From Paracoccaceae bacterium (GTDB lineage Bacteria > Pseudomonadota > Alphaproteobacteria > Rhodobacterales > Rhodobacteraceae), in contig REBU01000078.1 of NCBI GenBank assembly GCA_007692585.1, forward strand, positions 33,461 through 97,460: a DNA stretch of 64,000 nt, in the 5' to 3' direction. The translations under genes and the position numbers were made by a program. Positions 1 through 64,000 of this stretch are shown here, piece after piece (position 1 is the stretch's first letter; every line of letters begins with the position of its first letter). A model generated the notes under the pieces. That model searched no databases. It was not told the origin of the DNA and saw nothing but the letters and a program-made list of their open reading frames with translations.

Positions 1-1
1 T

Positions 2-64
2 TATGCTTCGGCTGGTCTGTTCGAGAGCGTGCGCCTGCAGGAATGGAAAAAGGTTATCGGCTGA
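2..64 (+). CDS. YciI-family protein, C-terminal fragment (gene starts before the window)
   Basis: The window opens inside this gene and only its last 20 codons are visible. They end in AGLFESVRLQEWKKVIG followed by TGA. This matches the usual C-terminus of small YciI-like proteins, a dimeric ferredoxin-like fold whose reaction is mostly unknown. The stop overlaps the ATG of the EVE-domain gene as TGATG, so the two are probably translationally coupled. The ORF track does not list it. The family call rests on this short tail and the neighbour only. Confidence 0.6.
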   Translation, partial: YASAGLFESVRLQEWKKVIG

Positions 65-483
65 TGCGCTTCTGGCTGCTGAAATCCGAGCCTGACGCTT
101 TCAGCTGGGAGGATCTCATGGCCAGAGGGTCTGCGGGCGAGGAATGGAACGGGGTGCGAAATTATCAGGCGCGCAACATGATGCGCGAGATGGCCCTGGG
201 CGACCGCGCCTTTTTCTACCATACCCAAAAAGACAAGGCGATTGTCGGGATCTGCGAGGTGATAGCCCTGGCCCATCCTGACAGCACCAGCACCGATCCA
301 CGCTGGGACTGTGTGGATGTGCGCGCGCGCGCGTCCCTGCCCCGCCCGGTCACGCTTGCGGATTGCAAGGCAGAGCCGCGACTGGCAGGCATGGCACTGG
401 TCCGCGCGCCGCGCTTGTCGGTCCAGCCTGTCAGCGCAGACGAATGGGCGCTGATCTGCGACATGGGCGGCGTTACGCCATGA
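64..483 (+). CDS. EVE domain protein
   Basis: This is a complete single-domain EVE (PUA-like) protein of 139 residues, with the opening MRFWLLKSEPDAFSW and an internal WNGVRNYQARN block. EVE domains are related to YTH and ASCH domains and are thought to bind modified bases in nucleic acids; the substrate here is unknown. The track starts the ORF at position 43, but the family start MRFWLLKSEP lies at 64 and overlaps the stop of the upstream YciI-like gene. The 3' end overlaps the rnhB start by 4 bp (ATGA). The run YciI-EVE-rnhB therefore looks like one transcript. Confidence 0.88.
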   Translation: MRFWLLKSEPDAFSWEDLMARGSAGEEWNGVRNYQARNMMREMALGDRAFFYHTQKDKAIVGICEVIALAHPDSTSTDPRWDCVDVRARASLPRPVTLADCKAEPRLAGMALVRAPRLSVQPVSADEWALICDMGGVTP

Positions 484-1118
484 CAACTGCAGCCCGTACT
501 CGCCCGACGATGCCCGATTTCACGCTAGAGACCCGCGCGATGGCGGCGGGCGCGCTGCATGTCGCCGGCATTGATGAGGTCGGCCGCGGGCCCATGGCGG
601 GGCCGGTCACCGCCGCCGCGGTGATCCTAGACCCTCTGCGCATCCCCGAAGGCCTGCGCGACAGCAAGACACTGACGCCCCCCCGGCGCGACGCGCTCGC
701 CCGCCAGATCCGCGAAGTCGCGCAAGTTGGCATAGGCCATGCCAGCGTTGCCGAAATCGATGCGCTTAATATCCTGCGCGCCAGTCATCTGGCCATGGAA
801 CGCGCGGTCAGCGCTTTGCCGAACGCGCCCGATCATCTGTTGATTGACGGCACCATGCTGCCAGAACCCCTCGCCGCGCGTGCCAGCGCGGTGATCAAGG
901 GCGATGCGCGGTCGCTGTCGATTGCGGCGGCATCAATCATCGCGAAGGTCTGCCGCGACGCTGTTATGTGCGCGCTGGCGCAGGAATGCCCCGGCTATGG
1001 ATGGGAACGTAACGCGGGCTATATAACGCGCTTTCACAAGGACGCGCTGCTGCGTCTCGGCGTGAGCGTGCATCACCGCCGCAGCTTCGCGCCCGTGCGC
1101 GCAGCCTTGCAGCGTTGA
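480..1118 (+). CDS. rnhB: ribonuclease HII
   Basis: This cytoplasmic enzyme cuts the RNA strand of RNA-DNA hybrids, including single ribonucleotides left in DNA. Visible family motifs are the first catalytic block GIDEVGRGPMAGPV (Asp and Glu), DSKTL, and the later LIDG block with its Asp. The start is the ATG at 480, which overlaps the EVE stop; the track's longer ORF from 363 is an unsupported extension. The protein has 212 residues, normal for RNase HII. A second RNase H (rnhA, type I) lies at 22 kb. Confidence 0.95.
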   Translation: MTTAARTRPTMPDFTLETRAMAAGALHVAGIDEVGRGPMAGPVTAAAVILDPLRIPEGLRDSKTLTPPRRDALARQIREVAQVGIGHASVAEIDALNILRASHLAMERAVSALPNAPDHLLIDGTMLPEPLAARASAVIKGDARSLSIAAASIIAKVCRDAVMCALAQECPGYGWERNAGYITRFHKDALLRLGVSVHHRRSFAPVRAALQR

Positions 1119-1709
1119 GCATCATGCAGCGCAGTCCAAAATCGAGTGGTGATGTCTTTGTCTCGAACGCAGCATGTCGGTCAGTCTTACAACCAAAAAA
1201 CGCCAGCGGTTCTCTGTTGGCAATAACACAATCTTTACCTACCGCGCCCCTTCAACACACAGTCCGGGACCACGCAGGGCGTCCTGACATTACTCGATTC
1301 GAGCAACAATGGCAGATACCAACTACAAGCGGCCAAGACCTTGTCCAAGATCTGCCCATGACTGTTTTCTAAGGACTTGACCCGCTCAAAACCGGCAGCA
1401 ACCTTGATGGCAGTTTCCGAGCTCAGCATCCTGATTTCACGCTTTTAATCCGAAGTTTGCAGCGCAAGGCCACGAACCTCAGACGCCATGACGATGGGAA
1501 AAATTAACTATTTTGGTGCGTAACTGTCGGATTACGGCTGGCAATACATCCGGCGTGAAACGTGGGTATTGAGATCTGAACACAAGTTCAACACAGCCCC
1601 GGCAGAAGGAGCAAATCTTGTGCCAAACATGGAATATGCGTGATCGCGCCTGTTCAATGCGGCCCGCCGCACTATGCTTCCAAGCGGAACCAAAACAGGA
1701 GCGTGGCGC
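1119..1709. other. 590-bp intergenic gap with lower GC content
   Basis: Between rnhB and the RND adaptor there is no convincing intact gene. Base composition is closer to balanced than in the flanks. The ORFs at 1115-1372 (+) and 1532-1801 (-) have no recognisable motif and poor codon use. The only meaningful content is the decayed chemotaxis-receptor fragment on the minus strand, listed separately. AGGAG at 1697-1701 serves the downstream gene. Confidence 0.6.
1290..1501 (-). pseudogene. fragment of a methyl-accepting chemotaxis protein signalling domain
   Basis: Read on the minus strand from about 1501, the translation contains MASEVRGLALQTSD, a TAA stop at 1447-1445, then KREIRMLSSET and a VAAGFERVKSLENSHGQIL stretch. 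This follows the conserved MCP hairpin pattern (EVRxLAxxSxxAxxEIxxLI...V..G..LV...G..L..I). After position 1337 the similarity seems to continue weakly in another frame (SAIVARIE), which suggests a frameshift. No N-terminal sensor or full signalling domain is present. It is best read as the relic of a lost receptor gene. No chemotaxis gene is nearby. Confidence 0.6.
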
Positions 1710-2915
1710 ATGGCTTGGGCCAAGAGTTTAGCAGCTTTTGTCGGGATTGTGTGTTTCGCGCTGGCAGGTTGGGCCGTTTTTCTACCTGGGTCGCATGACA
1801 CGCTGGACCGGATTGGGGTGCTGGGCCCGATGCGAAGCCTGGGATTGCCGGTAGCAGAAGCGGATCAGGGCGGCGGCGGCGGGCGGCGGGGTTTCGGCGG
1901 CGGGGACGACATCGCCGTCGTGGTCAAACAAACCGCGATGCAGGAGGCCGACAGCCGTCTGTCAGCAATCGGCACGTCGCGACCTGCGCGCTCGGTGACG
2001 CTGAGGGTCGATGTTACGGGGACGCTGATCGAGATCCCGATAGCCTCGGGCGATTGGGTCGAGGCAGGGAGCCGCGTCGCGCGGCTGAATGCGGAATCTC
2101 AGGAATTGGCACGCGACCGCGCTGAATTGGGACTACGCGATGCGCAAAGCCGGCTAGACCGGGTGGCGCAGCTGCGTGGCAGCGGATCGGCCTCGCAAGT
2201 GCAGATAGATGAAGCCGAACTGGCACTCAGCCGCGCCGAGCTTGACCTGCGCATCGCACAATATGAGCTGGAGCGGCGTGAGATCATAGCGCCCATCTCA
2301 GGCTGGATCGGGCTGATTACCTTGGAAGAAGGCAATCTGATCACTGCCAATAGTGAATTTGTCCGGGTAGATGACCGCAGCACGCTGCTGATCGACTTCG
2401 ATATTCCAGAACGCCATGTGGGTCGCATCAGTGCCGGGGACAGTTTGCGCGCCAGCCCTCTGTCGCGGCCTGGAGATGCGCTCAATGGCCAGATACGCGC
2501 AGTTGATGCGCGCGTGGATCAGGACAGCCGCGCTCTGCGGCTCCAGGCTGAGATCTCCAATGACGATGACCTGCTACGCCCTGGCATGGCCTTTCGCGTA
2601 CAGCTGGACCTGCCGGGCGAAAGCCTGCCTTCGATCGACCCTTTGGCAATTCAATGGGACCGTGACGGGGCCTTTGTCTGGGCACTCGGTGCCGAAGATC
2701 GCGTCAGCCGGGTCCGCATCGAGATCGCGCAACGCCGCGACGCATCCGTGTTGGTGCGTGGAGATCTTGAACCCGGGACATTCGTAGTGACCGAAGGCGT
2801 GCAGAACTTGCGGCCCGGCGCGACTGTCGCACCCCGTCAGCGCCTTGGACCCGATGGCGCTGTGCTCGAAGACGCGGCTATTGCCCGCTCACAGCCCGCC
2901 CAGCCCGAGATCTGA
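1710..2915 (+). CDS. RND efflux periplasmic adaptor (HlyD/AcrA-like membrane fusion protein)
   Basis: This is the periplasmic adaptor of a tripartite efflux pump. An N-terminal membrane anchor (about residues 5-24, SLAAFVGIVCFALAGWAVF) is followed by a glycine-rich linker, a lipoyl/barrel-sandwich half, an alpha-helical hairpin (about residues 130-190, rich in A/E/L/R), the second lipoyl half (IIAPISGWIG), and beta-barrel and membrane-proximal domains. I start at ATG 1710 rather than 1674 because AGGAG sits 8 nt upstream and the membrane helix then begins near the N-terminus. The permease gene follows after 3 bp. The substrate cannot be inferred and no outer-membrane channel gene is adjacent. 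Confidence 0.85.
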   Translation: MAWAKSLAAFVGIVCFALAGWAVFLPGSHDTLDRIGVLGPMRSLGLPVAEADQGGGGGRRGFGGGDDIAVVVKQTAMQEADSRLSAIGTSRPARSVTLRVDVTGTLIEIPIASGDWVEAGSRVARLNAESQELARDRAELGLRDAQSRLDRVAQLRGSGSASQVQIDEAELALSRAELDLRIAQYELERREIIAPISGWIGLITLEEGNLITANSEFVRVDDRSTLLIDFDIPERHVGRISAGDSLRASPLSRPGDALNGQIRAVDARVDQDSRALRLQAEISNDDDLLRPGMAFRVQLDLPGESLPSIDPLAIQWDRDGAFVWALGAEDRVSRVRIEIAQRRDASVLVRGDLEPGTFVVTEGVQNLRPGATVAPRQRLGPDGAVLEDAAIARSQPAQPEI

Positions 2916-2918
2916 TTG

Positions 2919-5900
2919 ATGAGTGATACACAAGACCAAACCGACACCGCCCAGGAGACAGCGCTGATTGCACAATCAGGCATAGCGCTGTTCGTCCGGC
3001 GGCCGATCCTGGCCTTCGTTTTCAGTGCGCTGATCGTGATCGCCGGGCTTGCAGCTCTTTTCGCGGTAGAAATTCGCGAATTGCCCGATATCGACCGCCC
3101 TGTGATCACCGTGACGACCAATTTCGCTGGTGCTGGACCAGAGACAATTGATCGCGAAGTAACCTCTAGGATCGAGGGGGCGATGGGGCGCGTGGCTGGT
3201 GTGCAGAACCTGTCATCGGAATCGCGCTTCGGTCGCTCGCGCGTGGTGGCGGAATTCAGTGACAGCACCGATATAGATGTCGCCGCGACCGATATTCGGG
3301 ACGCCATCGCCCGCATCCGCAATGCGCTGCCTGATGATGTGGACGAGCCGCGGATCATCAAGGCGGACTCGGATTCTGATGCGGTGATGCGGATCTCGGT
3401 CACATCGCCGGTGCGATCGGTCCAGGACCTCAGCCGCTTGGTGCAGGATGTGGTGGAGGATCGGCTGATTTCGGCACCCGGTGTCGCGGATCTGCAGATA
3501 TTCGGTGATCGGGCAGAGATTTTCCGCGTCGATATCGACATGCTGGAACTGGCCGCGCGCGGGCTGGACCTGAGCGATATCCGCAGCGCATTGCGCACTG
3601 TCTCCTTTGATGTTCCCGCCGGCGCCTTGTCGAATGAGCGCCAGTCGCTGCAAGTGCGCACCACCGCAAATGTCACAACGGTCGAGGATTTCGAGGCGTT
3701 GGTGGTGCGCGGAGACATGCGGCTGGGCGATGTCGCGACAGTCTCGCTTGGCCCAGCTCCCGGCGAGACGCAGCTGCGCGCCAATGGCCAGACGGGTATC
3801 GGTCTGGGCATCTTGCGTCAGGCCCAGAGCAATACGCTGGAAATATCGCGCAATGTCCGGCAGATCGTGGATGAATTGCAGGAGATCCTCCCAGAAGATG
3901 TACGGATCTTTGTCACCTCGGATGAGGCGATTTTCGTAGGCGGCGCGATCACGGAAGTGCTCAAGACATTGACGCTCGCACTGCTTATCGTGGTCGCTAC
4001 GATTTATCTGTTCCTGCGCGACGCGCGTGCAACGCTGGTGCCTGCCGTCACCATGCCCATCGCGCTGATCGGAACCATCGCGGCGATCTATCTGGTCGGG
4101 TTCTCCGTCAATATCCTGACGCTGCTCGCGCTGGTTCTGGCCACTGGCATGGTGGTGGATGACGCAATCGTCGTGCTGGAAAACATCGTGCGCCGTCGCG
4201 CGCAAGGCATGGGCGTGCGTGCCGCGGCAGTGCTGGGCACGCGGCAGGTGTTTTTCGCAGTTGTCACCACAACGGCAACACTCGCGGCGGTGTTCATTCC
4301 CCTGTCATTCCTGCCAGGACAGGCAGGTGGATTATTTCGCGAATTCGGCTTCACACTGGCGATGGCGGTGCTGTTGTCATCTGTTGTCGCGCTGTCGCTT
4401 TGCCCGGTGCTGGCCAGCAAGATGTTACGCGCAACCGAACCCGCCGCGCAGCCAGCGCCCAGCCTGACGGCGCGCGCGGGCAGCAAGATCGCCTCATACT
4501 ACGAACGCAGCCTTGCACGCGCGCTCGCGCAGCCCTTTCTGGTGATCATGGCCGCGCTCCTCTTTGCAGCCTCGGGCTGGTTTGCCGCGCAATCGATCCC
4601 GCAAGAATTGACCCCGTCCGAAGATCGCGGCGTGGCGCTTCTGTCAGTGACCGCGCCGCAAGGCGTTTCCATCGATTTCACGGACCGCAAGGTGCGCGAG
4701 ATCGAAGCCGTTATCGCACCGCTGCGCGATACGGGCGAGGTCACGAATCTCTTTTCCATCATCGGCATTGGCGGGCAGGAAAACCGGGCCTTCATGGTCA
4801 TGACGCTGGCCGACTGGGATCAGCGTGCCCGCAGCCAGCAAGAGATAGTGGGCCAGATCAATGCCGGTTTGCGCAATGTCATCGGCGTGCGGGCTTTTGC
4901 CATCCAGCCCAATTCGCTGCGCATCCGGGGCGCAGGCCAAGGGCTGCGATTTGCGGTTCTGGGCAATAATTACGACGCGCTGGCCGACAGCGCCGATGCA
5001 CTCGTTGCCGCCATGAACGAACAGGACCGTTTCGGTCAGGTACGGCTCGATTTTGAAACCACGCAGCCGCAATTGTCGATCAGCGTGGATCGCGACAGGG
5101 CGTCGGATCTGGGTGTGGACCTCGATGGGCTGGCCGAGGCGCTGCAGGCGGTGCTCGACGGGCGCAGTGTCGGAAATGTCTTCATCGAAGACCGCAGTTT
5201 CGACATTCAGATGCTGTCCACACGCACACCGGTGCGTGACCCCAATGATCTGGAACAGAGCTTCGTGCGCAACGCGAGCGGCCAGATCATCCCGATTTCG
5301 AGCTTCATCACCCTGGAAGAACGCGCAACAGCCCCGCAACTGACCCGCGAGGACCAGAGCCGCGCCGTGCAGATCACAGCAAGTCTTGCGCCCGGCTTCT
5401 CGCTGGGGGCCGCAATGGCGGAAACCGCACGGCTCGCAGCTGAAATTCTGCCTGCAGATCACCGCCTCCTGCCTCTTGCCGAAGCGGCGACGCTCGATGA
5501 GACCTCTGCCGGGATTGTGCTCGTCTTCGGCTTCGCGATCCTGATTGTCTTTCTGGTTCTGGCCGCGCAATTTGAGAGCTTCATTTCCGCCATCGTGGTG
5601 ATGGTCACGGTTCCGCTGGGGCTGGCCTGCGCGGCCTTTGCGCTGCTGTTTACCGGGGTCAGTCTGAATGTCTATTCACAGATCGGGCTGGTGCTTCTGG
5701 TGGGGATCATGGCCAAGAACGGCATTCTGATCGTTGAATTCGCCAATCAGCTGCGCGATGAGGGCGCCGAGATCGCCGATGCGATCCGCGAGGCCACCCG
5801 GATCCGCTTGCGCCCGGTGATGATGACCATGACCTCGACTGTGCTGGGTGGTGTGCCGCTGATCCTGTCCACCGGCCCCGGTGCCGAGGCCCGCGAGGCC

Positions 5901-6065
5901 CTGGGTTGGGTTGTCGTCGGCGGTCTGGGCCTGGCGACTTTGGCGACTCTCTATCTGACCCCTGTAGCCTATCTGTTGCTTGCGCGGTTCAGTGCTGCAC
6001 GGGCCGAAGGGGCGCGCAGGCTCACAGAAGAGCTGCAACGCGCCGTCAGAACGCGCGGGGTGTGA
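2919..6065 (+). CDS. RND multidrug efflux permease (AcrB/MexB-like, HAE1 type)
   Basis: This inner-membrane proton-driven exporter has 1048 residues, the normal RND length with two repeats of six membrane helices and two large periplasmic loops. TM1 begins with LFVRRPILAFVFSALIV. The TM4 proton-relay pair of Asp is visible in GMVVDDAIVVLEN (about residues 411-423) and the TM10 Lys in GIMAKNGILIVEF (about residue 933). The ATG at 2919 follows the adaptor stop; the track's start at 2916 is an in-frame TTG. The partner is the upstream adaptor. An outer-membrane factor must be encoded elsewhere. Substrate unknown. Confidence 0.93.
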   Translation: MSDTQDQTDTAQETALIAQSGIALFVRRPILAFVFSALIVIAGLAALFAVEIRELPDIDRPVITVTTNFAGAGPETIDREVTSRIEGAMGRVAGVQNLSSESRFGRSRVVAEFSDSTDIDVAATDIRDAIARIRNALPDDVDEPRIIKADSDSDAVMRISVTSPVRSVQDLSRLVQDVVEDRLISAPGVADLQIFGDRAEIFRVDIDMLELAARGLDLSDIRSALRTVSFDVPAGALSNERQSLQVRTTANVTTVEDFEALVVRGDMRLGDVATVSLGPAPGETQLRANGQTGIGLGILRQAQSNTLEISRNVRQIVDELQEILPEDVRIFVTSDEAIFVGGAITEVLKTLTLALLIVVATIYLFLRDARATLVPAVTMPIALIGTIAAIYLVGFSVNILTLLALVLATGMVVDDAIVVLENIVRRRAQGMGVRAAAVLGTRQVFFAVVTTTATLAAVFIPLSFLPGQAGGLFREFGFTLAMAVLLSSVVALSLCPVLASKMLRATEPAAQPAPSLTARAGSKIASYYERSLARALAQPFLVIMAALLFAASGWFAAQSIPQELTPSEDRGVALLSVTAPQGVSIDFTDRKVREIEAVIAPLRDTGEVTNLFSIIGIGGQENRAFMVMTLADWDQRARSQQEIVGQINAGLRNVIGVRAFAIQPNSLRIRGAGQGLRFAVLGNNYDALADSADALVAAMNEQDRFGQVRLDFETTQPQLSISVDRDRASDLGVDLDGLAEALQAVLDGRSVGNVFIEDRSFDIQMLSTRTPVRDPNDLEQSFVRNASGQIIPISSFITLEERATAPQLTREDQSRAVQITASLAPGFSLGAAMAETARLAAEILPADHRLLPLAEAATLDETSAGIVLVFGFAILIVFLVLAAQFESFISAIVVMVTVPLGLACAAFALLFTGVSLNVYSQIGLVLLVGIMAKNGILIVEFANQLRDEGAEIADAIREATRIRLRPVMMTMTSTVLGGVPLILSTGPGAEAREALGWVVVGGLGLATLATLYLTPVAYLLLARFSAARAEGARRLTEELQRAVRTRGV

Positions 6066-6066
6066 C

Positions 6067-7752
6067 CTAAGTCGCGGCGTTGTCGCGAGGCTGCGCCGTC
6101 AACTGCCTCACGGCATAATCAGCTGCATCATCGAACGGTTTGAGCACCACGCTTGCACCCTGCCGCATCAGCTCATCGGCCTCTGCCACTTTTTGCACTG
6201 AAAGGAACACCCGCCCGCGATAATTGGCTGATTGCAGCCCATGCAAAAGCGCAAGCTGCGGATCCGCCTCGGTCAACACCCCCCGGTCGCGCGGGACAGC
6301 CGAAACCACGGCGCGAACATCGTTCAGATCGAGATGGGCGACAAATTCCGGATCAGTTGCATCGCCATAGCTGGCATCCAGCCCCATCCGCCGCCAATTC
6401 GCCAACGCTTCGGGGTCGAAATCAATGCCCAGAACCCGGTAACCCTGTTCCGAGAGCCGCGCACCGATGCGGCAGCCGTAGCGCCCCAACCCGAAAATGA
6501 TGAAATCATGCCCGCGCAGCTCCGCGCTCTGAGTGTCATCAGTTTCGCGATGCGCCTGCCGGCGCTCAAAAATCCCAAGATAAGGTTCGCAGATTTCGAA
6601 AAGTTTGTGTGACCAGGTGATCATGTAGACCGACAGCGCAATGGTCACCAGCCCGACAAGCGTCACCAGCCCCATCGCCTGCTGGCCAACATGGCCGATG
6701 GTGATCCCCATCGCCATGAAGATCAGCGAGAATTCGGAGATCTGCGCAACCGTCAGACCGGCCAGAAAGCCTGTGCGCTTGCGGTAGCCCATATACCCCA
6801 TGATCGCGAGGACAATCAGCGGGTTGCCGATCAGAACGAAGAGCGACAGCACGACGGCCGGGCCGATCTGATCGCCCAAGGTCGAAAGCTGCAACCCGGC
6901 GCCGAGATTGATGAAGAAGAAGAGCAGCAGAAAATCGCGCAGGCTGGCGAGCCGCGAGCTGATTGCTTCGCGAAAATCGGTCGAGGCCAGCGAGACCCCG
7001 GCCAACAGCCCACCGAGTTCCTTGCCAAATCCCAGCACATCGCCCAGAGCGGCAAGACTGGCCGCCCAGCCCACCGCGAAGATGACCATCAATTCCGGCG
7101 AGCGCGCCACGCGTGACAGCAGAGGATCAGCAACATATCGGATGAACAGGATGACCGCTGCAACCATCAGCGCGCCACCGAGGAAAACCTGCACGACCTC
7201 CCAGACGCCGCCGCTGTCTTCCCCAAGCCCGACCCCGATGGCCGAAAGCGTGACCATCGCGAGAACCACGAAAATATCCTGCACGATCAGGAAGCCAAGC
7301 GCGATCTTGCCATGCAGCGCGCCAATTTCCTGCTTGTCGGACAAGAGCTTCACGATGATGATCGTGGACGAAAAGGTCAGCGCAATCGCGATATAGAGCG
7401 ACGTGACCGGGTCGATCCCCAGCGCAAGGCAGATCAGGAAACCAAACGCCGCGGTGAACGTCACCTGCCCCAGCCCTGTCGCCACAGCGACCTTGCCCAG
7501 ATTGCGCACAAGGCTCACATCGAGTTTCAACCCGACCAGAAAGAGCAGGACAGCGATGGAAATCTGGCTCAGCGTCTCTATGAAGTCCACAGACGAGACG
7601 AGCCCCAGCGCATCCGGCCCGGCTAGCACCCCGACGGCAATGAACGCCACGACCAGCGGCTGGCGCAGCATCAGACCAATGAATCCTACCCCCGCCGCCA
7701 ATAAGACCAGAAGGGCGATTTCATAGAAGATCGAAGCAAAATTCGCGTCCAA
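6067..7752 (-). CDS. cation/proton antiporter, KefB/YbaL-like (CPA2 family) with TrkA-N domain
   Basis: A monovalent cation:proton antiporter-2 with an N-terminal Na/H exchanger-type membrane domain (about 12-13 helices) and a cytosolic Rossmann domain (from about residue 410) carrying FIIFGLGRYGCRIGARL, a GxGxxG nucleotide-binding motif, followed by GIDFDPEAL and YGDATDPEF. It probably exports K+ in a nucleotide- or thiol-regulated way. The C-terminal part is a short TrkA-N domain without a TrkA-C. It converges with the RND permease, with 1 bp between the two stops. No KefF/KefG ancillary gene is beside it. Confidence 0.88.
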   Translation of the reverse strand: MDANFASIFYEIALLVLLAAGVGFIGLMLRQPLVVAFIAVGVLAGPDALGLVSSVDFIETLSQISIAVLLFLVGLKLDVSLVRNLGKVAVATGLGQVTFTAAFGFLICLALGIDPVTSLYIAIALTFSSTIIIVKLLSDKQEIGALHGKIALGFLIVQDIFVVLAMVTLSAIGVGLGEDSGGVWEVVQVFLGGALMVAAVILFIRYVADPLLSRVARSPELMVIFAVGWAASLAALGDVLGFGKELGGLLAGVSLASTDFREAISSRLASLRDFLLLFFFINLGAGLQLSTLGDQIGPAVVLSLFVLIGNPLIVLAIMGYMGYRKRTGFLAGLTVAQISEFSLIFMAMGITIGHVGQQAMGLVTLVGLVTIALSVYMITWSHKLFEICEPYLGIFERRQAHRETDDTQSAELRGHDFIIFGLGRYGCRIGARLSEQGYRVLGIDFDPEALANWRRMGLDASYGDATDPEFVAHLDLNDVRAVVSAVPRDRGVLTEADPQLALLHGLQSANYRGRVFLSVQKVAEADELMRQGASVVLKPFDDAADYAVRQLTAQPRDNAAT

Positions 7753-7825
7753 AGCTCTCCCCCTCTACCAGAGCGCATCCTGACCCTTGTTAGCCTGTCA
7801 GCTACGCGCTGACTAGGGCAGCTAG

Positions 7826-9055
<1,230 letters not shown>

Positions 9056-9080
9056 CGCCTGATCCTGCAGGACGTGCGCT

Positions 9081-9992
9081 TTGAGCGATGACAGCAAATA
9101 TGATCAGGATTTCATTCGCCCGGTGCGGCGCGTCCTGATCGGGGTTCTCGCGGTCGCGTTGATGGCGGTCTTTCTCGTCTGGCGCATCGACAGCCCGCGT
9201 GTCGAGCAGTTTCGTATGGCAGTCATCGATCGGGTGGTGCCTTCTTTCGACTGGGCCATGCGACCTGTAGCGCGCGCGGCGGCCATGGCCGAGAATTTCC
9301 GCTCATATGCGCGGATCATCGAACAAAATCAGGAATTGCGCCGGGAGTTGCAGCAAATGCGGTCCTGGCGCGAGGCGGCATTGCAGCTCGAACAGCGGAA
9401 TGCGCAGCTTCTCGACCTCAACCAGGTGCGGCTCGATCCACAGCTGACCCATGTGACGGGCGTGGTGATGGCCGATAGTGGGTCGCCCTTCCGCAAGTCG
9501 GTGCTGTTGAATGTCGGCGCGCGCGACGGCGTGCAGGACGGTTGGGCGGTGATGGACGGGCTCGGGCTTGCCGGGCGCATAGCGGGTGTCGGACAGCGTA
9601 CGGCGCGCGTGGTCTTGCTGACAGATACGGCCAGCGCGGTGCCTGTCATCGTGCAGCCCTCGGGCCAGCGCGCCATGCTGATCGGTGACAATTCGCCCTA
9701 TCCAGTGCTGGAATTCGTCGAATCCCCCGACGATCTGCGGCCCGGCGACCGTGTTGTGAGCTCAGATGACGGCGGGGTTTTTCCGGCGGGGCTGCTGGTT
9801 GGCGAGGTGGTCATCACTCGCGACCGGCGTCTGCGGGTACGGATCGCGGCCGATTTCGGGCGGCTGGATTTCCTGCGGGTTCTGCGTTCTCGCCCCATCG
9901 AGCGCATCACGGATACTGGCGCGCTGATTGCGCCGGAGCTGAGACCCGAAGCGCTCGAAAGCGGGCTTGCCGGAGATGCCGGGGATGGTTGA
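9081..9992 (+). CDS. mreC: rod shape-determining protein MreC
   Basis: Bitopic scaffold of the elongasome that activates PBP2-RodA. It has a short cytoplasmic tail, one membrane helix (about residues 16-36, VLIGVLAVALMAVFLVW), a coiled coil (about 65-105) and two periplasmic beta domains with the family pattern GxVLLN and DGLGLAGRI. The start is a TTG at 9081 with GCAGGA upstream. No ATG or GTG in frame would keep the cytoplasmic tail intact. It overlaps mreD by 8 bp. Confidence 0.93.
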   Translation: MSDDSKYDQDFIRPVRRVLIGVLAVALMAVFLVWRIDSPRVEQFRMAVIDRVVPSFDWAMRPVARAAAMAENFRSYARIIEQNQELRRELQQMRSWREAALQLEQRNAQLLDLNQVRLDPQLTHVTGVVMADSGSPFRKSVLLNVGARDGVQDGWAVMDGLGLAGRIAGVGQRTARVVLLTDTASAVPVIVQPSGQRAMLIGDNSPYPVLEFVESPDDLRPGDRVVSSDDGGVFPAGLLVGEVVITRDRRLRVRIAADFGRLDFLRVLRSRPIERITDTGALIAPELRPEALESGLAGDAGDG

Positions 9993-10584
9993 ACGTCGCC
10001 ACACCAAGCGGCTGATCTTCATGGCCCTTTTCCTGTTTCTGGCGGCCTTGATGACATTTTATCGCCTGTTGCCAACGGGCGGCTATGGCTTCGATGCCAC
10101 GCTGAGCGAGGAAGAGCGGCTGGTCGCAGCTGAAACCGTCTCTCTCTGGACACAGATGGGGGTGCCGGATCTGCTGTTATGCCTGACCATGGCCTGGGTC
10201 TTGCGCAGGCCAGACCTGCTGCCTGCACCGCTGATTGCTGGCTATTTCCTGCTCGAGGATATCTTGCTCCTGCGGCCGCCGGGGCTATGGGCCATGATCG
10301 TGCTGATGGGCAGCGAATTTCTGCGCAGGCATGCAGCGCAATTTCGAAGCTATCGGTTTTTCTCGGAATTTCTGTTGGTTGCAGGACTATTTGTGGCAAT
10401 GTGGCTGGCAGACCGGGCCGTGCTCGCAATTGTGATGGTCCCGCAACCTGCACTTGGCTTGAGCTTCGTGCATTTACTCGGCACAATTGCCATATATCCT
10501 GCGATTGTCGCCATATCGCGCTTTGTCTTTGGACTGCGCAAGCCTGCGACGGGCGAACTGGATGCCTTGGGACAGAAATTGTGA
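9985..10584 (+). CDS. mreD: rod shape-determining protein MreD
   Basis: Small polytopic membrane protein (about five or six helices, 199 residues) that works with MreC. MreD sequences diverge strongly, so the call rests on position (directly after mreC, before mrdA), size and topology. ATG 9985 is chosen because GGAG lies 9 nt upstream; ATG 9976 and TTG 9967 are alternatives in the same frame. It ends in a GTGA overlap with mrdA. Confidence 0.85.
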   Translation: MVERRHTKRLIFMALFLFLAALMTFYRLLPTGGYGFDATLSEEERLVAAETVSLWTQMGVPDLLLCLTMAWVLRRPDLLPAPLIAGYFLLEDILLLRPPGLWAMIVLMGSEFLRRHAAQFRSYRFFSEFLLVAGLFVAMWLADRAVLAIVMVPQPALGLSFVHLLGTIAIYPAIVAISRFVFGLRKPATGELDALGQKL

Positions 10585-12518
10585 AACGTACAGATCGCGA
10601 GAAGGAATTCAGTCGCCGCATCGTCAGTCGGCGGGCGCTCGTTCTTGGTGGGCTGCAACTGGGAGTTGCAGGCGCGCTCCTGTGGCGGCTGCGCGACATG
10701 CAACTGGAGCAATCCGAACAGTTTCGGCTGCTCGCGGAAGAGAATCGTATCAATCTGCGCCTGCTGCCGCCAACTCGGGGGCTGATCCTGGATCGCAGCG
10801 GAGTTTTGCTGGCGGGCAATGAACAGAATTATCGCGTCGTGATCAAGCGCGATGATGCGGGCGATATCGATCTGGTGCTCGCCCGGCTCGCCCGGCTGAT
10901 CACGCTGAGTGAGGACGAAATCGAACGTGCGCGCCGTGACATGTTGCGCAATCGCCCCTTCGTGCCTGTGACAGTGGCCGAGCGGCTCAGCTGGGAAGAA
11001 ATCAGCCGGGTGGCGTCCAATGCTCCTGCCCTGCCCGGCGTCACGCCAGAGATGGGCTTGTCGCGCAGCTACCCCTTACGCGATGACACAGCGCATGTGG
11101 TGGGCTATGTTGGCCCAGTCTCCGAACGTGATCTCGAGGCGCTCGAAACGCCCGACCCGGTGCTATTGATCCCGCGTTTCCAGATCGGCAAGATCGGTGT
11201 CGAGCGTCTGGCCGAGGATAGGCTTCGCGGGCGCGCGGGCTCGCAACGTGTCGAGGTCAATGCTGTGGGCCGGGTGATGCGCGAACTCGATCGGGTCGAG
11301 GGGACGCCTGGTGCGAATGTCCATCTGACCATTGATGCCACCTTGCAGAACTACGCGCTCGAGCGTCTGCACGGGCATAGCGCCGCTGCGGTGGTGATGG
11401 ACACGACCAATGGCGATATCCTCGCGCTGGCCTCTGCGCCGAGTTTCGACCCCAATCTTTTCGTGCGCGGGATATCGCGGGCAAATTACAGCGAATTGCT
11501 GGAAAACAACTACCGTCCGCTTGTCAACAAGACGGTACAGGGGATGTATCCGCCCGGATCAACCTTCAAGATGGTCACGGCTCTTGCCGCGCTGGACGCG
11601 GGCGTGACGGACGGGCGCGAAACTGTGTTCTGTCCCGGCCATATGGATGTGTCGGGCCACAGGTTCCATTGCTGGAAGCGCGGCGGGCATGGGCGCGTGG
11701 GGCTGGTGTCAGCATTGTCCGAAAGCTGTGACGTTTATTTTTATGAAATGTCGCAGCGCTGTGGGATCGACAGAATCAATGCCATGTCCACCCGGCTGGG
11801 CTTGGGCATCCGCTACGATCTGCCGATCACGTCTGTCGCAGGGGGGCTCAACCCCACGCGGGAATGGAAACGCGCAAATCGCAATGCGGAATGGCAGGTG
11901 GGCGACACGATCAATGCGTCCATCGGTCAGGGTTTCGTGCTGTCCACACCTCTGCAACTGGCCGTAATGACTGCGCGGCTGGCCTCGAATACTGCCGTTC
12001 TGCCCCGGCTGATTCGCGATCCGCTGGAGCGCGGTGACACGCGCGCTGCCAGTCTCGAGCTGCGGCCCGAATGGCTGCGGATGATCCGCCAGGGCATGGA
12101 TCAGACGGTCAATGACCGACGCGGCACGGCCTATTCCTCGCGCGTGGTTGCTGATGGCCAGCGCATGGCGGGCAAGACCGGAACGAGTCAGGTGTTCTCG
12201 ATCAGCCGCGCCGAGCGGGATGCCGGGATACGTCGGCAACAGGATCTGCCCTGGAACCGGCGCAACCACGCGCTGTTCGTCAATTATGCGCCCTTCGACG
12301 CGCCGCGCATTGCCGTGTCGGTGGTGGTCGAGCATGGCATGGGCGGGTCGTCCACGGCCGCCCCCATCGGCCGCGACATCATGCTCGCAGCGCTCAATGA
12401 CGGCCGCCCGCCACTCGCGGCCTATCCCGCGCCGCAACGCAACCGCGTGCAATATGAGCAGCAGGAACTCGAAGAACGTCTGCGCCGCCCTGAAGACATG
12501 CGGATAAGCCGCGCATGA
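10581..12518 (+). CDS. mrdA: penicillin-binding protein 2 (peptidoglycan DD-transpeptidase)
   Basis: Class B penicillin-binding protein that cross-links peptidoglycan during elongation, as partner of RodA. A membrane anchor lies at about residues 18-38, followed by the pedestal domain (PTRGLILDRSG) and the transpeptidase domain with the active-site SxxK (YPPGSTFKMV), SxC/SxN box (SESCDVYFY) and KTG box (MAGKTGTSQV). The start is GTG 10581 within the mreD stop; the track's 134 extra residues belong to the mreD reading region. Length 645 residues, normal for PBP2. It overlaps rodA by 4 bp. Confidence 0.95.
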   Translation: MKRTDREKEFSRRIVSRRALVLGGLQLGVAGALLWRLRDMQLEQSEQFRLLAEENRINLRLLPPTRGLILDRSGVLLAGNEQNYRVVIKRDDAGDIDLVLARLARLITLSEDEIERARRDMLRNRPFVPVTVAERLSWEEISRVASNAPALPGVTPEMGLSRSYPLRDDTAHVVGYVGPVSERDLEALETPDPVLLIPRFQIGKIGVERLAEDRLRGRAGSQRVEVNAVGRVMRELDRVEGTPGANVHLTIDATLQNYALERLHGHSAAAVVMDTTNGDILALASAPSFDPNLFVRGISRANYSELLENNYRPLVNKTVQGMYPPGSTFKMVTALAALDAGVTDGRETVFCPGHMDVSGHRFHCWKRGGHGRVGLVSALSESCDVYFYEMSQRCGIDRINAMSTRLGLGIRYDLPITSVAGGLNPTREWKRANRNAEWQVGDTINASIGQGFVLSTPLQLAVMTARLASNTAVLPRLIRDPLERGDTRAASLELRPEWLRMIRQGMDQTVNDRRGTAYSSRVVADGQRMAGKTGTSQVFSISRAERDAGIRRQQDLPWNRRNHALFVNYAPFDAPRIAVSVVVEHGMGGSSTAAPIGRDIMLAALNDGRPPLAAYPAPQRNRVQYEQQELEERLRRPEDMRISRA

Positions 12519-13663
12519 GCTATCTGGAATATAACACCCGGCAGATGCCTGCGGGGCTGCGCAAGGTGCTGTATCTCAACTGGCCGCTGATTGTGCTTTT
12601 GATCCTTGTGGCCGGATACGGATTTGTAATGCTCTATTCCGTGGCAGGCGGCAGGCTGACGCCTTGGGCCGAACCCCAGATCAAGCGTTTCGGCGCAGGG
12701 CTGGTGATCATGTTCATCGTGGCCTTCATGCCCTTGTGGTTCTGGCGCTCGATCGCGGGACTGAGCTATGTCGTTGCGCTTCTGCTGCTTCTGGGCGTCG
12801 AATTCTTCGGCACGGTTGGCATGGGTGCGAAGCGATGGCTGGTCTTCGGGCCTGTGCGCATCCAGCCCTCAGAACTGGCCAAGATCACCACGGTTCTGGC
12901 GCTGGCGGCCTATTATGACTGGCTCGATCTGAAGAAAGTCTCGCACCCGCTCTGGGTGCTGCTGGGCGTGCTGATTGCATTGATCCCGGCCCTTCTGGTG
13001 CTGCGCCAACCCGATCTGGGCACTGCGTTGCTGCTGGCGCTGGGCGGCGGCGTGGTTATTTTCGCCGCCGGCGTCCATTGGGGGTATTTCGCCGCACTGA
13101 TCGCCAGTGCTGTGGGGATGGTCACGCTCGTGCTGCAATCGCGCGGGACCGAGTGGCAATTGCTCAAGGATTATCAGTATCGCCGCATCGATGCCTTTCT
13201 GGACCCGACAATCGATCCTTTGGGGGCAGGTTATCACATCAATCAGGCAATGATCGCGCTTGGATCCGGGGGCTGGTCGGGCCGCGGTTTCATGGAAGGC
13301 ACGCAAGCACGGCTGAACTTCCTGCCCGAGAAACATACCGATTTCATCTTCACGACCCTCGCCGAAGAGTTCGGCTTTGTCGGAGCCTCTTCTCTGCTGC
13401 TGCTCTACATGATGATCGTGGCGGTCTGTCTGCTGACCGCGATGCGCACCACGAACCGGTTCGGCGCACTTCTGGTGATGGGGGTCATCGGCATGTTCTT
13501 CCTCTATTTCTCCGTGAATATGGCGATGGTGATGGGGCTCGCGCCGGTTGTCGGTGTGCCTTTGCCGCTGGTCTCTTATGGCGGGTCTGCAATGATCGTC
13601 CTGATGGTTGGCTTTGGGCTGGTCCATTCGGCCCATATCCACCGCGCGCGGCTGCCCTCATGA
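12515..13663 (+). CDS. rodA: rod shape-determining protein RodA (SEDS glycosyltransferase)
   Basis: SEDS-family polytopic membrane protein (about ten helices, 382 residues) that polymerises lipid II during cell elongation with PBP2. Family blocks include QPSELAKI, the extracellular LPEKHTDFIFTTLAEEFGFVG block and the C-terminal PLPLVSYGGSAM block. It starts in an ATGA overlap with mrdA and ends in an ATGA overlap with the ghrA-like gene, so the operon is translationally linked to the end. Confidence 0.96.
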   Translation: MSYLEYNTRQMPAGLRKVLYLNWPLIVLLILVAGYGFVMLYSVAGGRLTPWAEPQIKRFGAGLVIMFIVAFMPLWFWRSIAGLSYVVALLLLLGVEFFGTVGMGAKRWLVFGPVRIQPSELAKITTVLALAAYYDWLDLKKVSHPLWVLLGVLIALIPALLVLRQPDLGTALLLALGGGVVIFAAGVHWGYFAALIASAVGMVTLVLQSRGTEWQLLKDYQYRRIDAFLDPTIDPLGAGYHINQAMIALGSGGWSGRGFMEGTQARLNFLPEKHTDFIFTTLAEEFGFVGASSLLLLYMMIVAVCLLTAMRTTNRFGALLVMGVIGMFFLYFSVNMAMVMGLAPVVGVPLPLVSYGGSAMIVLMVGFGLVHSAHIHRARLPS

Positions 13664-14592
13664 CACTGACATGTCTGTTCTCAGCCGGGCTTGACGCATT
13701 CGACGCCTATGCCGCGCCCTTACGCGACGCGCTGGGCCGCGCGGGGCTGGACGCGCAGATCGTGACCGATGCGCCACCGGGAAGCGTGGATTACATCATC
13801 TATGCCCCGTCGGGCACGCTTGTTGATTTCACGCCCTATACGCGCTGCAAGGCGGTGCTGAGCCTTTGGGCCGGGGTCGAGCGGATCATTGGCAATCCGA
13901 CATTGACACAACCATTGGCGCGGATGGTTGATCCGGGTCTGACGCAAGGCATGATCGAATATGTCACCGGGCATGTGCTGCGCCATCATCTGGGCATGAA
14001 CGCGCATTTACGCGCGCGCCCCGGTGACTGGCACCCCGTCGAGCCGCCTCTGGCAGAAGAGCGGGTTGTGGGGTTTCTGGGACTGGGCGTCTTGGGGACA
14101 AGCTGTGCGCAGGCGCTGTGCGGCCTCGGGTTTCAGGTTATTGGCTGGTCGGCATCGCCAAAGACATTGCCCGGCATTCAGTGTGATTCTGGCGCGGATG
14201 GGTTGAAGACCGTCCTGCAACAGTCTGAAATCCTTGTCACGCTGCTGCCACATACGGCACAGACGGAAGCCCTGCTGGACGCCACGCGGCTGCAACAGAT
14301 GCGGCGCGGTGCGGTCCTGATCAATCCTGGACGAGGTGCCCTGATCGATGATGACGCCCTGCTCGCCGCACTGGATCAGGGCCTGATCGCCCATGCGACG
14401 CTGGACGTGTTTCGCACCGAACCGCTGCCAGAAACGCATCCGTTCTGGCATCATCCGCAGGTCACGGTTACACCGCATATCGCGGCGACCACCCGCCCGG
14501 CGAGTGCTGCGCGCCGCATCGTGGAAAATATCGCGAGGGTTGAACGCGGCGAAACTCTGCTCAATGAAGTGTCTCGCACAAACGGTTATTGA
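13660..14592 (+). CDS. ghrA: glyoxylate/hydroxypyruvate reductase A-like D-2-hydroxyacid dehydrogenase
   Basis: NAD(P)H-dependent reductase of the D-isomer 2-hydroxyacid dehydrogenase family. The Rossmann motif is GFLGLGVLGTSCAQAL (about residues 137-152). The catalytic Arg is in INPGRGALID, the Glu near FRTEPLPE, and the His in VTPHIAATTRP. Length 310 residues fits GhrA. The ATG at 13660 overlaps the rodA stop; the long track ORF from 13078 is a rodA shadow before that. A metabolic gene at the end of the wall-elongation operon is unexpected by function, but the 4-bp overlap suggests co-translation. The exact substrate is inferred from family. Confidence 0.85.
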   Translation: MTLTCLFSAGLDAFDAYAAPLRDALGRAGLDAQIVTDAPPGSVDYIIYAPSGTLVDFTPYTRCKAVLSLWAGVERIIGNPTLTQPLARMVDPGLTQGMIEYVTGHVLRHHLGMNAHLRARPGDWHPVEPPLAEERVVGFLGLGVLGTSCAQALCGLGFQVIGWSASPKTLPGIQCDSGADGLKTVLQQSEILVTLLPHTAQTEALLDATRLQQMRRGAVLINPGRGALIDDDALLAALDQGLIAHATLDVFRTEPLPETHPFWHHPQVTVTPHIAATTRPASAARRIVENIARVERGETLLNEVSRTNGY

Positions 14593-14784
14593 CCCTTGAG
14601 AAAACCCGCGACACTCTGACGCAAGTGTTGACGTTTTGGAAACAGTTTGGGTCTAGGCTCTGGCCATGACCGGACCATGCTCATCGGGATCGCGGCTGAA
14701 AAGCTGCATGCAAAGCGATGCGGACGCGCGATGTTCTCGCATGCGCAGCTTTGCAAGGGTTCACCTGCACAGGGGCCTAGACCG

Positions 14785-15306
14785 ATGAGGTGGGGGCAGT
14801 TGGGCATTGCCATTTTTCTGACGTTGACGGGGCTGATGATCATCAGTTCACAGACGGATCATTGCGCTCGCGACACAGGGTTTTGTCAGCCCGGTCCTGC
14901 GCACCGCGAAGGGCAGGACGCCCCGCTCACTGCATCGCTCGCCTCAGCAGACGCGCAGCGCCATATACAAAGCCCCCCGCCGCGGGCAGTTCTTGGGCAC
15001 GCATTCGCGCCACTGCCACTGAGCTTCGAGCAAGGGACCACACGAAATTTCGTGCTGCCGCCAGGGCAATCCATGCTCGACATGGCGACATTGACCGGAC
15101 GTATTTCAGTTGATCATCTGTCGCTGATCGCCGTGGTCACGCAAGACGGGCTGCGCCACGCGCTGGTGCGCCTGCCGGACGGGCGCATCCTGCGACTGTC
15201 GCAAGGCGACGCACTCGACGGTGGCATTGTTGCCGCCATCAGCGACGAGGCTCTCTTTCTGATCGGCCCGGATATGACGACCTGGGCGCTGGTTCTGGGG
15301 GGCTGA
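14785..15306 (+). CDS. small membrane protein with GspC/PilP-like C-terminal domain
   Basis: 173 residues: one N-terminal membrane helix (about 7-24, IAIFLTLTGLMIIS), a low-complexity linker, and a C-terminal domain (about 108-173) with LSLIAVVTQDGLRHALVRL, PDGRILRLSQGDALDGG and a closing hydrophobic strand. This pattern resembles the homology region of GspC and the periplasmic domain of PilP, and is clearly alike to the end of the 954-residue protein at 26.7-29.6 kb. The start is ATG 14785 (MRWGQLG), which puts the helix at the N-terminus; an upstream extension to 14647 is possible. No secretion or pilus gene is adjacent. Function not known. Confidence 0.68.
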   Translation: MRWGQLGIAIFLTLTGLMIISSQTDHCARDTGFCQPGPAHREGQDAPLTASLASADAQRHIQSPPPRAVLGHAFAPLPLSFEQGTTRNFVLPPGQSMLDMATLTGRISVDHLSLIAVVTQDGLRHALVRLPDGRILRLSQGDALDGGIVAAISDEALFLIGPDMTTWALVLGG

Positions 15307-15472
15307 CGCGGATCAATTGGGCCCGGTGCGGACCAAACCGCACGCGACGCACAGGCGGCAACAGCAACTGAAGCTGACATCGGCGGCAAGCTCGGCTGAC
15401 GGCGGGCAAAACCCTTGGCGTCGCGACAGGACTTCGTGTTACCCCCGGCTTCGGATCAAGGCGGGGGCTGTG

Positions 15473-16705
15473 GTGGAAAAATCTTGCGAGATTGCCGTGA
15501 TCGGGGCGGGCATCATCGGCTTGAGCTGCGCCTTGCGCCTCGCGCGAGACGGGCATGAGGTGACATTGATCGCGCCGGAAGACGACGAAACTGGCGCGTC
15601 CTATGGTAATGCCGGTGTGATCGCCGATTATGCCGTGCTCCCTGTCGGCACCCCAGCCGTTCTGCGCAATCTGCCCGCGCTGCTGTTTGACCGTGACAGC
15701 CCGCTGTCGCTGCGCCCGTCCATCGCCATCGCCCCGTGGTTGCTACGATTCGCGCGTGAGTCGCTGCCGCGACGGGCGGCTGAAAATGCGCGTGCCATCG
15801 CTGCATTGACCGCGTGTGCGGCCCCAAGCTGGCGCGAATTCGCAGATGAGATCGCCGCCACGACCATCCTCAAGCCGCTCGGATCGCTGTATCTGTTGGA
15901 GACCGAAGCCGACCGCCGTGCCGCAACGCTGGAACCCTATCATGCCCATGGCGTCGAAGCGGAACTGATTGATCGTGACATGCTGGGACAGCTGCAACCT
16001 GGCCTGCCTGATGATCGCGGCCTGGGTGCTGTCTTTTTTCCACGCACAATCACAATTGATGATCCGTCAGAAATGATGCGCAGCTTGCGCCATGCGCTGG
16101 AATGCGCGCCGGTGACGCGCCTGAACGCCCGCGTCACAACACTCGTGCGCGAGGGGCGGAAAATGGCGTTGCACACTCAACAAGGCGTCTTAAACGCGGC
16201 CAAAGTGGTGCTGGCAGCAGGCGCGTGGTCGCGGGAACTGGCCGCGCAAATCGGCGACCGGGTGCCGCTGGATACGGAGCGCGGCTATCATCTGGAATAT
16301 GACAGCCCTGCCCCGCGCTTGCTGCGCCAGATGACCCCCGTCGCGCGAGGTTTCTATTTCTGCCCGATGGCTGGCCGCTTGCGCGTCGCGGGCACTGTCG
16401 AGCTTGGCGGGCGCGACCGCCCCGCGTCGCCGCGAAGATGGAAGATGCTCGAGCGCGGCGCGCGTGCAATTTTGCCCGATCTGCCCACACCGGACAGGCG
16501 CTGGATGGGGTGCCGCCCGTCACTCCCCGACTCGCGCCCGGTCATCGGCCCGTCAGCGACTGCTGGCGCGCAGGTGATCCATGCTTTCGGCCATGGGCAT
16601 CTCGGCCTGACCCTTGCGCCGCTGACCGCACGGCTGGTCGCGGCCCTGATCGCCGAAAAAGCCCCCGAGGTGGATCTCGCGCCCTACCGCGCCAACCGCT
16701 TCTGA
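15473..16705 (+). CDS. FAD-dependent D-amino-acid dehydrogenase-like oxidoreductase (DadA family)
   Basis: A DAO-superfamily flavoprotein. The FAD-binding Rossmann motif IAVIGAGIIGLSCALRLARDG lies at the very N-terminus if translation begins at GTG 15473 (VEKSCEIAVIG). The C-terminal block GCRPSLPDSRPVIG and the GHGHLGLTLAP stretch are typical of DadA-type enzymes that oxidise D-amino acids. The track's 52 extra N-terminal residues are unlikely. GTG 15470 is an alternative. The 3' end overlaps the end of convergent znuB by 22 bp. Substrate is inferred from family. Confidence 0.85.
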   Translation: MEKSCEIAVIGAGIIGLSCALRLARDGHEVTLIAPEDDETGASYGNAGVIADYAVLPVGTPAVLRNLPALLFDRDSPLSLRPSIAIAPWLLRFARESLPRRAAENARAIAALTACAAPSWREFADEIAATTILKPLGSLYLLETEADRRAATLEPYHAHGVEAELIDRDMLGQLQPGLPDDRGLGAVFFPRTITIDDPSEMMRSLRHALECAPVTRLNARVTTLVREGRKMALHTQQGVLNAAKVVLAAGAWSRELAAQIGDRVPLDTERGYHLEYDSPAPRLLRQMTPVARGFYFCPMAGRLRVAGTVELGGRDRPASPRRWKMLERGARAILPDLPTPDRRWMGCRPSLPDSRPVIGPSATAGAQVIHAFGHGHLGLTLAPLTARLVAALIAEKAPEVDLAPYRANRF

Positions 16706-17487
16706 ACCAGGGTCGCCCCGATCGTAGCAAAAAGGAAAATCACCGCCGCGACCACGACGATCGAAGGGCCGGAGGGCGTGTCCTGCAAGAGCGACAGCTG
16801 CAGCCCGCCGACGACCGAGACAACACCGATCACGACTGCGAAAACGGCCATCGCTTCGGGTCCGCGCGCCAGATTGCGCGCGGCCGCCGCCGGGATGATC
16901 AGCAGCGCCGCGATCAGCAATGCGCCCACGATCTTCAACGCCACAGCGACCACAATCGCCAGCGCCAAGGTCAGCACCATGCGTTCCCGCGCCGGATTGA
17001 TTCCGGCTGCATGCGCCAGATCCTCGCTCAGCGTGGCGGTCAGCAACGCCTGCCAGCGCCAGAGCATCAGCCCCAGAACCAGCGCGGACCCGGCCGCAAT
17101 GACGCCCAGATCGAAGCGCGAGACCGCAAGGATATCGCCAAACAAATAGGCCGTCAGATCGACCCGCACCGCAGGCAGAAATGACACGGCGACAAGCCCA
17201 AAGGCCAGCGCCGAATGCGCAAGCACACCCAGCGTCGTGTCCATCGCCCAGCCCCGCCCCGCGAGCGTCGCGACGATCATCGCCATGACGAGTGCCACAA
17301 CCATCGTGCCGATAAAGATGCTGATCTGAAATGCCAGCGCGAGCGCAACCCCCAGAATGGCCGCATGCGCAGTTGCATCTCCGAAATAGGCCATGCGCCG
17401 CCAGACCACGAAACAGCCCAGCGGCCCGGTCGCGCAGGCAACGGCCACGCCGGCAAGCGTCGCGCGGATCATGAAATCGTCAAGCAT
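16684..17487 (-). CDS. znuB: zinc ABC transporter permease ZnuB
   Basis: Polytopic ABC-3 family permease (267 residues, about eight helices) that moves zinc across the inner membrane with ZnuC and ZnuA. The start MLDDFMIRATLAG at 17487 overlaps znuC by 8 bp; the track's 42-residue extension is antisense to nothing conserved and unlikely. The characteristic early block is CFVVWRRMAYFGDATAHAAILG. Its last 22 bp overlap the end of the convergent dadA-like gene, a tight arrangement where terminators cannot lie between the genes. Confidence 0.93.
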   Translation of the reverse strand: MLDDFMIRATLAGVAVACATGPLGCFVVWRRMAYFGDATAHAAILGVALALAFQISIFIGTMVVALVMAMIVATLAGRGWAMDTTLGVLAHSALAFGLVAVSFLPAVRVDLTAYLFGDILAVSRFDLGVIAAGSALVLGLMLWRWQALLTATLSEDLAHAAGINPARERMVLTLALAIVVAVALKIVGALLIAALLIIPAAAARNLARGPEAMAVFAVVIGVVSVVGGLQLSLLQDTPSGPSIVVVAAVIFLFATIGATLVQKRLAR

Positions 17488-18235
17488 TATCAACCTTCTC
17501 CGGCACAGGGGCATGTCTGCATTCCGCACCATGTGCGTGGTCATGGCTATGCTGATAGAGCGCCAGCGCCCCGCCTGTGCCCAGCCCGAAAAGCGCGCGA
17601 TATTCAGGCGCATCGCGCACCACCTGCGGCGCGCCTTCGCAGCAGATATGCCCGTTGATGCAGATCACTCTGTCTGAGGCCGACATCACCACATGCAGAT
17701 CATGGCTGACCGACAGCACCGCGCAGCCCAGCTCGGCGCGCATCTCGGCGATCAGGCGATAGAAGGCTGCAACACCGGGCTGGTCGAGCCCGGCCGTCGG
17801 CTCATCGAGCATCAGGATATCAGGACTGGCGAGCAACGCACGCGCCAACAGCACGCGCTGGAACTGTCCGCCTGAAAGTGTCGCCATATTTTGCCGTGCG
17901 ACATCTGGCACACCAACGCGGGCAAGCACAGCAGCAATCGCTGCGCGGCTTTGGCGGTGAGGCAGCGACAGAAAGCGCGCGACCGGCATCGGCAGGCCGG
18001 GATCGAGATGCAGGCGCTGTGGCAGATAGCCAATACGCAGCCCGGCGGCACGGGTGACATGACCCTGTGTCGGCACCACGACGCCCAGAAGCGCACGCAG
18101 GAAACTGGTCTTGCCTGAACCGTTCGGCCCCACAATGGTCACGATTTCCCCGCGCGCGATGGAGAAATCGATATCAAACAAAACCTGCCGCCCGCCATAG
18201 GCCACGGCCAGGCGCTCTGCGGAAATCAGGCTCAT
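17480..18235 (-). CDS. znuC: zinc ABC transporter ATP-binding protein ZnuC
   Basis: ABC ATPase with Walker A GPNGSGKT, signature TLSGGQFQRVLLARAL, Walker B ILMLDEPTAGLD and switch His in SVSHDLH. The C-terminal tail is His-rich (HSHDHAHGAECRH), a feature seen in ZnuC proteins and possibly a zinc-sensing or buffering element. It sits between zur (4-bp overlap) and znuB (8-bp overlap) and so belongs to a zur-znuC-znuB operon. Length 251 residues. Confidence 0.94.
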   Translation of the reverse strand: MSLISAERLAVAYGGRQVLFDIDFSIARGEIVTIVGPNGSGKTSFLRALLGVVVPTQGHVTRAAGLRIGYLPQRLHLDPGLPMPVARFLSLPHRQSRAAIAAVLARVGVPDVARQNMATLSGGQFQRVLLARALLASPDILMLDEPTAGLDQPGVAAFYRLIAEMRAELGCAVLSVSHDLHVVMSASDRVICINGHICCEGAPQVVRDAPEYRALFGLGTGGALALYQHSHDHAHGAECRHAPVPEKVDNA

Positions 18236-18729
18236 TCAGGCGCATCCTGACAGGCGCGACATTGGCCCACGGCCTCGATCGTGGCACGGTCAAGCTGGAA
18301 CCCTGCGGCCTGCGCAGCCTGATCCAGCGCCCGGCAGAGCAGATCGGCATCCGCTTCCGTAACGCTGTTGCATGTCTCGCAAATCAGGAAGGCCGCGCGA
18401 TGATCATGGTCCGGTTGCGCACAGGCCGTGAAGGCATTCAGCCGTCGAATGCGATGCGCAAGACCATGTTCGACAAGGAAATTCAATGCGCGGTACGCCA
18501 CAGGCGGCTGAGTTCCGTAGCCTTCGGCCGCAAGTTTTTCCAGCACCTCATAGGCCCCGAGCGCGCCATGTGCCTGCAGCAGGATTTCCAATGTGCGCCG
18601 CCGTACAGGCGTCAGGCGTGCGCCCTGCACGCGCGCGCGCGTCTCTGCGGTTTCGAGGATCGCGGCCATGCTGTCTGAGCCACTATGCGCGGCACAACAG
18701 AACCCGTCCTGATGCGTCGGTGACGTCAT
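18232..18729 (-). CDS. zur: zinc uptake regulator, Fur family
   Basis: Fur-family repressor that binds DNA when loaded with Zn2+. The winged-helix part covers about residues 30-100 (GARLTPVRRRTLEIL, QPPVAYRALNFLVEHG) and the C-terminal dimer domain has CETCNS and CRACQ, the structural zinc CxxC pairs. Zur rather than Fur is inferred from its operon with znuCB and the Zur-like boxes in front. The N-terminus has a Cys/His-containing extension; an internal ATG at residue 21 (MAAILETAETR) could be the real start. Confidence 0.92.
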   Translation of the reverse strand: MTSPTHQDGFCCAAHSGSDSMAAILETAETRARVQGARLTPVRRRTLEILLQAHGALGAYEVLEKLAAEGYGTQPPVAYRALNFLVEHGLAHRIRRLNAFTACAQPDHDHRAAFLICETCNSVTEADADLLCRALDQAAQAAGFQLDRATIEAVGQCRACQDAPE

Positions 18730-18745
18730 TCGCCCTTGCCTTTTG

Positions 18746-18760
18746 TGTTATTATATAACA
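18746..18760. promoter_or_regulatory. Zur-type operator, site 1
   Basis: TGTTATTATATAACA is a perfect inverted repeat (TGTTAT-TAT-ATAACA) in the 70-bp divergent gap between zur and znuA. It matches the AT-rich palindrome pattern known for Zur boxes in alphaproteobacteria. Zinc-loaded Zur binding here would repress both znuA and its own operon. Function inferred from pattern and position. Confidence 0.8.
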
Positions 18761-18771
18761 TGTCGATCACT

Positions 18772-18786
18772 TGTAATACCATAACA
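18772..18786. promoter_or_regulatory. Zur-type operator, site 2 (imperfect)
   Basis: TGTAATACCATAACA repeats the same 6-3-6 pattern with one mismatch between the arms. It lies 26 bp (centre to centre) from site 1 and just in front of the znuA ribosome-binding region. The pair could bind two dimers on nearby faces of the helix. Confidence 0.6.
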
Positions 18787-18799
18787 CACGGAGTTCACC

Positions 18800-19909
18800 A
18801 TGCGCTACTCATTCGCTCTGGCCTGCGCTATGTTGGCCACACCGCTCGCGGCTCAGGATACGCGGGTGGTAACTGATTTTCAGGTCACGCATTCTCTGGT
18901 CTCCATGGTCATGGGCGATACGGGCACGCTGGATTTGCTGCTCGACCAGGGTGGTGACCCGCATAGCTTCCAGTTGCGCCCCTCGCAAGCCCGCGCCTTG
19001 TCCGAGGCTGACGTGATCTTCTGGGTCGGGGCCGAGCTTGCACCATGGATGGCGCGCGCGTTGGAAGGCACCGAAGCACGCGGCCATTTGGTGACCTTGT
19101 TGCAAGCAGAGGGCGTTACACTTCAAGACTTTGCGCATGGCCATTCGCATGACGACCACGGCCATTCGAACGATGACCATGGCCACTCGCACGATCACGG
19201 CCCTTCCCATGACGACCATGGTCATTCCCACGGTCACGACCACTCGCATGACGACCACGGTCACGCCCACGATCATGACAATTCGCATGACGACCATGGG
19301 CACACCCACGATCGCGAGCACTCGCATGACGATCACGGTGACTCGCACGATCATGGCCAGGCGAATGAAGACCACGGTCACTCGTATGACGGAATCGATC
19401 CGCATGCCTGGTTGAATACCGAAAACGCCAAGGTCTGGCTCAATGTGATCGCTGCGGAACTCGGTGCGCATGACCCGGAGAATGCCGACACGTTCCGCGC
19501 CAACGCCGAGGCTGCGCAGGAACAGATCGCCGCACTTTCTGCGGAGTTGGAAGAAATCCTTGCGCCGGTCGGCGACACGGCGCTGGTCGTCTTTCATGAC
19601 GCCTATGGCTATCTCGCCACGCAATTTGGCCTGAATGTCGCGGGCACCATCGCGCTGGGAGATGCCGCAGCGCCCGGGGCGCAGCGGCTCAGTGAGTTGC
19701 GCGCGCAATTGCACGATAGCGGCGCGGTCTGTATCTTCCCCGAAGTCAATCACTCTGCACGTTTCGTCGATGTGGTGGTCGAAGGCACCGGTGTCCGGAT
19801 CGGGACCGAGCTGGACCCGGCGGGCGTGATGCTTGAGCCAGGGGCGGATCTCTACCCCACGCTCATGCGCAACCTGGCGCAGTCGATTGCCGATTGCGTC
19901 GCAGGCTGA
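18800..19909 (+). CDS. znuA: zinc ABC transporter substrate-binding protein ZnuA with long His-rich insert
   Basis: Periplasmic zinc-binding protein. A signal peptide (residues 1-18, ending PLAAQ) is followed by the N-lobe, a His/Asp-rich loop at about residues 113-194 and the C-lobe. Candidate zinc ligands are the His in GGDPHSF, the His in GIDPHAWLN and the His in PEVNHSARF. The loop, built from repeated HSHDDHGH-like units with about 30 histidines, is much longer than in the better-known ZnuA proteins and raises the length to 369 residues. It is thought to capture or buffer zinc. Gene divergent from zur-znuCB, behind two Zur-type boxes. Confidence 0.95.
19136..19381 (+). repeat. imperfect tandem repeat encoding the His-rich loop of ZnuA
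   Basis: About 246 bp of degenerate repeats with recurring CGCATGACGACCACGG-like units of mostly 24-39 bp, in frame throughout. Units encode HSHDDHGH variants. The repeat should expand and contract by slippage without breaking the frame, so loop length may vary among relatives. Confidence 0.85.
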
Positions 19910-19969
19910 GGACTGGACGCGGCGGGCCGCACGGGTTAGGTCTTGGGCAGTGATCAAGAGGCCTGCGCA

Positions 19970-20923
19970 ATGACCGACCTGCCCCCCCTGACCCTCTATC
20001 TGGCTGCGCCGCGTGGCTTTTGTGCGGGTGTCGACCGCGCCATAAAGATCGTCGAGCTGGCGCTCGAAAAATGGGGCGCGCCTGTCTATGTGCGCCACGA
20101 GATCGTGCATAACAAATATGTCGTGGACGGGCTGCGCGCAAAGGGCGCGATATTCGTCGAAGAACTGGAGGATTGCCCGACCGACCGTCCGGTGATCTTC
20201 TCGGCCCATGGCGTGCCGAAATCCGTTCCTGCCGCGGCACAGGCGCGCCAGATGCTTTATGTTGACGCCACCTGCCCGCTGGTCAGCAAGGTCCATATCG
20301 AGGCCGAGCGCCACCATGCAAACGGCTTGCAGATGGTGATGATCGGTCATGCGGGCCACCCCGAGACTGTCGGCACGATGGGCCAATTGCCCGAAGGCGA
20401 AGTGCTGCTGGTCGAAACGGCGCAGGATGTGGCGGGGCTTTCGGTCCGCGATCCCGAAAAGCTCGCCTTCATCACCCAGACCACGCTCTCGGTGGATGAC
20501 ACTGCGGATATTGTGGCCGCGCTGAAGCTGCGCTTTCCAGCGATTGTCGGGCCGCATAAGGAAGACATCTGCTACGCCACGACCAACCGGCAGGAAGCGG
20601 TGAAGGCGATCGCGCCAAAGATTGACGCGCTCCTTGTGATCGGGGCGCCCAATTCGTCGAATTCCTTGCGGCTGGTCGAAGTCGGTCGCTCGCGCGGCTG
20701 CGCTTATGCACAGCTTGTGCAGCGCGCGACCGAAATTGACTGGCGCGCGCTGGAAGGGGTTGGCCGCGTCGGAATCACTGCCGGAGCCTCAGCCCCGGAG
20801 GCGTTGGTCAACGAGGTGGTCGACGCCTTCCGTGCGCGCTTCAGCGTCACAGTGGAGCTGGTCGAGACAGCCCAGGAACGGGTGGAGTTCAAGGTGCCGC
20901 GCGTATTGCGCGAACCTGCGTGA
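19970..20923 (+). CDS. ispH: 4-hydroxy-3-methylbut-2-enyl diphosphate reductase
   Basis: Last enzyme of the non-mevalonate isoprenoid pathway; reduces HMBPP to IPP and DMAPP using a [4Fe-4S] cluster. The three cluster cysteines are visible in [22 protein letters not shown] and [11 protein letters not shown]. The ATG at 19970 gives 317 residues with the normal N-terminus ([20 protein letters not shown]). It is followed by a TGATG overlap with the DUF3429 gene. Depends on Fe-S cluster supply, for instance from the suf operon at 45-52 kb. Confidence 0.97.
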
Positions 20924-21372
20924 TGATCCCACGTTCTGCGCTGGTGCTGGGATTGGCGGGCGTTCTGCCGTTTCTCTGGGGAGTGGGCACCCTGCTTTCT
21001 CCCACACTGCACAGCCTGACACTAAACGTGATCGGCCCCCGCTTCGTTGGCCCCTTCGTGCTGATTTCCTACGGCTCGGTGATCCTCAGCTTCATGTCAG
21101 GTGTTCTCTGGGGTTTCGCGGCGCGGTCCGAAGCAGAACATCGCTGGACCGGCTATGCGCTCTCCACCCTGCCCGCGCTCTGGGTGTTTTTCATGGTCGG
21201 CGGCGGGCCGACGCGCGCCTTGCTGGCGCTGCTGGCGGGGTATCTGGCACTCTTGGCGCTTGACTGGCAGTTCAGCCAATGGGGGCTCACCCCGCGCTGG
21301 TGGATGCGGCTGCGGATGATGCTGACGGCTTGCGTTGCGCTGACTCTGGTCGCGGGGCTGAGCTTGGGCTAA
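20923..21372 (+). CDS. DUF3429 family membrane protein
   Basis: About 149 residues with four or five predicted helices, including GPFVLISYGSVILSFMSGVLWGF, the block that recalls the DUF3429 family. No biochemical role is known to me. ATG 20923 overlaps the ispH stop as TGATG; a GTG at 20920 is an alternative one codon upstream. Likely cotranscribed with ispH. Confidence 0.78.
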   Translation: MIPRSALVLGLAGVLPFLWGVGTLLSPTLHSLTLNVIGPRFVGPFVLISYGSVILSFMSGVLWGFAARSEAEHRWTGYALSTLPALWVFFMVGGGPTRALLALLAGYLALLALDWQFSQWGLTPRWWMRLRMMLTACVALTLVAGLSLG

Positions 21373-21405
21373 AGCGTCTTCATCTGCACCGCCACGGAGC
21401 GCTTC

Positions 21406-22011
21406 ATGCAACTCTTTTCCATGCCTTCATCGGGGAACAGCTACAAGGTGCGGCTGTTACTCGCCCTTCTCGGGCGCACCGTTCCTATAACCGATGTGGA
21501 AGCCAAGACCGACGCGCTCGCGCAGGCCAAGGCAGAGGGGCGGCTGCCATTTGGGAAAGCCCCTGTTCTCATCCTCGACGATGGCACGGCGCTCGCGGAG
21601 TCCAATGCGATTCTTCATCATCTCGGTCAGGGCACTCGTTTCATCCCGGTTGATCCCGTGTCACAAGCGCAGATGCTGAGCTGGATGTTTTGGGAACAAA
21701 ACACCCATGAAGGTGTGATCGCAGTTCGTTCAGCGCTGCTATGCTACCCCCATCGGCGCGCGCAGGCCACGCCAGAGCGCCTCGCCGATCTCTTGGAGGC
21801 GGGAATTGCCATCCTGCAGATCATGGAGACTCATCTGAGCGGGCGTGACTGGTTGGTCGGCACGGCCCCCAGCCTGGCGGATCTGAGTCTCTACGCCTAT
21901 ACCCACAGCGCCGAGACGCGGGGCGGCTTCGATCTGAGCCGTTTCCCTGCCATTTGCGCATGGCTTGCGCGTGTTGAAGAATTGCCAGGTTATGTGGGGC
22001 TCGATGACTGA
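21406..22011 (+). CDS. glutathione S-transferase family protein
   Basis: Cytosolic GST-like protein of 201 residues. An N-terminal thioredoxin-like domain ([18 protein letters not shown]; cis-Pro in [10 protein letters not shown]; glutathione-binding [12 protein letters not shown]) is followed by a helical C-domain from about residue 85 ([19 protein letters not shown]). The active-site Ser near residue 8-9 suits a bacterial beta/theta-like GST. Substrate unknown. Overlaps rnhA by 8 bp. Confidence 0.88.
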
Positions 22012-22465
22012 TCTTGTGGCATATACAGACGGCGCCTGCTCCGGCAATCCTGGCCCAGGTGGCTGGGGGGTCTTGATGCGCGCGACGCGCGAAGGCGCGG
22101 TGCTCAAGGAGCGCACGCTTTCGGGCGGCGAAGGAGACACGACAAACAACCGCATGGAGCTGATGGCGGCGATCATGGCACTCGAAACGCTCTCACAGCC
22201 CAGCGAGATCACGATTGTGACCGACAGCGCCTATGTGAAGAACGGCGTGACGAGCTGGATTCACGGATGGAAGCGCAACGGCTGGCGTACCGCGGACAAA
22301 AAGCCGGTCAAGAATGTCGAGCTCTGGCAGCGGCTGGACGCGGCGCAGGCCCGTCACAAGGTGACATGGGAATGGGTCAAGGGGCATGCCGGGCACCCTG
22401 AGAATGAGCGCGCCGATGAGCTTGCCCGCGCAGGCATGGCGCCGTTCAAACAGGCGCGGCCATGA
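22004..22465 (+). CDS. rnhA: ribonuclease HI
   Basis: Type 1 RNase H that degrades RNA in RNA-DNA hybrids. The four acidic residues of the active site appear in [36 protein letters not shown] and [10 protein letters not shown]. The ATG at 22004 lies inside the end of the GST gene. Length 153 residues, normal. Ends in a 4-bp overlap with the TRIC-like gene. Confidence 0.96.
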
Positions 22466-23085
22466 CACTGCTGCAGGGGCTGGACTATGCAGCTGTCTTC
22501 ATCTTCGGGCTGACAGGCGCGCTGGCGGCAAGCCGCGCGCAGCTCGATATCGTGGGATTCATCTTCATTGCCTGCCTGACAGCCGTCGGCGGCGGCACGC
22601 TGCGCGATGTCATCCTGAACCGCGATCAGGTTTTCTGGGTCGCGGATCCGGGCATGATCCTGTCCGCGTTGCTGGCGGCAGTGTTCGTGTTCTTTACAGC
22701 GCATCTGCTGGAATCCCGGCTGCGCGCGCTCGAATGGCTGGACGCGCTGGCGCTCGGCGTCGCTGTGCCTGCAGGCGTTGGCGTGGCGTTGGGAATGGCG
22801 CAGACTTGGCCGATCGTCTTGATCATGGGCGTGGCGACTGGCACGCTGGGGGGGCTGATGCGCGATGTGGTCTGCAACGAAGTTCCACTGGTGCTGAAAA
22901 AGGGCGAGCTTTACGCAACAGCGGCGCTCAGTGGTGCCGTCGCCGCCATGCTGGCGACGCTGGTGACCGAAAGCATCCTGATCGTTCTGCTGATATGCGG
23001 GAGCACGACGTTTTTATTGCGTTCAGGCTCCATGCGCTTTGGCTGGTGCCTGCCCGTCTATAAAAGTCGCCCTCCGCGCGTCTGA
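22462..23085 (+). CDS. TRIC cation channel/UPF0126 family membrane protein
   Basis: 207 residues, about six or seven helices in two homologous halves. Each half carries the family glycine block: [12 protein letters not shown] in the first and [14 protein letters not shown] in the second. Prokaryotic relatives form trimeric cation (or amino-acid) permeation paths; the actual substrate here is unknown. Its start overlaps rnhA by 4 bp, so it ends a GST-rnhA-TRIC run. Converges with the ialB-like gene, 8 bp apart. Confidence 0.85.
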
Positions 23086-23093
23086 GAAAAAGC

Positions 23094-23633
23094 TCAGTTC
23101 GCGCAGCGGCGCGCGGCTTCTTGCGAAGCGGCAGTAAAACCGAAAAGCGAGAAGGTATCGCGCGTATTCGTGCCACGCGCGGAGCGCGCGGTCAGCACAG
23201 CATCGGCCCCAGCACGCATCGCCGCGAAAATGCGTTGATCGTCTTCGGGTGAGCCAGCCCAGGCCCAGTCGCCATCGACAAAGAGCTGGAACTCATTCGT
23301 GCCGATCTGCATGCCCACTGTCGAATCGCCTGCGAAAGGATAGCCGCCGGTGAAGGAAATTTCCGGCGTCGTCCGCCCCGGCCGGTAGGTCGCGAACATC
23401 AGGATGTCACCACGCCGCACCTGCACCGGCTGTCCGCCACGCGTATTCACCGTTTCGCGCGGGGCTGAGACCACCCAGCATTCCTTCGGGCTTTCTTCGA
23501 CAAACACGCTCCAGTCGGTTTCAGCAGCGACGCGGTTGGTTGATTCCTGCGCTGCCGCACCGGATGCCAAGCTCGTTCCGACCAACGCTATGGCAAGCGC
23601 GGCTGTTGCTCCGAATTGACTCAGTGTCGCCAT
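23094..23633 (-). CDS. invasion-associated locus B (IalB)-like secreted protein
   Basis: 179 residues with a signal peptide (about 1-28, ending GAAAQ) and one IalB domain: DWSVFVEESPKECWVVSAP and the matching C-terminal part with ARRCAN. The two conserved Cys could form a disulfide. Named from Bartonella, but the family is common in free-living Rhodobacterales and its role there is unknown. It stands alone, convergent with the TRIC gene. Confidence 0.8.
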   Translation of the reverse strand: MATLSQFGATAALAIALVGTSLASGAAAQESTNRVAAETDWSVFVEESPKECWVVSAPRETVNTRGGQPVQVRRGDILMFATYRPGRTTPEISFTGGYPFAGDSTVGMQIGTNEFQLFVDGDWAWAGSPEDDQRIFAAMRAGADAVLTARSARGTNTRDTFSLFGFTAASQEAARRCAN

Positions 23634-23798
23634 CTGCTGACTGCCTCCAATTGACCTGGTCCGATTTTTACGCCACCTGCATGAATGTCAGATGCCCGAA
23701 CCTTCGGCTGTGTTTTAGCCTCAAGGCCGGGGAAATTCAAAGCCCCCTTGGCAAAAAATCGCGCAGCCGTGAGCGAAGGGTTCGCAGGAGGGATGAAA

Positions 23799-24818
23799 AT
23801 GAGCGAGATCGCGCCGGTCCGACCCGATATCCATGAAGGCGCAGTGCCGATGATCGCCCTGTGGCGCGGGGCATTGTTGGAGAGTTTGCATCACGGTCAT
23901 GCAGTTGTCGCGCGCGACACTGGCGAGATCATCGAGGTCTGGGGCCGGGCCGATGCGCTGATCTATCCCCGCTCCAGCTGCAAGATGCTGCAGGCGCTAC
24001 CACTTCTGGAAAGCGGCGTGGGCAATGACTTGACGTCTGCGCATCTGGCGCTGGCCTGCGCATCGCATCAGGGGGCAGCAATCCACGTCACGAAGGTTGC
24101 GCGCTGGCTGGAAGATTTGGGACTGGCCGAGAGCGATCTGCGCTGCGGCTGTCAGGCCCCGCAAGACATCCCCGAACGCGACCGGCTCATCCGCGAAAGT
24201 GCCGCGCCTTGCCAGTTGCACAATAACTGTTCTGGTAAACATGCCGGGTTTCTGATGCTCAACCAGCATCTGCGTGGTGATGCGGAATATGTCCTGCCAG
24301 AGCATCCTCTGCAGCAGCGGATCCTCACGGTCTTCGAGGAGGTCACGGGGATGACTTCCCCTGGTTACGGGATCGACGGATGCTCTGCCCCCAATTTCGC
24401 GACCGGGCTGGACGGATTTGCGCGTGCGCTTGCGCAATTTGCCGGCGCGCAAGACAGTGGCGGTGCGCGCGCCCGCGCGATGGTGCGCCTGCGCGAGGCC
24501 ATGATGCTCCATCCTGACCTTGTTGCGGGCGAGACCCGCGCCTGCACGGAGTTGATGCGTGCAATGGGCGGCAAGGTCGCGGTCAAGATGGGCGCAGAGG
24601 CTGTTTTTGCCGCCATTCTGCCCGAGCAACGGCTGGGCATCGCGCTGAAAATCGTCGATGGCGGCGTGCGCGCGGCGGATGCTGCGATGACGGCGCTTCT
24701 GATCCGACATGGCGCATTGGACGGCCACAATCCGGTCGTCGCCCGCTATCTCGGGCCGCTGAAGAACTGGCGCGGACTAGAGGTCGGCGAGACCCGCCGC
24801 GCTGAAGGCTTTTGCTGA
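23799..24818 (+). CDS. L-asparaginase II family protein (thermolabile, rhizobial type)
   Basis: Class 3 (rhizobial-type) asparaginase, which hydrolyses asparagine to aspartate and ammonia and is unrelated to the EcAI/EcAII enzymes. Family blocks are YPRSSCKMLQALPLLESG, LHNNCSGKHAGFL (with the conserved Ser/Lys/Cys region) and GYGIDGCSAPNFA. Three cysteine-containing motifs are kept. The start is ATG 23799, since AGGAGG ends at 23792 and would be too close to ATG 23793. The track's extra N-terminus is dropped. Length 339 residues. Confidence 0.88.
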   Translation: MSEIAPVRPDIHEGAVPMIALWRGALLESLHHGHAVVARDTGEIIEVWGRADALIYPRSSCKMLQALPLLESGVGNDLTSAHLALACASHQGAAIHVTKVARWLEDLGLAESDLRCGCQAPQDIPERDRLIRESAAPCQLHNNCSGKHAGFLMLNQHLRGDAEYVLPEHPLQQRILTVFEEVTGMTSPGYGIDGCSAPNFATGLDGFARALAQFAGAQDSGGARARAMVRLREAMMLHPDLVAGETRACTELMRAMGGKVAVKMGAEAVFAAILPEQRLGIALKIVDGGVRAADAAMTALLIRHGALDGHNPVVARYLGPLKNWRGLEVGETRRAEGFC

Positions 24819-24920
24819 GAGCATCCTTATCACGCAATTTTTGCTGCAATGCAGCGCCAGACCTTCCTATCACGTCGCGGCTCGTGTAAGCGAAGGCCAC
24901 TTATTATAGAGGGGAAAGCG

Positions 24921-25247
24921 ATGTTCAAATTTCTGTTCGGTGACAAGACGACACCCGCTCAGGTCAAGAAAGAAACCCAGCGCGAGATTGTCCTGCGCGC
25001 GCAAAAAGAGCTGAATGCCGTGCTCTCGACGCTCTCACCCAAGGCGCGTATCACGATTTACCCCGAAGAAGGCACGCTGACGATCGAATTGCCCGAGCAG
25101 ATGCCCGATGAAGCCAAGGCCCTGCCCGCGCCACCCCCTACCCCTGCCCCCACAGCTGCACAAAAACCCGCCGAGCCTGCAAAAGACGCGAAACCCGCCG
25201 ATGCCCCTGCCCCGGCAGATACGGCAAGCACCCCGCGTCAGCCTTGA
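24921..25247 (+). CDS. hypothetical protein with Pro/Ala-rich tail
   Basis: 108 residues. The first 65 are compact and charged (MFKFLFGDKTTPAQVKKETQ; a helix then an ITIYPEEGTLTIELPEQ beta hairpin) and the rest is a Pro/Ala/Lys-rich tail likely to be unstructured. AGAGGGG precedes the ATG by about 8 nt. I do not recognise the family. It stands between asparaginase and metY with no overlap. Codon use resembles the neighbours, so it is probably a real gene. Confidence 0.65.
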   Translation: MFKFLFGDKTTPAQVKKETQREIVLRAQKELNAVLSTLSPKARITIYPEEGTLTIELPEQMPDEAKALPAPPPTPAPTAAQKPAEPAKDAKPADAPAPADTASTPRQP

Positions 25248-25330
25248 GACGGGCGCACGACAAGGCAGGTCTTGCCCTGATAGGCGTGCTCGTCTAGCGT
25301 CTGCGCAAATTGTCGCAGCGGAGGACGACC

Positions 25331-26617
25331 ATGACGGACAGACAGCCCGGTTTTGACACCTTGCAGATACACGCCGGTGCGCGCCCCGACCCAGCGACGG
25401 GCGCGCGGCAAGTCCCGATCTATCAGTCCACGGCTTTCGTGTTTCGCGATGCCGATCACGCCGCTGCGCTCTTCAATCTGCAAGAGGTCGGCTATATCTA
25501 TTCGCGCCTGACCAACCCAACGGTCGCAGCCTTGCAGGAACGCATGGCCACACTGGAAGGCGGCGCAGGGGCGGTGTGTTGCTCATCGGGCCATGCGGCA
25601 CAGATCATGGCGCTCTTTCCCTTGATGGCGCCGGGACTGAATATCGTGGCCTCCAGCAGGCTTTATGGCGGAACAGTCACGCAATTCAGCCAGACCATCC
25701 GGCGCTTCGGCTGGTCCGCCACGTTTGTCGACTTCGATGATCTGGCCGCGGTCGAGGCCGCCATTGACGACAACACCCGCGCGGTATTTTGCGAATCCAT
25801 CGCCAATCCCGGCGGCTATATCACGGATCTCGACGCGATTGCTGCCATCGCAGATCGCGCGGGCGTGCCGTTGATCGTCGACAACACGACCGCCACCCCG
25901 TATCTGTGCCGCCCCATCGAACATGGTGCGACGCTGGTCGTCCATTCCTTGACGAAATACCTGACCGGCAATGGCACGGTCACGGGTGGCGCGATCATCG
26001 ATTCGGGCAAATTCAACTGGTCGAATGGGAAATTCCCAGCGATGTCGGAGCCCGAACCCGCCTATCACGGCTTGAAATTCCACGAAACTTTCGGCCCGCT
26101 CGCCTTCACCTTCAACTCGATCGCCATTGGATTGCGGGATCTGGGCATGACGCTGAACCCGCAAGCGGCACATTACACGCTGATGGGGATCGAAACCCTG
26201 TCGCTGCGGATGGAAAAGCACTGCGCCAATGCGATCAAGGTCGCTCAGTGGCTGGAGCAGGATCCGCGCGTGGCCTATGTCACCTATGCCGGGCTCCCGT
26301 CTTCGCCTTACTACGGTCGCATGGCATCGATCTGCCCCAAAGGCGCGTCGTCACTGTTCACATTCGCGCTCAAGGGCGGCTATGAATCCTGTGTGCGCCT
26401 GATCGATTCGGTCAATCTTTTCAGCCATGTGGCAAATCTTGGTGATACCCGATCTCTGATCATCCATTCGGCGTCGACCACGCATCGGCAGCTCAGCGAA
26501 AGCCAGCAAATCGCGGCAGGTGCCGGGCCGGATGTGGTACGTCTGTCGATCGGGCTGGAGGATGCGGACGACCTGATCGCCGATCTTGATCAGGCCATGG
26601 CCAAGGCAGCGGGCTGA
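25331..26617 (+). CDS. metY: O-acetylhomoserine aminocarboxypropyltransferase (sulfhydrylase)
   Basis: PLP-dependent enzyme of the Cys/Met metabolism family that makes homocysteine (or methionine) from O-acetylhomoserine and sulfide. The N-terminus FDTLQIHAGARPDPATGAR and YSRLTNPTVAALQERMATLEGG are family hallmarks; the PLP lysine is in HSLTKYLTGNGT. ATG 25331 gives 428 residues, normal for MetY. It could also act on O-succinylhomoserine; the sequence alone does not settle that. Confidence 0.92.
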   Translation: MTDRQPGFDTLQIHAGARPDPATGARQVPIYQSTAFVFRDADHAAALFNLQEVGYIYSRLTNPTVAALQERMATLEGGAGAVCCSSGHAAQIMALFPLMAPGLNIVASSRLYGGTVTQFSQTIRRFGWSATFVDFDDLAAVEAAIDDNTRAVFCESIANPGGYITDLDAIAAIADRAGVPLIVDNTTATPYLCRPIEHGATLVVHSLTKYLTGNGTVTGGAIIDSGKFNWSNGKFPAMSEPEPAYHGLKFHETFGPLAFTFNSIAIGLRDLGMTLNPQAAHYTLMGIETLSLRMEKHCANAIKVAQWLEQDPRVAYVTYAGLPSSPYYGRMASICPKGASSLFTFALKGGYESCVRLIDSVNLFSHVANLGDTRSLIIHSASTTHRQLSESQQIAAGAGPDVVRLSIGLEDADDLIADLDQAMAKAAG

Positions 26618-26726
26618 GCGGTGCACAGCCTTTGTGGCGCAACGATGGGCGAATTTTCGCCCTGTTTTCCGTTGCTGCGGGAATTGTGACTCCCGATATG
26701 CAGACCTCTTGTGCTAAAGGCACGGT

Positions 26727-29591
26727 ATGAAACCAAATTTTGCACTTGGCCTGACAGATGACGGCATCACCCTGTGGCAACGCGACGCCGATGGCTGGTT
26801 GCGCGTCGGCGCAGTCTCACCTGATGCTGCAGATCTCGAGATGCAGATGGGCGGATTGTCAAAGATTGCATCTGCGATGGCCCCTGACGGTGTGTTCACC
26901 AAGCTTGTGGTGCCGCGCGACATGCTTCTGGTCTGCGATCTGCCTGTTACCGCGCGCAACAGCGACATGCAGGCGCATGAAATCCGCGCCCAGTTGGCCG
27001 GGCGTACGCCCTACCCTGTCGAGGAGCTCGATTTCGACTGGGTGACGCAGGATGGCACCGCCCGCGTCATCGTCGTCGCCCGCGAGACACTTATCGAAGC
27101 CGAGGATTTCGCTCGTGATCACGGGCTCAACCCGGTCTGCAACGTGGCGGCGCCGGAAGACGCGCGTTTCCCGAAAGAGCCCTTCTTCGGACCGACCCGA
27201 TGCGCGCGCGAATTGATTGGCGATGTGTCACACTTGGAGCGCGACCAGGACATGTTGCGCGAAACCGGCCTGGCAACCCTGCCGGACCCCGAACTGGTGC
27301 AAGAGACGCCTGTCGCGCAACAGGCCGCGACGGAAGCCTCCGACGTCCCTGAGATTGAAACGACATCCCTGCCGGCAAAGGCCGAGCAACCCGAAGAGAG
27401 CCAAACGCAACCAGCATCGCCCGCGCAAGCGCCTGTCGGTCTGCAGCCCCCTTTGTTGACGACGACAGACCCGGAGACCAAAGAGCCTCAACCCGCCGAA
27501 CAGACTGTGTTGGAAACGTCTACAACACAACCAGCCACAGCAGAGCCGACACCTGCAGAATTGCGCAAGGCGGCGCTTTTGGCAAAGCTCTCGCCGCTGC
27601 CCGATGTGTCGCCGGTCAAGCCCGCGCAAGCGCCCCTCACGCCACAGCCCTCCGATACCGCACCTGATCTGGCGGATCAGGACGCCCCCGCGCCTTCAGC
27701 GCAAGAAGAGGCGCCGCCCTTCCGCACGCGTCGCGCCACGGCGAACGACGCCCCCCCCGCTGAGACTGCGGCGCTCACGCCCGCAGACACGCCTGCAAAA
27801 ACGGCGCTTGGACGAGCACTAAGCGCAGCGCGCAACGTCGCGATTCCCAAAAGCTTGAAAGCTGCGAGTGAGGCAGCCAAGGCCCGCGCCGGGAAAGCTG
27901 CAGCCGGGGCAGCGGGCTCAACAGCAATCGCGCCCAAATCTGCGACGGGCATGGCAAAGGTTACCATCGCCCCGCGTAAAGATCCTCTGGAAACCTTGCG
28001 CAGTCACGGCAAGACCAAGACCACAACTGAAGCCGAGCGCATGACCGTATTCGGGGCGCGCGATGGTGGAATGCCGGATCTGACCGGGCAGCGGCGTACA
28101 CTGCTGGTATTGGGCGGTATCGGGCTGCTTTTGGCTGCGGTCGCAGTCTGGGTGGCCTATTTCACCTTCGCTGCGCGCGCACCGCAAGACATCACCCAAG
28201 CGCCACTGCTCGACGACACGGCGCTGGCGCCCCCTGAGTTTCTTCTCGCTGAAGATGACCTGGATATCCTGACAAACGACGAGATTGAGGCCGCGCTTGG
28301 TCTGGAAGACGCAGCCGGGCAGCCACCGATGGAAGAGCCAGATCCCGCGACTTTTGCTGAAACACAGATCGAGGATCAGCCGGGAGAGGATTCGGCCCTC
28401 ATTCCAGATGGTTCTGCCGGGCGCGTAGCGCTGCTGCGCTCGCCAAGCCTGCTGGCGCCGCAAGATGCTGTGCCATTTCAGGCAATTCCTGACGCGCCCT
28501 TGTCTTTCGCGGAACAGTCGCAAGCCCCTTCGCGCGCAGAGCTTGCCGCACGCGAGGCAGTTGCCGCTGCAGTTGCAGTTGAGCCAGAACTGGCCGAGCC
28601 TGTAGTAGCACCGGTCGCGCCGCTTCTGCCGGAAGGTGAAGACGCGCTGGAAATTGCGGTCACGGAGGGCACACCGTCGGCTATTCCACCTGCGCGTCCC
28701 GCGAGTATCGCCCCCGAAAGCGAAATCGCTGCGGCTGCGGAGCCTGAAACCTCCAACGCCCCCGAGACACTGGCAGAAACCGCTGCACCCGAAGCCGTCG
28801 AAAACGAAGCTGGGGCGGAGACCACAGGGGCTGAGATCGTGGAAAGTGCGCCCGTGACGGGACCGCCAGATGAAGCTGACCTGATTATCGCCGTGACAGA
28901 GGGGCAACCATCGGCCGTGCCGCCTGTGCGTCCAGAGAGCGTTTTGCAGGACCCCACTCCGGTGCCGCAGCCTGTCCCGTCAACTGAGGGGCTCGCGCCT
29001 GACAGTAGTCTCGACGATGATCAAGCGTCCCTCGCTGCGCCGCCTCCGGGCGGCGTTGCGCTGTCGGCTCTGCGCCCCGCACTGCGCCCTGGCAGCCTGA
29101 CCGAACGCGCACCACCGCCAGAGGAAGAGGACGACGCGCTGATCGAAACCGCTTCGACCTTCGCGGTTGCGTCCTCCTTGCGACCGGGCAACCGTCCGAG
29201 CCAGTTTTCCACCATCGTGCAGCGCAGCATGGCCGCCGCACAGCCTGTGCGTCCCAGCACGCCACAAGCGCAGCCAGCGGCACAACCGGCCGCGCAACCC
29301 GCAGCACAGCCGACCCGTGCTGCGGCGGTTCCCGCATTGCAAATCCCCAGCTCGGCATCAGTTGCACGCGAAGCGACGCAGGCGCGCGCGATCAATCTGC
29401 GACAGGTCAATCTGATTGGTGTCATGGGCACTTCGTCAAGTCGGCGCGCGCTGGTACGGCTGGCAAACGGGCGCGTCGTTGCGGTGCGGGTCGGGGAATC
29501 ACTGGACGGTGGGCAAGTGACCGCCATCGGCGAAAACGAATTGCGCTATAGCCGCCGCGGACGGGATGTCGTGTTGCGCATCGCGTCCTGA
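26727..29591 (+). CDS. large single-pass membrane protein with GspL/PilM-like N-terminus and GspC/PilP-like C-terminus
   Basis: 954 residues. Residues 1-160 read like the cytoplasmic actin-like domain of GspL (short beta strands, LVVPRDMLLVCDLPV, then AHEIRAQLAGRTPYPVEELDFDW). A Pro/Ala/Thr/Glu-rich linker leads to one membrane helix at about 457-477 (LLVLGGIGLLLAAVAVWVAYF). After it comes a long acidic linker containing two copies of IAVTEGxPSAxPPxRPxS (about residues 641 and 719) and further RP pairs. Residues 889-954 form a GspC/PilP-like beta domain (QVNLIGVMGTS, GRVVAVRVGESLDGGQV). No secretion genes lie nearby. Function unknown; the domain match is my reading of patterns. Confidence 0.75.
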   Translation: MKPNFALGLTDDGITLWQRDADGWLRVGAVSPDAADLEMQMGGLSKIASAMAPDGVFTKLVVPRDMLLVCDLPVTARNSDMQAHEIRAQLAGRTPYPVEELDFDWVTQDGTARVIVVARETLIEAEDFARDHGLNPVCNVAAPEDARFPKEPFFGPTRCARELIGDVSHLERDQDMLRETGLATLPDPELVQETPVAQQAATEASDVPEIETTSLPAKAEQPEESQTQPASPAQAPVGLQPPLLTTTDPETKEPQPAEQTVLETSTTQPATAEPTPAELRKAALLAKLSPLPDVSPVKPAQAPLTPQPSDTAPDLADQDAPAPSAQEEAPPFRTRRATANDAPPAETAALTPADTPAKTALGRALSAARNVAIPKSLKAASEAAKARAGKAAAGAAGSTAIAPKSATGMAKVTIAPRKDPLETLRSHGKTKTTTEAERMTVFGARDGGMPDLTGQRRTLLVLGGIGLLLAAVAVWVAYFTFAARAPQDITQAPLLDDTALAPPEFLLAEDDLDILTNDEIEAALGLEDAAGQPPMEEPDPATFAETQIEDQPGEDSALIPDGSAGRVALLRSPSLLAPQDAVPFQAIPDAPLSFAEQSQAPSRAELAAREAVAAAVAVEPELAEPVVAPVAPLLPEGEDALEIAVTEGTPSAIPPARPASIAPESEIAAAAEPETSNAPETLAETAAPEAVENEAGAETTGAEIVESAPVTGPPDEADLIIAVTEGQPSAVPPVRPESVLQDPTPVPQPVPSTEGLAPDSSLDDDQASLAAPPPGGVALSALRPALRPGSLTERAPPPEEEDDALIETASTFAVASSLRPGNRPSQFSTIVQRSMAAAQPVRPSTPQAQPAAQPAAQPAAQPTRAAAVPALQIPSSASVAREATQARAINLRQVNLIGVMGTSSSRRALVRLANGRVVAVRVGESLDGGQVTAIGENELRYSRRGRDVVLRIAS

Positions 29592-29632
29592 CGCGCGATA
29601 AGCGCTGCAGCATCAACGCCCAAGGAGTTTCC

Positions 29633-30244
29633 GTGTCTACCCAGCCGCCCGAACAAAACGTCTCGCCCGCTGTGAAGATCGGCCTTGAACTGGGTCCAGT
29701 CTTTTTGTTTTTCGTGGGCTATATCAGCCTGCGCGGGCAAAGCTTCACAATCAACGGCACCGAATATGACGCCTTCATCCTGCTGACCGCTGCTTTCATC
29801 CCGGTGATGGCACTTGCCACATTCGCGCTCTGGAAACTCTCCGGAAGGCTTAGCCGTCTGCAGCTGGTCACGCTGGTCATGGTTGTGGTCTTCGGCGGGC
29901 TGACGGTCTGGCTGAATGATGAGCGCTTCTTCAAGATGAAGCCCACCGCCGTCTATTCAATCTTCGCAGCACTTCTCTTCATCGGGCTGGCGCGCGGGCA
30001 AAGCTGGCTGGAGCTGGTCATGGAAGGCGCATTGCCCCTGACACATGCAGGCTGGATGCTGCTGACAAAACGCATGGCGCTGATGTTTCTGGCCATGGCG
30101 CTGGCCAATGAAATCGTCTGGCGCACAATGTCGACCGATGCCTGGGTGAATTTCCGCACCTTCGGCCTGCCGCTCGCGCTTTTTGTGTTCCTTCTGGCGC
30201 AGAACCGACTGTTTCAGACCTACAGCTCTGCCCCCAAGGAGTGA
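29633..30244 (+). CDS. yciB: inner-membrane septation-associated protein YciB (IspZ)
   Basis: YciB/IspZ family membrane protein (203 residues, about five or six helices). Family features are PAVKIGLELGPVFLFFVGY at the start, the central LNDERFFKMKPTAVYSIFA block and the C-terminal WRTMSTDAWVNFRTFGLPL. It has been linked to normal cell division and envelope integrity, with unclear mechanism. Start is GTG 29633, with CAAGGAG 6 nt upstream. Convergent with fumC. Confidence 0.9.
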   Translation: MSTQPPEQNVSPAVKIGLELGPVFLFFVGYISLRGQSFTINGTEYDAFILLTAAFIPVMALATFALWKLSGRLSRLQLVTLVMVVVFGGLTVWLNDERFFKMKPTAVYSIFAALLFIGLARGQSWLELVMEGALPLTHAGWMLLTKRMALMFLAMALANEIVWRTMSTDAWVNFRTFGLPLALFVFLLAQNRLFQTYSSAPKE

Positions 30245-30274
30245 CGCAGCCGCACAGTGATCTGCACGGCTGCG
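30245..30274. terminator. hairpin between yciB and fumC
   Basis: CGCAGCCG pairs with CGGCTGCG across a 14-nt loop in the 40-bp gap between two convergent genes. A second stem, AAGGCT-GATC-AGCCTT followed by TT, lies at 30278-30294 and includes the fumC stop. Together they could end transcription in both directions, but neither has a long T-run. Confidence 0.45.
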
Positions 30275-30284
30275 ACAAGGCTGA

Positions 30285-31679
30285 TCAGCCTTTTGGTCCG
30301 ATCATGTCTTCCGGACGGACGACGCGGTCGAATGTCTCCGCGTCTACAAACCCAAGCGCAATCGCTTCTTCGCGCAGCGTGGTGCCGTTCTTATGCGCGG
30401 TCTTCGCGACCTTGGTGGCATTGTCATAGCCGATGGTGGGTGCCAGCGCTGTAACCAGCATCAGTGATTCCTTCATAAGCTTGTCGATCCGCGCGACATT
30501 CGCCTGCGTACCGACCACCATATTATCCGTGAAGGAAGACGCCGCATCACCCAGAAGCTGCATCGATTGCAGCACGTTGTAGCTCATCATCGGGTTATAG
30601 ACATTCAGCTCGAAATGCCCCTGCGATCCGGCAAACCCAACGGCGGCGTCATTTCCCATCACATGCGCGCAGACCATCGTCAGCGCTTCAGCCTGGGTCG
30701 GATTGACCTTGCCGGGCATGATCGAGGAACCCGGTTCATTCTCGGGCAGGATCAGTTCGCCCAGACCGGAACGCGGCCCCGAGCCAAGAAGGCGCATATC
30801 ATTGGCGATCTTGAACAGAGACGCCGCGACTGTCTTGAGCGCGCCCGAGAACATGACCATTGCATCATGGGCGGCAAGCGACTCGAATTTATTCGGCGCT
30901 GTGCGGAACGGAATCCCTGTGATTTCAGCGATTTGCGCTGCGACCTTCACATCCCAGCCCTTGCGGGTATTCAGACCTGTGCCGACCGCCGTGCCGCCCT
31001 GCGCCAGCTCATAGATATGCGGCAGGCACATCTCGACACGCGCGATGCCCATCTTGACCTGATGCGCGTAACCGCCGAATTCCTGCCCCAGCGTGAGCGG
31101 CGTGGCGTCCTGCGTATGCGTGCGGCCGATCTTGATGATATCCTTGAATTCCTCGGATTTCGCTTCCAGCGCCTTGTGCAGCTTGACCAGCCCTGGCAGC
31201 AGAACATCACGCGCCAGCATCCCTATGGCGACATGCATTGCCGTCGGGAAGGTATCGTTCGAAGACTGGCCCATATTGCAATGATCATTCGGATGCACAG
31301 GATCCTTCGACCCCATGACCCCGCCCAGCATCTCGATCGCGCGGTTCGAGATGACTTCATTGGCGTTCATGTTGCTCTGTGTTCCGGACCCAGTCTGCCA
31401 GACCACCAGCGGGAAGTTGTCGTCAAACTTGCCTTCGAACACTTCCTGCGCGGCAGCGGTGATGGCACGCCCGCGCGTCTCGTCGAGATCACCCTGCTCC
31501 ATGTTTACTAGTGCACAGGCCCATTTGACTGCCCCGAGCGCGCGGATAATCGGAACCGGCTGGCGCTCCCAGCCAATCGGGAAGTTCAGGATAGACCGCT
31601 GCGTTTGAGCGCCCCAATACTTGTCGGCAGGCACATCGAGCGGGCCAAAGCTGTCAGTCTCAGTGCGGATTGAGGTCAT
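30285..31679 (-). CDS. fumC: fumarate hydratase, class II
   Basis: Iron-independent fumarase of the TCA cycle, homotetrameric, converting fumarate and malate. Signature [14 protein letters not shown] near residue 320 and the [11 protein letters not shown] and [17 protein letters not shown] blocks are present. The start at 31679 ([12 protein letters not shown]) is chosen over the track's 6-codon extension. 464 residues, normal. No fumarase A/B is seen in the window. Confidence 0.96.
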
Positions 31680-31766
31680 GGGCGAAGCTCCTTGCAACCA
31701 ATATTTGCACAGTGCTTAGCCGCCCGGTGACGGGAAATCAATCAGTATGCGTTCGCATACCGGAGC

Positions 31767-32219
31767 TTACTTGCGGAAACGATCAAGGCTGACAACTTCG
31801 CCGGATTTGGGTTCCTGCGGCGCGTCTTCAAGCATCGGTGCTTCTTCATCTTCGTCATCATCATCCTGATGCAACTCGAAGCGCAACCCGAATTCCACCG
31901 AGGGGTCCACGAATGTCGAAATAGAATCAAAAGGGATATAGAGCGGTTCGGGCGCATTGCCGAAATTTAGCGTGATCGCGAAGCCATCTTCGTCGACAAC
32001 CAAATTGTCGAACCAGTGCTGCACGACCAAGGTAATCTCTTCGGGGTAACGCTCACGCAGCCAGCCAGCCATTTCCATATCCGGGTGGCCAGTGTCGATC
32101 GTGATGAAGAAATGGTGCTCGCCCGGCAAACCGTCACGCGACACAGTTTCCATGACCTTGCGAATTAGTCCCCGCATGGCGTCATGCATCAGATTGCCAT
32201 AATCAATTTCGCGACTCAT
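31767..32219 (-). CDS. sspB: ClpXP adaptor SspB, alphaproteobacterial type
   Basis: Adaptor that hands ssrA-tagged proteins to the ClpXP protease. The alpha-type opening REIDYGNLMHDAMRGLIRKVM, the core HHFFITIDTGHPDMEM and the WFDNLVVDEDGFAITLNF block are clear. The acidic linker (DDDDEDEE) and basic C-terminus (VVSLDRFRK) fit a flexible tail ending in a ClpX-binding motif. Start MSREIDYG at 32219. The gene sits about 630 bp from the ssrA gene itself, on the opposite strand. Confidence 0.9.
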   Translation of the reverse strand: MSREIDYGNLMHDAMRGLIRKVMETVSRDGLPGEHHFFITIDTGHPDMEMAGWLRERYPEEITLVVQHWFDNLVVDEDGFAITLNFGNAPEPLYIPFDSISTFVDPSVEFGLRFELHQDDDDEDEEAPMLEDAPQEPKSGEVVSLDRFRK

Positions 32220-32356
32220 GCACCCTCTCTTTTCACAGAGCATAAGCCTTTCACCGCAGAAGAAAAGCCCCTCAAGGATAAGGCTCCCTCTTTAGCCATT
32301 GAAGATCCCGGCCTGCCCAAGGCATTCGCAACACCAGCGTTACTCGCTGCATCGGT

Positions 32357-32587
32357 TCAGGGGGCTCGACTGGAGTCCTGCAAAGCGCTCTTCAGGACAA
32401 AGACGCGAATCGCCGAGGCCAGTCCGATATCTCCGCGCTGTGCATCAATCTCGGCAGCGAGCTGGTTCAAAGGCACTTGCCGCAATCGTGCCAAGCGTTG
32501 AAATTCGTTCCAGAACAGACTTTCAAGCGAGACGGATGTCCGGTGTCCGCGCAAAGTCAGGGAATGCTTGACCGGACGTCCGCTCAT
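32357..32587 (-). CDS. ribbon-helix-helix domain protein
   Basis: 76 residues forming one ribbon-helix-helix-like unit: RTSVSLESLFWNEFQRLARLRQVPLNQLAAEI. The pattern is that of the RHH_4 family found in alphaproteobacteria, usually DNA-binding dimers, here without a known target. The track extends it far upstream, but the start MSGRPVKHSL at 32587 overlaps the stop of the DUF4169 gene by 4 bp, which decides it. Confidence 0.8.
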   Translation of the reverse strand: MSGRPVKHSLTLRGHRTSVSLESLFWNEFQRLARLRQVPLNQLAAEIDAQRGDIGLASAIRVFVLKSALQDSSRAP

Positions 32588-32760
32588 TCTTCCAGCTTGT
32601 GTCCGTCGAGCGCGGCTTCGGATTTTACAGTACGCGCTGTGGTCAGTTTGCGCTCCGCAAGGCTGCGCCCGTGTTTTGCGCAGTTTTCCTGCGCCACGCG
32701 CCGCTCGGCATCGCGAGCACGCTGTTTGCGGATCGTTCTGAGGTTGATGAGCTTGGTCAT
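32584..32760 (-). CDS. DUF4169 family small basic protein
   Basis: A 58-residue ORF that the track omits because of its length. It begins MTKLINLRTIRKQRARDAER and ends in DGHKLEE. The long, Arg/Lys/Ala-rich helix and this ending are typical of DUF4169 proteins. ATGA overlap joins it to the ribbon-helix-helix gene, an arrangement that recurs in alphaproteobacteria as far as I recall. The role is unknown; the charge suggests nucleic-acid or ribosome contact, which is speculation. Confidence 0.75.
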   Translation of the reverse strand: MTKLINLRTIRKQRARDAERRVAQENCAKHGRSLAERKLTTARTVKSEAALDGHKLEE

Positions 32761-32849
32761 GCACCAACATTATCGTCAGCGACGCGCGCAGACAATGGGC
32801 TTCAGCCTGCGCGAAGCCCTTGCGCCGAGCCGGATGGGCCCTTACATGT

Positions 32850-33165
32850 GAAGTGTCTCGCAAGGGACTATGGACATAAACGCGCTCGTAATAAGCGGAT
32901 CGGACCCGGGGGCGGTACCCGGCGGCTCCACCAATCATCCTTCATTTGGGGATCATGGGGCCGAAACAGGATCGACGAACGTCTAAAGGGGTTAGCTTTG
33001 TCTCGGTGAGCCACCACCGTTATCGGTGCAAAACGTACAGTTGCAAATGACAACCGTGCTCCGGTCGCAGTCGCAGCGTAAGCTGTCACAAGACCGAAAC
33101 TTAAGCCCTTGCGCCTAGCAGCGTAAGGCGGGGTTCGCAGGCACCTGGCAACAGAAGCCTGCATT
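32850..33165 (+). ncRNA. ssrA: tmRNA, circularly permuted two-piece form
   Basis: tmRNA rescues stalled ribosomes and tags the nascent protein. The gene is permuted. The acceptor piece comes first and ends GGCGGCTCCACCA at 32933, with a CCGGG/CCCGG T-stem and a 7-nt loop. A spacer follows, then the coding piece starts at 32957 with GGGGCCGAAACAGG. GGGGCCG pairs with CGGCTCC to rebuild the acceptor stem. The tag frame at 33043-33081 reads ANDNRAPVAVAA then TAA. A GCAGGC/GCCTGC hairpin (33137-33162) lies near the 3' end. A GTCTC-GCAA-GGGAC hairpin lies in the acceptor piece. The outer ends are estimates. Confidence 0.9.
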
Positions 33166-33236
33166 TCGATTCCCGAATCAAGGAAGCGCGCTCTGCCCCG
33201 GATGCAACAAGCCAGCTTGCCGCAGCCGCGACACCG

Positions 33237-33587
33237 TCAGATCAAGGCCAGTCTTTCAGCCTGAATGTCATCTGGAAAGCTGCGATACAGGCCGACTTCA
33301 AGCTGTTCGATCATTCCATGCATCAGATCATAGGCGCGATTCGCACCTTCGATACGCTCGCCCAAGTGACCGAAGGCCAGATCCAGCTGCGCGAGGTCGC
33401 GCAAAGTCACAGAAATCATAAAATCACCGAAACCAGGCCCGGCAAGACGGAGCTTGCGCCGTTGCAACTGCCAGCTTTCGATCTTTCCTGCTGCCTTCAA
33501 TCCATCAAACCAGTTCTGGGCGGCATGGGCGAAAGCCAGCGCATTTGCGTTCGGTTTCAGGTCGATCATGCAATAATATGTAGTCAT
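33237..33587 (-). CDS. hypothetical protein, 116 residues
   Basis: A small soluble protein with alternating beta and alpha segments: TTYYCMIDLKP, a helix (AFAHAAQNWFDGLKAAG), WQLQRRKLRLAGPGFGDFMISVTLRDL and a helix (QLDLAFGHLGERIEG). The layout resembles ferredoxin-like dimeric alpha/beta proteins. It may belong to a Rhodobacterales DUF family, but I cannot name it with certainty. It has good codon use and stands alone downstream of the ssrA gene on the opposite strand. Confidence 0.7.
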   Translation of the reverse strand: MTTYYCMIDLKPNANALAFAHAAQNWFDGLKAAGKIESWQLQRRKLRLAGPGFGDFMISVTLRDLAQLDLAFGHLGERIEGANRAYDLMHGMIEQLEVGLYRSFPDDIQAERLALI

Positions 33588-33641
33588 CTTGGCCTCACTC
33601 CGCTGCCACGAAGTTTTGCCAGATAAACCCTGCCAAATCCT

Positions 33642-33962
33642 TTACATGAGCTCAGTGAAAACCCGCTCGGACTCATGCGCGACGAAGGCCGCAGCGTCGG
33701 ACACATCATATCCAAGAGCTTGTGCCTTTAGGAAAAACCCGCGCGCAGGCAAACCACCAGAGCTACGCCCAATCACGAGAGCGGCGCGCAGCGGACGTCC
33801 TGCCGCTGCGTCAACCTCCATCAGCGCCTCCAGAAATGTGGTCAATCGCGCAATCCGCCCCGGCCCATCGAGCCCGATTTCCGCAGCCAATGCTCCGTAG
33901 GTAACCGAGCGCCGGGCTTTCGCGCAGTCCGCCAGCGCGGCCTCAAGCCGCGCCGCGCTCAT
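33642..33962 (-). CDS. hypothetical protein coupled to gyrA
   Basis: 106 residues, overlapping the gyrA stop by 4 bp and so likely translated from the gyrA message. The segment [30 protein letters not shown] looks like a small helical/winged-helix-like unit, and [16 protein letters not shown] follows. It has a faint likeness to the DNA-binding part of alkyltransferase-like proteins (VTYGxLA), but no active-site Cys motif is seen. I do not recognise it. Confidence 0.65.
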
Positions 33963-36691
33963 GCGTCATCACCCTCTGGCGTTTCGACCTCATCCCCTGT
34001 TTCCGCGATCCGGGCCACCGAGACCACCAATTCGCCATTGGTCGTGTTGAACACGCGCACCCCGCCTGCAGAGCGCGAGCGGAACGAAATCCCCTCGACG
34101 GGCACCCGGATCGATTGCCCTTTCGAAGTCGCGAGCATGACCTGATCGGACAGCTCGACCGGGAAACAGGCAACCAGCGCACCACCGCGCATGGCCCGGT
34201 CCATCGCCGCCACGCCAACCCCACCGCGTCCGCGCACCGGGTAATTGTGGCTTGATGACAGCTTGCCCATCCCCGCTTCGGTGATTGTCAGGATCAGATC
34301 TTCGGCGGCCGACATCTGCGCATAGCGCTCCTGGCTCAGCGCGCCTTCAGTGGCTTCTTCCTCATCCTCGCCCTCATCTTCGATCACGCCGGCCATCGCC
34401 CGGCGCATCTTGAGATAGGTCGCGCGCTCCTCGGGCAACGCCTCGAAATGCCGGATCACGGCCATGGAGACCACGCGATCCCCCTCGCCCAGCCGTACAC
34501 CACGCACACCCGTCGAATCGCGCCCCTTGAAGACACGCACATCGGTGCTGCGGAAGCGGATCGCACGCCCCGAGGCCGTGACCAGCATCACATCATCATT
34601 CTCGTCGCAGATGCGCGCATTGACCAGCGTCACGCCTTCGGGCAACTTCATCGCGATCTTGCCATTGCGCATGACATTGGTGAAATCCGACAGCGCGTTG
34701 CGCCGCACATCACCCGCCGATGTGGCAAAGACGATCTGCAGGTTTTCCCACTCATCCTCTGGCCGCTCGACCGGCATGATGGCCGCGATACTGACCCCGG
34801 CGGCGATCGGCAGGATATTGACCATCGCCTTGCCTCGCGCATTGCGCCCCGCCAGCGGCAGCCGCCAGGTCTTGAGCTTGTAGACCATGCCATCAGTGGT
34901 GAAGAACAATAGCTGCGTGTGGGTGTTTGCCACAAAGAGCGTGGTCACCACATCGTCATCCTTGGTCGCCATCCCGGCAAGCCCCTTGCCGCCGCGTCGC
35001 TGGGCGCGGAACTCATGCAGCGGCGTGCGCTTGATATAGCCGCCCGAGGTGATGGTGACGACCATATCCTCACGCTCGATGAGGTCTTCGTCCTCCATAT
35101 CGCCCGCCCAGTCGACGATCTCGGTCCGGCGCGGGACTGCAAACAGATCGCGCACCTCCGTCAATTCCGTGCTGATGATTTCCATCACACGCACGCGAGA
35201 GCGCAGGATATCGAGATAGTCCTTGATTTTCGCCGCAAGCGCTTCCAGCTCGTCTGTGACTTCCTTGACCCCCATCGCCGTCAGACGCTGCAACCGCAAT
35301 TCCAGAATTGCGCGCGCCTGCACTTCCGACAGGTTATAGGTGCCATCATCATTCATCGTGTGGCTGGGATCGTCGATCAGCCGGATGTAAGCGGCGATAT
35401 CCGACGCAGGCCAGCGCCGCGTCATCAGCTTTTCGCGCGCTTCTGCCGGATCAGTCGAGGATCGGATCGTGGCCACCACTTCATCAACATTCGACACCGC
35501 CACAGCCAGACCGCAAAGCACATGGCTGCGCTCGCGCGCCTTGTTCAGCTCGTAAGCCGTGCGCCGCGTCACCACCTCCTCGCGGAATCCGATGAAGGCG
35601 GTCAGGAAATCGCGCAGGGCCAACTGTTCAGGCCGCCCGGCATTCAACGCCAGCATGTTGCAGCCGAAAGAGGTCTGCATCGGCGTGAAGCGGAAGAGTT
35701 GGTTCAGCACCACATCCGGCGTCGCGTCGCGCTTGAGTTCGACCACCACCCGCACTCCCACACGGTCGGATTCGTCCGCAACAGACGAAATCCCCTCGAT
35801 CCGCTTTTCGCGGACTGCATCGGCAATCTTTTCCACCATCGTGGATTTGTTCACCTGATAGGGAATTTCGTCGATGATGATGGCGAAACGGTCCTTGCGG
35901 ATCTCCTCGATATGGGTTTTCGCGCGGATCACGACAGAGCCGCGCCCTTCGAGATAGGCCTTGCGCGCACCGGAACGGCCAAGAATTAGCCCCCCCGTCG
36001 GGAAATCCGGCGCAGGGACAAATTCGATCAGATCGGCACTGGTCAGATCCGGGTTCTCGATCAATGCCAGCGTCGCCGAGATGACCTCGCCCAGATTATG
36101 CGGCGGGATATTCGTGGCCATCCCGACCGCGATCCCGCCCGCGCCATTGACCAGCATATTCGGAAAGCGGGCAGGCAAAACCGTGGGTTCGCGGTCGCGC
36201 CCATCATAATTGTCCTGAAAATCGACCGTATCCTTGTCGATATCGGCCAGCAGGAAGGACGCGGACTTGTCCATGCGCACTTCGGTATAGCGCATGGCGG
36301 CGGCGTTATCGCCATCCATCGAGCCGAAATTGCCCTGCCCATCGAGCAGTTTCAGCGACATCGAAAACGGCTGTGCCATCCGCACCAGAGCGTCATAAAT
36401 CGCGCTGTCGCCATGCGGGTGATATTTCCCCATCACATCGCCGACCGCGCGCGCGGATTTGCGATACGGCTTGTCATGCGTGTTGCCGGATTCGTGCATT
36501 GCATAAAGAATACGCCGATGCACAGGTTTTAATCCGTCGCGCAAATCAGGGATCGCACGGCTGACGATCACACTCATTGCGTAATCGAGATAAGAGGCGC
36601 GCATTTCCTGAGTGATCGACACACTCGGCCCACCAGGGTTGGAGGGCGGATTTTCGTCAACGTTTTCAGGGGTTTCCGGGGCGTCGCTCAC
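33959..36691 (-). CDS. gyrA: DNA gyrase subunit A
   Basis: Type IIA topoisomerase subunit that introduces negative supercoils with GyrB. The catalytic Tyr is in AMRYTEVRM. The quinolone-resistance region reads [20 protein letters not shown] and keeps the Ser and Asp of susceptible enzymes. The C-terminal beta-pinwheel follows, with the GyrA box QRRGGKG, needed for wrapping. An acidic insert ([13 protein letters not shown]) lies near residue 805. 910 residues, normal length for alphaproteobacterial GyrA. A small unknown gene overlaps its stop. Confidence 0.98.
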
Positions 36692-36724
36692 AATATCCTC
36701 ACAGCTTTGTCACATGCTCTAGAT

Positions 36725-36766
36725 GTGGTTCCCAACACTCTATCAGAACCACGATATGGGGTGCAA
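36725..36766 (-). promoter_or_regulatory. candidate gyrA promoter with flanking inverted repeat
   Basis: On the minus strand, TTGCAC (36766-36761), an 18-bp spacer and TAGAGT (36742-36737) make a plausible sigma-70 promoter 45 bp from the gyrA start. GTGGTTC and GAACCAC (36725-36731 and 36746-36752) form an inverted repeat flanking the -10 hexamer. The repeat could be an operator or a structural element. Not proven. Confidence 0.35.
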
Positions 36767-36885
36767 TGCTGCTTTCCCCAGCAATATGGCAGCCACGCAG
36801 TTAGAGTGCCAACAACATGTTTTCATTGAAAATTATCATCTCTCTGGCATGATTCGATCAGGAAGGATGAAAGCAGAGGTGACTG

Positions 36886-37185
36886 ATGGAAAGAAGCGAA
36901 GTTGAGCTGATGCTCAAAGGCTATGGGCTGACGACTGCGGAAATGATTTACCGCATGCCCGACCATACCCATGTTTTGAACAGCTTTGTCTGGCAGGAAT
37001 ATGATCTGGCACCCGATTACCCGCGATTGTTCGAGTTCATCGAATTCTGGCACGACAGCATCGATGGGCCGCTGCACAGTGTGCGGTTCATGCACCGTAA
37101 GCGGGTCTGCGCCGGGGAATGGCGGCATGTAGTGGGCGAGTTCGAGGTCGGTAAATTCACGCGCCGCGACCTTCGGTTGCATTAA
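36886..37185 (+). CDS. usg: Usg family protein
   Basis: 99 residues. EVELMLKGYGLTTAEMIYRMPDH, LNSFVWQEYDLAPDYPRLFEFIEFW and the ending LRLH match the Usg family, small proteins of alphaproteobacteria once noted upstream of trpF in Caulobacter. Its biochemical role is unknown and it need not act in tryptophan synthesis. No trp gene is next to it here. The stop overlaps the end of convergent dsbB by 3-4 bp (TTAA). Confidence 0.85.
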   Translation: MERSEVELMLKGYGLTTAEMIYRMPDHTHVLNSFVWQEYDLAPDYPRLFEFIEFWHDSIDGPLHSVRFMHRKRVCAGEWRHVVGEFEVGKFTRRDLRLH

Positions 37186-37634
37186 CGCAGACGCAGGCTG
37201 ATCAGCCAAAGCGCGGCGATACCGAAAGACGCGACTGCGTTCCAACTCGCCATGGACAAGCCCAGCATCTCCCAAGGCACCTCATCACAGCGCACGACAG
37301 GGGCTGACATGATCTGGGCCAACAATTCCTCGGCGCTCAATCCGGTGACATCGCCTGCGGCACATGTGGACGGACCTGGCCACCATCCGCGTTCGACGCC
37401 CGTGTGATATATCGCGATACTGCCCGAAACGGCTGCCCCGGCCACCCCAATCAACGCGAAGATTGCGCTGCCAAACAAGACCGCGCCCGCCCCGAGGAGC
37501 GCCACAACATGCGGCCAGCGCTGCCAAATGCACAGCGGACACGGCGCCATATTGCCAAAATGTTCAAAGGCCAGCGCCCCCAGCAACAGACCAATCGATC
37601 CGGCCAGCGCCAGAAGCTGAGCCTGCCTGCGCAT
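37182..37634 (-). CDS. dsbB: disulfide bond formation protein B
   Basis: Inner-membrane quinone reductase that re-oxidises DsbA in the periplasm. Four helices, with the first cysteine pair in APCPLCIWQRWPH (CxxC, helix 2 start) and the second pair in PSTCAAGD and VVRCDE. The conserved Arg after the first pair is kept (WQRW). 150 residues, a compact DsbB. It overlaps the YqaA-like gene by 1 bp, suggesting cotranscription. DsbA is not in the window. Confidence 0.92.
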   Translation of the reverse strand: MRRQAQLLALAGSIGLLLGALAFEHFGNMAPCPLCIWQRWPHVVALLGAGAVLFGSAIFALIGVAGAAVSGSIAIYHTGVERGWWPGPSTCAAGDVTGLSAEELLAQIMSAPVVRCDEVPWEMLGLSMASWNAVASFGIAALWLISLRLR

Positions 37635-38212
37635 TACAGATACCGCACGGCCATAAAACCGCCCAGCAGCAGCACCATCAAAACCGTGAAGACAAGGCCC
37701 AGACGCGCCTCGATGAAATCACGAATCGGGGTGCCGAATTTCCACAATAATGTCGCCACAATAAAGAACCGGAACGCCCGCGCGATAACCGAAGCTACCA
37801 GAAACACCCAGATATTGAGCGCCGTTGTCCCCGACAGGATCGTGATGACCTTGTAGGGAAACGGCGTCACGCCCGCGATCAACACAGCCCAGGCCCCCCA
37901 TTCATTGTAGCGCAACTGGAATTCTGCGAAATAGGCATCCTTGCCGTAAAATTCCAGAACCGGTCGCCCCAGTGTTTCAAACGCCCCGTAGCCGATGGCA
38001 TATCCAGCAAGCCCACCGGCCACTGACGCCACTGTCGCCACAGCGGCAATCACGAAAGCCCGCGAGGGGCGCGCGACGATCATGGCGATCATCAGCACGT
38101 CCGGTGGGATCGGAAAAACCGAGCTTTCAATGAAGGCTACAAAGGCAAGTGCCCAAAGCGCTCTGGGATGGCGCGCGAGCGATAAAGTCCAGTCATACAG
38201 CCTACGGATCAC
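37634..38212 (-). CDS. YqaA-like membrane protein (DedA/SNARE-associated family)
   Basis: 192 residues with about four to six helices. The block FIESSVFPIPPDVLMIAMIVARP and the GAWAVLIAGVTPFPYKVITILSG segment are typical of YqaA proteins in the DedA (VTT) superfamily, which may act in lipid or envelope transport. It lacks the extra N-terminal part of true DedA proteins. One-bp overlap with dsbB suggests a shared transcript. Confidence 0.87.
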   Translation of the reverse strand: MIRRLYDWTLSLARHPRALWALAFVAFIESSVFPIPPDVLMIAMIVARPSRAFVIAAVATVASVAGGLAGYAIGYGAFETLGRPVLEFYGKDAYFAEFQLRYNEWGAWAVLIAGVTPFPYKVITILSGTTALNIWVFLVASVIARAFRFFIVATLLWKFGTPIRDFIEARLGLVFTVLMVLLLGGFMAVRYL

Positions 38213-38286
38213 GTCACAAGGTCACTTTCATCTTTGTCCAAATATCCCGGGGTGTGGGGCAGAGCCCCACTTACGTCGCACGCGGA

Positions 38287-38925
38287 TCAGACAGCGGGCA
38301 ACTGCAATCCCATGACCTGCAGCCCCCAGCGCACCAGATCATTCAGCACGGCATCCGACGCCACATTGAACGCCCGCACCACATCCAGCGTCTCGGTCGA
38401 GGCCGCCGGCGCCAGCCCCTGAAAACTGCGCCGCGCCAGCACTCGCGCGTCGGTCTCGCGCACCATCCGCGCCACCAGCCGGATGCGCGTAGTCACTGAC
38501 GCGCCATCTGCCGACAATTCGGCCTGAAAGTCGGTGATCTCGGACAAAAGCGCGAAATCGCCCGTGCCGCCAAGCGGTCTGCGTCCGACAAAGGCCAAAG
38601 CTTCGGTATCTTCAAAAGCCCGCAGCATCACGGTCTGAAACATCAAGGGGGCCTTGTCCGACCAGCGCGCCCCAGGAAGATAGAGCGACTGGACCGCATT
38701 CGGCTTGATCAGGATGCGGTCGATATCCAGCGCCCCGGAGGTGGTTGGTGGCTCGATGCTCAGCCCGCGTTGCAGCATGCGTCCGGCTTGTGGCAGGTCA
38801 GGAGCGCGCAGCTCGAACGCATCGAGCGGGGTCGTCGCATCCCCAATCGCAGAGAGCGCCCCACATCCCGACAGCAGCGTCAGGCTGCCAGCACTGAGCA
38901 GAAATCCACGTCTTGAAAAGGTCAT
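38287..38925 (-). CDS. PqiC/ABC_trans_aux-type outer-membrane lipoprotein of an MCE transport system
   Basis: Lipoprotein with signal peptide and lipobox LTLLSGC (Cys about residue 21). The mature part (LDAFELRAPDLP, ILIKPNAVQSLYLPGARWSDKAP, and a C-terminal AFNVASDAVLNDLVRWGLQ helix) matches the ABC-type transport auxiliary lipoprotein family, to which PqiC belongs. It overlaps the MCE gene by 4 bp. In PqiABC the lipoprotein rings the end of the MCE needle at the outer membrane, so a similar place is likely here. Confidence 0.85.
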   Translation of the reverse strand: MTFSRRGFLLSAGSLTLLSGCGALSAIGDATTPLDAFELRAPDLPQAGRMLQRGLSIEPPTTSGALDIDRILIKPNAVQSLYLPGARWSDKAPLMFQTVMLRAFEDTEALAFVGRRPLGGTGDFALLSEITDFQAELSADGASVTTRIRLVARMVRETDARVLARRSFQGLAPAASTETLDVVRAFNVASDAVLNDLVRWGLQVMGLQLPAV

Positions 38926-40634
38926 CGTCTGAACTCCGGGGTCTGGCGGTTAAGCAGGAAGCGGGCCGGGTCGCGTTCGATCTGGCGCGTCAGGCTTTCA
39001 AGATTGCTGATCAGCCCGCGTGTTTCGCGCGCAAGCTGCGTGATATTGGGCAGGCCCGATGTCGTGAACTCGCGCACAGGCACGGAACTGTCGCGCACCA
39101 TGCGGCCCAGATCGTCAAAGGCGCGCGCGGCACTTTCCGCAGTGCGGCGCAAATCGGCAGTGACTGTGGGAATATCGGCCGAAACCGTGTCCACTGCCTG
39201 TCCCAGCCGGTCCAGCACGGCGCGCAGATCTTCGGTGATCTGACCCACTTCCTCATTGATCACCCGGTCCGCACCGATAAAGGCGCGCTCGGCTGCCTCA
39301 ATCGCACCTTCGCTGGTCGCAAGCGCCCGGTTGACCGCAGAGAGGGTGACATTGGCGCTCGCGAAGGTTTCGGTGACCTGGTCCAGCGTGCGCAGCCCGG
39401 TTTCACTGAAGGCTTCCACCCGTCCCGAAACCGCTTCCAGATCTGCGCCCACAGTCGCCACGACACGGCGGATATCTGCAGTCGCAAGCCGCACATCCTG
39501 CATGATCACCGGCAGGTCATTCTCCGCAATCTCGGCAACCGACGTCGCGGCAACAGTGGCAGCCTGCACCATTTCGCGCGCCTCGGCCACCAGCGCAGCC
39601 CCGTCGCCTGACACCAGTGTATCGACATTGCGCGACATGGATTCGAGCGCCTCCAGCGCCGTATCGGCCCGCGCCATCAGCGGCTCCAGCCGCTCCAACG
39701 CCGGGTCCAGCGCCTCGATGCGTTGCGTGGCCGCAGCCCCGGTGCGCTGGAACTCGGCAAACAATTCCTGGGCTTCACGCGACAGGGCCGTGACTTCATC
39801 GCCCACCTGATCCGCCGCGCGCCGCAGGTCGCTGACCATAGCGCCCAGCTCTTCCTGCACGAACACATCCACGCTTTGCAGGGTCTCTGTGCCGGTCTCG
39901 AAGGTAATGCGCGACTCCGTCGCCAGAAGCGCAATCTCGTCAATCGCGAATTGCAGCGCTTCGACCGTGCGTTCGGCCTGCAGCAGGATGGGGGTCAGAT
40001 TATCGCTGAACTCGGCAAACACCTCGGTCGCGCTGGCGATCGTGTCCGTGAATCCTGCGAAATTATCCAGCGCGCGTGTGACTTCCCCTGTCGAGGTTTC
40101 AACATTCATCAGAATGTTCTGAACCTTCTGCTGGTTTTCTTCTCCCAGTAATCTGTTGACCTGTTCAAGCACTTGCAATGTCTCGTCCAGAATACGCGGC
40201 GCGCCTTCGGTCAGCGACTGGATCGTGGAACGACCCGCCTCCAGACGAGGGATATCCGCACGGGCATTGATCAGCGGTGCGTCGGGAGTGCCTGTAGAGA
40301 TCGCCACGAACGAGACCCCGGTGATCCCGGAACTATCCACCGTCGCAACCGAATCCGCGCGCACAGGCGTCGAACGATCAACTTCAAGCATGACCACGAC
40401 GGCCCCATCACCATCAGCTGAAAGCCGAACATCGGTCACCTGCCCTACCAGCAATCCTGCAAAGCGCACATCGGCAGCGCGCGACAGGCCGGACACCGAG
40501 TCAAAACGGACCTCGTAATAGGCGAATTGACGATCCAGCTGGAATTTCCCGAAAGCCAGAAAAAACCCAAGGACACCGAGGAAGCCCAGCACGGCAAAAA
40601 TGCCGATGAGTGCATAATTGGCCTTGGTTTCCAT
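38922..40634 (-). CDS. mlaD: MCE family periplasmic lipid-binding protein (MlaD-like, long helical C-terminus)
   Basis: 570 residues: a membrane anchor (about 7-29, YALIGIFAVLGFLGVLGFFLAF), one MCE domain (about 35-115, FAGLLVGQVTDVRLSADGDG), and then 430 residues of mostly heptad-like helix with Ala/Val/Glu/Arg. E. coli MlaD has no such extension. The long helical part suggests a hexameric tube spanning the periplasm, as in Mce-type tunnels, with the partner lipoprotein at its tip. It overlaps the lipoprotein gene by 4 bp and follows the ATPase gene by 3 bp. Confidence 0.88.
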   Translation of the reverse strand: METKANYALIGIFAVLGFLGVLGFFLAFGKFQLDRQFAYYEVRFDSVSGLSRAADVRFAGLLVGQVTDVRLSADGDGAVVVMLEVDRSTPVRADSVATVDSSGITGVSFVAISTGTPDAPLINARADIPRLEAGRSTIQSLTEGAPRILDETLQVLEQVNRLLGEENQQKVQNILMNVETSTGEVTRALDNFAGFTDTIASATEVFAEFSDNLTPILLQAERTVEALQFAIDEIALLATESRITFETGTETLQSVDVFVQEELGAMVSDLRRAADQVGDEVTALSREAQELFAEFQRTGAAATQRIEALDPALERLEPLMARADTALEALESMSRNVDTLVSGDGAALVAEAREMVQAATVAATSVAEIAENDLPVIMQDVRLATADIRRVVATVGADLEAVSGRVEAFSETGLRTLDQVTETFASANVTLSAVNRALATSEGAIEAAERAFIGADRVINEEVGQITEDLRAVLDRLGQAVDTVSADIPTVTADLRRTAESAARAFDDLGRMVRDSSVPVREFTTSGLPNITQLARETRGLISNLESLTRQIERDPARFLLNRQTPEFRR

Positions 40635-40637
40635 GGC

Positions 40638-41414
40638 TCAAGCATTCCTTTCAAGTGTGTCGACTGCCGCGCGCGCGCGCGGGCCGTGGAAATATTCATG
40701 TACCCACGGGTGCTCGATATGCAGCATTTCCTGCATGGTTCCAGTATACATGACCCGCTTTTCCGCAAGCACGGCAATCCGGTCACAAGTTGCATGCAGG
40801 CTGTCAAGGTCATGCGTGACCATGAAAACAGTCAATCCCAGCGTCTCGGACAGGGCCTTGATCAGCTCGTCAAAGGCCGCGGCGCCAATCGGGTCAAGCC
40901 CGGCTGTCGGCTCGTCGAGGAACACGATCTCGGGGTCGAGCGCCAGCGCCCGCGCAAGCCCTGCGCGCTTGCGCATGCCGCCCGACAGCTCGGACGGGTA
41001 TTTCCCGCCAGCAGCATAGGGCAGCCCGGACATGGCAATTTTCAGATCCGCCAGTTCCGCGCGCAGTTTCGCATTCAGGTTCGGCAGGGTGCGCATCGGC
41101 ACTTCGACATTCTCGCGCACAGTCAGGCTGGAAAACAGCGCGCCGTCCTGAAACATCACCCCCATGCGCGCATCAATCGCACGGCGCTCGGCTTCAGAGC
41201 AGTTCAGCGCATCCTGCCCGAAAATGCGGATCGACCCGCCCTGCGGCGGACGCAGCCCTGCGATGCAGCGCAAGAGCACGGATTTTCCGGTCCCTGAACC
41301 GCCAACCACCCCCAGCACCTCGCCGCGATACACATCAAGATCGAGATTGTCATGCACCCGCGTCGTGCCAAACTGGTTGATGATGCCGCGCAATTCGATG
41401 ACCGTTTCCGCCAT
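40638..41414 (-). CDS. mlaF: MlaF-like ABC transporter ATP-binding protein
   Basis: ABC ATPase of the MCE/Mla lipid transport family. Walker A is GGSGTGKS, the signature is SELSGGMRKRAGLARAL and Walker B is EIVFLDEPTAGLDP, with a switch His in VTHDLDS. The N-terminal block IELRGIINQFGTTRVHDNLDLDV fits MlaF. 258 residues. Between the permease and MCE genes in one operon (3-bp gaps on both sides). Confidence 0.92.
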   Translation of the reverse strand: MAETVIELRGIINQFGTTRVHDNLDLDVYRGEVLGVVGGSGTGKSVLLRCIAGLRPPQGGSIRIFGQDALNCSEAERRAIDARMGVMFQDGALFSSLTVRENVEVPMRTLPNLNAKLRAELADLKIAMSGLPYAAGGKYPSELSGGMRKRAGLARALALDPEIVFLDEPTAGLDPIGAAAFDELIKALSETLGLTVFMVTHDLDSLHATCDRIAVLAEKRVMYTGTMQEMLHIEHPWVHEYFHGPRARAAVDTLERNA

Positions 41415-41417
41415 GGC

Positions 41418-42599
41418 TCAGATCCCCAGTATCGCGAAAAAGACCGAAAACAGCGCATCGGCCACAATCACCATGAAGATCGCGCGGACCACGGCGCTAG
41501 AGGTCTGGGTGCCAAGACTTTCGGCATTGCCGCCCACCTGCATGCCTGCATGACAGCCGATCACACCAATGATCAGCGCGAAAACCGGGGCTTTCACAAA
41601 GCCCACGATCACGTGATCCAGGCTCGTGTCGTCGAGCAGCCGCGAAACAAACATCCCCGGCGAGATACCCAGCTCAATCCAGGCCATCATCGCGCCGCCA
41701 AACAGCCCCATGACATTGGCTATCATTCCAAGGATCGGCAATACGATCAGCAACGCCAGAATGCGCGGGACGAAAAGTGCCACCGCCGGATCAATCGCCA
41801 GCGTGCGCATCGCGTCGATTTCCTCGCGCATCTTCATTGAGCCGATCGCCGCGGTAAAGCTCGACGCGGTGCGCCCAGCCACGATGATCGCCGTAAGCAA
41901 GATACCCAGCTCGCGCAGGATCGAGATTGCGATCAGATCGACCACGAAGATCTCGGCTCCAAACTGGCGCAGCTGTACGGACCCCTGAAAGGCCAGCACC
42001 ACGCCGATCAGGAACCCCATCAACGCGACGATGGGCACGGCCTTCCAGCCAACCTGATGACAGTGATGCACAAGCGCAGTGGTGCGGAATTCCGACGGGT
42101 GACGCAGAAGATAGACGAGTTTCGCCAGAAAAAGTCCCAGCATGGCCAGAACCTGTGTGAAACCATCCAAGGCCGCGACAACCTTGCGCCCGAGCTGATC
42201 AAACCACCCCATCAGGCTGAGCTTTACAACGGCGTCCGTCTCGGGCTTTGGCATGGACTCAGCGACACGTTCCAGCACCGCCTGATGATCGGGGCTTTGG
42301 CCCGACAGGCGCAAGCTACCGCCCTGCGCGCGCAGCCTTTCATCCAGCTGGACCAGCAGATAGGCGCCTGCGGTATCGAGCGTCCTCAGCTCCGCAAGGT
42401 CAAGTGCAACCTCGGGCCCGTCAAGCGCGTCGAGCTGCTCCAGCACATCCGAAAGCGTGCGTACTGTCAGCCCCCCTCCCAGCGCCCAACGTCCCGCGCC
42501 GTCTGGCAAGAGGCTGGCCCTTTGGCGGGTCAGTGATCGCGGCGAGGATGGCTCGGATACTTGCGACACGCGCACTCCACTGCGTGATAGATAGACCAT
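41418..42599 (-). CDS. mlaE: MlaE-like permease fused to an N-terminal STAS (MlaB-like) domain
   Basis: 393 residues. Residues about 38-112 are a STAS domain (VALDLAELRTLDTAGAYLLVQLDERL), the same fold as the separate MlaB protein of enterobacteria. The remaining part is the MlaE permease, with GFLIGVVLAFQGSVQLRQFGAE and AGRTASSFTAAIGSMKMREEIDAMRTL as landmarks. Fusion makes a separate mlaB unnecessary. It is the first gene of the operon mlaE-F-D-lipoprotein. Substrate (probably phospholipid) and direction are inferred. Confidence 0.92.
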   Translation of the reverse strand: MVYLSRSGVRVSQVSEPSSPRSLTRQRASLLPDGAGRWALGGGLTVRTLSDVLEQLDALDGPEVALDLAELRTLDTAGAYLLVQLDERLRAQGGSLRLSGQSPDHQAVLERVAESMPKPETDAVVKLSLMGWFDQLGRKVVAALDGFTQVLAMLGLFLAKLVYLLRHPSEFRTTALVHHCHQVGWKAVPIVALMGFLIGVVLAFQGSVQLRQFGAEIFVVDLIAISILRELGILLTAIIVAGRTASSFTAAIGSMKMREEIDAMRTLAIDPAVALFVPRILALLIVLPILGMIANVMGLFGGAMMAWIELGISPGMFVSRLLDDTSLDHVIVGFVKAPVFALIIGVIGCHAGMQVGGNAESLGTQTSSAVVRAIFMVIVADALFSVFFAILGI

Positions 42600-42716
42600 T
42601 ACGTCTAATGTGCTTCATGCGGCTTTGCCAGCGCATCCGTTAGAAATCTCCTTTCTCTTGCCATTTCGACACGCCCCGGTATCCTGTCGCGCACCGGGCA
42701 AACAGGAGCCTTTGGA

Positions 42717-43799
42717 TTGAACCAACCCGCACGAGCCGCCGCGACCACGCCCTATACGTCTTTGCCCAGCCGCGCCTTCTGGCGCAGCGCCGTAGCAGAG
42801 GCCGGTCATGAGGGATTTTCAGAGCTGTGGAAGCCCAAGTTTGGCTTTGGCACGGACGAACCCATCGCCACCTTTGGATCGTGTTTTGCGCAGCATATCG
42901 GGCCTGCATTGAAGCGCGCGGGCTTTGCATGGCTGCTCTGCGAGAAACCTCCGCGCACCACGCCGGAAGAGCTGGCGCGCGCACATGGCTATGGGCTGTT
43001 TTCGGCCCGCACCGGCAATATCTATACGCCCACACTGTTGCTGCAATGGCTCGAATGGGCGCTGGAGCGACGTGTCCCGCCCACCGAAGTCTGGATCGAG
43101 GGCAACGGGCTGCGCGACCCTTTCCGCCCGCGCCTTGAGCCTGCACCATTCGAAAGCGAAAAAGAAATCGAGAAATTGAGAAATGTGACGCTCAGAGCGC
43201 TGCGCAAGTGTGTTGGCGAAGCCCGCGTTTTGATTTTCACACTAGGTCTGACGGAGCGTTGGATCCACGCAGCACGCGGCTACGAATATCCGCTCTGCCC
43301 CGGAACGGCAGCGGGCCAATTTGACCCGAGCGTGCATCGCGCAGCGCCTCTCGATTTCAACGAGGCCTTGCGTGCCATGCGCAAGGCACTGGATCTGATG
43401 CGCAGCGTGAATCCCGAGCTGCGCTTCGTTCTGACCGTCTCGCCTGTGCCGCTCAGTGCCACAGCGAGCGGGGCGCATGTGCTCACCGCCACGACGGGCG
43501 CGAAGGCTGTGCTGCGCGCAGTCGCCGGGCAACTTGCCGAGACACGGCGCGACACAGAGTATTTCCCGTCCTATGAATTGATCACTAGCCCGGTGACGGG
43601 CGGGCGGTTCTTCGCCGCCGATCACCGCTCGGTCACACCCGCGGGTGTGGCCAGTGTCATGGAACATTTCTTCGCCGGCCTTGGTCTGGACCCGGACGCT
43701 GTAACCAAGCGCGCCAAACCCGCGCGCAAACATCGGATACGCGAGGCTGAAGCTGTTGTTTGCGACGAAGAACTCCTGTCAGCTTTCGGGCCGCGCTGA
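42717..43799 (+). CDS. GSCFA domain protein
   Basis: 360 residues. The family motif appears as ATFGSCFAQHIGPALK near residue 50. GSCFA proteins are SGNH-hydrolase-like and are found near polysaccharide or capsule genes in some bacteria; the reaction is not known. The IFTLGLTERWIHAARGYEYP and VLTVSPVPLSAT blocks, and DHRSVTPAGV with a possible catalytic Asp/His, support the fold. Start is TTG 42717 with CAGGAG upstream. Coupled to the next gene by a TGATG overlap. Confidence 0.87.
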   Translation: MNQPARAAATTPYTSLPSRAFWRSAVAEAGHEGFSELWKPKFGFGTDEPIATFGSCFAQHIGPALKRAGFAWLLCEKPPRTTPEELARAHGYGLFSARTGNIYTPTLLLQWLEWALERRVPPTEVWIEGNGLRDPFRPRLEPAPFESEKEIEKLRNVTLRALRKCVGEARVLIFTLGLTERWIHAARGYEYPLCPGTAAGQFDPSVHRAAPLDFNEALRAMRKALDLMRSVNPELRFVLTVSPVPLSATASGAHVLTATTGAKAVLRAVAGQLAETRRDTEYFPSYELITSPVTGGRFFAADHRSVTPAGVASVMEHFFAGLGLDPDAVTKRAKPARKHRIREAEAVVCDEELLSAFGPR

Positions 43800-44593
43800 T
43801 GATCCGGCTCTGCATCATTGGCAACAGCCATGTCGCGGCCCTCAAACATGGCGCGGAGCGCTTGCGCAGACGGCATCCCGATCTGCAGTTGGGGTTTTTC
43901 GCCGCGCGCTCGAACAAGACAGGCGGGCTGGCCGTCGTGGACGGGGTCTACCGCCCGACGAGTGACGCATTGGCCGATCAGCTGGCCTTGACCTCGGGCG
44001 GAGTACGGGTCATCGATCCGACCCAATGGGATGCATATCTGGTCTACGGTTTCGGTGGACGACCCCAGCCCGGCGATTTCGCGCAAGGGCTGAGCCGGAA
44101 TTTCCGTCGCGAGCTTTACGCGCAACGTATTGCACGCAGTCTTTTGCCCCAGCATCTGGCAGCGCTGCGCGAGATCACCCAGGCACCTGTTTTCGCCGCC
44201 CTCGCCCCGCTGCTCGCGCAAATCCCCAAAGCGCGCCGCAACCGCTTGCTGCATCACGACGAAGAGGCCGCACTGGTGCAAAGCCGGTTTTGCGATCCCC
44301 ATCGCGCCAAGCTGATCGCACAACCAGAAGCCACCAGGTTGAAGGATCTCTATACGATTCCCAAATTCAACGCGCGGTCCGTGCCGCTGGAAAATGCCCA
44401 TGCGGATCAGCGATCACGCCATCAAGAGCACGATGTGCAACACATGAATGCACGATACGGTCTTGTCTGGCTGGAGCATTTTCTGCCGGTGCTGCAGGCG
44501 AACCTGCCGCCAACGCAGCAGTTGCAACGAGCTGAACCCGCGCCGCGCCTCCTGTTACGCCGTGCGCTGGGTCTGCGGGAGCAGACAGGCTAG
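43799..44593 (+). CDS. SGNH-like hypothetical protein coupled to the GSCFA gene
   Basis: 264 residues. It begins MIRLCIIGNSHVAALKHG; GNSH near the start resembles block I of SGNH hydrolases, and DEEAALVQSRFCDPHRAKL, plus DVQHMNARYG (a possible Asp-x-x-His pair) come later. Its ATG overlaps the GSCFA stop. Pairs of GSCFA and such proteins recur in Rhodobacterales as I recall, perhaps as surface glycan-modifying enzymes. The substrate is not known. Confidence 0.7.
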   Translation: MIRLCIIGNSHVAALKHGAERLRRRHPDLQLGFFAARSNKTGGLAVVDGVYRPTSDALADQLALTSGGVRVIDPTQWDAYLVYGFGGRPQPGDFAQGLSRNFRRELYAQRIARSLLPQHLAALREITQAPVFAALAPLLAQIPKARRNRLLHHDEEAALVQSRFCDPHRAKLIAQPEATRLKDLYTIPKFNARSVPLENAHADQRSRHQEHDVQHMNARYGLVWLEHFLPVLQANLPPTQQLQRAEPAPRLLLRRALGLREQTG

Positions 44594-44767
44594 CGCGTCA
44601 CGATCAGCGCATACCACTCTTGGCCACGACAGCAGCAGCCAGACCCTGCACTGCAGCGCCGATGTCAGCGCCAGCGCGATCATTTCAGAAACGAGAAGTT
44701 CCAACTCTGTGCAAAAGTTGGAAAACGGGGGCCAAAAACCCAACCAAAACAGCGCTTTAAAAAAGGA

Positions 44768-44844
44768 TGGCGCACCCAAGAGGATTCGAACCTCTGACCT
44801 CTGCCTTCGGAGGGCAGCGCTCTATCCAGCTGAGCTATGGGTGC
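44768..44844 (-). tRNA. tRNA-Arg (anticodon CCG)
   Basis: A complete cloverleaf on the minus strand. The acceptor stem GCACCCA/TGGGTGC, D-arm (AGCTCAGCTGGATAGAGCG), anticodon stem CTGCC/GGCAG around CTCCGAA, and T-arm AGAGGTTCGAATCCTCT are clear. CCA is encoded (TGG at 44768-44770 on the plus strand). The CCG anticodon reads CGG arginine codons. Confidence 0.96.
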
Positions 44845-44893
44845 GGACAATGATGCGTATACTGCGCAGACCCGGGTGATGCAATCACCGTTT

Positions 44894-46123
44894 TCAGGCA
44901 AAAAGATCGTGGCACAGTTCCAAAGCATCGACCAGCGCATCGACCTCTGCGCGCGTATTGTACATCGCAAAAGACGCGCGGCAGGTGGCTGAAACCCCGA
45001 GATGTTCCATCAGAGGCGCCGCGCAATGCTGTCCTGCACGCACTGCAATACCTTTCTTGTCGAGCACCGTCGAGATGTCATGCGCATGGGCCGCCCCTTC
45101 CAGCGTGAAGCTGAAAATCGCGCCCTTGCCCGGTGCTGTGCCCTGCACATTCAACCAGTTCAACCCTGCAAGACGCGATTGCGCATAGTCGCGCAGATCA
45201 GCCTCATGCGCGGCAATCGCCTCCATCCCGGTGTCCATCATGTAATCCAGCGCGGCGCCAAGCCCGATTTGCTGCACGATGCCGGGGGTTCCGGCCTCGA
45301 ACTTGTGGGGCGGATCATTATAGACAACCGTATCGCGGGTCACATCGCGGATCATGTCGCCGCCCCCCATGAAGGGGCGCATTTCGGCCTGGCGGTCGCG
45401 CGAGATATAGATCGCGCCAGAGGCCGACGGGCCATAGAGTTTATGCCCAGTCACCGCATAGAAATCACATCCCAGCGCCTGCACATCGACCGGCATATGG
45501 ACGGCCGCCTGCGAGCCATCGACCAGCACAGCCACCCCCTTGGCGCGCGCTGCCGCGCAGATCGGGGCCACATCAACCACCGTCCCAAGCACGTTGGACA
45601 TATGCGTGATCGCCACAAGCTTCGTGCGCGGACCGATCGCGTCGATCACGGCCTGCGGATCAAGACTGCCATCCGCCGCGCAATCGACCCATTTTATCAC
45701 CGCCCCCTGACGTTCGCGCAGGAAGTGCCAGGGCACGATATTGGCGTGATGCTCCATGATCGAGAGCACGATCTCGTCACCTGGCTCGAAGCGCGGCATC
45801 GCCCAGCCATAGGACACCAGATTGATCCCCATCGTGGTGCCTGTCGTGTAGAGGATCTCGTCCTCATGCGCGGCATTCAGGAACCGCTGCAGCTTGCCGC
45901 GCACGGCCTCGTAGCGATCCGTGGCGAGGTTCGACAGGTAGTGCAAGCCACGATGCACATTCGAATATTCTTCGGCATAGGCACGGGTCACTGCATCGAT
46001 CACGGCGCGCGGCTTTTGTGCCGACGCGCCGTTATCCAGATAGATCAACGGCTTGCCGTTAACTTCCCGCGACAGGATCGGAAAATCCGCCCGCAGCTTT
46101 TCAGGATCAAAGCGTGTGTTCAT
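44894..46123 (-). CDS. sufS: cysteine desulfurase SufS (group II)
   Basis: PLP enzyme that takes sulfur from cysteine for Fe-S cluster assembly. SufS features are YLDNGASAQKPRAVIDA at the start, the PLP Lys in YAVTGHKLYGPSASG and the catalytic Cys in VRAGQHCAAPLMEHLG. The start MNTRFDPEKL at 46123 trims the track ORF. 409 residues, normal. It is the last gene of the suf operon. A SufE-type acceptor is not visible here. Confidence 0.95.
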   Translation of the reverse strand: MNTRFDPEKLRADFPILSREVNGKPLIYLDNGASAQKPRAVIDAVTRAYAEEYSNVHRGLHYLSNLATDRYEAVRGKLQRFLNAAHEDEILYTTGTTMGINLVSYGWAMPRFEPGDEIVLSIMEHHANIVPWHFLRERQGAVIKWVDCAADGSLDPQAVIDAIGPRTKLVAITHMSNVLGTVVDVAPICAAARAKGVAVLVDGSQAAVHMPVDVQALGCDFYAVTGHKLYGPSASGAIYISRDRQAEMRPFMGGGDMIRDVTRDTVVYNDPPHKFEAGTPGIVQQIGLGAALDYMMDTGMEAIAAHEADLRDYAQSRLAGLNWLNVQGTAPGKGAIFSFTLEGAAHAHDISTVLDKKGIAVRAGQHCAAPLMEHLGVSATCRASFAMYNTRAEVDALVDALELCHDLFA

Positions 46124-46127
46124 GTCA

Positions 46128-46700
46128 TTACCCCATCGCCGCGACGCCAAACATTCCGAGGATCACGGCCATAATCAGGGACAGCCCGAACAGCGTGAAT
46201 ATGATCCCAACAAAGACTTTCAGCGCCGAAGAAAACCCGTGCAACACCGAGATGAAATTGACCAGGAGCCAGAAAAAGGCGACGACCGAGACGATGACAA
46301 TCAACCCGAAAAGCTGGGGCAGAATGACCGCTACTGCGATCTGCCCCAATTGGAAGGCCAGCATCGCAAATTGCAGCCACGCCATCAGCAGCAAAGTGTC
46401 CGGAAATGTCCCGTGCCCCCCACAAGCCCGACCGATGCCTTGAACGGCCACAACCATTCCCAACAGTAGCATGGTCTGCATGATCGCAACGCCCATCAGC
46501 GACCCTGCAAATGTCGCCTCACCCTCCAGCAGTGCAAGCGACCCATACCCGAGAATGACCGACAACAGGACCACAATGACAAATCCCAGCCAACGCGCGT
46601 CATCGGGCAGGTTCGAGCGCAGCAGCGAGGCAGCAGCGTCCTGTGGGCGCGTGAAGGTCACGCGCAACAAGGCGCTGATCGTAGCAACATTGAGGTCCAT
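46128..46700 (-). CDS. YIP1-family-like membrane protein
   Basis: 190 residues, five or so membrane helices (LGFVIVVLLSVILGYGSLALL, TMLLLGMVVAVQGIG, TLLLMAWLQFAMLAFQLGQ). The pattern is that of bacterial YIP1 proteins. The start MDLNVATISALLRVTF at 46700 is chosen because it opens with the typical amphipathic segment and sits 5 bp after its upstream partner. Lies inside the suf operon, 4 bp before sufS. Role in cluster assembly not established. Confidence 0.72.
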   Translation of the reverse strand: MDLNVATISALLRVTFTRPQDAAASLLRSNLPDDARWLGFVIVVLLSVILGYGSLALLEGEATFAGSLMGVAIMQTMLLLGMVVAVQGIGRACGGHGTFPDTLLLMAWLQFAMLAFQLGQIAVAVILPQLFGLIVIVSVVAFFWLLVNFISVLHGFSSALKVFVGIIFTLFGLSLIMAVILGMFGVAAMG

Positions 46701-46705
46701 CGCGT

Positions 46706-47212
46706 CTATCCCTGCTGGGTCTGTCCGGCATGCAGACGCAAGATCGCCTTCACGCCTGCGAAGAGTATGTAGAGGAAGACCAGAGCCACGACAAACCCGA
46801 AAACAGTCACTACCGGGTGCACGCCCAGAAAGGCACTCATACCCCGTTCGACCATCATCAGCGGGGTAATGCTGAGCAATGCCCAGAAAAACGCAAGCCG
46901 CACATGCAAGCCGCTGATTTTGCCCACAAACAGTCGAAGGCCAAGTTGCAAAATCCCCGCGATGATGTACAGCATCAGAGGTAGCAGGAACATCACCCCG
47001 AAAAGCGCGCCCCCCATTCGCTGCTCGAAAGTCACCGAACTGTCGAGTGCCGCCGCACGCGACAGAACGGGCCATTGTGCGACAAAGATCAGCCCGCAGG
47101 CCAGCAAGGCAAAAAACAGCACTTGCGGTTCGCGCAGATCACCGCGCGCGAGCGCCGAGACAACTTCGCCGGGTTTGCGATAACTGCGCGCAATATTCTG
47201 AACGAGCGACAT
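46706..47212 (-). CDS. YIP1-like membrane protein
   Basis: 168 residues with about five helices (VLFFALLACGLIFVAQWP, ALFGVMFLLPLMLYIIAGILQ, VVTVFGFVVALVFLYILF). It resembles its downstream neighbour in size and topology and in the opening SYRKPGEVVSALARGDLREP, so the two may be a divergent duplicate. Located between sufD and the second YIP1-like gene in the same orientation. Function unknown. Confidence 0.7.
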   Translation of the reverse strand: MSLVQNIARSYRKPGEVVSALARGDLREPQVLFFALLACGLIFVAQWPVLSRAAALDSSVTFEQRMGGALFGVMFLLPLMLYIIAGILQLGLRLFVGKISGLHVRLAFFWALLSITPLMMVERGMSAFLGVHPVVTVFGFVVALVFLYILFAGVKAILRLHAGQTQQG

Positions 47213-47242
47213 AAGCCTGCCTCAAATTAGCTGATGATGGCG

Positions 47243-48541
47243 TTATGTGCGCCGGTTCAGCCAGGCTTCAAGGTGATCGCGCAACTCTGCAGCAAGCGCA
47301 TGATCGTCGATCTCGTCCAGCGCTTCGGCGAGAAATGCCAGCACCAACAGCATCCGCGCCTGCGCTTCCGGCACGCCGCGCGCGCGCAGGTAGAAGAACT
47401 GGTTCGCGTCAATCTCGCCCGATGTCGATCCATGCGAACATTTCACGTCATCTGCGTAAATCTCAAGCTCTGGCTTGGCCAGAAATTGCGCATCTTCGTT
47501 CAGAAGCAGGGACTGGCTGATCTGGTACCCATCCGTGAGCTGGGCAATCTGATCGACCAGAATCTTGCCCTGAAACACACCGACCGCCCCATGTCGCAGG
47601 ACCTTTTTATACACCTGGCGGCTTTCACAGCGCGGTGCGGCATGGTTCACGAACACTGTGTCATCGTGGTGAAACGCACCGTCGCCGACACAGGCCCCTG
47701 CGATATGCGCCGTGCCATCGCTCCCATCGAGCCAGATCACCGCCTCGTTGCGCGTCAATGCGCCATTGGCTGAGAGGGTGAAAGACTTCAACTGCGCTTT
47801 CGCTCCAAGGCGTGCGAAAAGATGCGTGGCCCCGACGCGCTCGTGATCGCGACCCTGCGCGCGGATATGATTCAGCACCGCACCTTCGCCAAGGTCGATT
47901 TCGGTGACCTGATTGTAGCGCGCTGCCACAGGTCCATCTTCCAGAAGCGTCAGTTCCGCCCCTGCGTCGAGCCGGATCACATGATGCATCAAGGCGTCGG
48001 CTGTGTCTTGACTGCGACGGTAGATCAATGCCAGCGGGCGCGGGGCCTTTCCCGCCACGCGGATCAGCACCCCATTGGTCGCGAAAGCCGTGTTCAGGCT
48101 GGCCAGAGGGCGCGAGATGGGTGTCTGACCCCGCGCCTCAAGCACGCCATAAATATCGCGCGCCCAATGCAGGTCGCTACGCGCCGCGTCACGAAGCTGG
48201 CTGATCTCTGCACCGGCAAGCTCCGGCGCGTCGGAAGCTTCTGCATCAAACACCCCATCGACGAAAACCAGCTTCACCCGGTCCACTCGATCAAAAAGTG
48301 GCAGCGCGTCGCCGGTGTCATGCAAGACCGCAGGCTGCACTGTGCTTTCTGTCAGACGACGTGGATCCGTGTAGCGCCAGTATTCATCACGTTTGCTGGG
48401 CATGCCCATATCGCGCAACCGGTCCTCCGCAGCCTTACGGGCTTTGGTCGCCCAAACACCCCCCTCCGGGAGCGCGCGCCCGTCCAGCCAGGTGACCGCC
48501 GCATCGCGCTTTTGTTGAACAAGTTTCGCGCGCGGTATCAT
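47243..48541 (-). CDS. sufD: Fe-S cluster assembly protein SufD
   Basis: Partner of SufB in the SufBC2D scaffold that builds Fe-S clusters. 432 residues, with SKRDEYWRYTDPRRL near the N-terminus, the beta-helix core, and the C-terminal CSHGSTSGEIDANQFFYLRARGVPEAQAR motif shared with SufB. It overlaps sufC by 4 bp. Confidence 0.93.
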   Translation of the reverse strand: MIPRAKLVQQKRDAAVTWLDGRALPEGGVWATKARKAAEDRLRDMGMPSKRDEYWRYTDPRRLTESTVQPAVLHDTGDALPLFDRVDRVKLVFVDGVFDAEASDAPELAGAEISQLRDAARSDLHWARDIYGVLEARGQTPISRPLASLNTAFATNGVLIRVAGKAPRPLALIYRRSQDTADALMHHVIRLDAGAELTLLEDGPVAARYNQVTEIDLGEGAVLNHIRAQGRDHERVGATHLFARLGAKAQLKSFTLSANGALTRNEAVIWLDGSDGTAHIAGACVGDGAFHHDDTVFVNHAAPRCESRQVYKKVLRHGAVGVFQGKILVDQIAQLTDGYQISQSLLLNEDAQFLAKPELEIYADDVKCSHGSTSGEIDANQFFYLRARGVPEAQARMLLVLAFLAEALDEIDDHALAAELRDHLEAWLNRRT

Positions 48542-49299
48542 GCAGCAGCCTCCGCCAGCAGATCTGTGTACCCGTTTTCTTCGACTTCAAGCGCCAGTTC
48601 GGGACCACCCGACTTGATGATGCGCCCATCGGACATGATATGCACGAAATCAGGTTTGATATGGTTCAGAAGTCTTTGATAATGCGTGATTACCAGGAAA
48701 GAGCGGCCCGCATCGCGCAGCGCATTCACGCCGTCGGACACAAGCTTCATCGCGTCCACATCGAGGCCGGAATCCGTCTCGTCAAGAATGCACATCTTCG
48801 GCTCGAGCATCGCCATCTGCAAAATCTCGTTGCGCTTCTTCTCGCCACCGGAAAAGCCCACATTGACCGGCCGCTTGAGCATATCCGCGTCGATCTGCAA
48901 CTCGTTGGCCTTGGCCCGGACGACTTTCAGGAATTCGCCAGCCGACAGTTCAGCCTCTCCCCGCGCCTTGCGCTGCGCATTCACAGCCGTCCGCAGGAAC
49001 GTCATGTTGCCGACGCCCGGTATCTCGACAGGATACTGAAACGCCAGAAAGAGGCCCGATGCGGCGCGTTCTTCCGGCTCCATCTCCAATAGATCAACAC
49101 CCTCAAGCGTTGCGCCGCCTTCGGTCACAGCATAGCCGTCACGCCCAGACAGCACATAAGACAGCGTCGATTTTCCAGACCCATTGGGCCCCATGATCGC
49201 ATGCACCTCGCCGGGATTGATCGTCAGCGAAAAACCCTTCAGGATCTTCACTTCAGAATCTTCTTCAAGTTCGGCATGCAGGTTGTTGATATTCAGCAT
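48538..49299 (-). CDS. sufC: Fe-S cluster assembly ATPase SufC
   Basis: Soluble ABC-type ATPase of the SufBCD scaffold. Walker A MGPNGSGKST, signature VGFSGGEKKRNEI and Walker B MCILDETDSGLD, which has the SufC-specific DETDSGLD form. The start at 49299 (MLNINNLHAEL) is chosen over the track's. 253 residues. The 4-bp overlap with sufD suggests coupled expression. Confidence 0.96.
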   Translation of the reverse strand: MLNINNLHAELEEDSEVKILKGFSLTINPGEVHAIMGPNGSGKSTLSYVLSGRDGYAVTEGGATLEGVDLLEMEPEERAASGLFLAFQYPVEIPGVGNMTFLRTAVNAQRKARGEAELSAGEFLKVVRAKANELQIDADMLKRPVNVGFSGGEKKRNEILQMAMLEPKMCILDETDSGLDVDAMKLVSDGVNALRDAGRSFLVITHYQRLLNHIKPDFVHIMSDGRIIKSGGPELALEVEENGYTDLLAEAAA

Positions 49300-49329
49300 T
49301 TTATTGATCCTCGTCATTCCAAAGCGGGC

Positions 49330-50841
49330 TTAACCCACCGATCCTTCCAGCGAGATCGCGACCAGCGCCTGCGCTTCCATGGCGAATTCCATTGGCAATT
49401 CCTGCAGAACTTCCCTGCAGAACCCATTCACCACAAGCGCCACGGCTTCTTCCTCATCCATGCCCCGCTGCCGGCAATAAAACAGCTGGTCATCATCGAC
49501 TTTGGATGTCGTCGCTTCATGCTCGACGCGACTGGAAGCATTGCGCACCTCGATGTAAGGCACCGTATGGGCTCCGCATTTGTCCCCTATCAGCAAACTG
49601 TCGCATTGCGTGTAATTGCGGCTCGACGTGGCTTTCGGATGCATCGAAACCAACCCACGATAGGTGTTCTGCGCATGGCCTGCTGAAATCCCCTTGGAAA
49701 CAATCCGCGAGCGGGTATTCTTGCCCAGATGCACCATCTTGGTGCCGGTATCGGCCTGCTGCCAGTTATTGGCGATGGCGATCGAATAGAATTCGCCCTG
49801 GCTGTCATCACCGCGCAGAATGCAGGACGGGTATTTCCAGGTGATCGCCGAGCCGGTCTCAACCTGCGTCCACATCACCTTGGCCCGCGCCTCGCGGCAA
49901 TCGGCGCGCTTGGTGACAAAATTATAAATGCCGCCCTTGCCGTTCTCATCGCCAGGGAACCAGTTCTGAACCGTGGAATACTTCACCTCGGCATCTTCCA
50001 GCACGACGATTTCCACCACGGCGGCGTGCAACTGGGTGGTGTCCCGTTTTGGGGCCGTGCAGCCTTCGAGATAGCTGACATGGCTGCCTTTTTCGGCGAC
50101 GATCAATGTGCGCTCGAACTGGCCGGTATTCTCGGCATTGATCCGGAAATAGGTGGACAGCTCCATCGGGCATCTCACGCCTGCCGGGATGTAGACGAAA
50201 CTCCCATCGGAAAACACTGCGGAGTTAAGCGCGGCGAAATAGTTGTCATTCTGCGGAACGACCGAACCAAGATACTTCTTCACCAGTTCCGGGTGGTCCT
50301 GAACCGCCTCCGATATTGAACAGAAAATGACCCCCGCCGCTGCGAGCTCTTTCTTAAAGGTTGTGCCCAGGCTGACGGAATCGAATACAGCATCAACAGC
50401 AACCTTACGCGGCTCATCCGCGCCTTCGACCCCTGCGAGCACCATCTGCTCTTTCAACGGAATCCCGAGTTTTGCATAGGTTTCCAGCAGCTTGGGATCA
50501 ACATCGTCGAGCGATTTCGGCTTTTCTTCCATCGACTTGGGCTTGGCGTAGTAATACTGCTCCTGATAGTCGATTTCAGGGATCTTCAGCATCGCCCAGT
50601 CAGGGCTTTCCATGGTCAGCCAGCGTCGATAGGCATCCAGCCGCCATTCGAGCAGCCATTCGGGTTCGTTGTTTTTCTTGGAAATCAACCGCACGATGTC
50701 TTCATTCAGACCCTTCGGCGCGAACTCCATCTCGATCTCGGTTTCCCAGCCGTGCTTGTAAGTGCCCGCCATGGATTGCACGGTTTCCACGGTTTCGCGG
50801 TCCACGCCGTCACGAAGCTGCGTCTCGTCCAGGGCTACCAT
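49330..50841 (-). CDS. sufB: Fe-S cluster assembly protein SufB
   Basis: Core of the SufBC2D scaffold where [4Fe-4S] clusters form. SufB hallmarks include the [24 protein letters not shown] block, [25 protein letters not shown]-unrelated C-terminal [20 protein letters not shown], and [13 protein letters not shown]. The start is set at the ATG at 50841 (MVALDETQL), which has AGAGGA 5 nt upstream; the ATG five codons earlier at 50856 is possible but lacks a good ribosome-binding site and abuts the iscS-like stop. Confidence 0.94.
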
Positions 50842-50856
50842 GTCATTCCTCTTCAT

Positions 50857-51906
50857 CTATGCCGCCCGGCTTTCAAAGCGGCGATACTCTCTCAGCCACG
50901 CATCTGCGAAGCGCAGCACATCCTCTTCGGTCGTCTTGGGTCCCAATGAGACCCGGATTGCCCCGCGCGCCACGTCTTCACTGTGACCCATCGCCTGCAA
51001 TACCCCCGACGCGCGCAGCTTGCCCGATGAACAGGCCGAGCCCGCGGAGATCGCGAAGCCCGCGAGATCCATCTGCATCACCTGCGTTTCGGCCTTCCAG
51101 CCCGGCGTCGCGAGACAAAGCGTGTTGGGCAAACGATTTGCACCATATCCGACCAAAATAGTCTTGTTTGCCGCCGAGTCCAGAGCCTGTTCTAGAATAT
51201 TTCTAATTACAGATACAGAATTCCAGACCCCATCGGCAAGCTCTTTTGCCGCAACCTCTGCGGCAGCGCCAAAACCCGCGATCCCGATCAGGTTTTCAGT
51301 TCCGGCGCGCCGCCCCATCTCCTGCCCACCGCCGCGCAATTGCGCCGCGATATCGGTGCCACGCTTCATGACCAGCGCGCCTACGCCCTTGGGACCACCC
51401 ATCTTATGCGCCGAAACGAACCCCATCTCGACCCCCAGCCAATTGAAGGCGAAGGGCAGCTTGCCAAATCCCTGCGTCAGATCACTGACCGCAAGACCCT
51501 GCGGCAAGTCCTGCACGATCCCGGTTTCGGAATTTGCCAGCTGCAAGGTCGCGCTGGACGGATCAGGCACGGACACGCGCCCGTCCCCGTCCACAGCAAG
51601 CGTGTCCGCCACCCAGGCGCGCACAGCGTCATGTTCGATCGCAGCCCCTGACAGCCCCCGCCCGGCCAGCGCCAGCCCAGCCGCTTCGGTTGCGCCCGAG
51701 GTGAAGATGATCTCTGCTCCATCCGCCCCCAACGCCGCTGCAACCTGCGCCCGCGCGCGCTCTATCAAGCCACGCGCGGCACGGCCCTCGGCATGGACGG
51801 ATGAAGGGTTGCCAAACACATCCATCGCCGCGACCATCGCCAACCGCGCCTCGTCGCGCAGGGGCGTCGTGGCGTTATGATCCAGATAGACCCGCGCGCG
51901 CGTCAT
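50857..51906 (-). CDS. cysteine desulfurase, NifS/IscS-like (group I)
   Basis: PLP-dependent desulfurase of 349 residues, second in the iscR-suf operon. VYLDHNATTPLRDEA opens it; IIFTSGATEA, QLANSETGIVQDLP and the PLP Lys in VSAHKMGGPKGVGAL follow. The catalytic Cys loop SAGSACSSGKLRASGVL has the group I extended loop. Two desulfurases (this and SufS) thus flank SufBCD. It is shorter than E. coli IscS and several residues after the Lys region differ; it may serve another acceptor. Confidence 0.92.
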   Translation of the reverse strand: MTRARVYLDHNATTPLRDEARLAMVAAMDVFGNPSSVHAEGRAARGLIERARAQVAAALGADGAEIIFTSGATEAAGLALAGRGLSGAAIEHDAVRAWVADTLAVDGDGRVSVPDPSSATLQLANSETGIVQDLPQGLAVSDLTQGFGKLPFAFNWLGVEMGFVSAHKMGGPKGVGALVMKRGTDIAAQLRGGGQEMGRRAGTENLIGIAGFGAAAEVAAKELADGVWNSVSVIRNILEQALDSAANKTILVGYGANRLPNTLCLATPGWKAETQVMQMDLAGFAISAGSACSSGKLRASGVLQAMGHSEDVARGAIRVSLGPKTTEEDVLRFADAWLREYRRFESRAA

Positions 51907-51930
51907 TGCGCTGCCACTCTACTCAAGGCG

Positions 51931-52389
51931 CTACTCATCAACGATTTCAAACAGTGTCGGGACCGCCGGACAGGGCGTCAAGGCATTGCGGGCAACATCT
52001 GACAGGCGCGTCTGATGCAGAAACACATAGACATGCGCAGACATGCTTTCCCACAGCCTGTTGGTCATGGATTGCGCACGCGAACCCGACACGGCCCCCG
52101 ACGCCCCGGCACCCGTGTGCAGCGCGCTGACAGTCTCGTCCACAGCGGCGAACACTTCTGAAACCCGGATTGCATCTGCAGGCTGGGCCAGCTTGTAACC
52201 ACCACCCGGCCCACGCACGGAGGTCACGATCCCGGCACGGCGCAGCTTCACGAACAGCTGTTCCAGATAGGCCAGCGACACATTCTGACGCGCCGAGATT
52301 TCGTTGAGCGAAACCAGCACATCTTCCGGTGCAAGCGCGAGATCGACAAGCGCGATCATCGCGTAGCGACCTTTGGTCGATAACTTCAT
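51931..52389 (-). CDS. iscR: Rrf2-family Fe-S/iron-responsive regulator IscR
   Basis: 152-residue winged-helix regulator, first gene of the suf operon. MKLSTKGRYAMIALVDLAL, SLNEISARQNVSLAYLEQLFVKLRRAG and VRGPGGGYKLAQP are Rrf2/IscR hallmarks. The region that holds three cluster cysteines in E. coli IscR reads SALHTGAGASGAVSGSRAQS and has none. The only Cys is at residue 140 (ALTPCPAVPT). A single-Cys IscR has been described in Rhodobacter sphaeroides, so cluster binding by other ligands is possible. The track start is trimmed to 52389. Confidence 0.93.
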   Translation of the reverse strand: MKLSTKGRYAMIALVDLALAPEDVLVSLNEISARQNVSLAYLEQLFVKLRRAGIVTSVRGPGGGYKLAQPADAIRVSEVFAAVDETVSALHTGAGASGAVSGSRAQSMTNRLWESMSAHVYVFLHQTRLSDVARNALTPCPAVPTLFEIVDE

Positions 52390-52521
52390 GCTCCAGCTCC
52401 CTGACGCGCGACTCAAGCCCTGCCGGGCAAGCTGCGCAGACCGCAAATTCGGTTGACGATAGCGGGCGTCGCGCCTAAACCCATCGTGTCATGTTCCGCC
52501 ACTGATGATAAATGCCCGCAA

Positions 52522-52538
52522 TTTAGAAGCCTTCTAAA
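52522..52538. promoter_or_regulatory. Irr/ICE-type palindrome in the iscR promoter
   Basis: TTTAGAAGCCTTCTAAA is a perfect 8-1-8 inverted repeat. It fits the iron-control-element consensus TTTAGAA-N3-TTCTAAA, which Irr binds in alphaproteobacteria (from memory). It covers the -10 region of the candidate iscR promoter, where binding should block transcription. Irr itself is not in the window. Confidence 0.65.
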
Positions 52539-52559
52539 ATGCCCAATCCAAAGAGTCAA
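52531..52559 (-). promoter_or_regulatory. candidate sigma-70 promoter of the iscR-suf operon
   Basis: On the minus strand, TTGACT (52559-52554), a 17-bp spacer and TAGAAG (52536-52531). The -10 hexamer lies within the ICE palindrome. It would give an untranslated leader of about 135 nt before iscR. Pattern only. Confidence 0.5.
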
Positions 52560-52638
52560 GAATTTGCACCATCGATTGCCGTCGCAAAGTAAAACTGCGC
52601 ATTGGCGAGGGTGACGTGCTTCAGACATAAGGCCAAGA

Positions 52639-53298
52639 ATGCCCGAAATTATCTTTCCCGGCCCCGAAGGTCGCCTTGAAGGCCGCTTTCACCCCCAGCC
52701 AAAATCGGACGCCCCAATCGCGATTGTTCTGCACCCGCATCCACAGTTCGGTGGCACCATGAACAACAAGGTTGTCTACAACCTGCATTACGCGTTCTAC
52801 AAAATGGGCTTCACAGTGCTGCGCTTCAATTTTCGCGGCGTCGGACGCTCACAAGGCGAATATGATCAGGGGATCGGGGAATTATCCGATGCCGCTGCAG
52901 CCCTCGACTATGTTCAGGCGCAAAGCCAGAATGCGCGGCACTGCTGGGTTGCGGGCTTCAGTTTCGGCGCCTGGATCGGCATGCAGCTGCTGATGCGCAG
53001 ACCCGATATCACGGGCTTCATCTCGGTGTCTCCGCCGGCCAATCTCTATGATTTCAGCTTCCTTGCCCCCTGCCCGGCTTCCGGGTTGATCATCAATGGC
53101 AGCGCTGACCGCGTGGCCCCGCCGCGAGATACGAAAACGCTGGTCGGAAAGCTGCAGGAGCAGCGCGGCATCACCATTACCCATACCGAGATCGAAGGTG
53201 CTGATCACTTTTTCAAGGATGAAGATCGCCATATGCAGCCGATGCTTGGGACCGTGACCGACTACGTCACCCGCCGCCTGTCCGAAACGACGCGCTGA
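52639..53298 (+). CDS. alpha/beta hydrolase
   Basis: 219-residue single-domain hydrolase. HPHPQFGGTMNNKVV near residue 34 carries the oxyanion-region HPHP motif of the family sometimes labelled dienelactone-hydrolase-like. The nucleophile elbow is GFSFGA (Ser about residue 115), the acid is near NGSADRVAPP, and the His in EGADHFF. The substrate is unknown. It is divergent from iscR, sharing a 250-bp gap with the iron-box promoter, and lies upstream of the TetR gene. Confidence 0.85.
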   Translation: MPEIIFPGPEGRLEGRFHPQPKSDAPIAIVLHPHPQFGGTMNNKVVYNLHYAFYKMGFTVLRFNFRGVGRSQGEYDQGIGELSDAAAALDYVQAQSQNARHCWVAGFSFGAWIGMQLLMRRPDITGFISVSPPANLYDFSFLAPCPASGLIINGSADRVAPPRDTKTLVGKLQEQRGITITHTEIEGADHFFKDEDRHMQPMLGTVTDYVTRRLSETTR

Positions 53299-53342
53299 CT
53301 TTCGCCGCTTGGGTTTTCCTGCGATTTGCTTTACCTGATCCG

Positions 53343-53355
53343 TGAACGCAGTTCA
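53343..53355. promoter_or_regulatory. TetR operator, copy 1 (upstream of the tetR gene)
   Basis: TGAACGCAGTTCA is an inverted repeat TGAAC-GCA-GTTCA (7-bp arms if flanks are counted: CGTGAAC/GTTCACG) ending 12 bp before the tetR ATG. The same pattern recurs three times upstream of the pspA-like gene. Its position suggests autorepression. Confidence 0.75.
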
Positions 53356-53367
53356 CGCGAGGGCAGG

Positions 53368-53952
53368 ATGGCACGGATACCCCGAGACGACTTACGTAAG
53401 CGGCTTGTCGAAATCGCCGAGAGAACGATCCATAACGATGGCATTTCGGGGCTGCGCGCGCGCGACCTGGCGCGCGAGGCAGGCTGTGCCCTTGGTGCGA
53501 TCTACAATGTCTTTGCTGATCTGAACCAGCTCGTTCTCGCCGTGAATGGCCGGACTTTTCTGCGCCTTGGTGCCGAAGTGCGGCAAGGCGTCGATGCCTG
53601 CCCGGCAGAAAACGCGGAAGATCAGCTTGTGGCCATGGCGCTGGCCTATCGCAATTTCGCGACCGAAAATCGCAACCTGTGGCTTGCGCTTTTTGATCTT
53701 CGCCTGAGCAGCGATGATGAAGTGCCAGATTGGTATTGGCGCGAAATGGGCACCTTGTTCGAGATTATCGCCGCCCCGCTGCGCCGCCTGCAACCCGAGA
53801 CATCGCCGGAAGATCTCGACCTGTTGGTGCGGACCCTGTTTTCGGCTGTCCATGGGATTGTCCTGCTGGGCGTTGAAAAACGTATCTCCGGTGTGCCTGA
53901 TGCACGGGTCGCACAGATGCTCCGGCTCCTGATCACCAAAACAATCAGCTGA
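53368..53952 (+). CDS. TetR family transcriptional regulator
   Basis: 194 residues. N-terminal TetR domain: RKRLVEIAERTIHNDG then SGLRARDLAREAGCALGAIYNVFAD, the helix-turn-helix with the YNVF variant of the usual YxHF. The C-terminal ligand domain (NRNLWLALFDLRLSSDDEVPDWYW, ... LFSAVHGIVLLGV) is of the WHG/TetR_C-13-like kind. The ATG at 53368 is preceded by AGG at a fair distance, and the track extension overlaps operator copy 1. Four identical-pattern operators in 700 bp imply it controls itself and the pspA-yiaA pair. The ligand is unknown. Confidence 0.87.
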   Translation: MARIPRDDLRKRLVEIAERTIHNDGISGLRARDLAREAGCALGAIYNVFADLNQLVLAVNGRTFLRLGAEVRQGVDACPAENAEDQLVAMALAYRNFATENRNLWLALFDLRLSSDDEVPDWYWREMGTLFEIIAAPLRRLQPETSPEDLDLLVRTLFSAVHGIVLLGVEKRISGVPDARVAQMLRLLITKTIS

Positions 53953-53965
53953 CGTTACGTCATTT

Positions 53966-54035
53966 TGAACGTCGTTCATTTTACTATTGAACGGCGTTCA
54001 CGAATCGACTACTCCAAGGTTGTGAACGATGTTCA
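53966..54035. promoter_or_regulatory. three TetR operator copies upstream of the pspA-like gene
   Basis: TGAACGTCGTTCA (53966-53978), TGAACGGCGTTCA (53988-54000) and TGAACGATGTTCA (54023-54035) repeat the tetR-upstream palindrome with only the central bases changed. Start-to-start spacing is 22 and 35 bp. The first two are preceded by TT, giving TTGAAC, close to a -35 hexamer. The last ends 15 bp before the pspA-like ATG. This cluster should allow tight repression by several dimers. Confidence 0.8.
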
Positions 54036-54050
54036 AGAAAGGAAGTCGGA

Positions 54051-54716
54051 ATGTTTGGAACGCTCAAGACCTTGTTTGCCAGCGCCAATGCCCGCGCCGA
54101 AGAACAGCTCCGCGACAGTTACGCGCTGGACCTGATCGCCCAGAAGATCCGCGAGGCCGAGGCCGGGCAGAACGCCGCCAAGGCCACTCTCGCCGCACTG
54201 ATCCAGCGCCAACGGCTAGAGCGCAATCAATTCGATGCCCTGCAGCGGCGCATCGCTGATATGAGCCAGCGGATCGAAGCGGCGTTAGAAAAGGAGCGTA
54301 TGGACCTCGCCCAGCCTGCCGCTGAAGCGCTCGCGCGGATGGAGACTGAGGCCGAGGGTCGCGCGGCCTTGATGGAAAAGCTCGACGCCCGCATCCTGCG
54401 CCTGCGCAACGCCGTCGAGGCCGCCCATCGCAGGCTGCAGGATCTGCGCATGGGCCAGGTTCAGGCCCGCGCCATCCGGCAAGAGCGCACCGCCACTGCG
54501 CGGCTAAAAACCACTGGCCTGTCGCCGCTCGATGAGGCGCGCGATCTGATTGCCCGCGTCACAAATGAAGAAGACCCCATCGAGCGCGCCGAAATCATGG
54601 ACGAGATCAATCGCGACCTGAGCGACGAGTCACTGACCGACCGCATGAGCGCGGCCGGGATCGGTGCACCGACGCGGATCACTGCCGAAGCTGTGCTCGC
54701 GCGCTTCAAGAAATGA
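54051..54716 (+). CDS. pspA: PspA/IM30 family protein
   Basis: 221 residues, almost entirely helical with an amphipathic N-terminus (MFGTLKTLFASANARAEEQL) and long coiled coils (QRQRLERNQFDALQRRIADM; RLRNAVEAAHRRLQDLRMGQ). This is the layout of PspA/IM30/Vipp1 proteins, ESCRT-III relatives that coat and protect the inner membrane under stress. AAGGAAG precedes the ATG. No PspB/C or PspF gene is present; instead three TetR-type operators lie directly upstream and a YiaA-like gene follows. Confidence 0.85.
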   Translation: MFGTLKTLFASANARAEEQLRDSYALDLIAQKIREAEAGQNAAKATLAALIQRQRLERNQFDALQRRIADMSQRIEAALEKERMDLAQPAAEALARMETEAEGRAALMEKLDARILRLRNAVEAAHRRLQDLRMGQVQARAIRQERTATARLKTTGLSPLDEARDLIARVTNEEDPIERAEIMDEINRDLSDESLTDRMSAAGIGAPTRITAEAVLARFKK

Positions 54717-54746
54717 TCACACCCTCATATCTGAAAGGAAATCACC

Positions 54747-55022
54747 ATGACTACGCAGAACACCGACAACAGCCTGATTATCAATTTCAATCTCGCCGGG
54801 GTTATCCTGTCTTATGTTTTCCTTGGCCTGTCGCTCTGGATCAACACGGATGTCAGCCTGTCGACCAAAGGGTTCTGGGGCCTTGCTGTGGTCATGCTGA
54901 CCATGAGCCTTGTGAATTTCGTGAAATACAAATTCGATGCCCGCATCGCGTCAGAGCGTTTATCGCAGCTTGAACTGGCCAAGAACGAAAAGCTGCTCTC
55001 GGAATTCGTAGACCGGCCCTGA
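54747..55022 (+). CDS. yiaA: YiaA/YiaB family two-helix membrane protein
   Basis: 91 residues with two membrane helices (IINFNLAGVILSYVFLGLSLWI and GFWGLAVVMLTMSLVNFVKY). This is the YiaAB two-helix domain. AAAGGAA lies upstream. It follows the pspA-like gene by 30 bp in the same direction. In published comparative work YiaAB proteins are listed among PspA partners, to my memory. Function otherwise unknown. Confidence 0.82.
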   Translation: MTTQNTDNSLIINFNLAGVILSYVFLGLSLWINTDVSLSTKGFWGLAVVMLTMSLVNFVKYKFDARIASERLSQLELAKNEKLLSEFVDRP

Positions 55023-55166
55023 GCCGTTGCCAAGCCCGCGCCCGCCCTTCCACCCAAGGGCGGGATAGCTTTTGCAGCGCAGCAGAGTCGCGCCCCTGTG
55101 TCGTGAATTGCCCCGCCCCAACCCATGCGCTATGTCAGCCCGGTGACACCAGAAAGGCTCTAACCG

Positions 55167-55895
55167 ATGCTGCGCCCTGCCCGCCTCTCACTTGCGCTTG
55201 TCGCGGTCCTGTTCTCGGCCGCCTGCACCCTGGCTCCGCTGCCACCCATCCCTGCGCCCGGCACCCAACAACAACAGACCCAAGGCGCGGCCAGCACACG
55301 CGCCGATTTCAACGCGGTGGTCGCGCGCATGCAGCCTGTCGCCACACAGATCTGCCGCGAACGCAGCCCGCAACTGAATTGTGTCTTCACAGTGGTCCTC
55401 GATGACCGCCCTAATCTGCCCCCAAACGCCTTTCATACGCGCGACGAGCAGGGCCGCCCGATCATTGCCTTCACCGAAACACTGATCCGCGAATTGCGCT
55501 CTCGCGATGAAATCGCGCTGATCTTCGGCCATGAAGCCGCCCATCATATCGCCGATCACATCCCCCGTATCCAGCGCGAGGCGCGCACCGGCGCGCTTCT
55601 GGGCGGACTGGCGGCGGCGCTGGTTGGGGCAGATCCTGGCACGACACGGCAGATCATGTCGGCCACGGCGACTGTAGGCGCGCGGCGCTATTCCAAACCT
55701 TTCGAGCTGGAGGCCGACCGCATCGGCGCGCTGATTGCCGAACGCGGCGGGTTTGATGCCCTGCGCGGGGCGCAAATCTTCCGACGCATCCCCGATCCCG
55801 GCAATCAGTTTCTCGGCACCCACCCACCCAATGCCGAACGCCTGCGCGAAGTCGAACGCGCCGTGGCCCGCATCCGCGCGGGCGAACCTGTCTGA
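55167..55895 (+). CDS. M48 family lipoprotein metallopeptidase
   Basis: 242 residues with a signal peptide and lipobox LFSAAC (Cys about residue 20). The catalytic zinc site is HEAAH in IFGHEAAHHIADH (HExxH), with the third ligand Glu in FELEADRIGAL. C-terminal THPPNAERLREVERA fits the BepA/LoiP-type M48 group, which act on outer-membrane proteins. Substrate unknown. Four genes on in the same direction follow to typA. Confidence 0.9.
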   Translation: MLRPARLSLALVAVLFSAACTLAPLPPIPAPGTQQQQTQGAASTRADFNAVVARMQPVATQICRERSPQLNCVFTVVLDDRPNLPPNAFHTRDEQGRPIIAFTETLIRELRSRDEIALIFGHEAAHHIADHIPRIQREARTGALLGGLAAALVGADPGTTRQIMSATATVGARRYSKPFELEADRIGALIAERGGFDALRGAQIFRRIPDPGNQFLGTHPPNAERLREVERAVARIRAGEPV

Positions 55896-55908
55896 GAGAG
55901 GCAAACAC

Positions 55909-56238
55909 ATGCATTGGCTCTATCTTGGCGTCGCGATCTTGTTCGAGACCATCGGCACCACGGCGCTGAAAGCCAGTGACGGCATGACCCGTCTGGCCCC
56001 CGCGCTTCTCGTCGTGCTGGCCTATGCGGTGTCTTTCTGGCTGCTGGCGCTGGTCCTGCGCGTGATCCCGGTGGGGGTCGCGTATGCGATCTGGTCGGGC
56101 CTCGGAATTTGCCTGATCGCGGCGATTGGCTGGATTGGCTTCGGCCAGCGGCTTGACGCGCCAGCGCTTCTTGGGCTTGGCATGATCATCGCAGGCATTG
56201 CCGTGATCAACCTGTTCAGCAAAAGCGTGGGGCATTGA
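55909..56238 (+). CDS. small multidrug resistance (SMR/EmrE-like) transporter
   Basis: 109 residues, four membrane helices, with the conserved membrane Glu near residue 13 (AILFETIGTTALKAS) and the WSGLGICLIAAIGWIGF helix 3 of SMR proteins. Works as a proton-coupled dimer exporting cationic compounds, or guanidinium. The start ATG at 55909 is 13 bp after the peptidase stop. Directly abuts the YitT-like gene. Confidence 0.9.
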   Translation: MHWLYLGVAILFETIGTTALKASDGMTRLAPALLVVLAYAVSFWLLALVLRVIPVGVAYAIWSGLGICLIAAIGWIGFGQRLDAPALLGLGMIIAGIAVINLFSKSVGH

Positions 56239-56841
56239 ATGGCCGACCCGATCCGCCACAGCACCTTTGATGATGCGCAAGGCTTGGTCTTCGGTGCCGC
56301 GATGTGTGCCTTCGGTGTCCTGATCCTGACCGGCGCGGGGCTTGTCACGGGCCAGACCGCCGGGCTGGCCGTGCTGATTTCCTACGTCACGGGCTACAGC
56401 TTCGGCGTTGTGTTCTTCGTCATCAACCTGCCGTTCTATGCGCTGGCCTGGCTCCGTCTCGGTGCCGCCTTCACGCTCAAGACATTCCTCTCTGTCGCGT
56501 TGATTTCGGCGATCTCGCTGGCGCTGGGCGATCTGGTGCAGGTTGACCCCGCCCATCCCGCTCTGGCCGCTGTGCTATTCGGGATGGTTTCGGGCGCGGG
56601 GTTGCTCGCGATCTTCCGCCACCGCGCAAGCCTTGGCGGTGTCGGGATTGTCGCCTTCGATCTTCAGGAACGTCTCGGCTGGCGCGCGGGGCTAGTACAG
56701 CTTGGCTTTGACATCGTGCTCTTTGCCGCCGCACTGATGATCCTGCCTGCGACGCTCGTGCTGTGGTCGCTTCTGGGGGCAGCTGTGCTCAATGCCATCA
56801 TCGCGATCAACCATCGCAAGGATCTCTACATCGGGACGTGA
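56239..56841 (+). CDS. YitT family membrane protein
   Basis: 200 residues with about five helices. FGAAMCAFGVLILTGAGLVTGQTAGLAVL is the typical opening of YitT proteins (former DUF161), which have no proven role. The ATG follows the SMR stop directly with no gap, so the two are surely on one message. Confidence 0.8.
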   Translation: MADPIRHSTFDDAQGLVFGAAMCAFGVLILTGAGLVTGQTAGLAVLISYVTGYSFGVVFFVINLPFYALAWLRLGAAFTLKTFLSVALISAISLALGDLVQVDPAHPALAAVLFGMVSGAGLLAIFRHRASLGGVGIVAFDLQERLGWRAGLVQLGFDIVLFAAALMILPATLVLWSLLGAAVLNAIIAINHRKDLYIGT

Positions 56842-56915
56842 TGGCATTCAGGGGGTAGCCAGATGGGCGATAATCGTCTAATGCGGCGGCGCAGCATCCC
56901 TAAAAGGCCACGACA

Positions 56916-58736
56916 ATGACCCTTCGCAATATCGCGATCATCGCCCATGTTGACCACGGCAAGACCACATTGGTGGACGAGCTTCTGAAACAATCGGGCA
57001 CGTACCGCGACAACCAGGCGACGACCGAACGCGCCATGGACAGCAATGATCTGGAACGCGAGCGCGGGATCACCATTCTGGCCAAGGCCACTTCGGTCGA
57101 GTGGAAAGACACGCGCATCAATATCGTCGACACCCCCGGCCACGCTGATTTCGGTGGCGAGGTCGAGCGCATCCTGTCGATGGTCGACGGTGTGGTGCTG
57201 CTGGTCGATGCGGCCGAGGGCCCGATGCCGCAAACGAAATTCGTGACCTCCAAGGCGCTGGCGCTGGGGCTGCGGCCCATCGTGCTCTTGAACAAGGTCG
57301 ACAAGCCCGCAGCCGAGCCTGACCGCGCGCTCAATGAGGTCTTCGACCTGTTTGCCAATCTTGGCGCTACAGATGAACAGCTTGATTTTCCTGTGCTTTA
57401 CGCAAGCGGGATCAATGGCTGGGCCGATAAGGAGCTGGACGGCCCGCGCAAGGACATGTCGGCGCTGTTCGATCTGGTTGTCGCACATGTGCCCGCGCCC
57501 AAACAGGTCGCCGCGCGCACTGAGCCGTTTCGCATGCTGGCCACGACGCTCGGCGCGGACCCCTATCTCGGCCGCATCCTGACCGGGCGTGTCGAGGCCG
57601 GGACGCTCAAGCCCGGCGAAACGATCAAGGCGCTGTCGCGCGACGGCACCAAGTTGGAGCAATTCCGCGTGACAAAGGTTCTGGCCTTCCGCGGGCTGGC
57701 CCAGGCGCCGATTGATCAGGCCGAGGCCGGCGATATCGTGACGCTGGCCGGCATGTCGAAAGCGACAGTGGCCGATACACTCTGCGCGCTTGAGATTGAC
57801 ACCGCCCTGCCTGCGCAGCCCATCGATCCGCCCACGATTTCCGTGACCTTCGGGATCAATGATTCGCCACTGGCCGGACGCGATGGCAGCAAGGTACAAT
57901 CGCGCGTCATCCGCGAACGACTGATGCGCGAGGCAGAGGTCAATGTCGCGATCAAGGTCACCGACACTCCCGGCGGCGAGGCTTTCGAAGTGGCGGGCCG
58001 CGGTGAATTGCAGATGGGCGTGCTGATCGAGAACATGCGCCGTGAAGGGTTCGAGCTGTCGATCTCGCGCCCGCGCGTTCTGATGCGCGACGAGGGCGGC
58101 CAGCGGCTGGAGCCTATCGAGGAAGTCACGATCGACGTTGACGATGACTATACTGGCAGCGTGATCGAGAAACTGACCGGCCCACGGAAGGGCGATCTGG
58201 TCGAGATGAAGCCCGCAGGCGCAGGCAAAACACGGATCATTGCGCATGTGCCCTCGCGCGGGCTGATCGGCTATCACGGCGAATTCATGACTGACACGCG
58301 CGGTACAGGTGTCTTGAACCGCGTTTTCCACGAATGGGCCCCCTACAAGGGCCCGATTCCGGGGCGTCGTGAGGGCGTGCTGATCTCGATGGAAGATGGC
58401 ACGGCGGTGGCCTATGCGCTGTGGAACCTCGAAGATCGCGGCCGGATGTTCATCAACCCGCAAGATCCCGTCTATCAAGGAATGATCATTGGCGAGCATA
58501 GCCGCGACAATGATCTGGAAGTGAACCCGCTCAAGGGGAAGAAGCTGACCAATGTTCGGGCTTCGGGCACGGATGATGCCGTGAAGCTGACGCCTCCGGT
58601 CATCATGTCGTTGGAGCAGGCCATCGCCTATATCGACGACGACGAGCTTGTCGAGGTAACCCCTAAAGCGATCCGGTTGCGCAAGCGCTTCCTTGACCCC
58701 CATGAGCGCAAACGTCAGTCCAAGGCGAGTGCCTGA
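56916..58736 (+). CDS. typA: translational GTPase TypA/BipA
   Basis: Ribosome-associated GTPase of the EF-G family that acts in stress and 50S maturation. G1 is [10 protein letters not shown]3 is [10 protein letters not shown] and G4 is LNKVDKPAA; the C-terminal domain holds [21 protein letters not shown] and [12 protein letters not shown]. 606 residues, normal for BipA. Ends in a strong intrinsic terminator. Confidence 0.97.
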
Positions 58737-58744
58737 CACCTCTC

Positions 58745-58770
58745 GCGGCGCGTATCACGCGCCGCTTTTT
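58745..58770 (+). terminator. intrinsic terminator after typA
   Basis: GCGGCGCG pairs with CGCGCCGC across a TATCA loop, followed by TTTTT. Eight GC-rich base pairs and a T-tract 9 bp after the typA stop form a textbook Rho-independent terminator. Confidence 0.92.
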
Positions 58771-59035
58771 CTTGGTTCAACGGGTGTTTGAAGCTTGGCT
58801 TGAGGTTTCAGTTCGTCCGCGTGACGACATAGAGAGGTCAGAAACTCTGATCGACGTGCCAACGGCGCTTTTCCTTTGCTTCGTATAGCTCTTGCTGGCA
58901 CATCTGTACGATGTTGTGTCGTCTTTTTGTCGCCCCCGATGGATGTATGTCCTCTGTGGCACCCGAATCCCTGGCATAAGAACCATACCGGCAGGCCAAA
59001 TCGAGGAATTCGCGCCTGTCCTGACGGTCAATAAG
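58771..59035. other. non-coding gap between typA and the fliM-like gene
   Basis: About 265 bp with no supported gene. A minus-strand ORF (58777-59106) lacks family motifs and runs across the end of the fliM-like gene; I treat it as a shadow. Base composition is slightly more AT-rich than the flanks. No RNA structure is obvious apart from the typA terminator. Confidence 0.5.
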
Positions 59036-60283
59036 TCATGTTTCGGCGTCCGGGTCGATTTCACCAAAGCCCTGGTCGAACGAGAACGGTGCGGGCTCCA
59101 TATCAAATCCCTCGGACGATTCGTCTTCAGGACTCAATGGTTGCGCCATGCCTTGCTCTGGCTCATCCAGAGCAAAGGCTTCGGGGAATGGATCTGCCAT
59201 GCTGCCCGGCTGCAGGCTGTGATCTTCGCCGAAGCGCTTTTGCATGACGGAGCCGATATCAGATTCCGGCACGAAGGCCGCCTGCGGTGCCGCGAATGGA
59301 ATGATTTGGGCAGGCAGCGCAAGTTGCTTTGCACTTGCGCCCATCATGTCGTTCAGCACCCCTGGATCGGCTGTCAGCCGGACAGCGCGCTGTCCGCGCG
59401 CCTGCCCAAGCCGTCCGATCCCGAGCGGTTCATGCGTGATGCTTTCCAGAACCAGCGTTTCAAGCGCAGATTCAGGCAGGCGCAGGACATCACCGGGTCG
59501 AAGGCGCAACGCCTCGGTCAAGGTGATCTGGACACGCCCCAGCGTCGCTTTCACGACAACTTCACTACTGCCAACCGCGACCTGCAACCGTTCCTGCCAG
59601 TCACGTTCCTCGGCTTCGGCCTGGTCGATGTCGTTTGGAGCGGCCTTGCCCGCCACCGGTTCGGGCACGATCAGGTACCAATCCCCCTCTTTCGCGCCAA
59701 AGCCAAGACTTACCCGCAGATGAATGATGTGAAATTGCCCTTCGTCCAGCATCAGACCCAAGGGACGCGGGTCGTCGAGATAGGAGCCGTAAACATAGCC
59801 CGTGACAACCTCGCCTTGCGGCAACTCCGCGCATCGCTGATCAACACGGCGCAAGAACGCGTCGATCATGGGGGCCATCAGGGCGGCATCGGTCCGGGTT
59901 GGTTTGCGTTTCGGTGGCATAAATGTATCCACGCGCCCGGTAGTCTGCGCTTCAATCATACCGGCCATGACCACAGGGCAAGCGACCACCAGCCCCATAG
60001 CCTCACCGCGCCCTTCGAGAATCGCAAGAAAGACGCCCGGTTCGATCATGTCCAGAACTTCTGCCAGCGCCGCCTGTCGGGACGAGACATTCTGCACTAC
60101 GCCATCCAGCCCTGGACAATCCGCCGCCATGCGCCCGAAAGCCACACGCAGGGCAGCGCCAAATGCAGCCTGATCCTGCTCAGCGCGGATGCGATGCCTG
60201 CGGGCCATGGCTTGCAGCGCGCTGTCACGCTGCACTTCTGGACCGGGGTCTGATCTGATCTCTGCTTCTGCCTGTTCTGTCAT
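59036..60283 (-). CDS. FliM/FliN (SpoA) domain flagellar switch-type protein
   Basis: 415 residues. The N-terminal two-thirds match the FliM middle domain loosely (VFLAILEGRGEAMGLVVACP, AALMAPMIDAFLRRVDQ). The SpoA/FliN-type C-terminal beta fold is near residues 240-310 (LQVAVGSSEVVVKATLGRVQITLTEALRLRPGDVLRLPESA). The tail is acidic and disordered. It sits alone, without other flagellar genes. It could be a switch protein for a separate flagellar cluster or a diverged paralogue. Start trimmed to 60283. Confidence 0.7.
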   Translation of the reverse strand: MTEQAEAEIRSDPGPEVQRDSALQAMARRHRIRAEQDQAAFGAALRVAFGRMAADCPGLDGVVQNVSSRQAALAEVLDMIEPGVFLAILEGRGEAMGLVVACPVVMAGMIEAQTTGRVDTFMPPKRKPTRTDAALMAPMIDAFLRRVDQRCAELPQGEVVTGYVYGSYLDDPRPLGLMLDEGQFHIIHLRVSLGFGAKEGDWYLIVPEPVAGKAAPNDIDQAEAEERDWQERLQVAVGSSEVVVKATLGRVQITLTEALRLRPGDVLRLPESALETLVLESITHEPLGIGRLGQARGQRAVRLTADPGVLNDMMGASAKQLALPAQIIPFAAPQAAFVPESDIGSVMQKRFGEDHSLQPGSMADPFPEAFALDEPEQGMAQPLSPEDESSEGFDMEPAPFSFDQGFGEIDPDAET

Positions 60284-60355
60284 CGCCTTGCCACCCGACT
60301 TGGCCCCCAACTTGCCTCAAAAGGGTTAGCAAAGCCTGAAGACGTTAGCATTAAT

Positions 60356-60973
60356 TCAAATCTGGCAGGCCGGGACAGCGCGTGTGAAGTTCGCGATATC
60401 TTCGCGCTTGCTGGCATTGCGCATCGGCGGCCAGTCTCTGGCCACGCCGCCCCAGTTGCCGCGCGTGCCCACCACGACCTGATCGCGCGCGACCGCCTGT
60501 GCGGCGATGCGCGATGCACAACGCAAATTGGTCGGTCCGTCATAGAGCCCCTTTGGATGGGACAGATCGCAGCCGTAAAACCGCGCGGAGGTCGGCCAGA
60601 TCTGCAACAAGCCACGATATCGCCCGCCTGCGCCTGCTGCATCAGCCCGCCAGGTGCTTTCATAACCGGCAAGCCCTGAAAACAATGCTGTCCAGAACGC
60701 CTTGCGGCCTTCAACATCCGCAGTCCTGTATCCGGGGCAGAATGTGTCGATATCCTTGGGCACAGTCTCGACAAGTGCACGGCCCTCATCTTCCATTGCC
60801 GCGAATTTCGCAGCTGTCCAGAGTTCCGCCTCCGGGCGATGATCCCAACGGGTCGGAATGTCGATACTGTGAGCCGAGCTGTCGGGGGACTTAGGCGCGG
60901 ATAAGCTGCATCCTGCCGTCAAGGACAGGACAACCGCCGCGATCGCGGAAACGAAAGGCGTGGAACGAGACAT
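60356..60973 (-). CDS. lysozyme-like (SLT) transglycosylase lipoprotein
   Basis: 205 residues with a lipobox (SLTAGC, Cys about residue 22). The soluble part contains GLAGYESTWRADAAGAGGRYRGLLQIWP, where the ES motif gives the catalytic Glu of lytic transglycosylases, and GLYDGPTNLRCASRIAAQ later. It probably cleaves peptidoglycan in the periplasm. Start MSRSTPFVSA at 60973 puts the signal peptide at the N-terminus. Confidence 0.8.
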   Translation of the reverse strand: MSRSTPFVSAIAAVVLSLTAGCSLSAPKSPDSSAHSIDIPTRWDHRPEAELWTAAKFAAMEDEGRALVETVPKDIDTFCPGYRTADVEGRKAFWTALFSGLAGYESTWRADAAGAGGRYRGLLQIWPTSARFYGCDLSHPKGLYDGPTNLRCASRIAAQAVARDQVVVGTRGNWGGVARDWPPMRNASKREDIANFTRAVPACQI

Positions 60974-61209
60974 CGATTTTCCAAGAGTGGCGCCGCGCCA
61001 ATCTGCGCTGCAGTGCGGCATTGCCCGCGAATCATGCCTTCTGGCAATTCCCCCGGCCCCGCAGGCCCGATTTCAGGCGAGTTATCGCTCAAAACTGGTT
61101 GCAACGATATCGCGGGCCGTCACCTCCGCGCGGCGCAGGCGGGCGCAAAGCTCTTGCGAGCGCGAAGCGGCTGACCTAGTAACCCAAGGGAGTGAAACAG
61201 AGGTGACGC

Positions 61210-62724
61210 ATGCTTGATCTGGCCTATGAAAGCCCGAAGTCCAAGGTGATCTCCGGTGCGACCGGCGATTGGGAACTGGTCATCGGGATGGAAATCCACG
61301 CACAGGTTTCAAGTCAGGCAAAGCTGTTTTCCGGCGCCTCGACCCGGTTCGGGGCCGAACCCAACGCGAATGTCGCTTTCGTGGACGCAGGCATGCCGGG
61401 CATGCTGCCCGTGGTGAATGAATATTGCATCGCACAGGCTGTCCGCACCGGGCTTGGCCTGAAGGCGCAGATCAACCTGCGCTCGGCCTTTGATCGCAAG
61501 AATTATTTCTACCCCGATCTGCCGCAGGGCTATCAGATCAGCCAGCTTTATCATCCGCTGGTCGGCGAAGGCGAAGTGCTGGTTGAAATGGGGCCAGGCG
61601 TCGCGCGGCTGGTGCGGATCGAGCGCATCCATGTCGAGCAGGATGCTGGCAAGTCGATCCATGACATGGACCCAAATATGAGCTTCGTGGACCTTAACCG
61701 CACGGGCGTCGCGCTGATGGAGATCGTCTCGCGCCCCGATCTTCGCGGGCCGGAAGAAGCCGCCGCTTATGTGACGAAACTGCGCCAGATCCTGCGCTAT
61801 CTGGGCACCTGCGACGGCAATATGCAAAACGGCAATCTGCGCGCGGATGTGAATGTTTCGGTCTGTCGCCCCGGCCAGTATGAGCGGTATCAGGAGACGC
61901 AGGATTTCAGCCATCTTGGCACGCGTTGCGAGATCAAGAACATGAACTCGATGCGCTTCATTCAGGCCGCCATCGACTATGAAGCCCGACGCCAGATCGC
62001 GATCTTGGAAGATGGGGGCGACGTGATTCAGGAAACCCGCCTCTTTGACCCGGACAAGGGCGAAACGCGCTCGATGCGGTCCAAGGAGGAAGCGCATGAC
62101 TACCGCTATTTCCCCTGCCCTGACCTGCTGCCGCTGGAAATCGAACAGACCTGGGTCGACGATATCGCGGCCTCCCTGCCGGAACTCCCCGACGCCAAAA
62201 AAGCCCGCTTCATGGGCGATTTCGGTCTGACCGATTATGATGCATCCGTGCTGACCGCCGACGTGGCGAATGCGGCGTATTTCGAGGCTGTGGCGGCCGA
62301 GGCCGGTGACGGCAAGCTCGCGGCGAACTGGGTCATCAACGAGCTCTTCGGGCGACTGAAGAAGGACGCCGCCGAAATCACCGACAGCCCGGTAAGCGCC
62401 GCGCAGCTTGCGGGCATCATCCGGCTGATCCGCGCGGGCGATATCTCGGGCAAGATCGCCAAGGACGTTTTCGAGATCGTCTATACCGAGGGCGGCGACC
62501 CGGCGGAAATCGTCGCGGCGCGTGGGCTGACGCAGGTCACCGACACTGGCGCGATTGAAGCGGCGGTGGATGAGATCATCGCCGCCAACCCCGCGCAGGT
62601 CGAAAAGGCCAAGCAAAATCCCAAGCTTGCGGGCTGGTTCGTGGGTCAGGTGATGAAAGCCACAGGCGGCAAGGCCAACCCGGCCGCAGTCAATGAGATC
62701 GTGAGCGCGAAGCTGGGGCTGTAA
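61210..62724 (+). CDS. gatB: aspartyl/glutamyl-tRNA amidotransferase subunit B
   Basis: Subunit of GatCAB, which amidates Glu-tRNA(Gln) and Asp-tRNA(Asn). Signature blocks are [42 protein letters not shown] and [13 protein letters not shown], then the helical tail with [13 protein letters not shown] and a YqeY-like C-terminus. 504 residues. gatA and gatC are elsewhere. The 235-bp gap before it holds no gene. Confidence 0.96.
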
Positions 62725-62790
62725 GCGGCGTTGACCACCCCGCGCGGCACGGCTAGCCTCGCGCGCCTTGGGTAAAGGGTGCGCGCGCGG

Positions 62791-64000
62791 ATGGACAAGT
62801 TGCTACACACGGCCAATGCGCTGGTCAGCCTTGCGGCGCTGGTCACGGCTGGCGGCCCGATTGCAGCAGCGGGCGCGGCGGTGACCGTAGGTTTGTCATG
62901 GCGCGCGATTATCAAGATGCCCCCGGCGGCGCCCGATCTGGCGGCGGAACTGGCGCGCGACATGGCCGCAGTGTTCGACGCCCATCGCGCCACTGACGAC
63001 CAGCGCGCCCTGATCCCGCAGATGGTCGAGGCCGCCCTGCCCGCCCCCGCCACGATCATCGGCGCAAGGCTTGATGCCGAGACCCTGATCGCGCAGATGG
63101 AAGCCGCGCTCACCGACCGCGAACACAGGCTGCCCGCGAACCTCACCCTGTTCCGCACCACCTTGCACCCTGCACTCACGCGCCTTCTGAACGACCCGGA
63201 TTTCACCAAAACCCTCGCGCCCGCTTTCATGGCCGGGGTGATCGAACGGCTGGACGGGCTGGACGAGACCACCCGCGCGACGCTTTTGGGCGTTCTGCGC
63301 GTCGAGGCAAAGATGGACCTGCTGCCGGGGCAATTTGCCGAACTCTTGCAAAACCTCAACCGCGCCAGCCGCGACCAGTTGGAAGCCCTTGCTGCGCGGT
63401 TCGAGATTGCCGGGGTCTATGACCTGTCCGATGCCGCCCTGCGTCAGGAACTGGACATACGCGCCGAGGACTGGCGCGCGCTGCGCCGTGAAATCGCGGC
63501 CATCCCCGAGACGTGGAAACAACTCTCGAACCTGAAAGGGGCGGCGCAGGCAGCGTTCGATGCCGGGCGGCTGGAGGAGGTAGAGGAACTTCTCGCCCGC
63601 GTGCATGAGGTCGAACTGGAAGAAGCCGCCCGATCCGCCGAACTGCGCGCCGAGACAGCGCTGCTGCGCGGGCGGGTCGATCAGGCTTTCACTTTGCTCG
63701 ACAGCGCCGCCGACAGCTTCCGCCCCATCGACCCGCTGGAACCCGCGCGTCGGCGTATCTTGGACTATTTCGCGCTGCTGCGCGACCACGGGTTGCGCTA
63801 TGGCGGGCCGGGGGTTTCGCGCGGGCTGGACCTGCTGGCCCCGGTGCTGAGCGATGATCTGCGGCAGGCCGATGCCTGGCTCTGGGCGGCGGGGATGAAT
63901 TGGCGAGGTGTGGGCTACCAAGAGCTAGGCAGCCGCACCGGCGGACCAGAGGGCGCGGCGCTGCTGGCCGAGGCGGTCACGGCCTATCGCGCTGCGCTCG
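62791..64000 (+). CDS. large helical/TPR-like protein, N-terminal 403 residues (runs off the window)
   Basis: An unbroken frame from ATG 62791 to the window end, missing from the track because it is open-ended. N-terminal hydrophobic segment (about residues 8-40, ALVSLAALVTAGGPIAAAGAAVTVGLSW), then a long helical region with DQLEALAARFEIAGVYDLSD, and a coiled helix block (LEEVEELLARVHEVELEEAARSAEL; TALLRGRVDQAFTLLDSAADSF). The last lines (EGAALLAEAVTAYRAAL) look like the first TPR unit of Rhodobacterales TPR-rich proteins. Function unknown; no partner visible. Confidence 0.7.
   Translation, partial: MDKLLHTANALVSLAALVTAGGPIAAAGAAVTVGLSWRAIIKMPPAAPDLAAELARDMAAVFDAHRATDDQRALIPQMVEAALPAPATIIGARLDAETLIAQMEAALTDREHRLPANLTLFRTTLHPALTRLLNDPDFTKTLAPAFMAGVIERLDGLDETTRATLLGVLRVEAKMDLLPGQFAELLQNLNRASRDQLEALAARFEIAGVYDLSDAALRQELDIRAEDWRALRREIAAIPETWKQLSNLKGAAQAAFDAGRLEEVEELLARVHEVELEEAARSAELRAETALLRGRVDQAFTLLDSAADSFRPIDPLEPARRRILDYFALLRDHGLRYGGPGVSRGLDLLAPVLSDDLRQADAWLWAAGMNWRGVGYQELGSRTGGPEGAALLAEAVTAYRAAL

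Follow-up and report, generated by a model that had tools for sequence, protein, structure and literature searches.

Beyond enterobacteria, Firmicutes, and Actinobacteria, little has been established about the induction of PspA. Enterobacterial PspA is controlled through PspF, a sigma-54 activator. The window analysed here, a stretch of 64,000 nt from a Paracoccaceae genome whose closest named relatives are Natronohydrobacter, carries a pspA-like gene next to a tetR gene and several copies of one palindrome, which raises the question of what controls this membrane-stress protein and to which signal the control responds.

The three genes of the cassette lie on the plus strand. The first, tetR (53368-53952), encodes a TetR-family repressor of 194 aa with TetR_N and TetR_C_33 domains, an assignment based on Pfam, a structure model, and orthologues: TetR_C_33 was matched above its cut-off (5e-12) and TetR_N just under it (21.3 bits, cut-off 24). 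Among solved structures, the model (pLDDT 94.5) most resembles PDB 3cjd, a Jannaschia protein with 49% identity (TM 0.90/0.96) that carries no annotation beyond putative TetR regulator and is mentioned in no paper found by our literature search; FasR and KstR are among its other structural neighbors. The second gene, pspA (54051-54716), encodes a PspA/IM30 (ESCRT-III-like) family protein of 221 aa, matched by PF04012 over residues 4-220 with 42.7 bits against a cut-off of 33.9; all 40 of its homologues match the family too. The best Foldseek matches of its model were Vipp1/PspA proteins, with modest E-values (1.5e-3 or weaker), and superposition on 4whe, the E. coli PspA structure, gave an rmsd of 1.5 across 117 columns and revealed the long helical-hairpin fold. 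It is the single PspA gene of its genome. The names that the earlier note on this DNA gave to the regulator and to pspA are thus supported. The gene that it assigned to a YiaA two-helix protein (54747-55022, 91 aa, inner membrane) is best described as YiaA-like: the window protein scored 21.7 bits with PF05360, under the cut-off of 26.6, whereas 18 of 20 aligned homologues matched the family (best 2e-12). An intrinsic-terminator-like hairpin (55041-55064, plus strand; 9-pair stem with 7 G-C pairs, followed by a T-rich tail) ends the pspA-yiaA unit.

A scan of the window found four TGAACNNNGTTCA palindromes, starting at 53343, 53966, 53988, and 54023, and none elsewhere in its 64,000 nt (six strand-counted matches against 0.04 expected). 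The putative operator of tetR itself, TGAACGCAGTTCA (53343-53355), is separated by 12 nt from the start codon of that gene (ATG at 53368); putative operators 1 (TGAACGTCGTTCA, 53966-53978), 2 (TGAACGGCGTTCA, 53988-54000), and 3 (TGAACGATGTTCA, 54023-54035) of pspA all lie inside the 98-nt gap at 53953-54050. Number, positions, distance, and gap length agree exactly with the earlier note, as does its statement that the pattern is confined to these sites in the window. The genome as a whole (3.26 Mb, 116 contigs) contains six copies of the relaxed pattern TGAACNNNGTTCA, four of them at the cassette; the random genome-wide density named in the earlier note as fatal to its proposal was not found. 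The two additional copies, one within a secY-like ORF and the other within an ORF for an outer-membrane protein (FadL/Omp-like), were rejected as regulatory targets since both lie within coding sequence, and the cassette is the sole target found in this genome.

We compared this arrangement with 298 genomes of the same family, taking E <= 1e-10 as the threshold for TetR orthologues. Such orthologues were present in 80 genomes and spaced site pairs in 55 (none with a reversed-pattern control), and the TetR orthologue is present in 54 of these 55 as well (Fisher p = 4e-38). Among 30 genomes tested, all seven PspA genes adjoin tetR, and the 13 genomes without a TetR match have no PspA. The layout is kept even though the relatives' TetR and PspA are mostly just 30-55% identical to the window proteins: 36 of 44 pspA promoters contain three sites, with sites 1 and 2 separated by 22 or 23 bp, sites 2 and 3 mostly by 34-35 bp (range 31-36), and the last site usually ending 11-19 nt before the ATG, while orthologous tetR genes usually have one site 8-21 nt before the ATG. 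Seven TetR-bearing genomes without the close pair retain the tetR site and only sites 1 and 3 of pspA, 56-58 bp apart. The palindromic operators at own and target promoters that are typical of TetR-family regulators are therefore present here, as judged by conservation, and this strong phylogenetic footprinting makes the four palindromes probable operators of the adjacent TetR. The operator pattern given in the earlier note needs one correction: the fixed G after TGAAC does not belong to the operator, as relatives show. An R-N-Y center occurs in 104 of 108 pspA sites vs. 12 of 43 tetR sites, and the looser centers of the latter suggest that the autoregulatory site is the weaker one.

The position of the sites relative to promoter-like elements indicates how repression could work. 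A putative -35 box, TTGAAC (53987-53992, plus strand), overlaps operator 2 and is found in 36 of 36 three-site promoters, and its TTGA is still present where site 2 has been lost (L020, L021). The putative -10 box, TACTCC (54010-54015, plus strand), is a weak match to the consensus in the window itself; many relatives have TATNNN here, and this TAT-type position, about 13 nt before operator 3, is conserved. Since a standard sigma-70 scan of the window found no promoter, the promoter assignment is based on conservation. Repression by occlusion is the natural reading, as operator 2 overlaps the -35-like box and operator 3 covers the likely transcription start; the layout also fits this mode in that site 1, in helical phase with site 2, is placed ahead of the -35 region.

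A new finding is that relatives carry these operators in front of phospholipid genes and other envelope genes as well. Genes encoding PlsC and CdsA come immediately after pspA or yiaA in five genomes (G032, G049, G081, G133, and G287), stand behind an operator beside tetR in G172, and occur in 4 of 16 long pspA loci (L141-L156). Counted together, these arrangements of genes for a PlsC-type acyltransferase and CdsA occur in six Rhodobacteraceae genomes (L121, L145, L148, L155, L156, and L111), L155 having an additional distant match to a CDP-alcohol phosphatidyltransferase. In other alphaproteobacterial families, the sites lie between tetR and genes of the Aas/LplT type, involved in lysophospholipid recycling (L045-L047), a CDP-alcohol phosphatidyltransferase gene (G479), or a fatty acid hydroxylase gene (G300). 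In two further genomes from such families, tetR-pspA-yiaA with its sites is followed by an Aas-type gene (G526) or accompanied by a second site pair at a CDP-alcohol phosphatidyltransferase gene (G533).

Other targets (DUF2145, VIT-vWA, and an uncharacterized membrane protein) belong to the envelope, yet are not lipid-synthesis genes. A polytopic membrane protein of ~400 aa is encoded behind operator pairs in seven genomes, some with pspA (L107, L113, L114, L117, L118, L119, and L120); a Pfam scan of two members (L107 and L114) matched no family, and no homolog was found in the window's own genome. A small Ala/Ser-rich secreted protein and a DUF2145 protein are encoded behind operators in three loci (L105, 4203-5308; L106, 4222-5430; L124, 4255-5451), with yiaA and a TetR-family gene on either side in L124; among genomes that have tetR without pspA, sites precede this pair in G135 and G272. 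A study of papain-like cysteine peptidases includes DUF2145 (PMC10318531). A VIT-vWA protein is encoded behind an operator pair in G172 (L112, 2062-4326), and a DUF2339 protein after a site pair in G054. Nearly all operator targets thus have membrane or envelope functions, many of them in phospholipid synthesis or recycling.

The best explanation of these data as a whole, to which we assign a probability of about 0.75, is that a self-regulated TetR keeps pspA-yiaA off until a ligand, most likely of lipid type, releases it. TetR dimers would bind one site at their own gene start, resulting in autoregulation, and three sites across the pspA promoter, where operators 2 and 3 would block the -35 box and the start region, while operator 1, approximately two helical turns upstream of operator 2, would suit cooperative binding on one DNA face. 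On disturbance of membrane lipid metabolism or integrity, the ligand would free the repressor, and PspA, which belongs to the ESCRT-III-like membrane-remodeling proteins, would be made together with the two-helix membrane protein YiaA. An acyl-chain or other lipid-derived molecule is our best guess for the ligand, at about even odds, because the relatives' operators precede phospholipid genes; the lipid link, and with it the indirect support for the lipid signal suggested in the earlier note, comes from some relatives and not from the window's own genome. Because this repressor and its operators are found in relatives ahead of genes for making phospholipids and recycling lysophospholipids, the module resembles a switch for membrane-lipid homeostasis.

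The same repressor and operators could instead respond to a foreign membrane-active compound, such as a drug or a quaternary ammonium compound, as in AcrR/QacR-type systems. Ligands of TetR proteins are often xenobiotics, and NCBIfam shows weak similarity of this TetR to BetI, AcrR, MtrR, and FabR alike, which suits such an inducer; we nevertheless regard it as unlikely, since the genes behind the operators in the various genomes serve lipid synthesis and membrane repair, no efflux pump was seen among the operator targets examined apart from LplT-type MFS proteins, and in the window the terminator-like hairpin sets the downstream genes apart.

The remaining alternatives dispense with either the small molecule or the regulator. 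If PspA or YiaA controlled TetR by direct contact, on leaving or on joining the membrane, the module would resemble the PspA-PspF pair of enterobacteria, and the adjacency of tetR and pspA in most loci would be expected. Orphan tetR genes, however, occur in genomes without any PspA, where most keep their conserved own site and more sites lie elsewhere; with tetR and its site retained in such genomes, the general signal cannot come from PspA, and direct contact appears improbable. Least plausible, and very improbable in our judgment, is that a different DNA-binding protein uses the palindromes, with the adjacent TetR as a bystander. Nothing specific favors this beyond the fact that more than one regulator family has TGAAC half-sites, and it conflicts with the presence of this TetR in 54 of the 55 genomes with site pairs, with the site that usually stays with tetR where pspA is gone, and with a search by pattern alone in other families, which returned to tetR-pspA-yiaA (G526, G533) or to a TetR of the same family (G300, G479, G503).

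Control by a TetR-type repressor would set this cassette apart from related Psp responses. In enterobacterial Psp (PspF-PspABC), as here, an inducible PspA-family protein and a small inner-membrane partner share one promoter beside the regulator gene; there, however, the regulator is the sigma-54 activator PspF and the partners are PspB/PspC, whereas here a TetR-type repressor with palindromic operators and a YiaA-like partner would take these places. In the window's own genome, a profile search found no PspF above the cut-off (best match 221 bits, cut-off 443.6) and PF04024 and PF06667 gave no match for PspB and PspC; PspF control of pspA was thus rejected, in line with the earlier proposal that PspF is not the regulator, and the cassette is a variant of the Psp-type response and not the classical system. 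The LiaFSR-liaIH system of Bacillus and ClgR-PspA of Mycobacterium likewise tie a PspA homolog to a clade-specific regulator and a membrane protein, using a two-component system or a Cro-type HTH regulator in contrast to the one-component TetR here. Lipid-sensing TetRs (FabR, DesT, FasR, FadR-type) share the fold and, in relatives, targets in lipid metabolism; they differ in that the main target here is pspA-yiaA and the nearest structure is 3cjd. The main texts of two broad Psp surveys make no mention of TetR (PMC11237479, PMC9239133), one of them noting that pspA is often near HTH regulators (PMC9239133), and our search of openly available articles, covering main texts, found nothing on PspA with YiaA or on a TetR-pspA-yiaA module. 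This points to a Psp response under an unusual regulator and a little-described route to membrane repair. Somewhat more tentatively, with the balance slightly against it, these loci may form a separate alphaproteobacterial Psp branch, in which one conserved operator code lets a lipid-sensing TetR connect an ESCRT-III-like repair protein with the synthesis of phospholipids and the recycling of lysophospholipids, the signal being the membrane-lipid state and not a PspBC/PspF relay. With a one-component TetR and an operator that is clean and can be searched for, common alphaproteobacteria offer a route open to direct testing. If the TetR ligand is a lipid, one circuit would join ESCRT-III-like membrane repair to the supply of phospholipids, and the identity of that ligand would show what PspA-type stress is in molecular terms.

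An M48-family peptidase gene (55167-55895) was rejected as a member of the cassette because it lies beyond the terminator-like hairpin, and is probably a separate transcription unit; among the loci compared, a counterpart was found in one close relative only. An alpha/beta hydrolase gene (52639-53298) was also rejected, being detected only in L036/L037. Further upstream lies an ordinary set of suf-type iron-sulfur genes (48538-52446; SufC-like, SufB-like, and cysteine desulfurase) with an Rrf2-family regulator at its head, on the minus strand.
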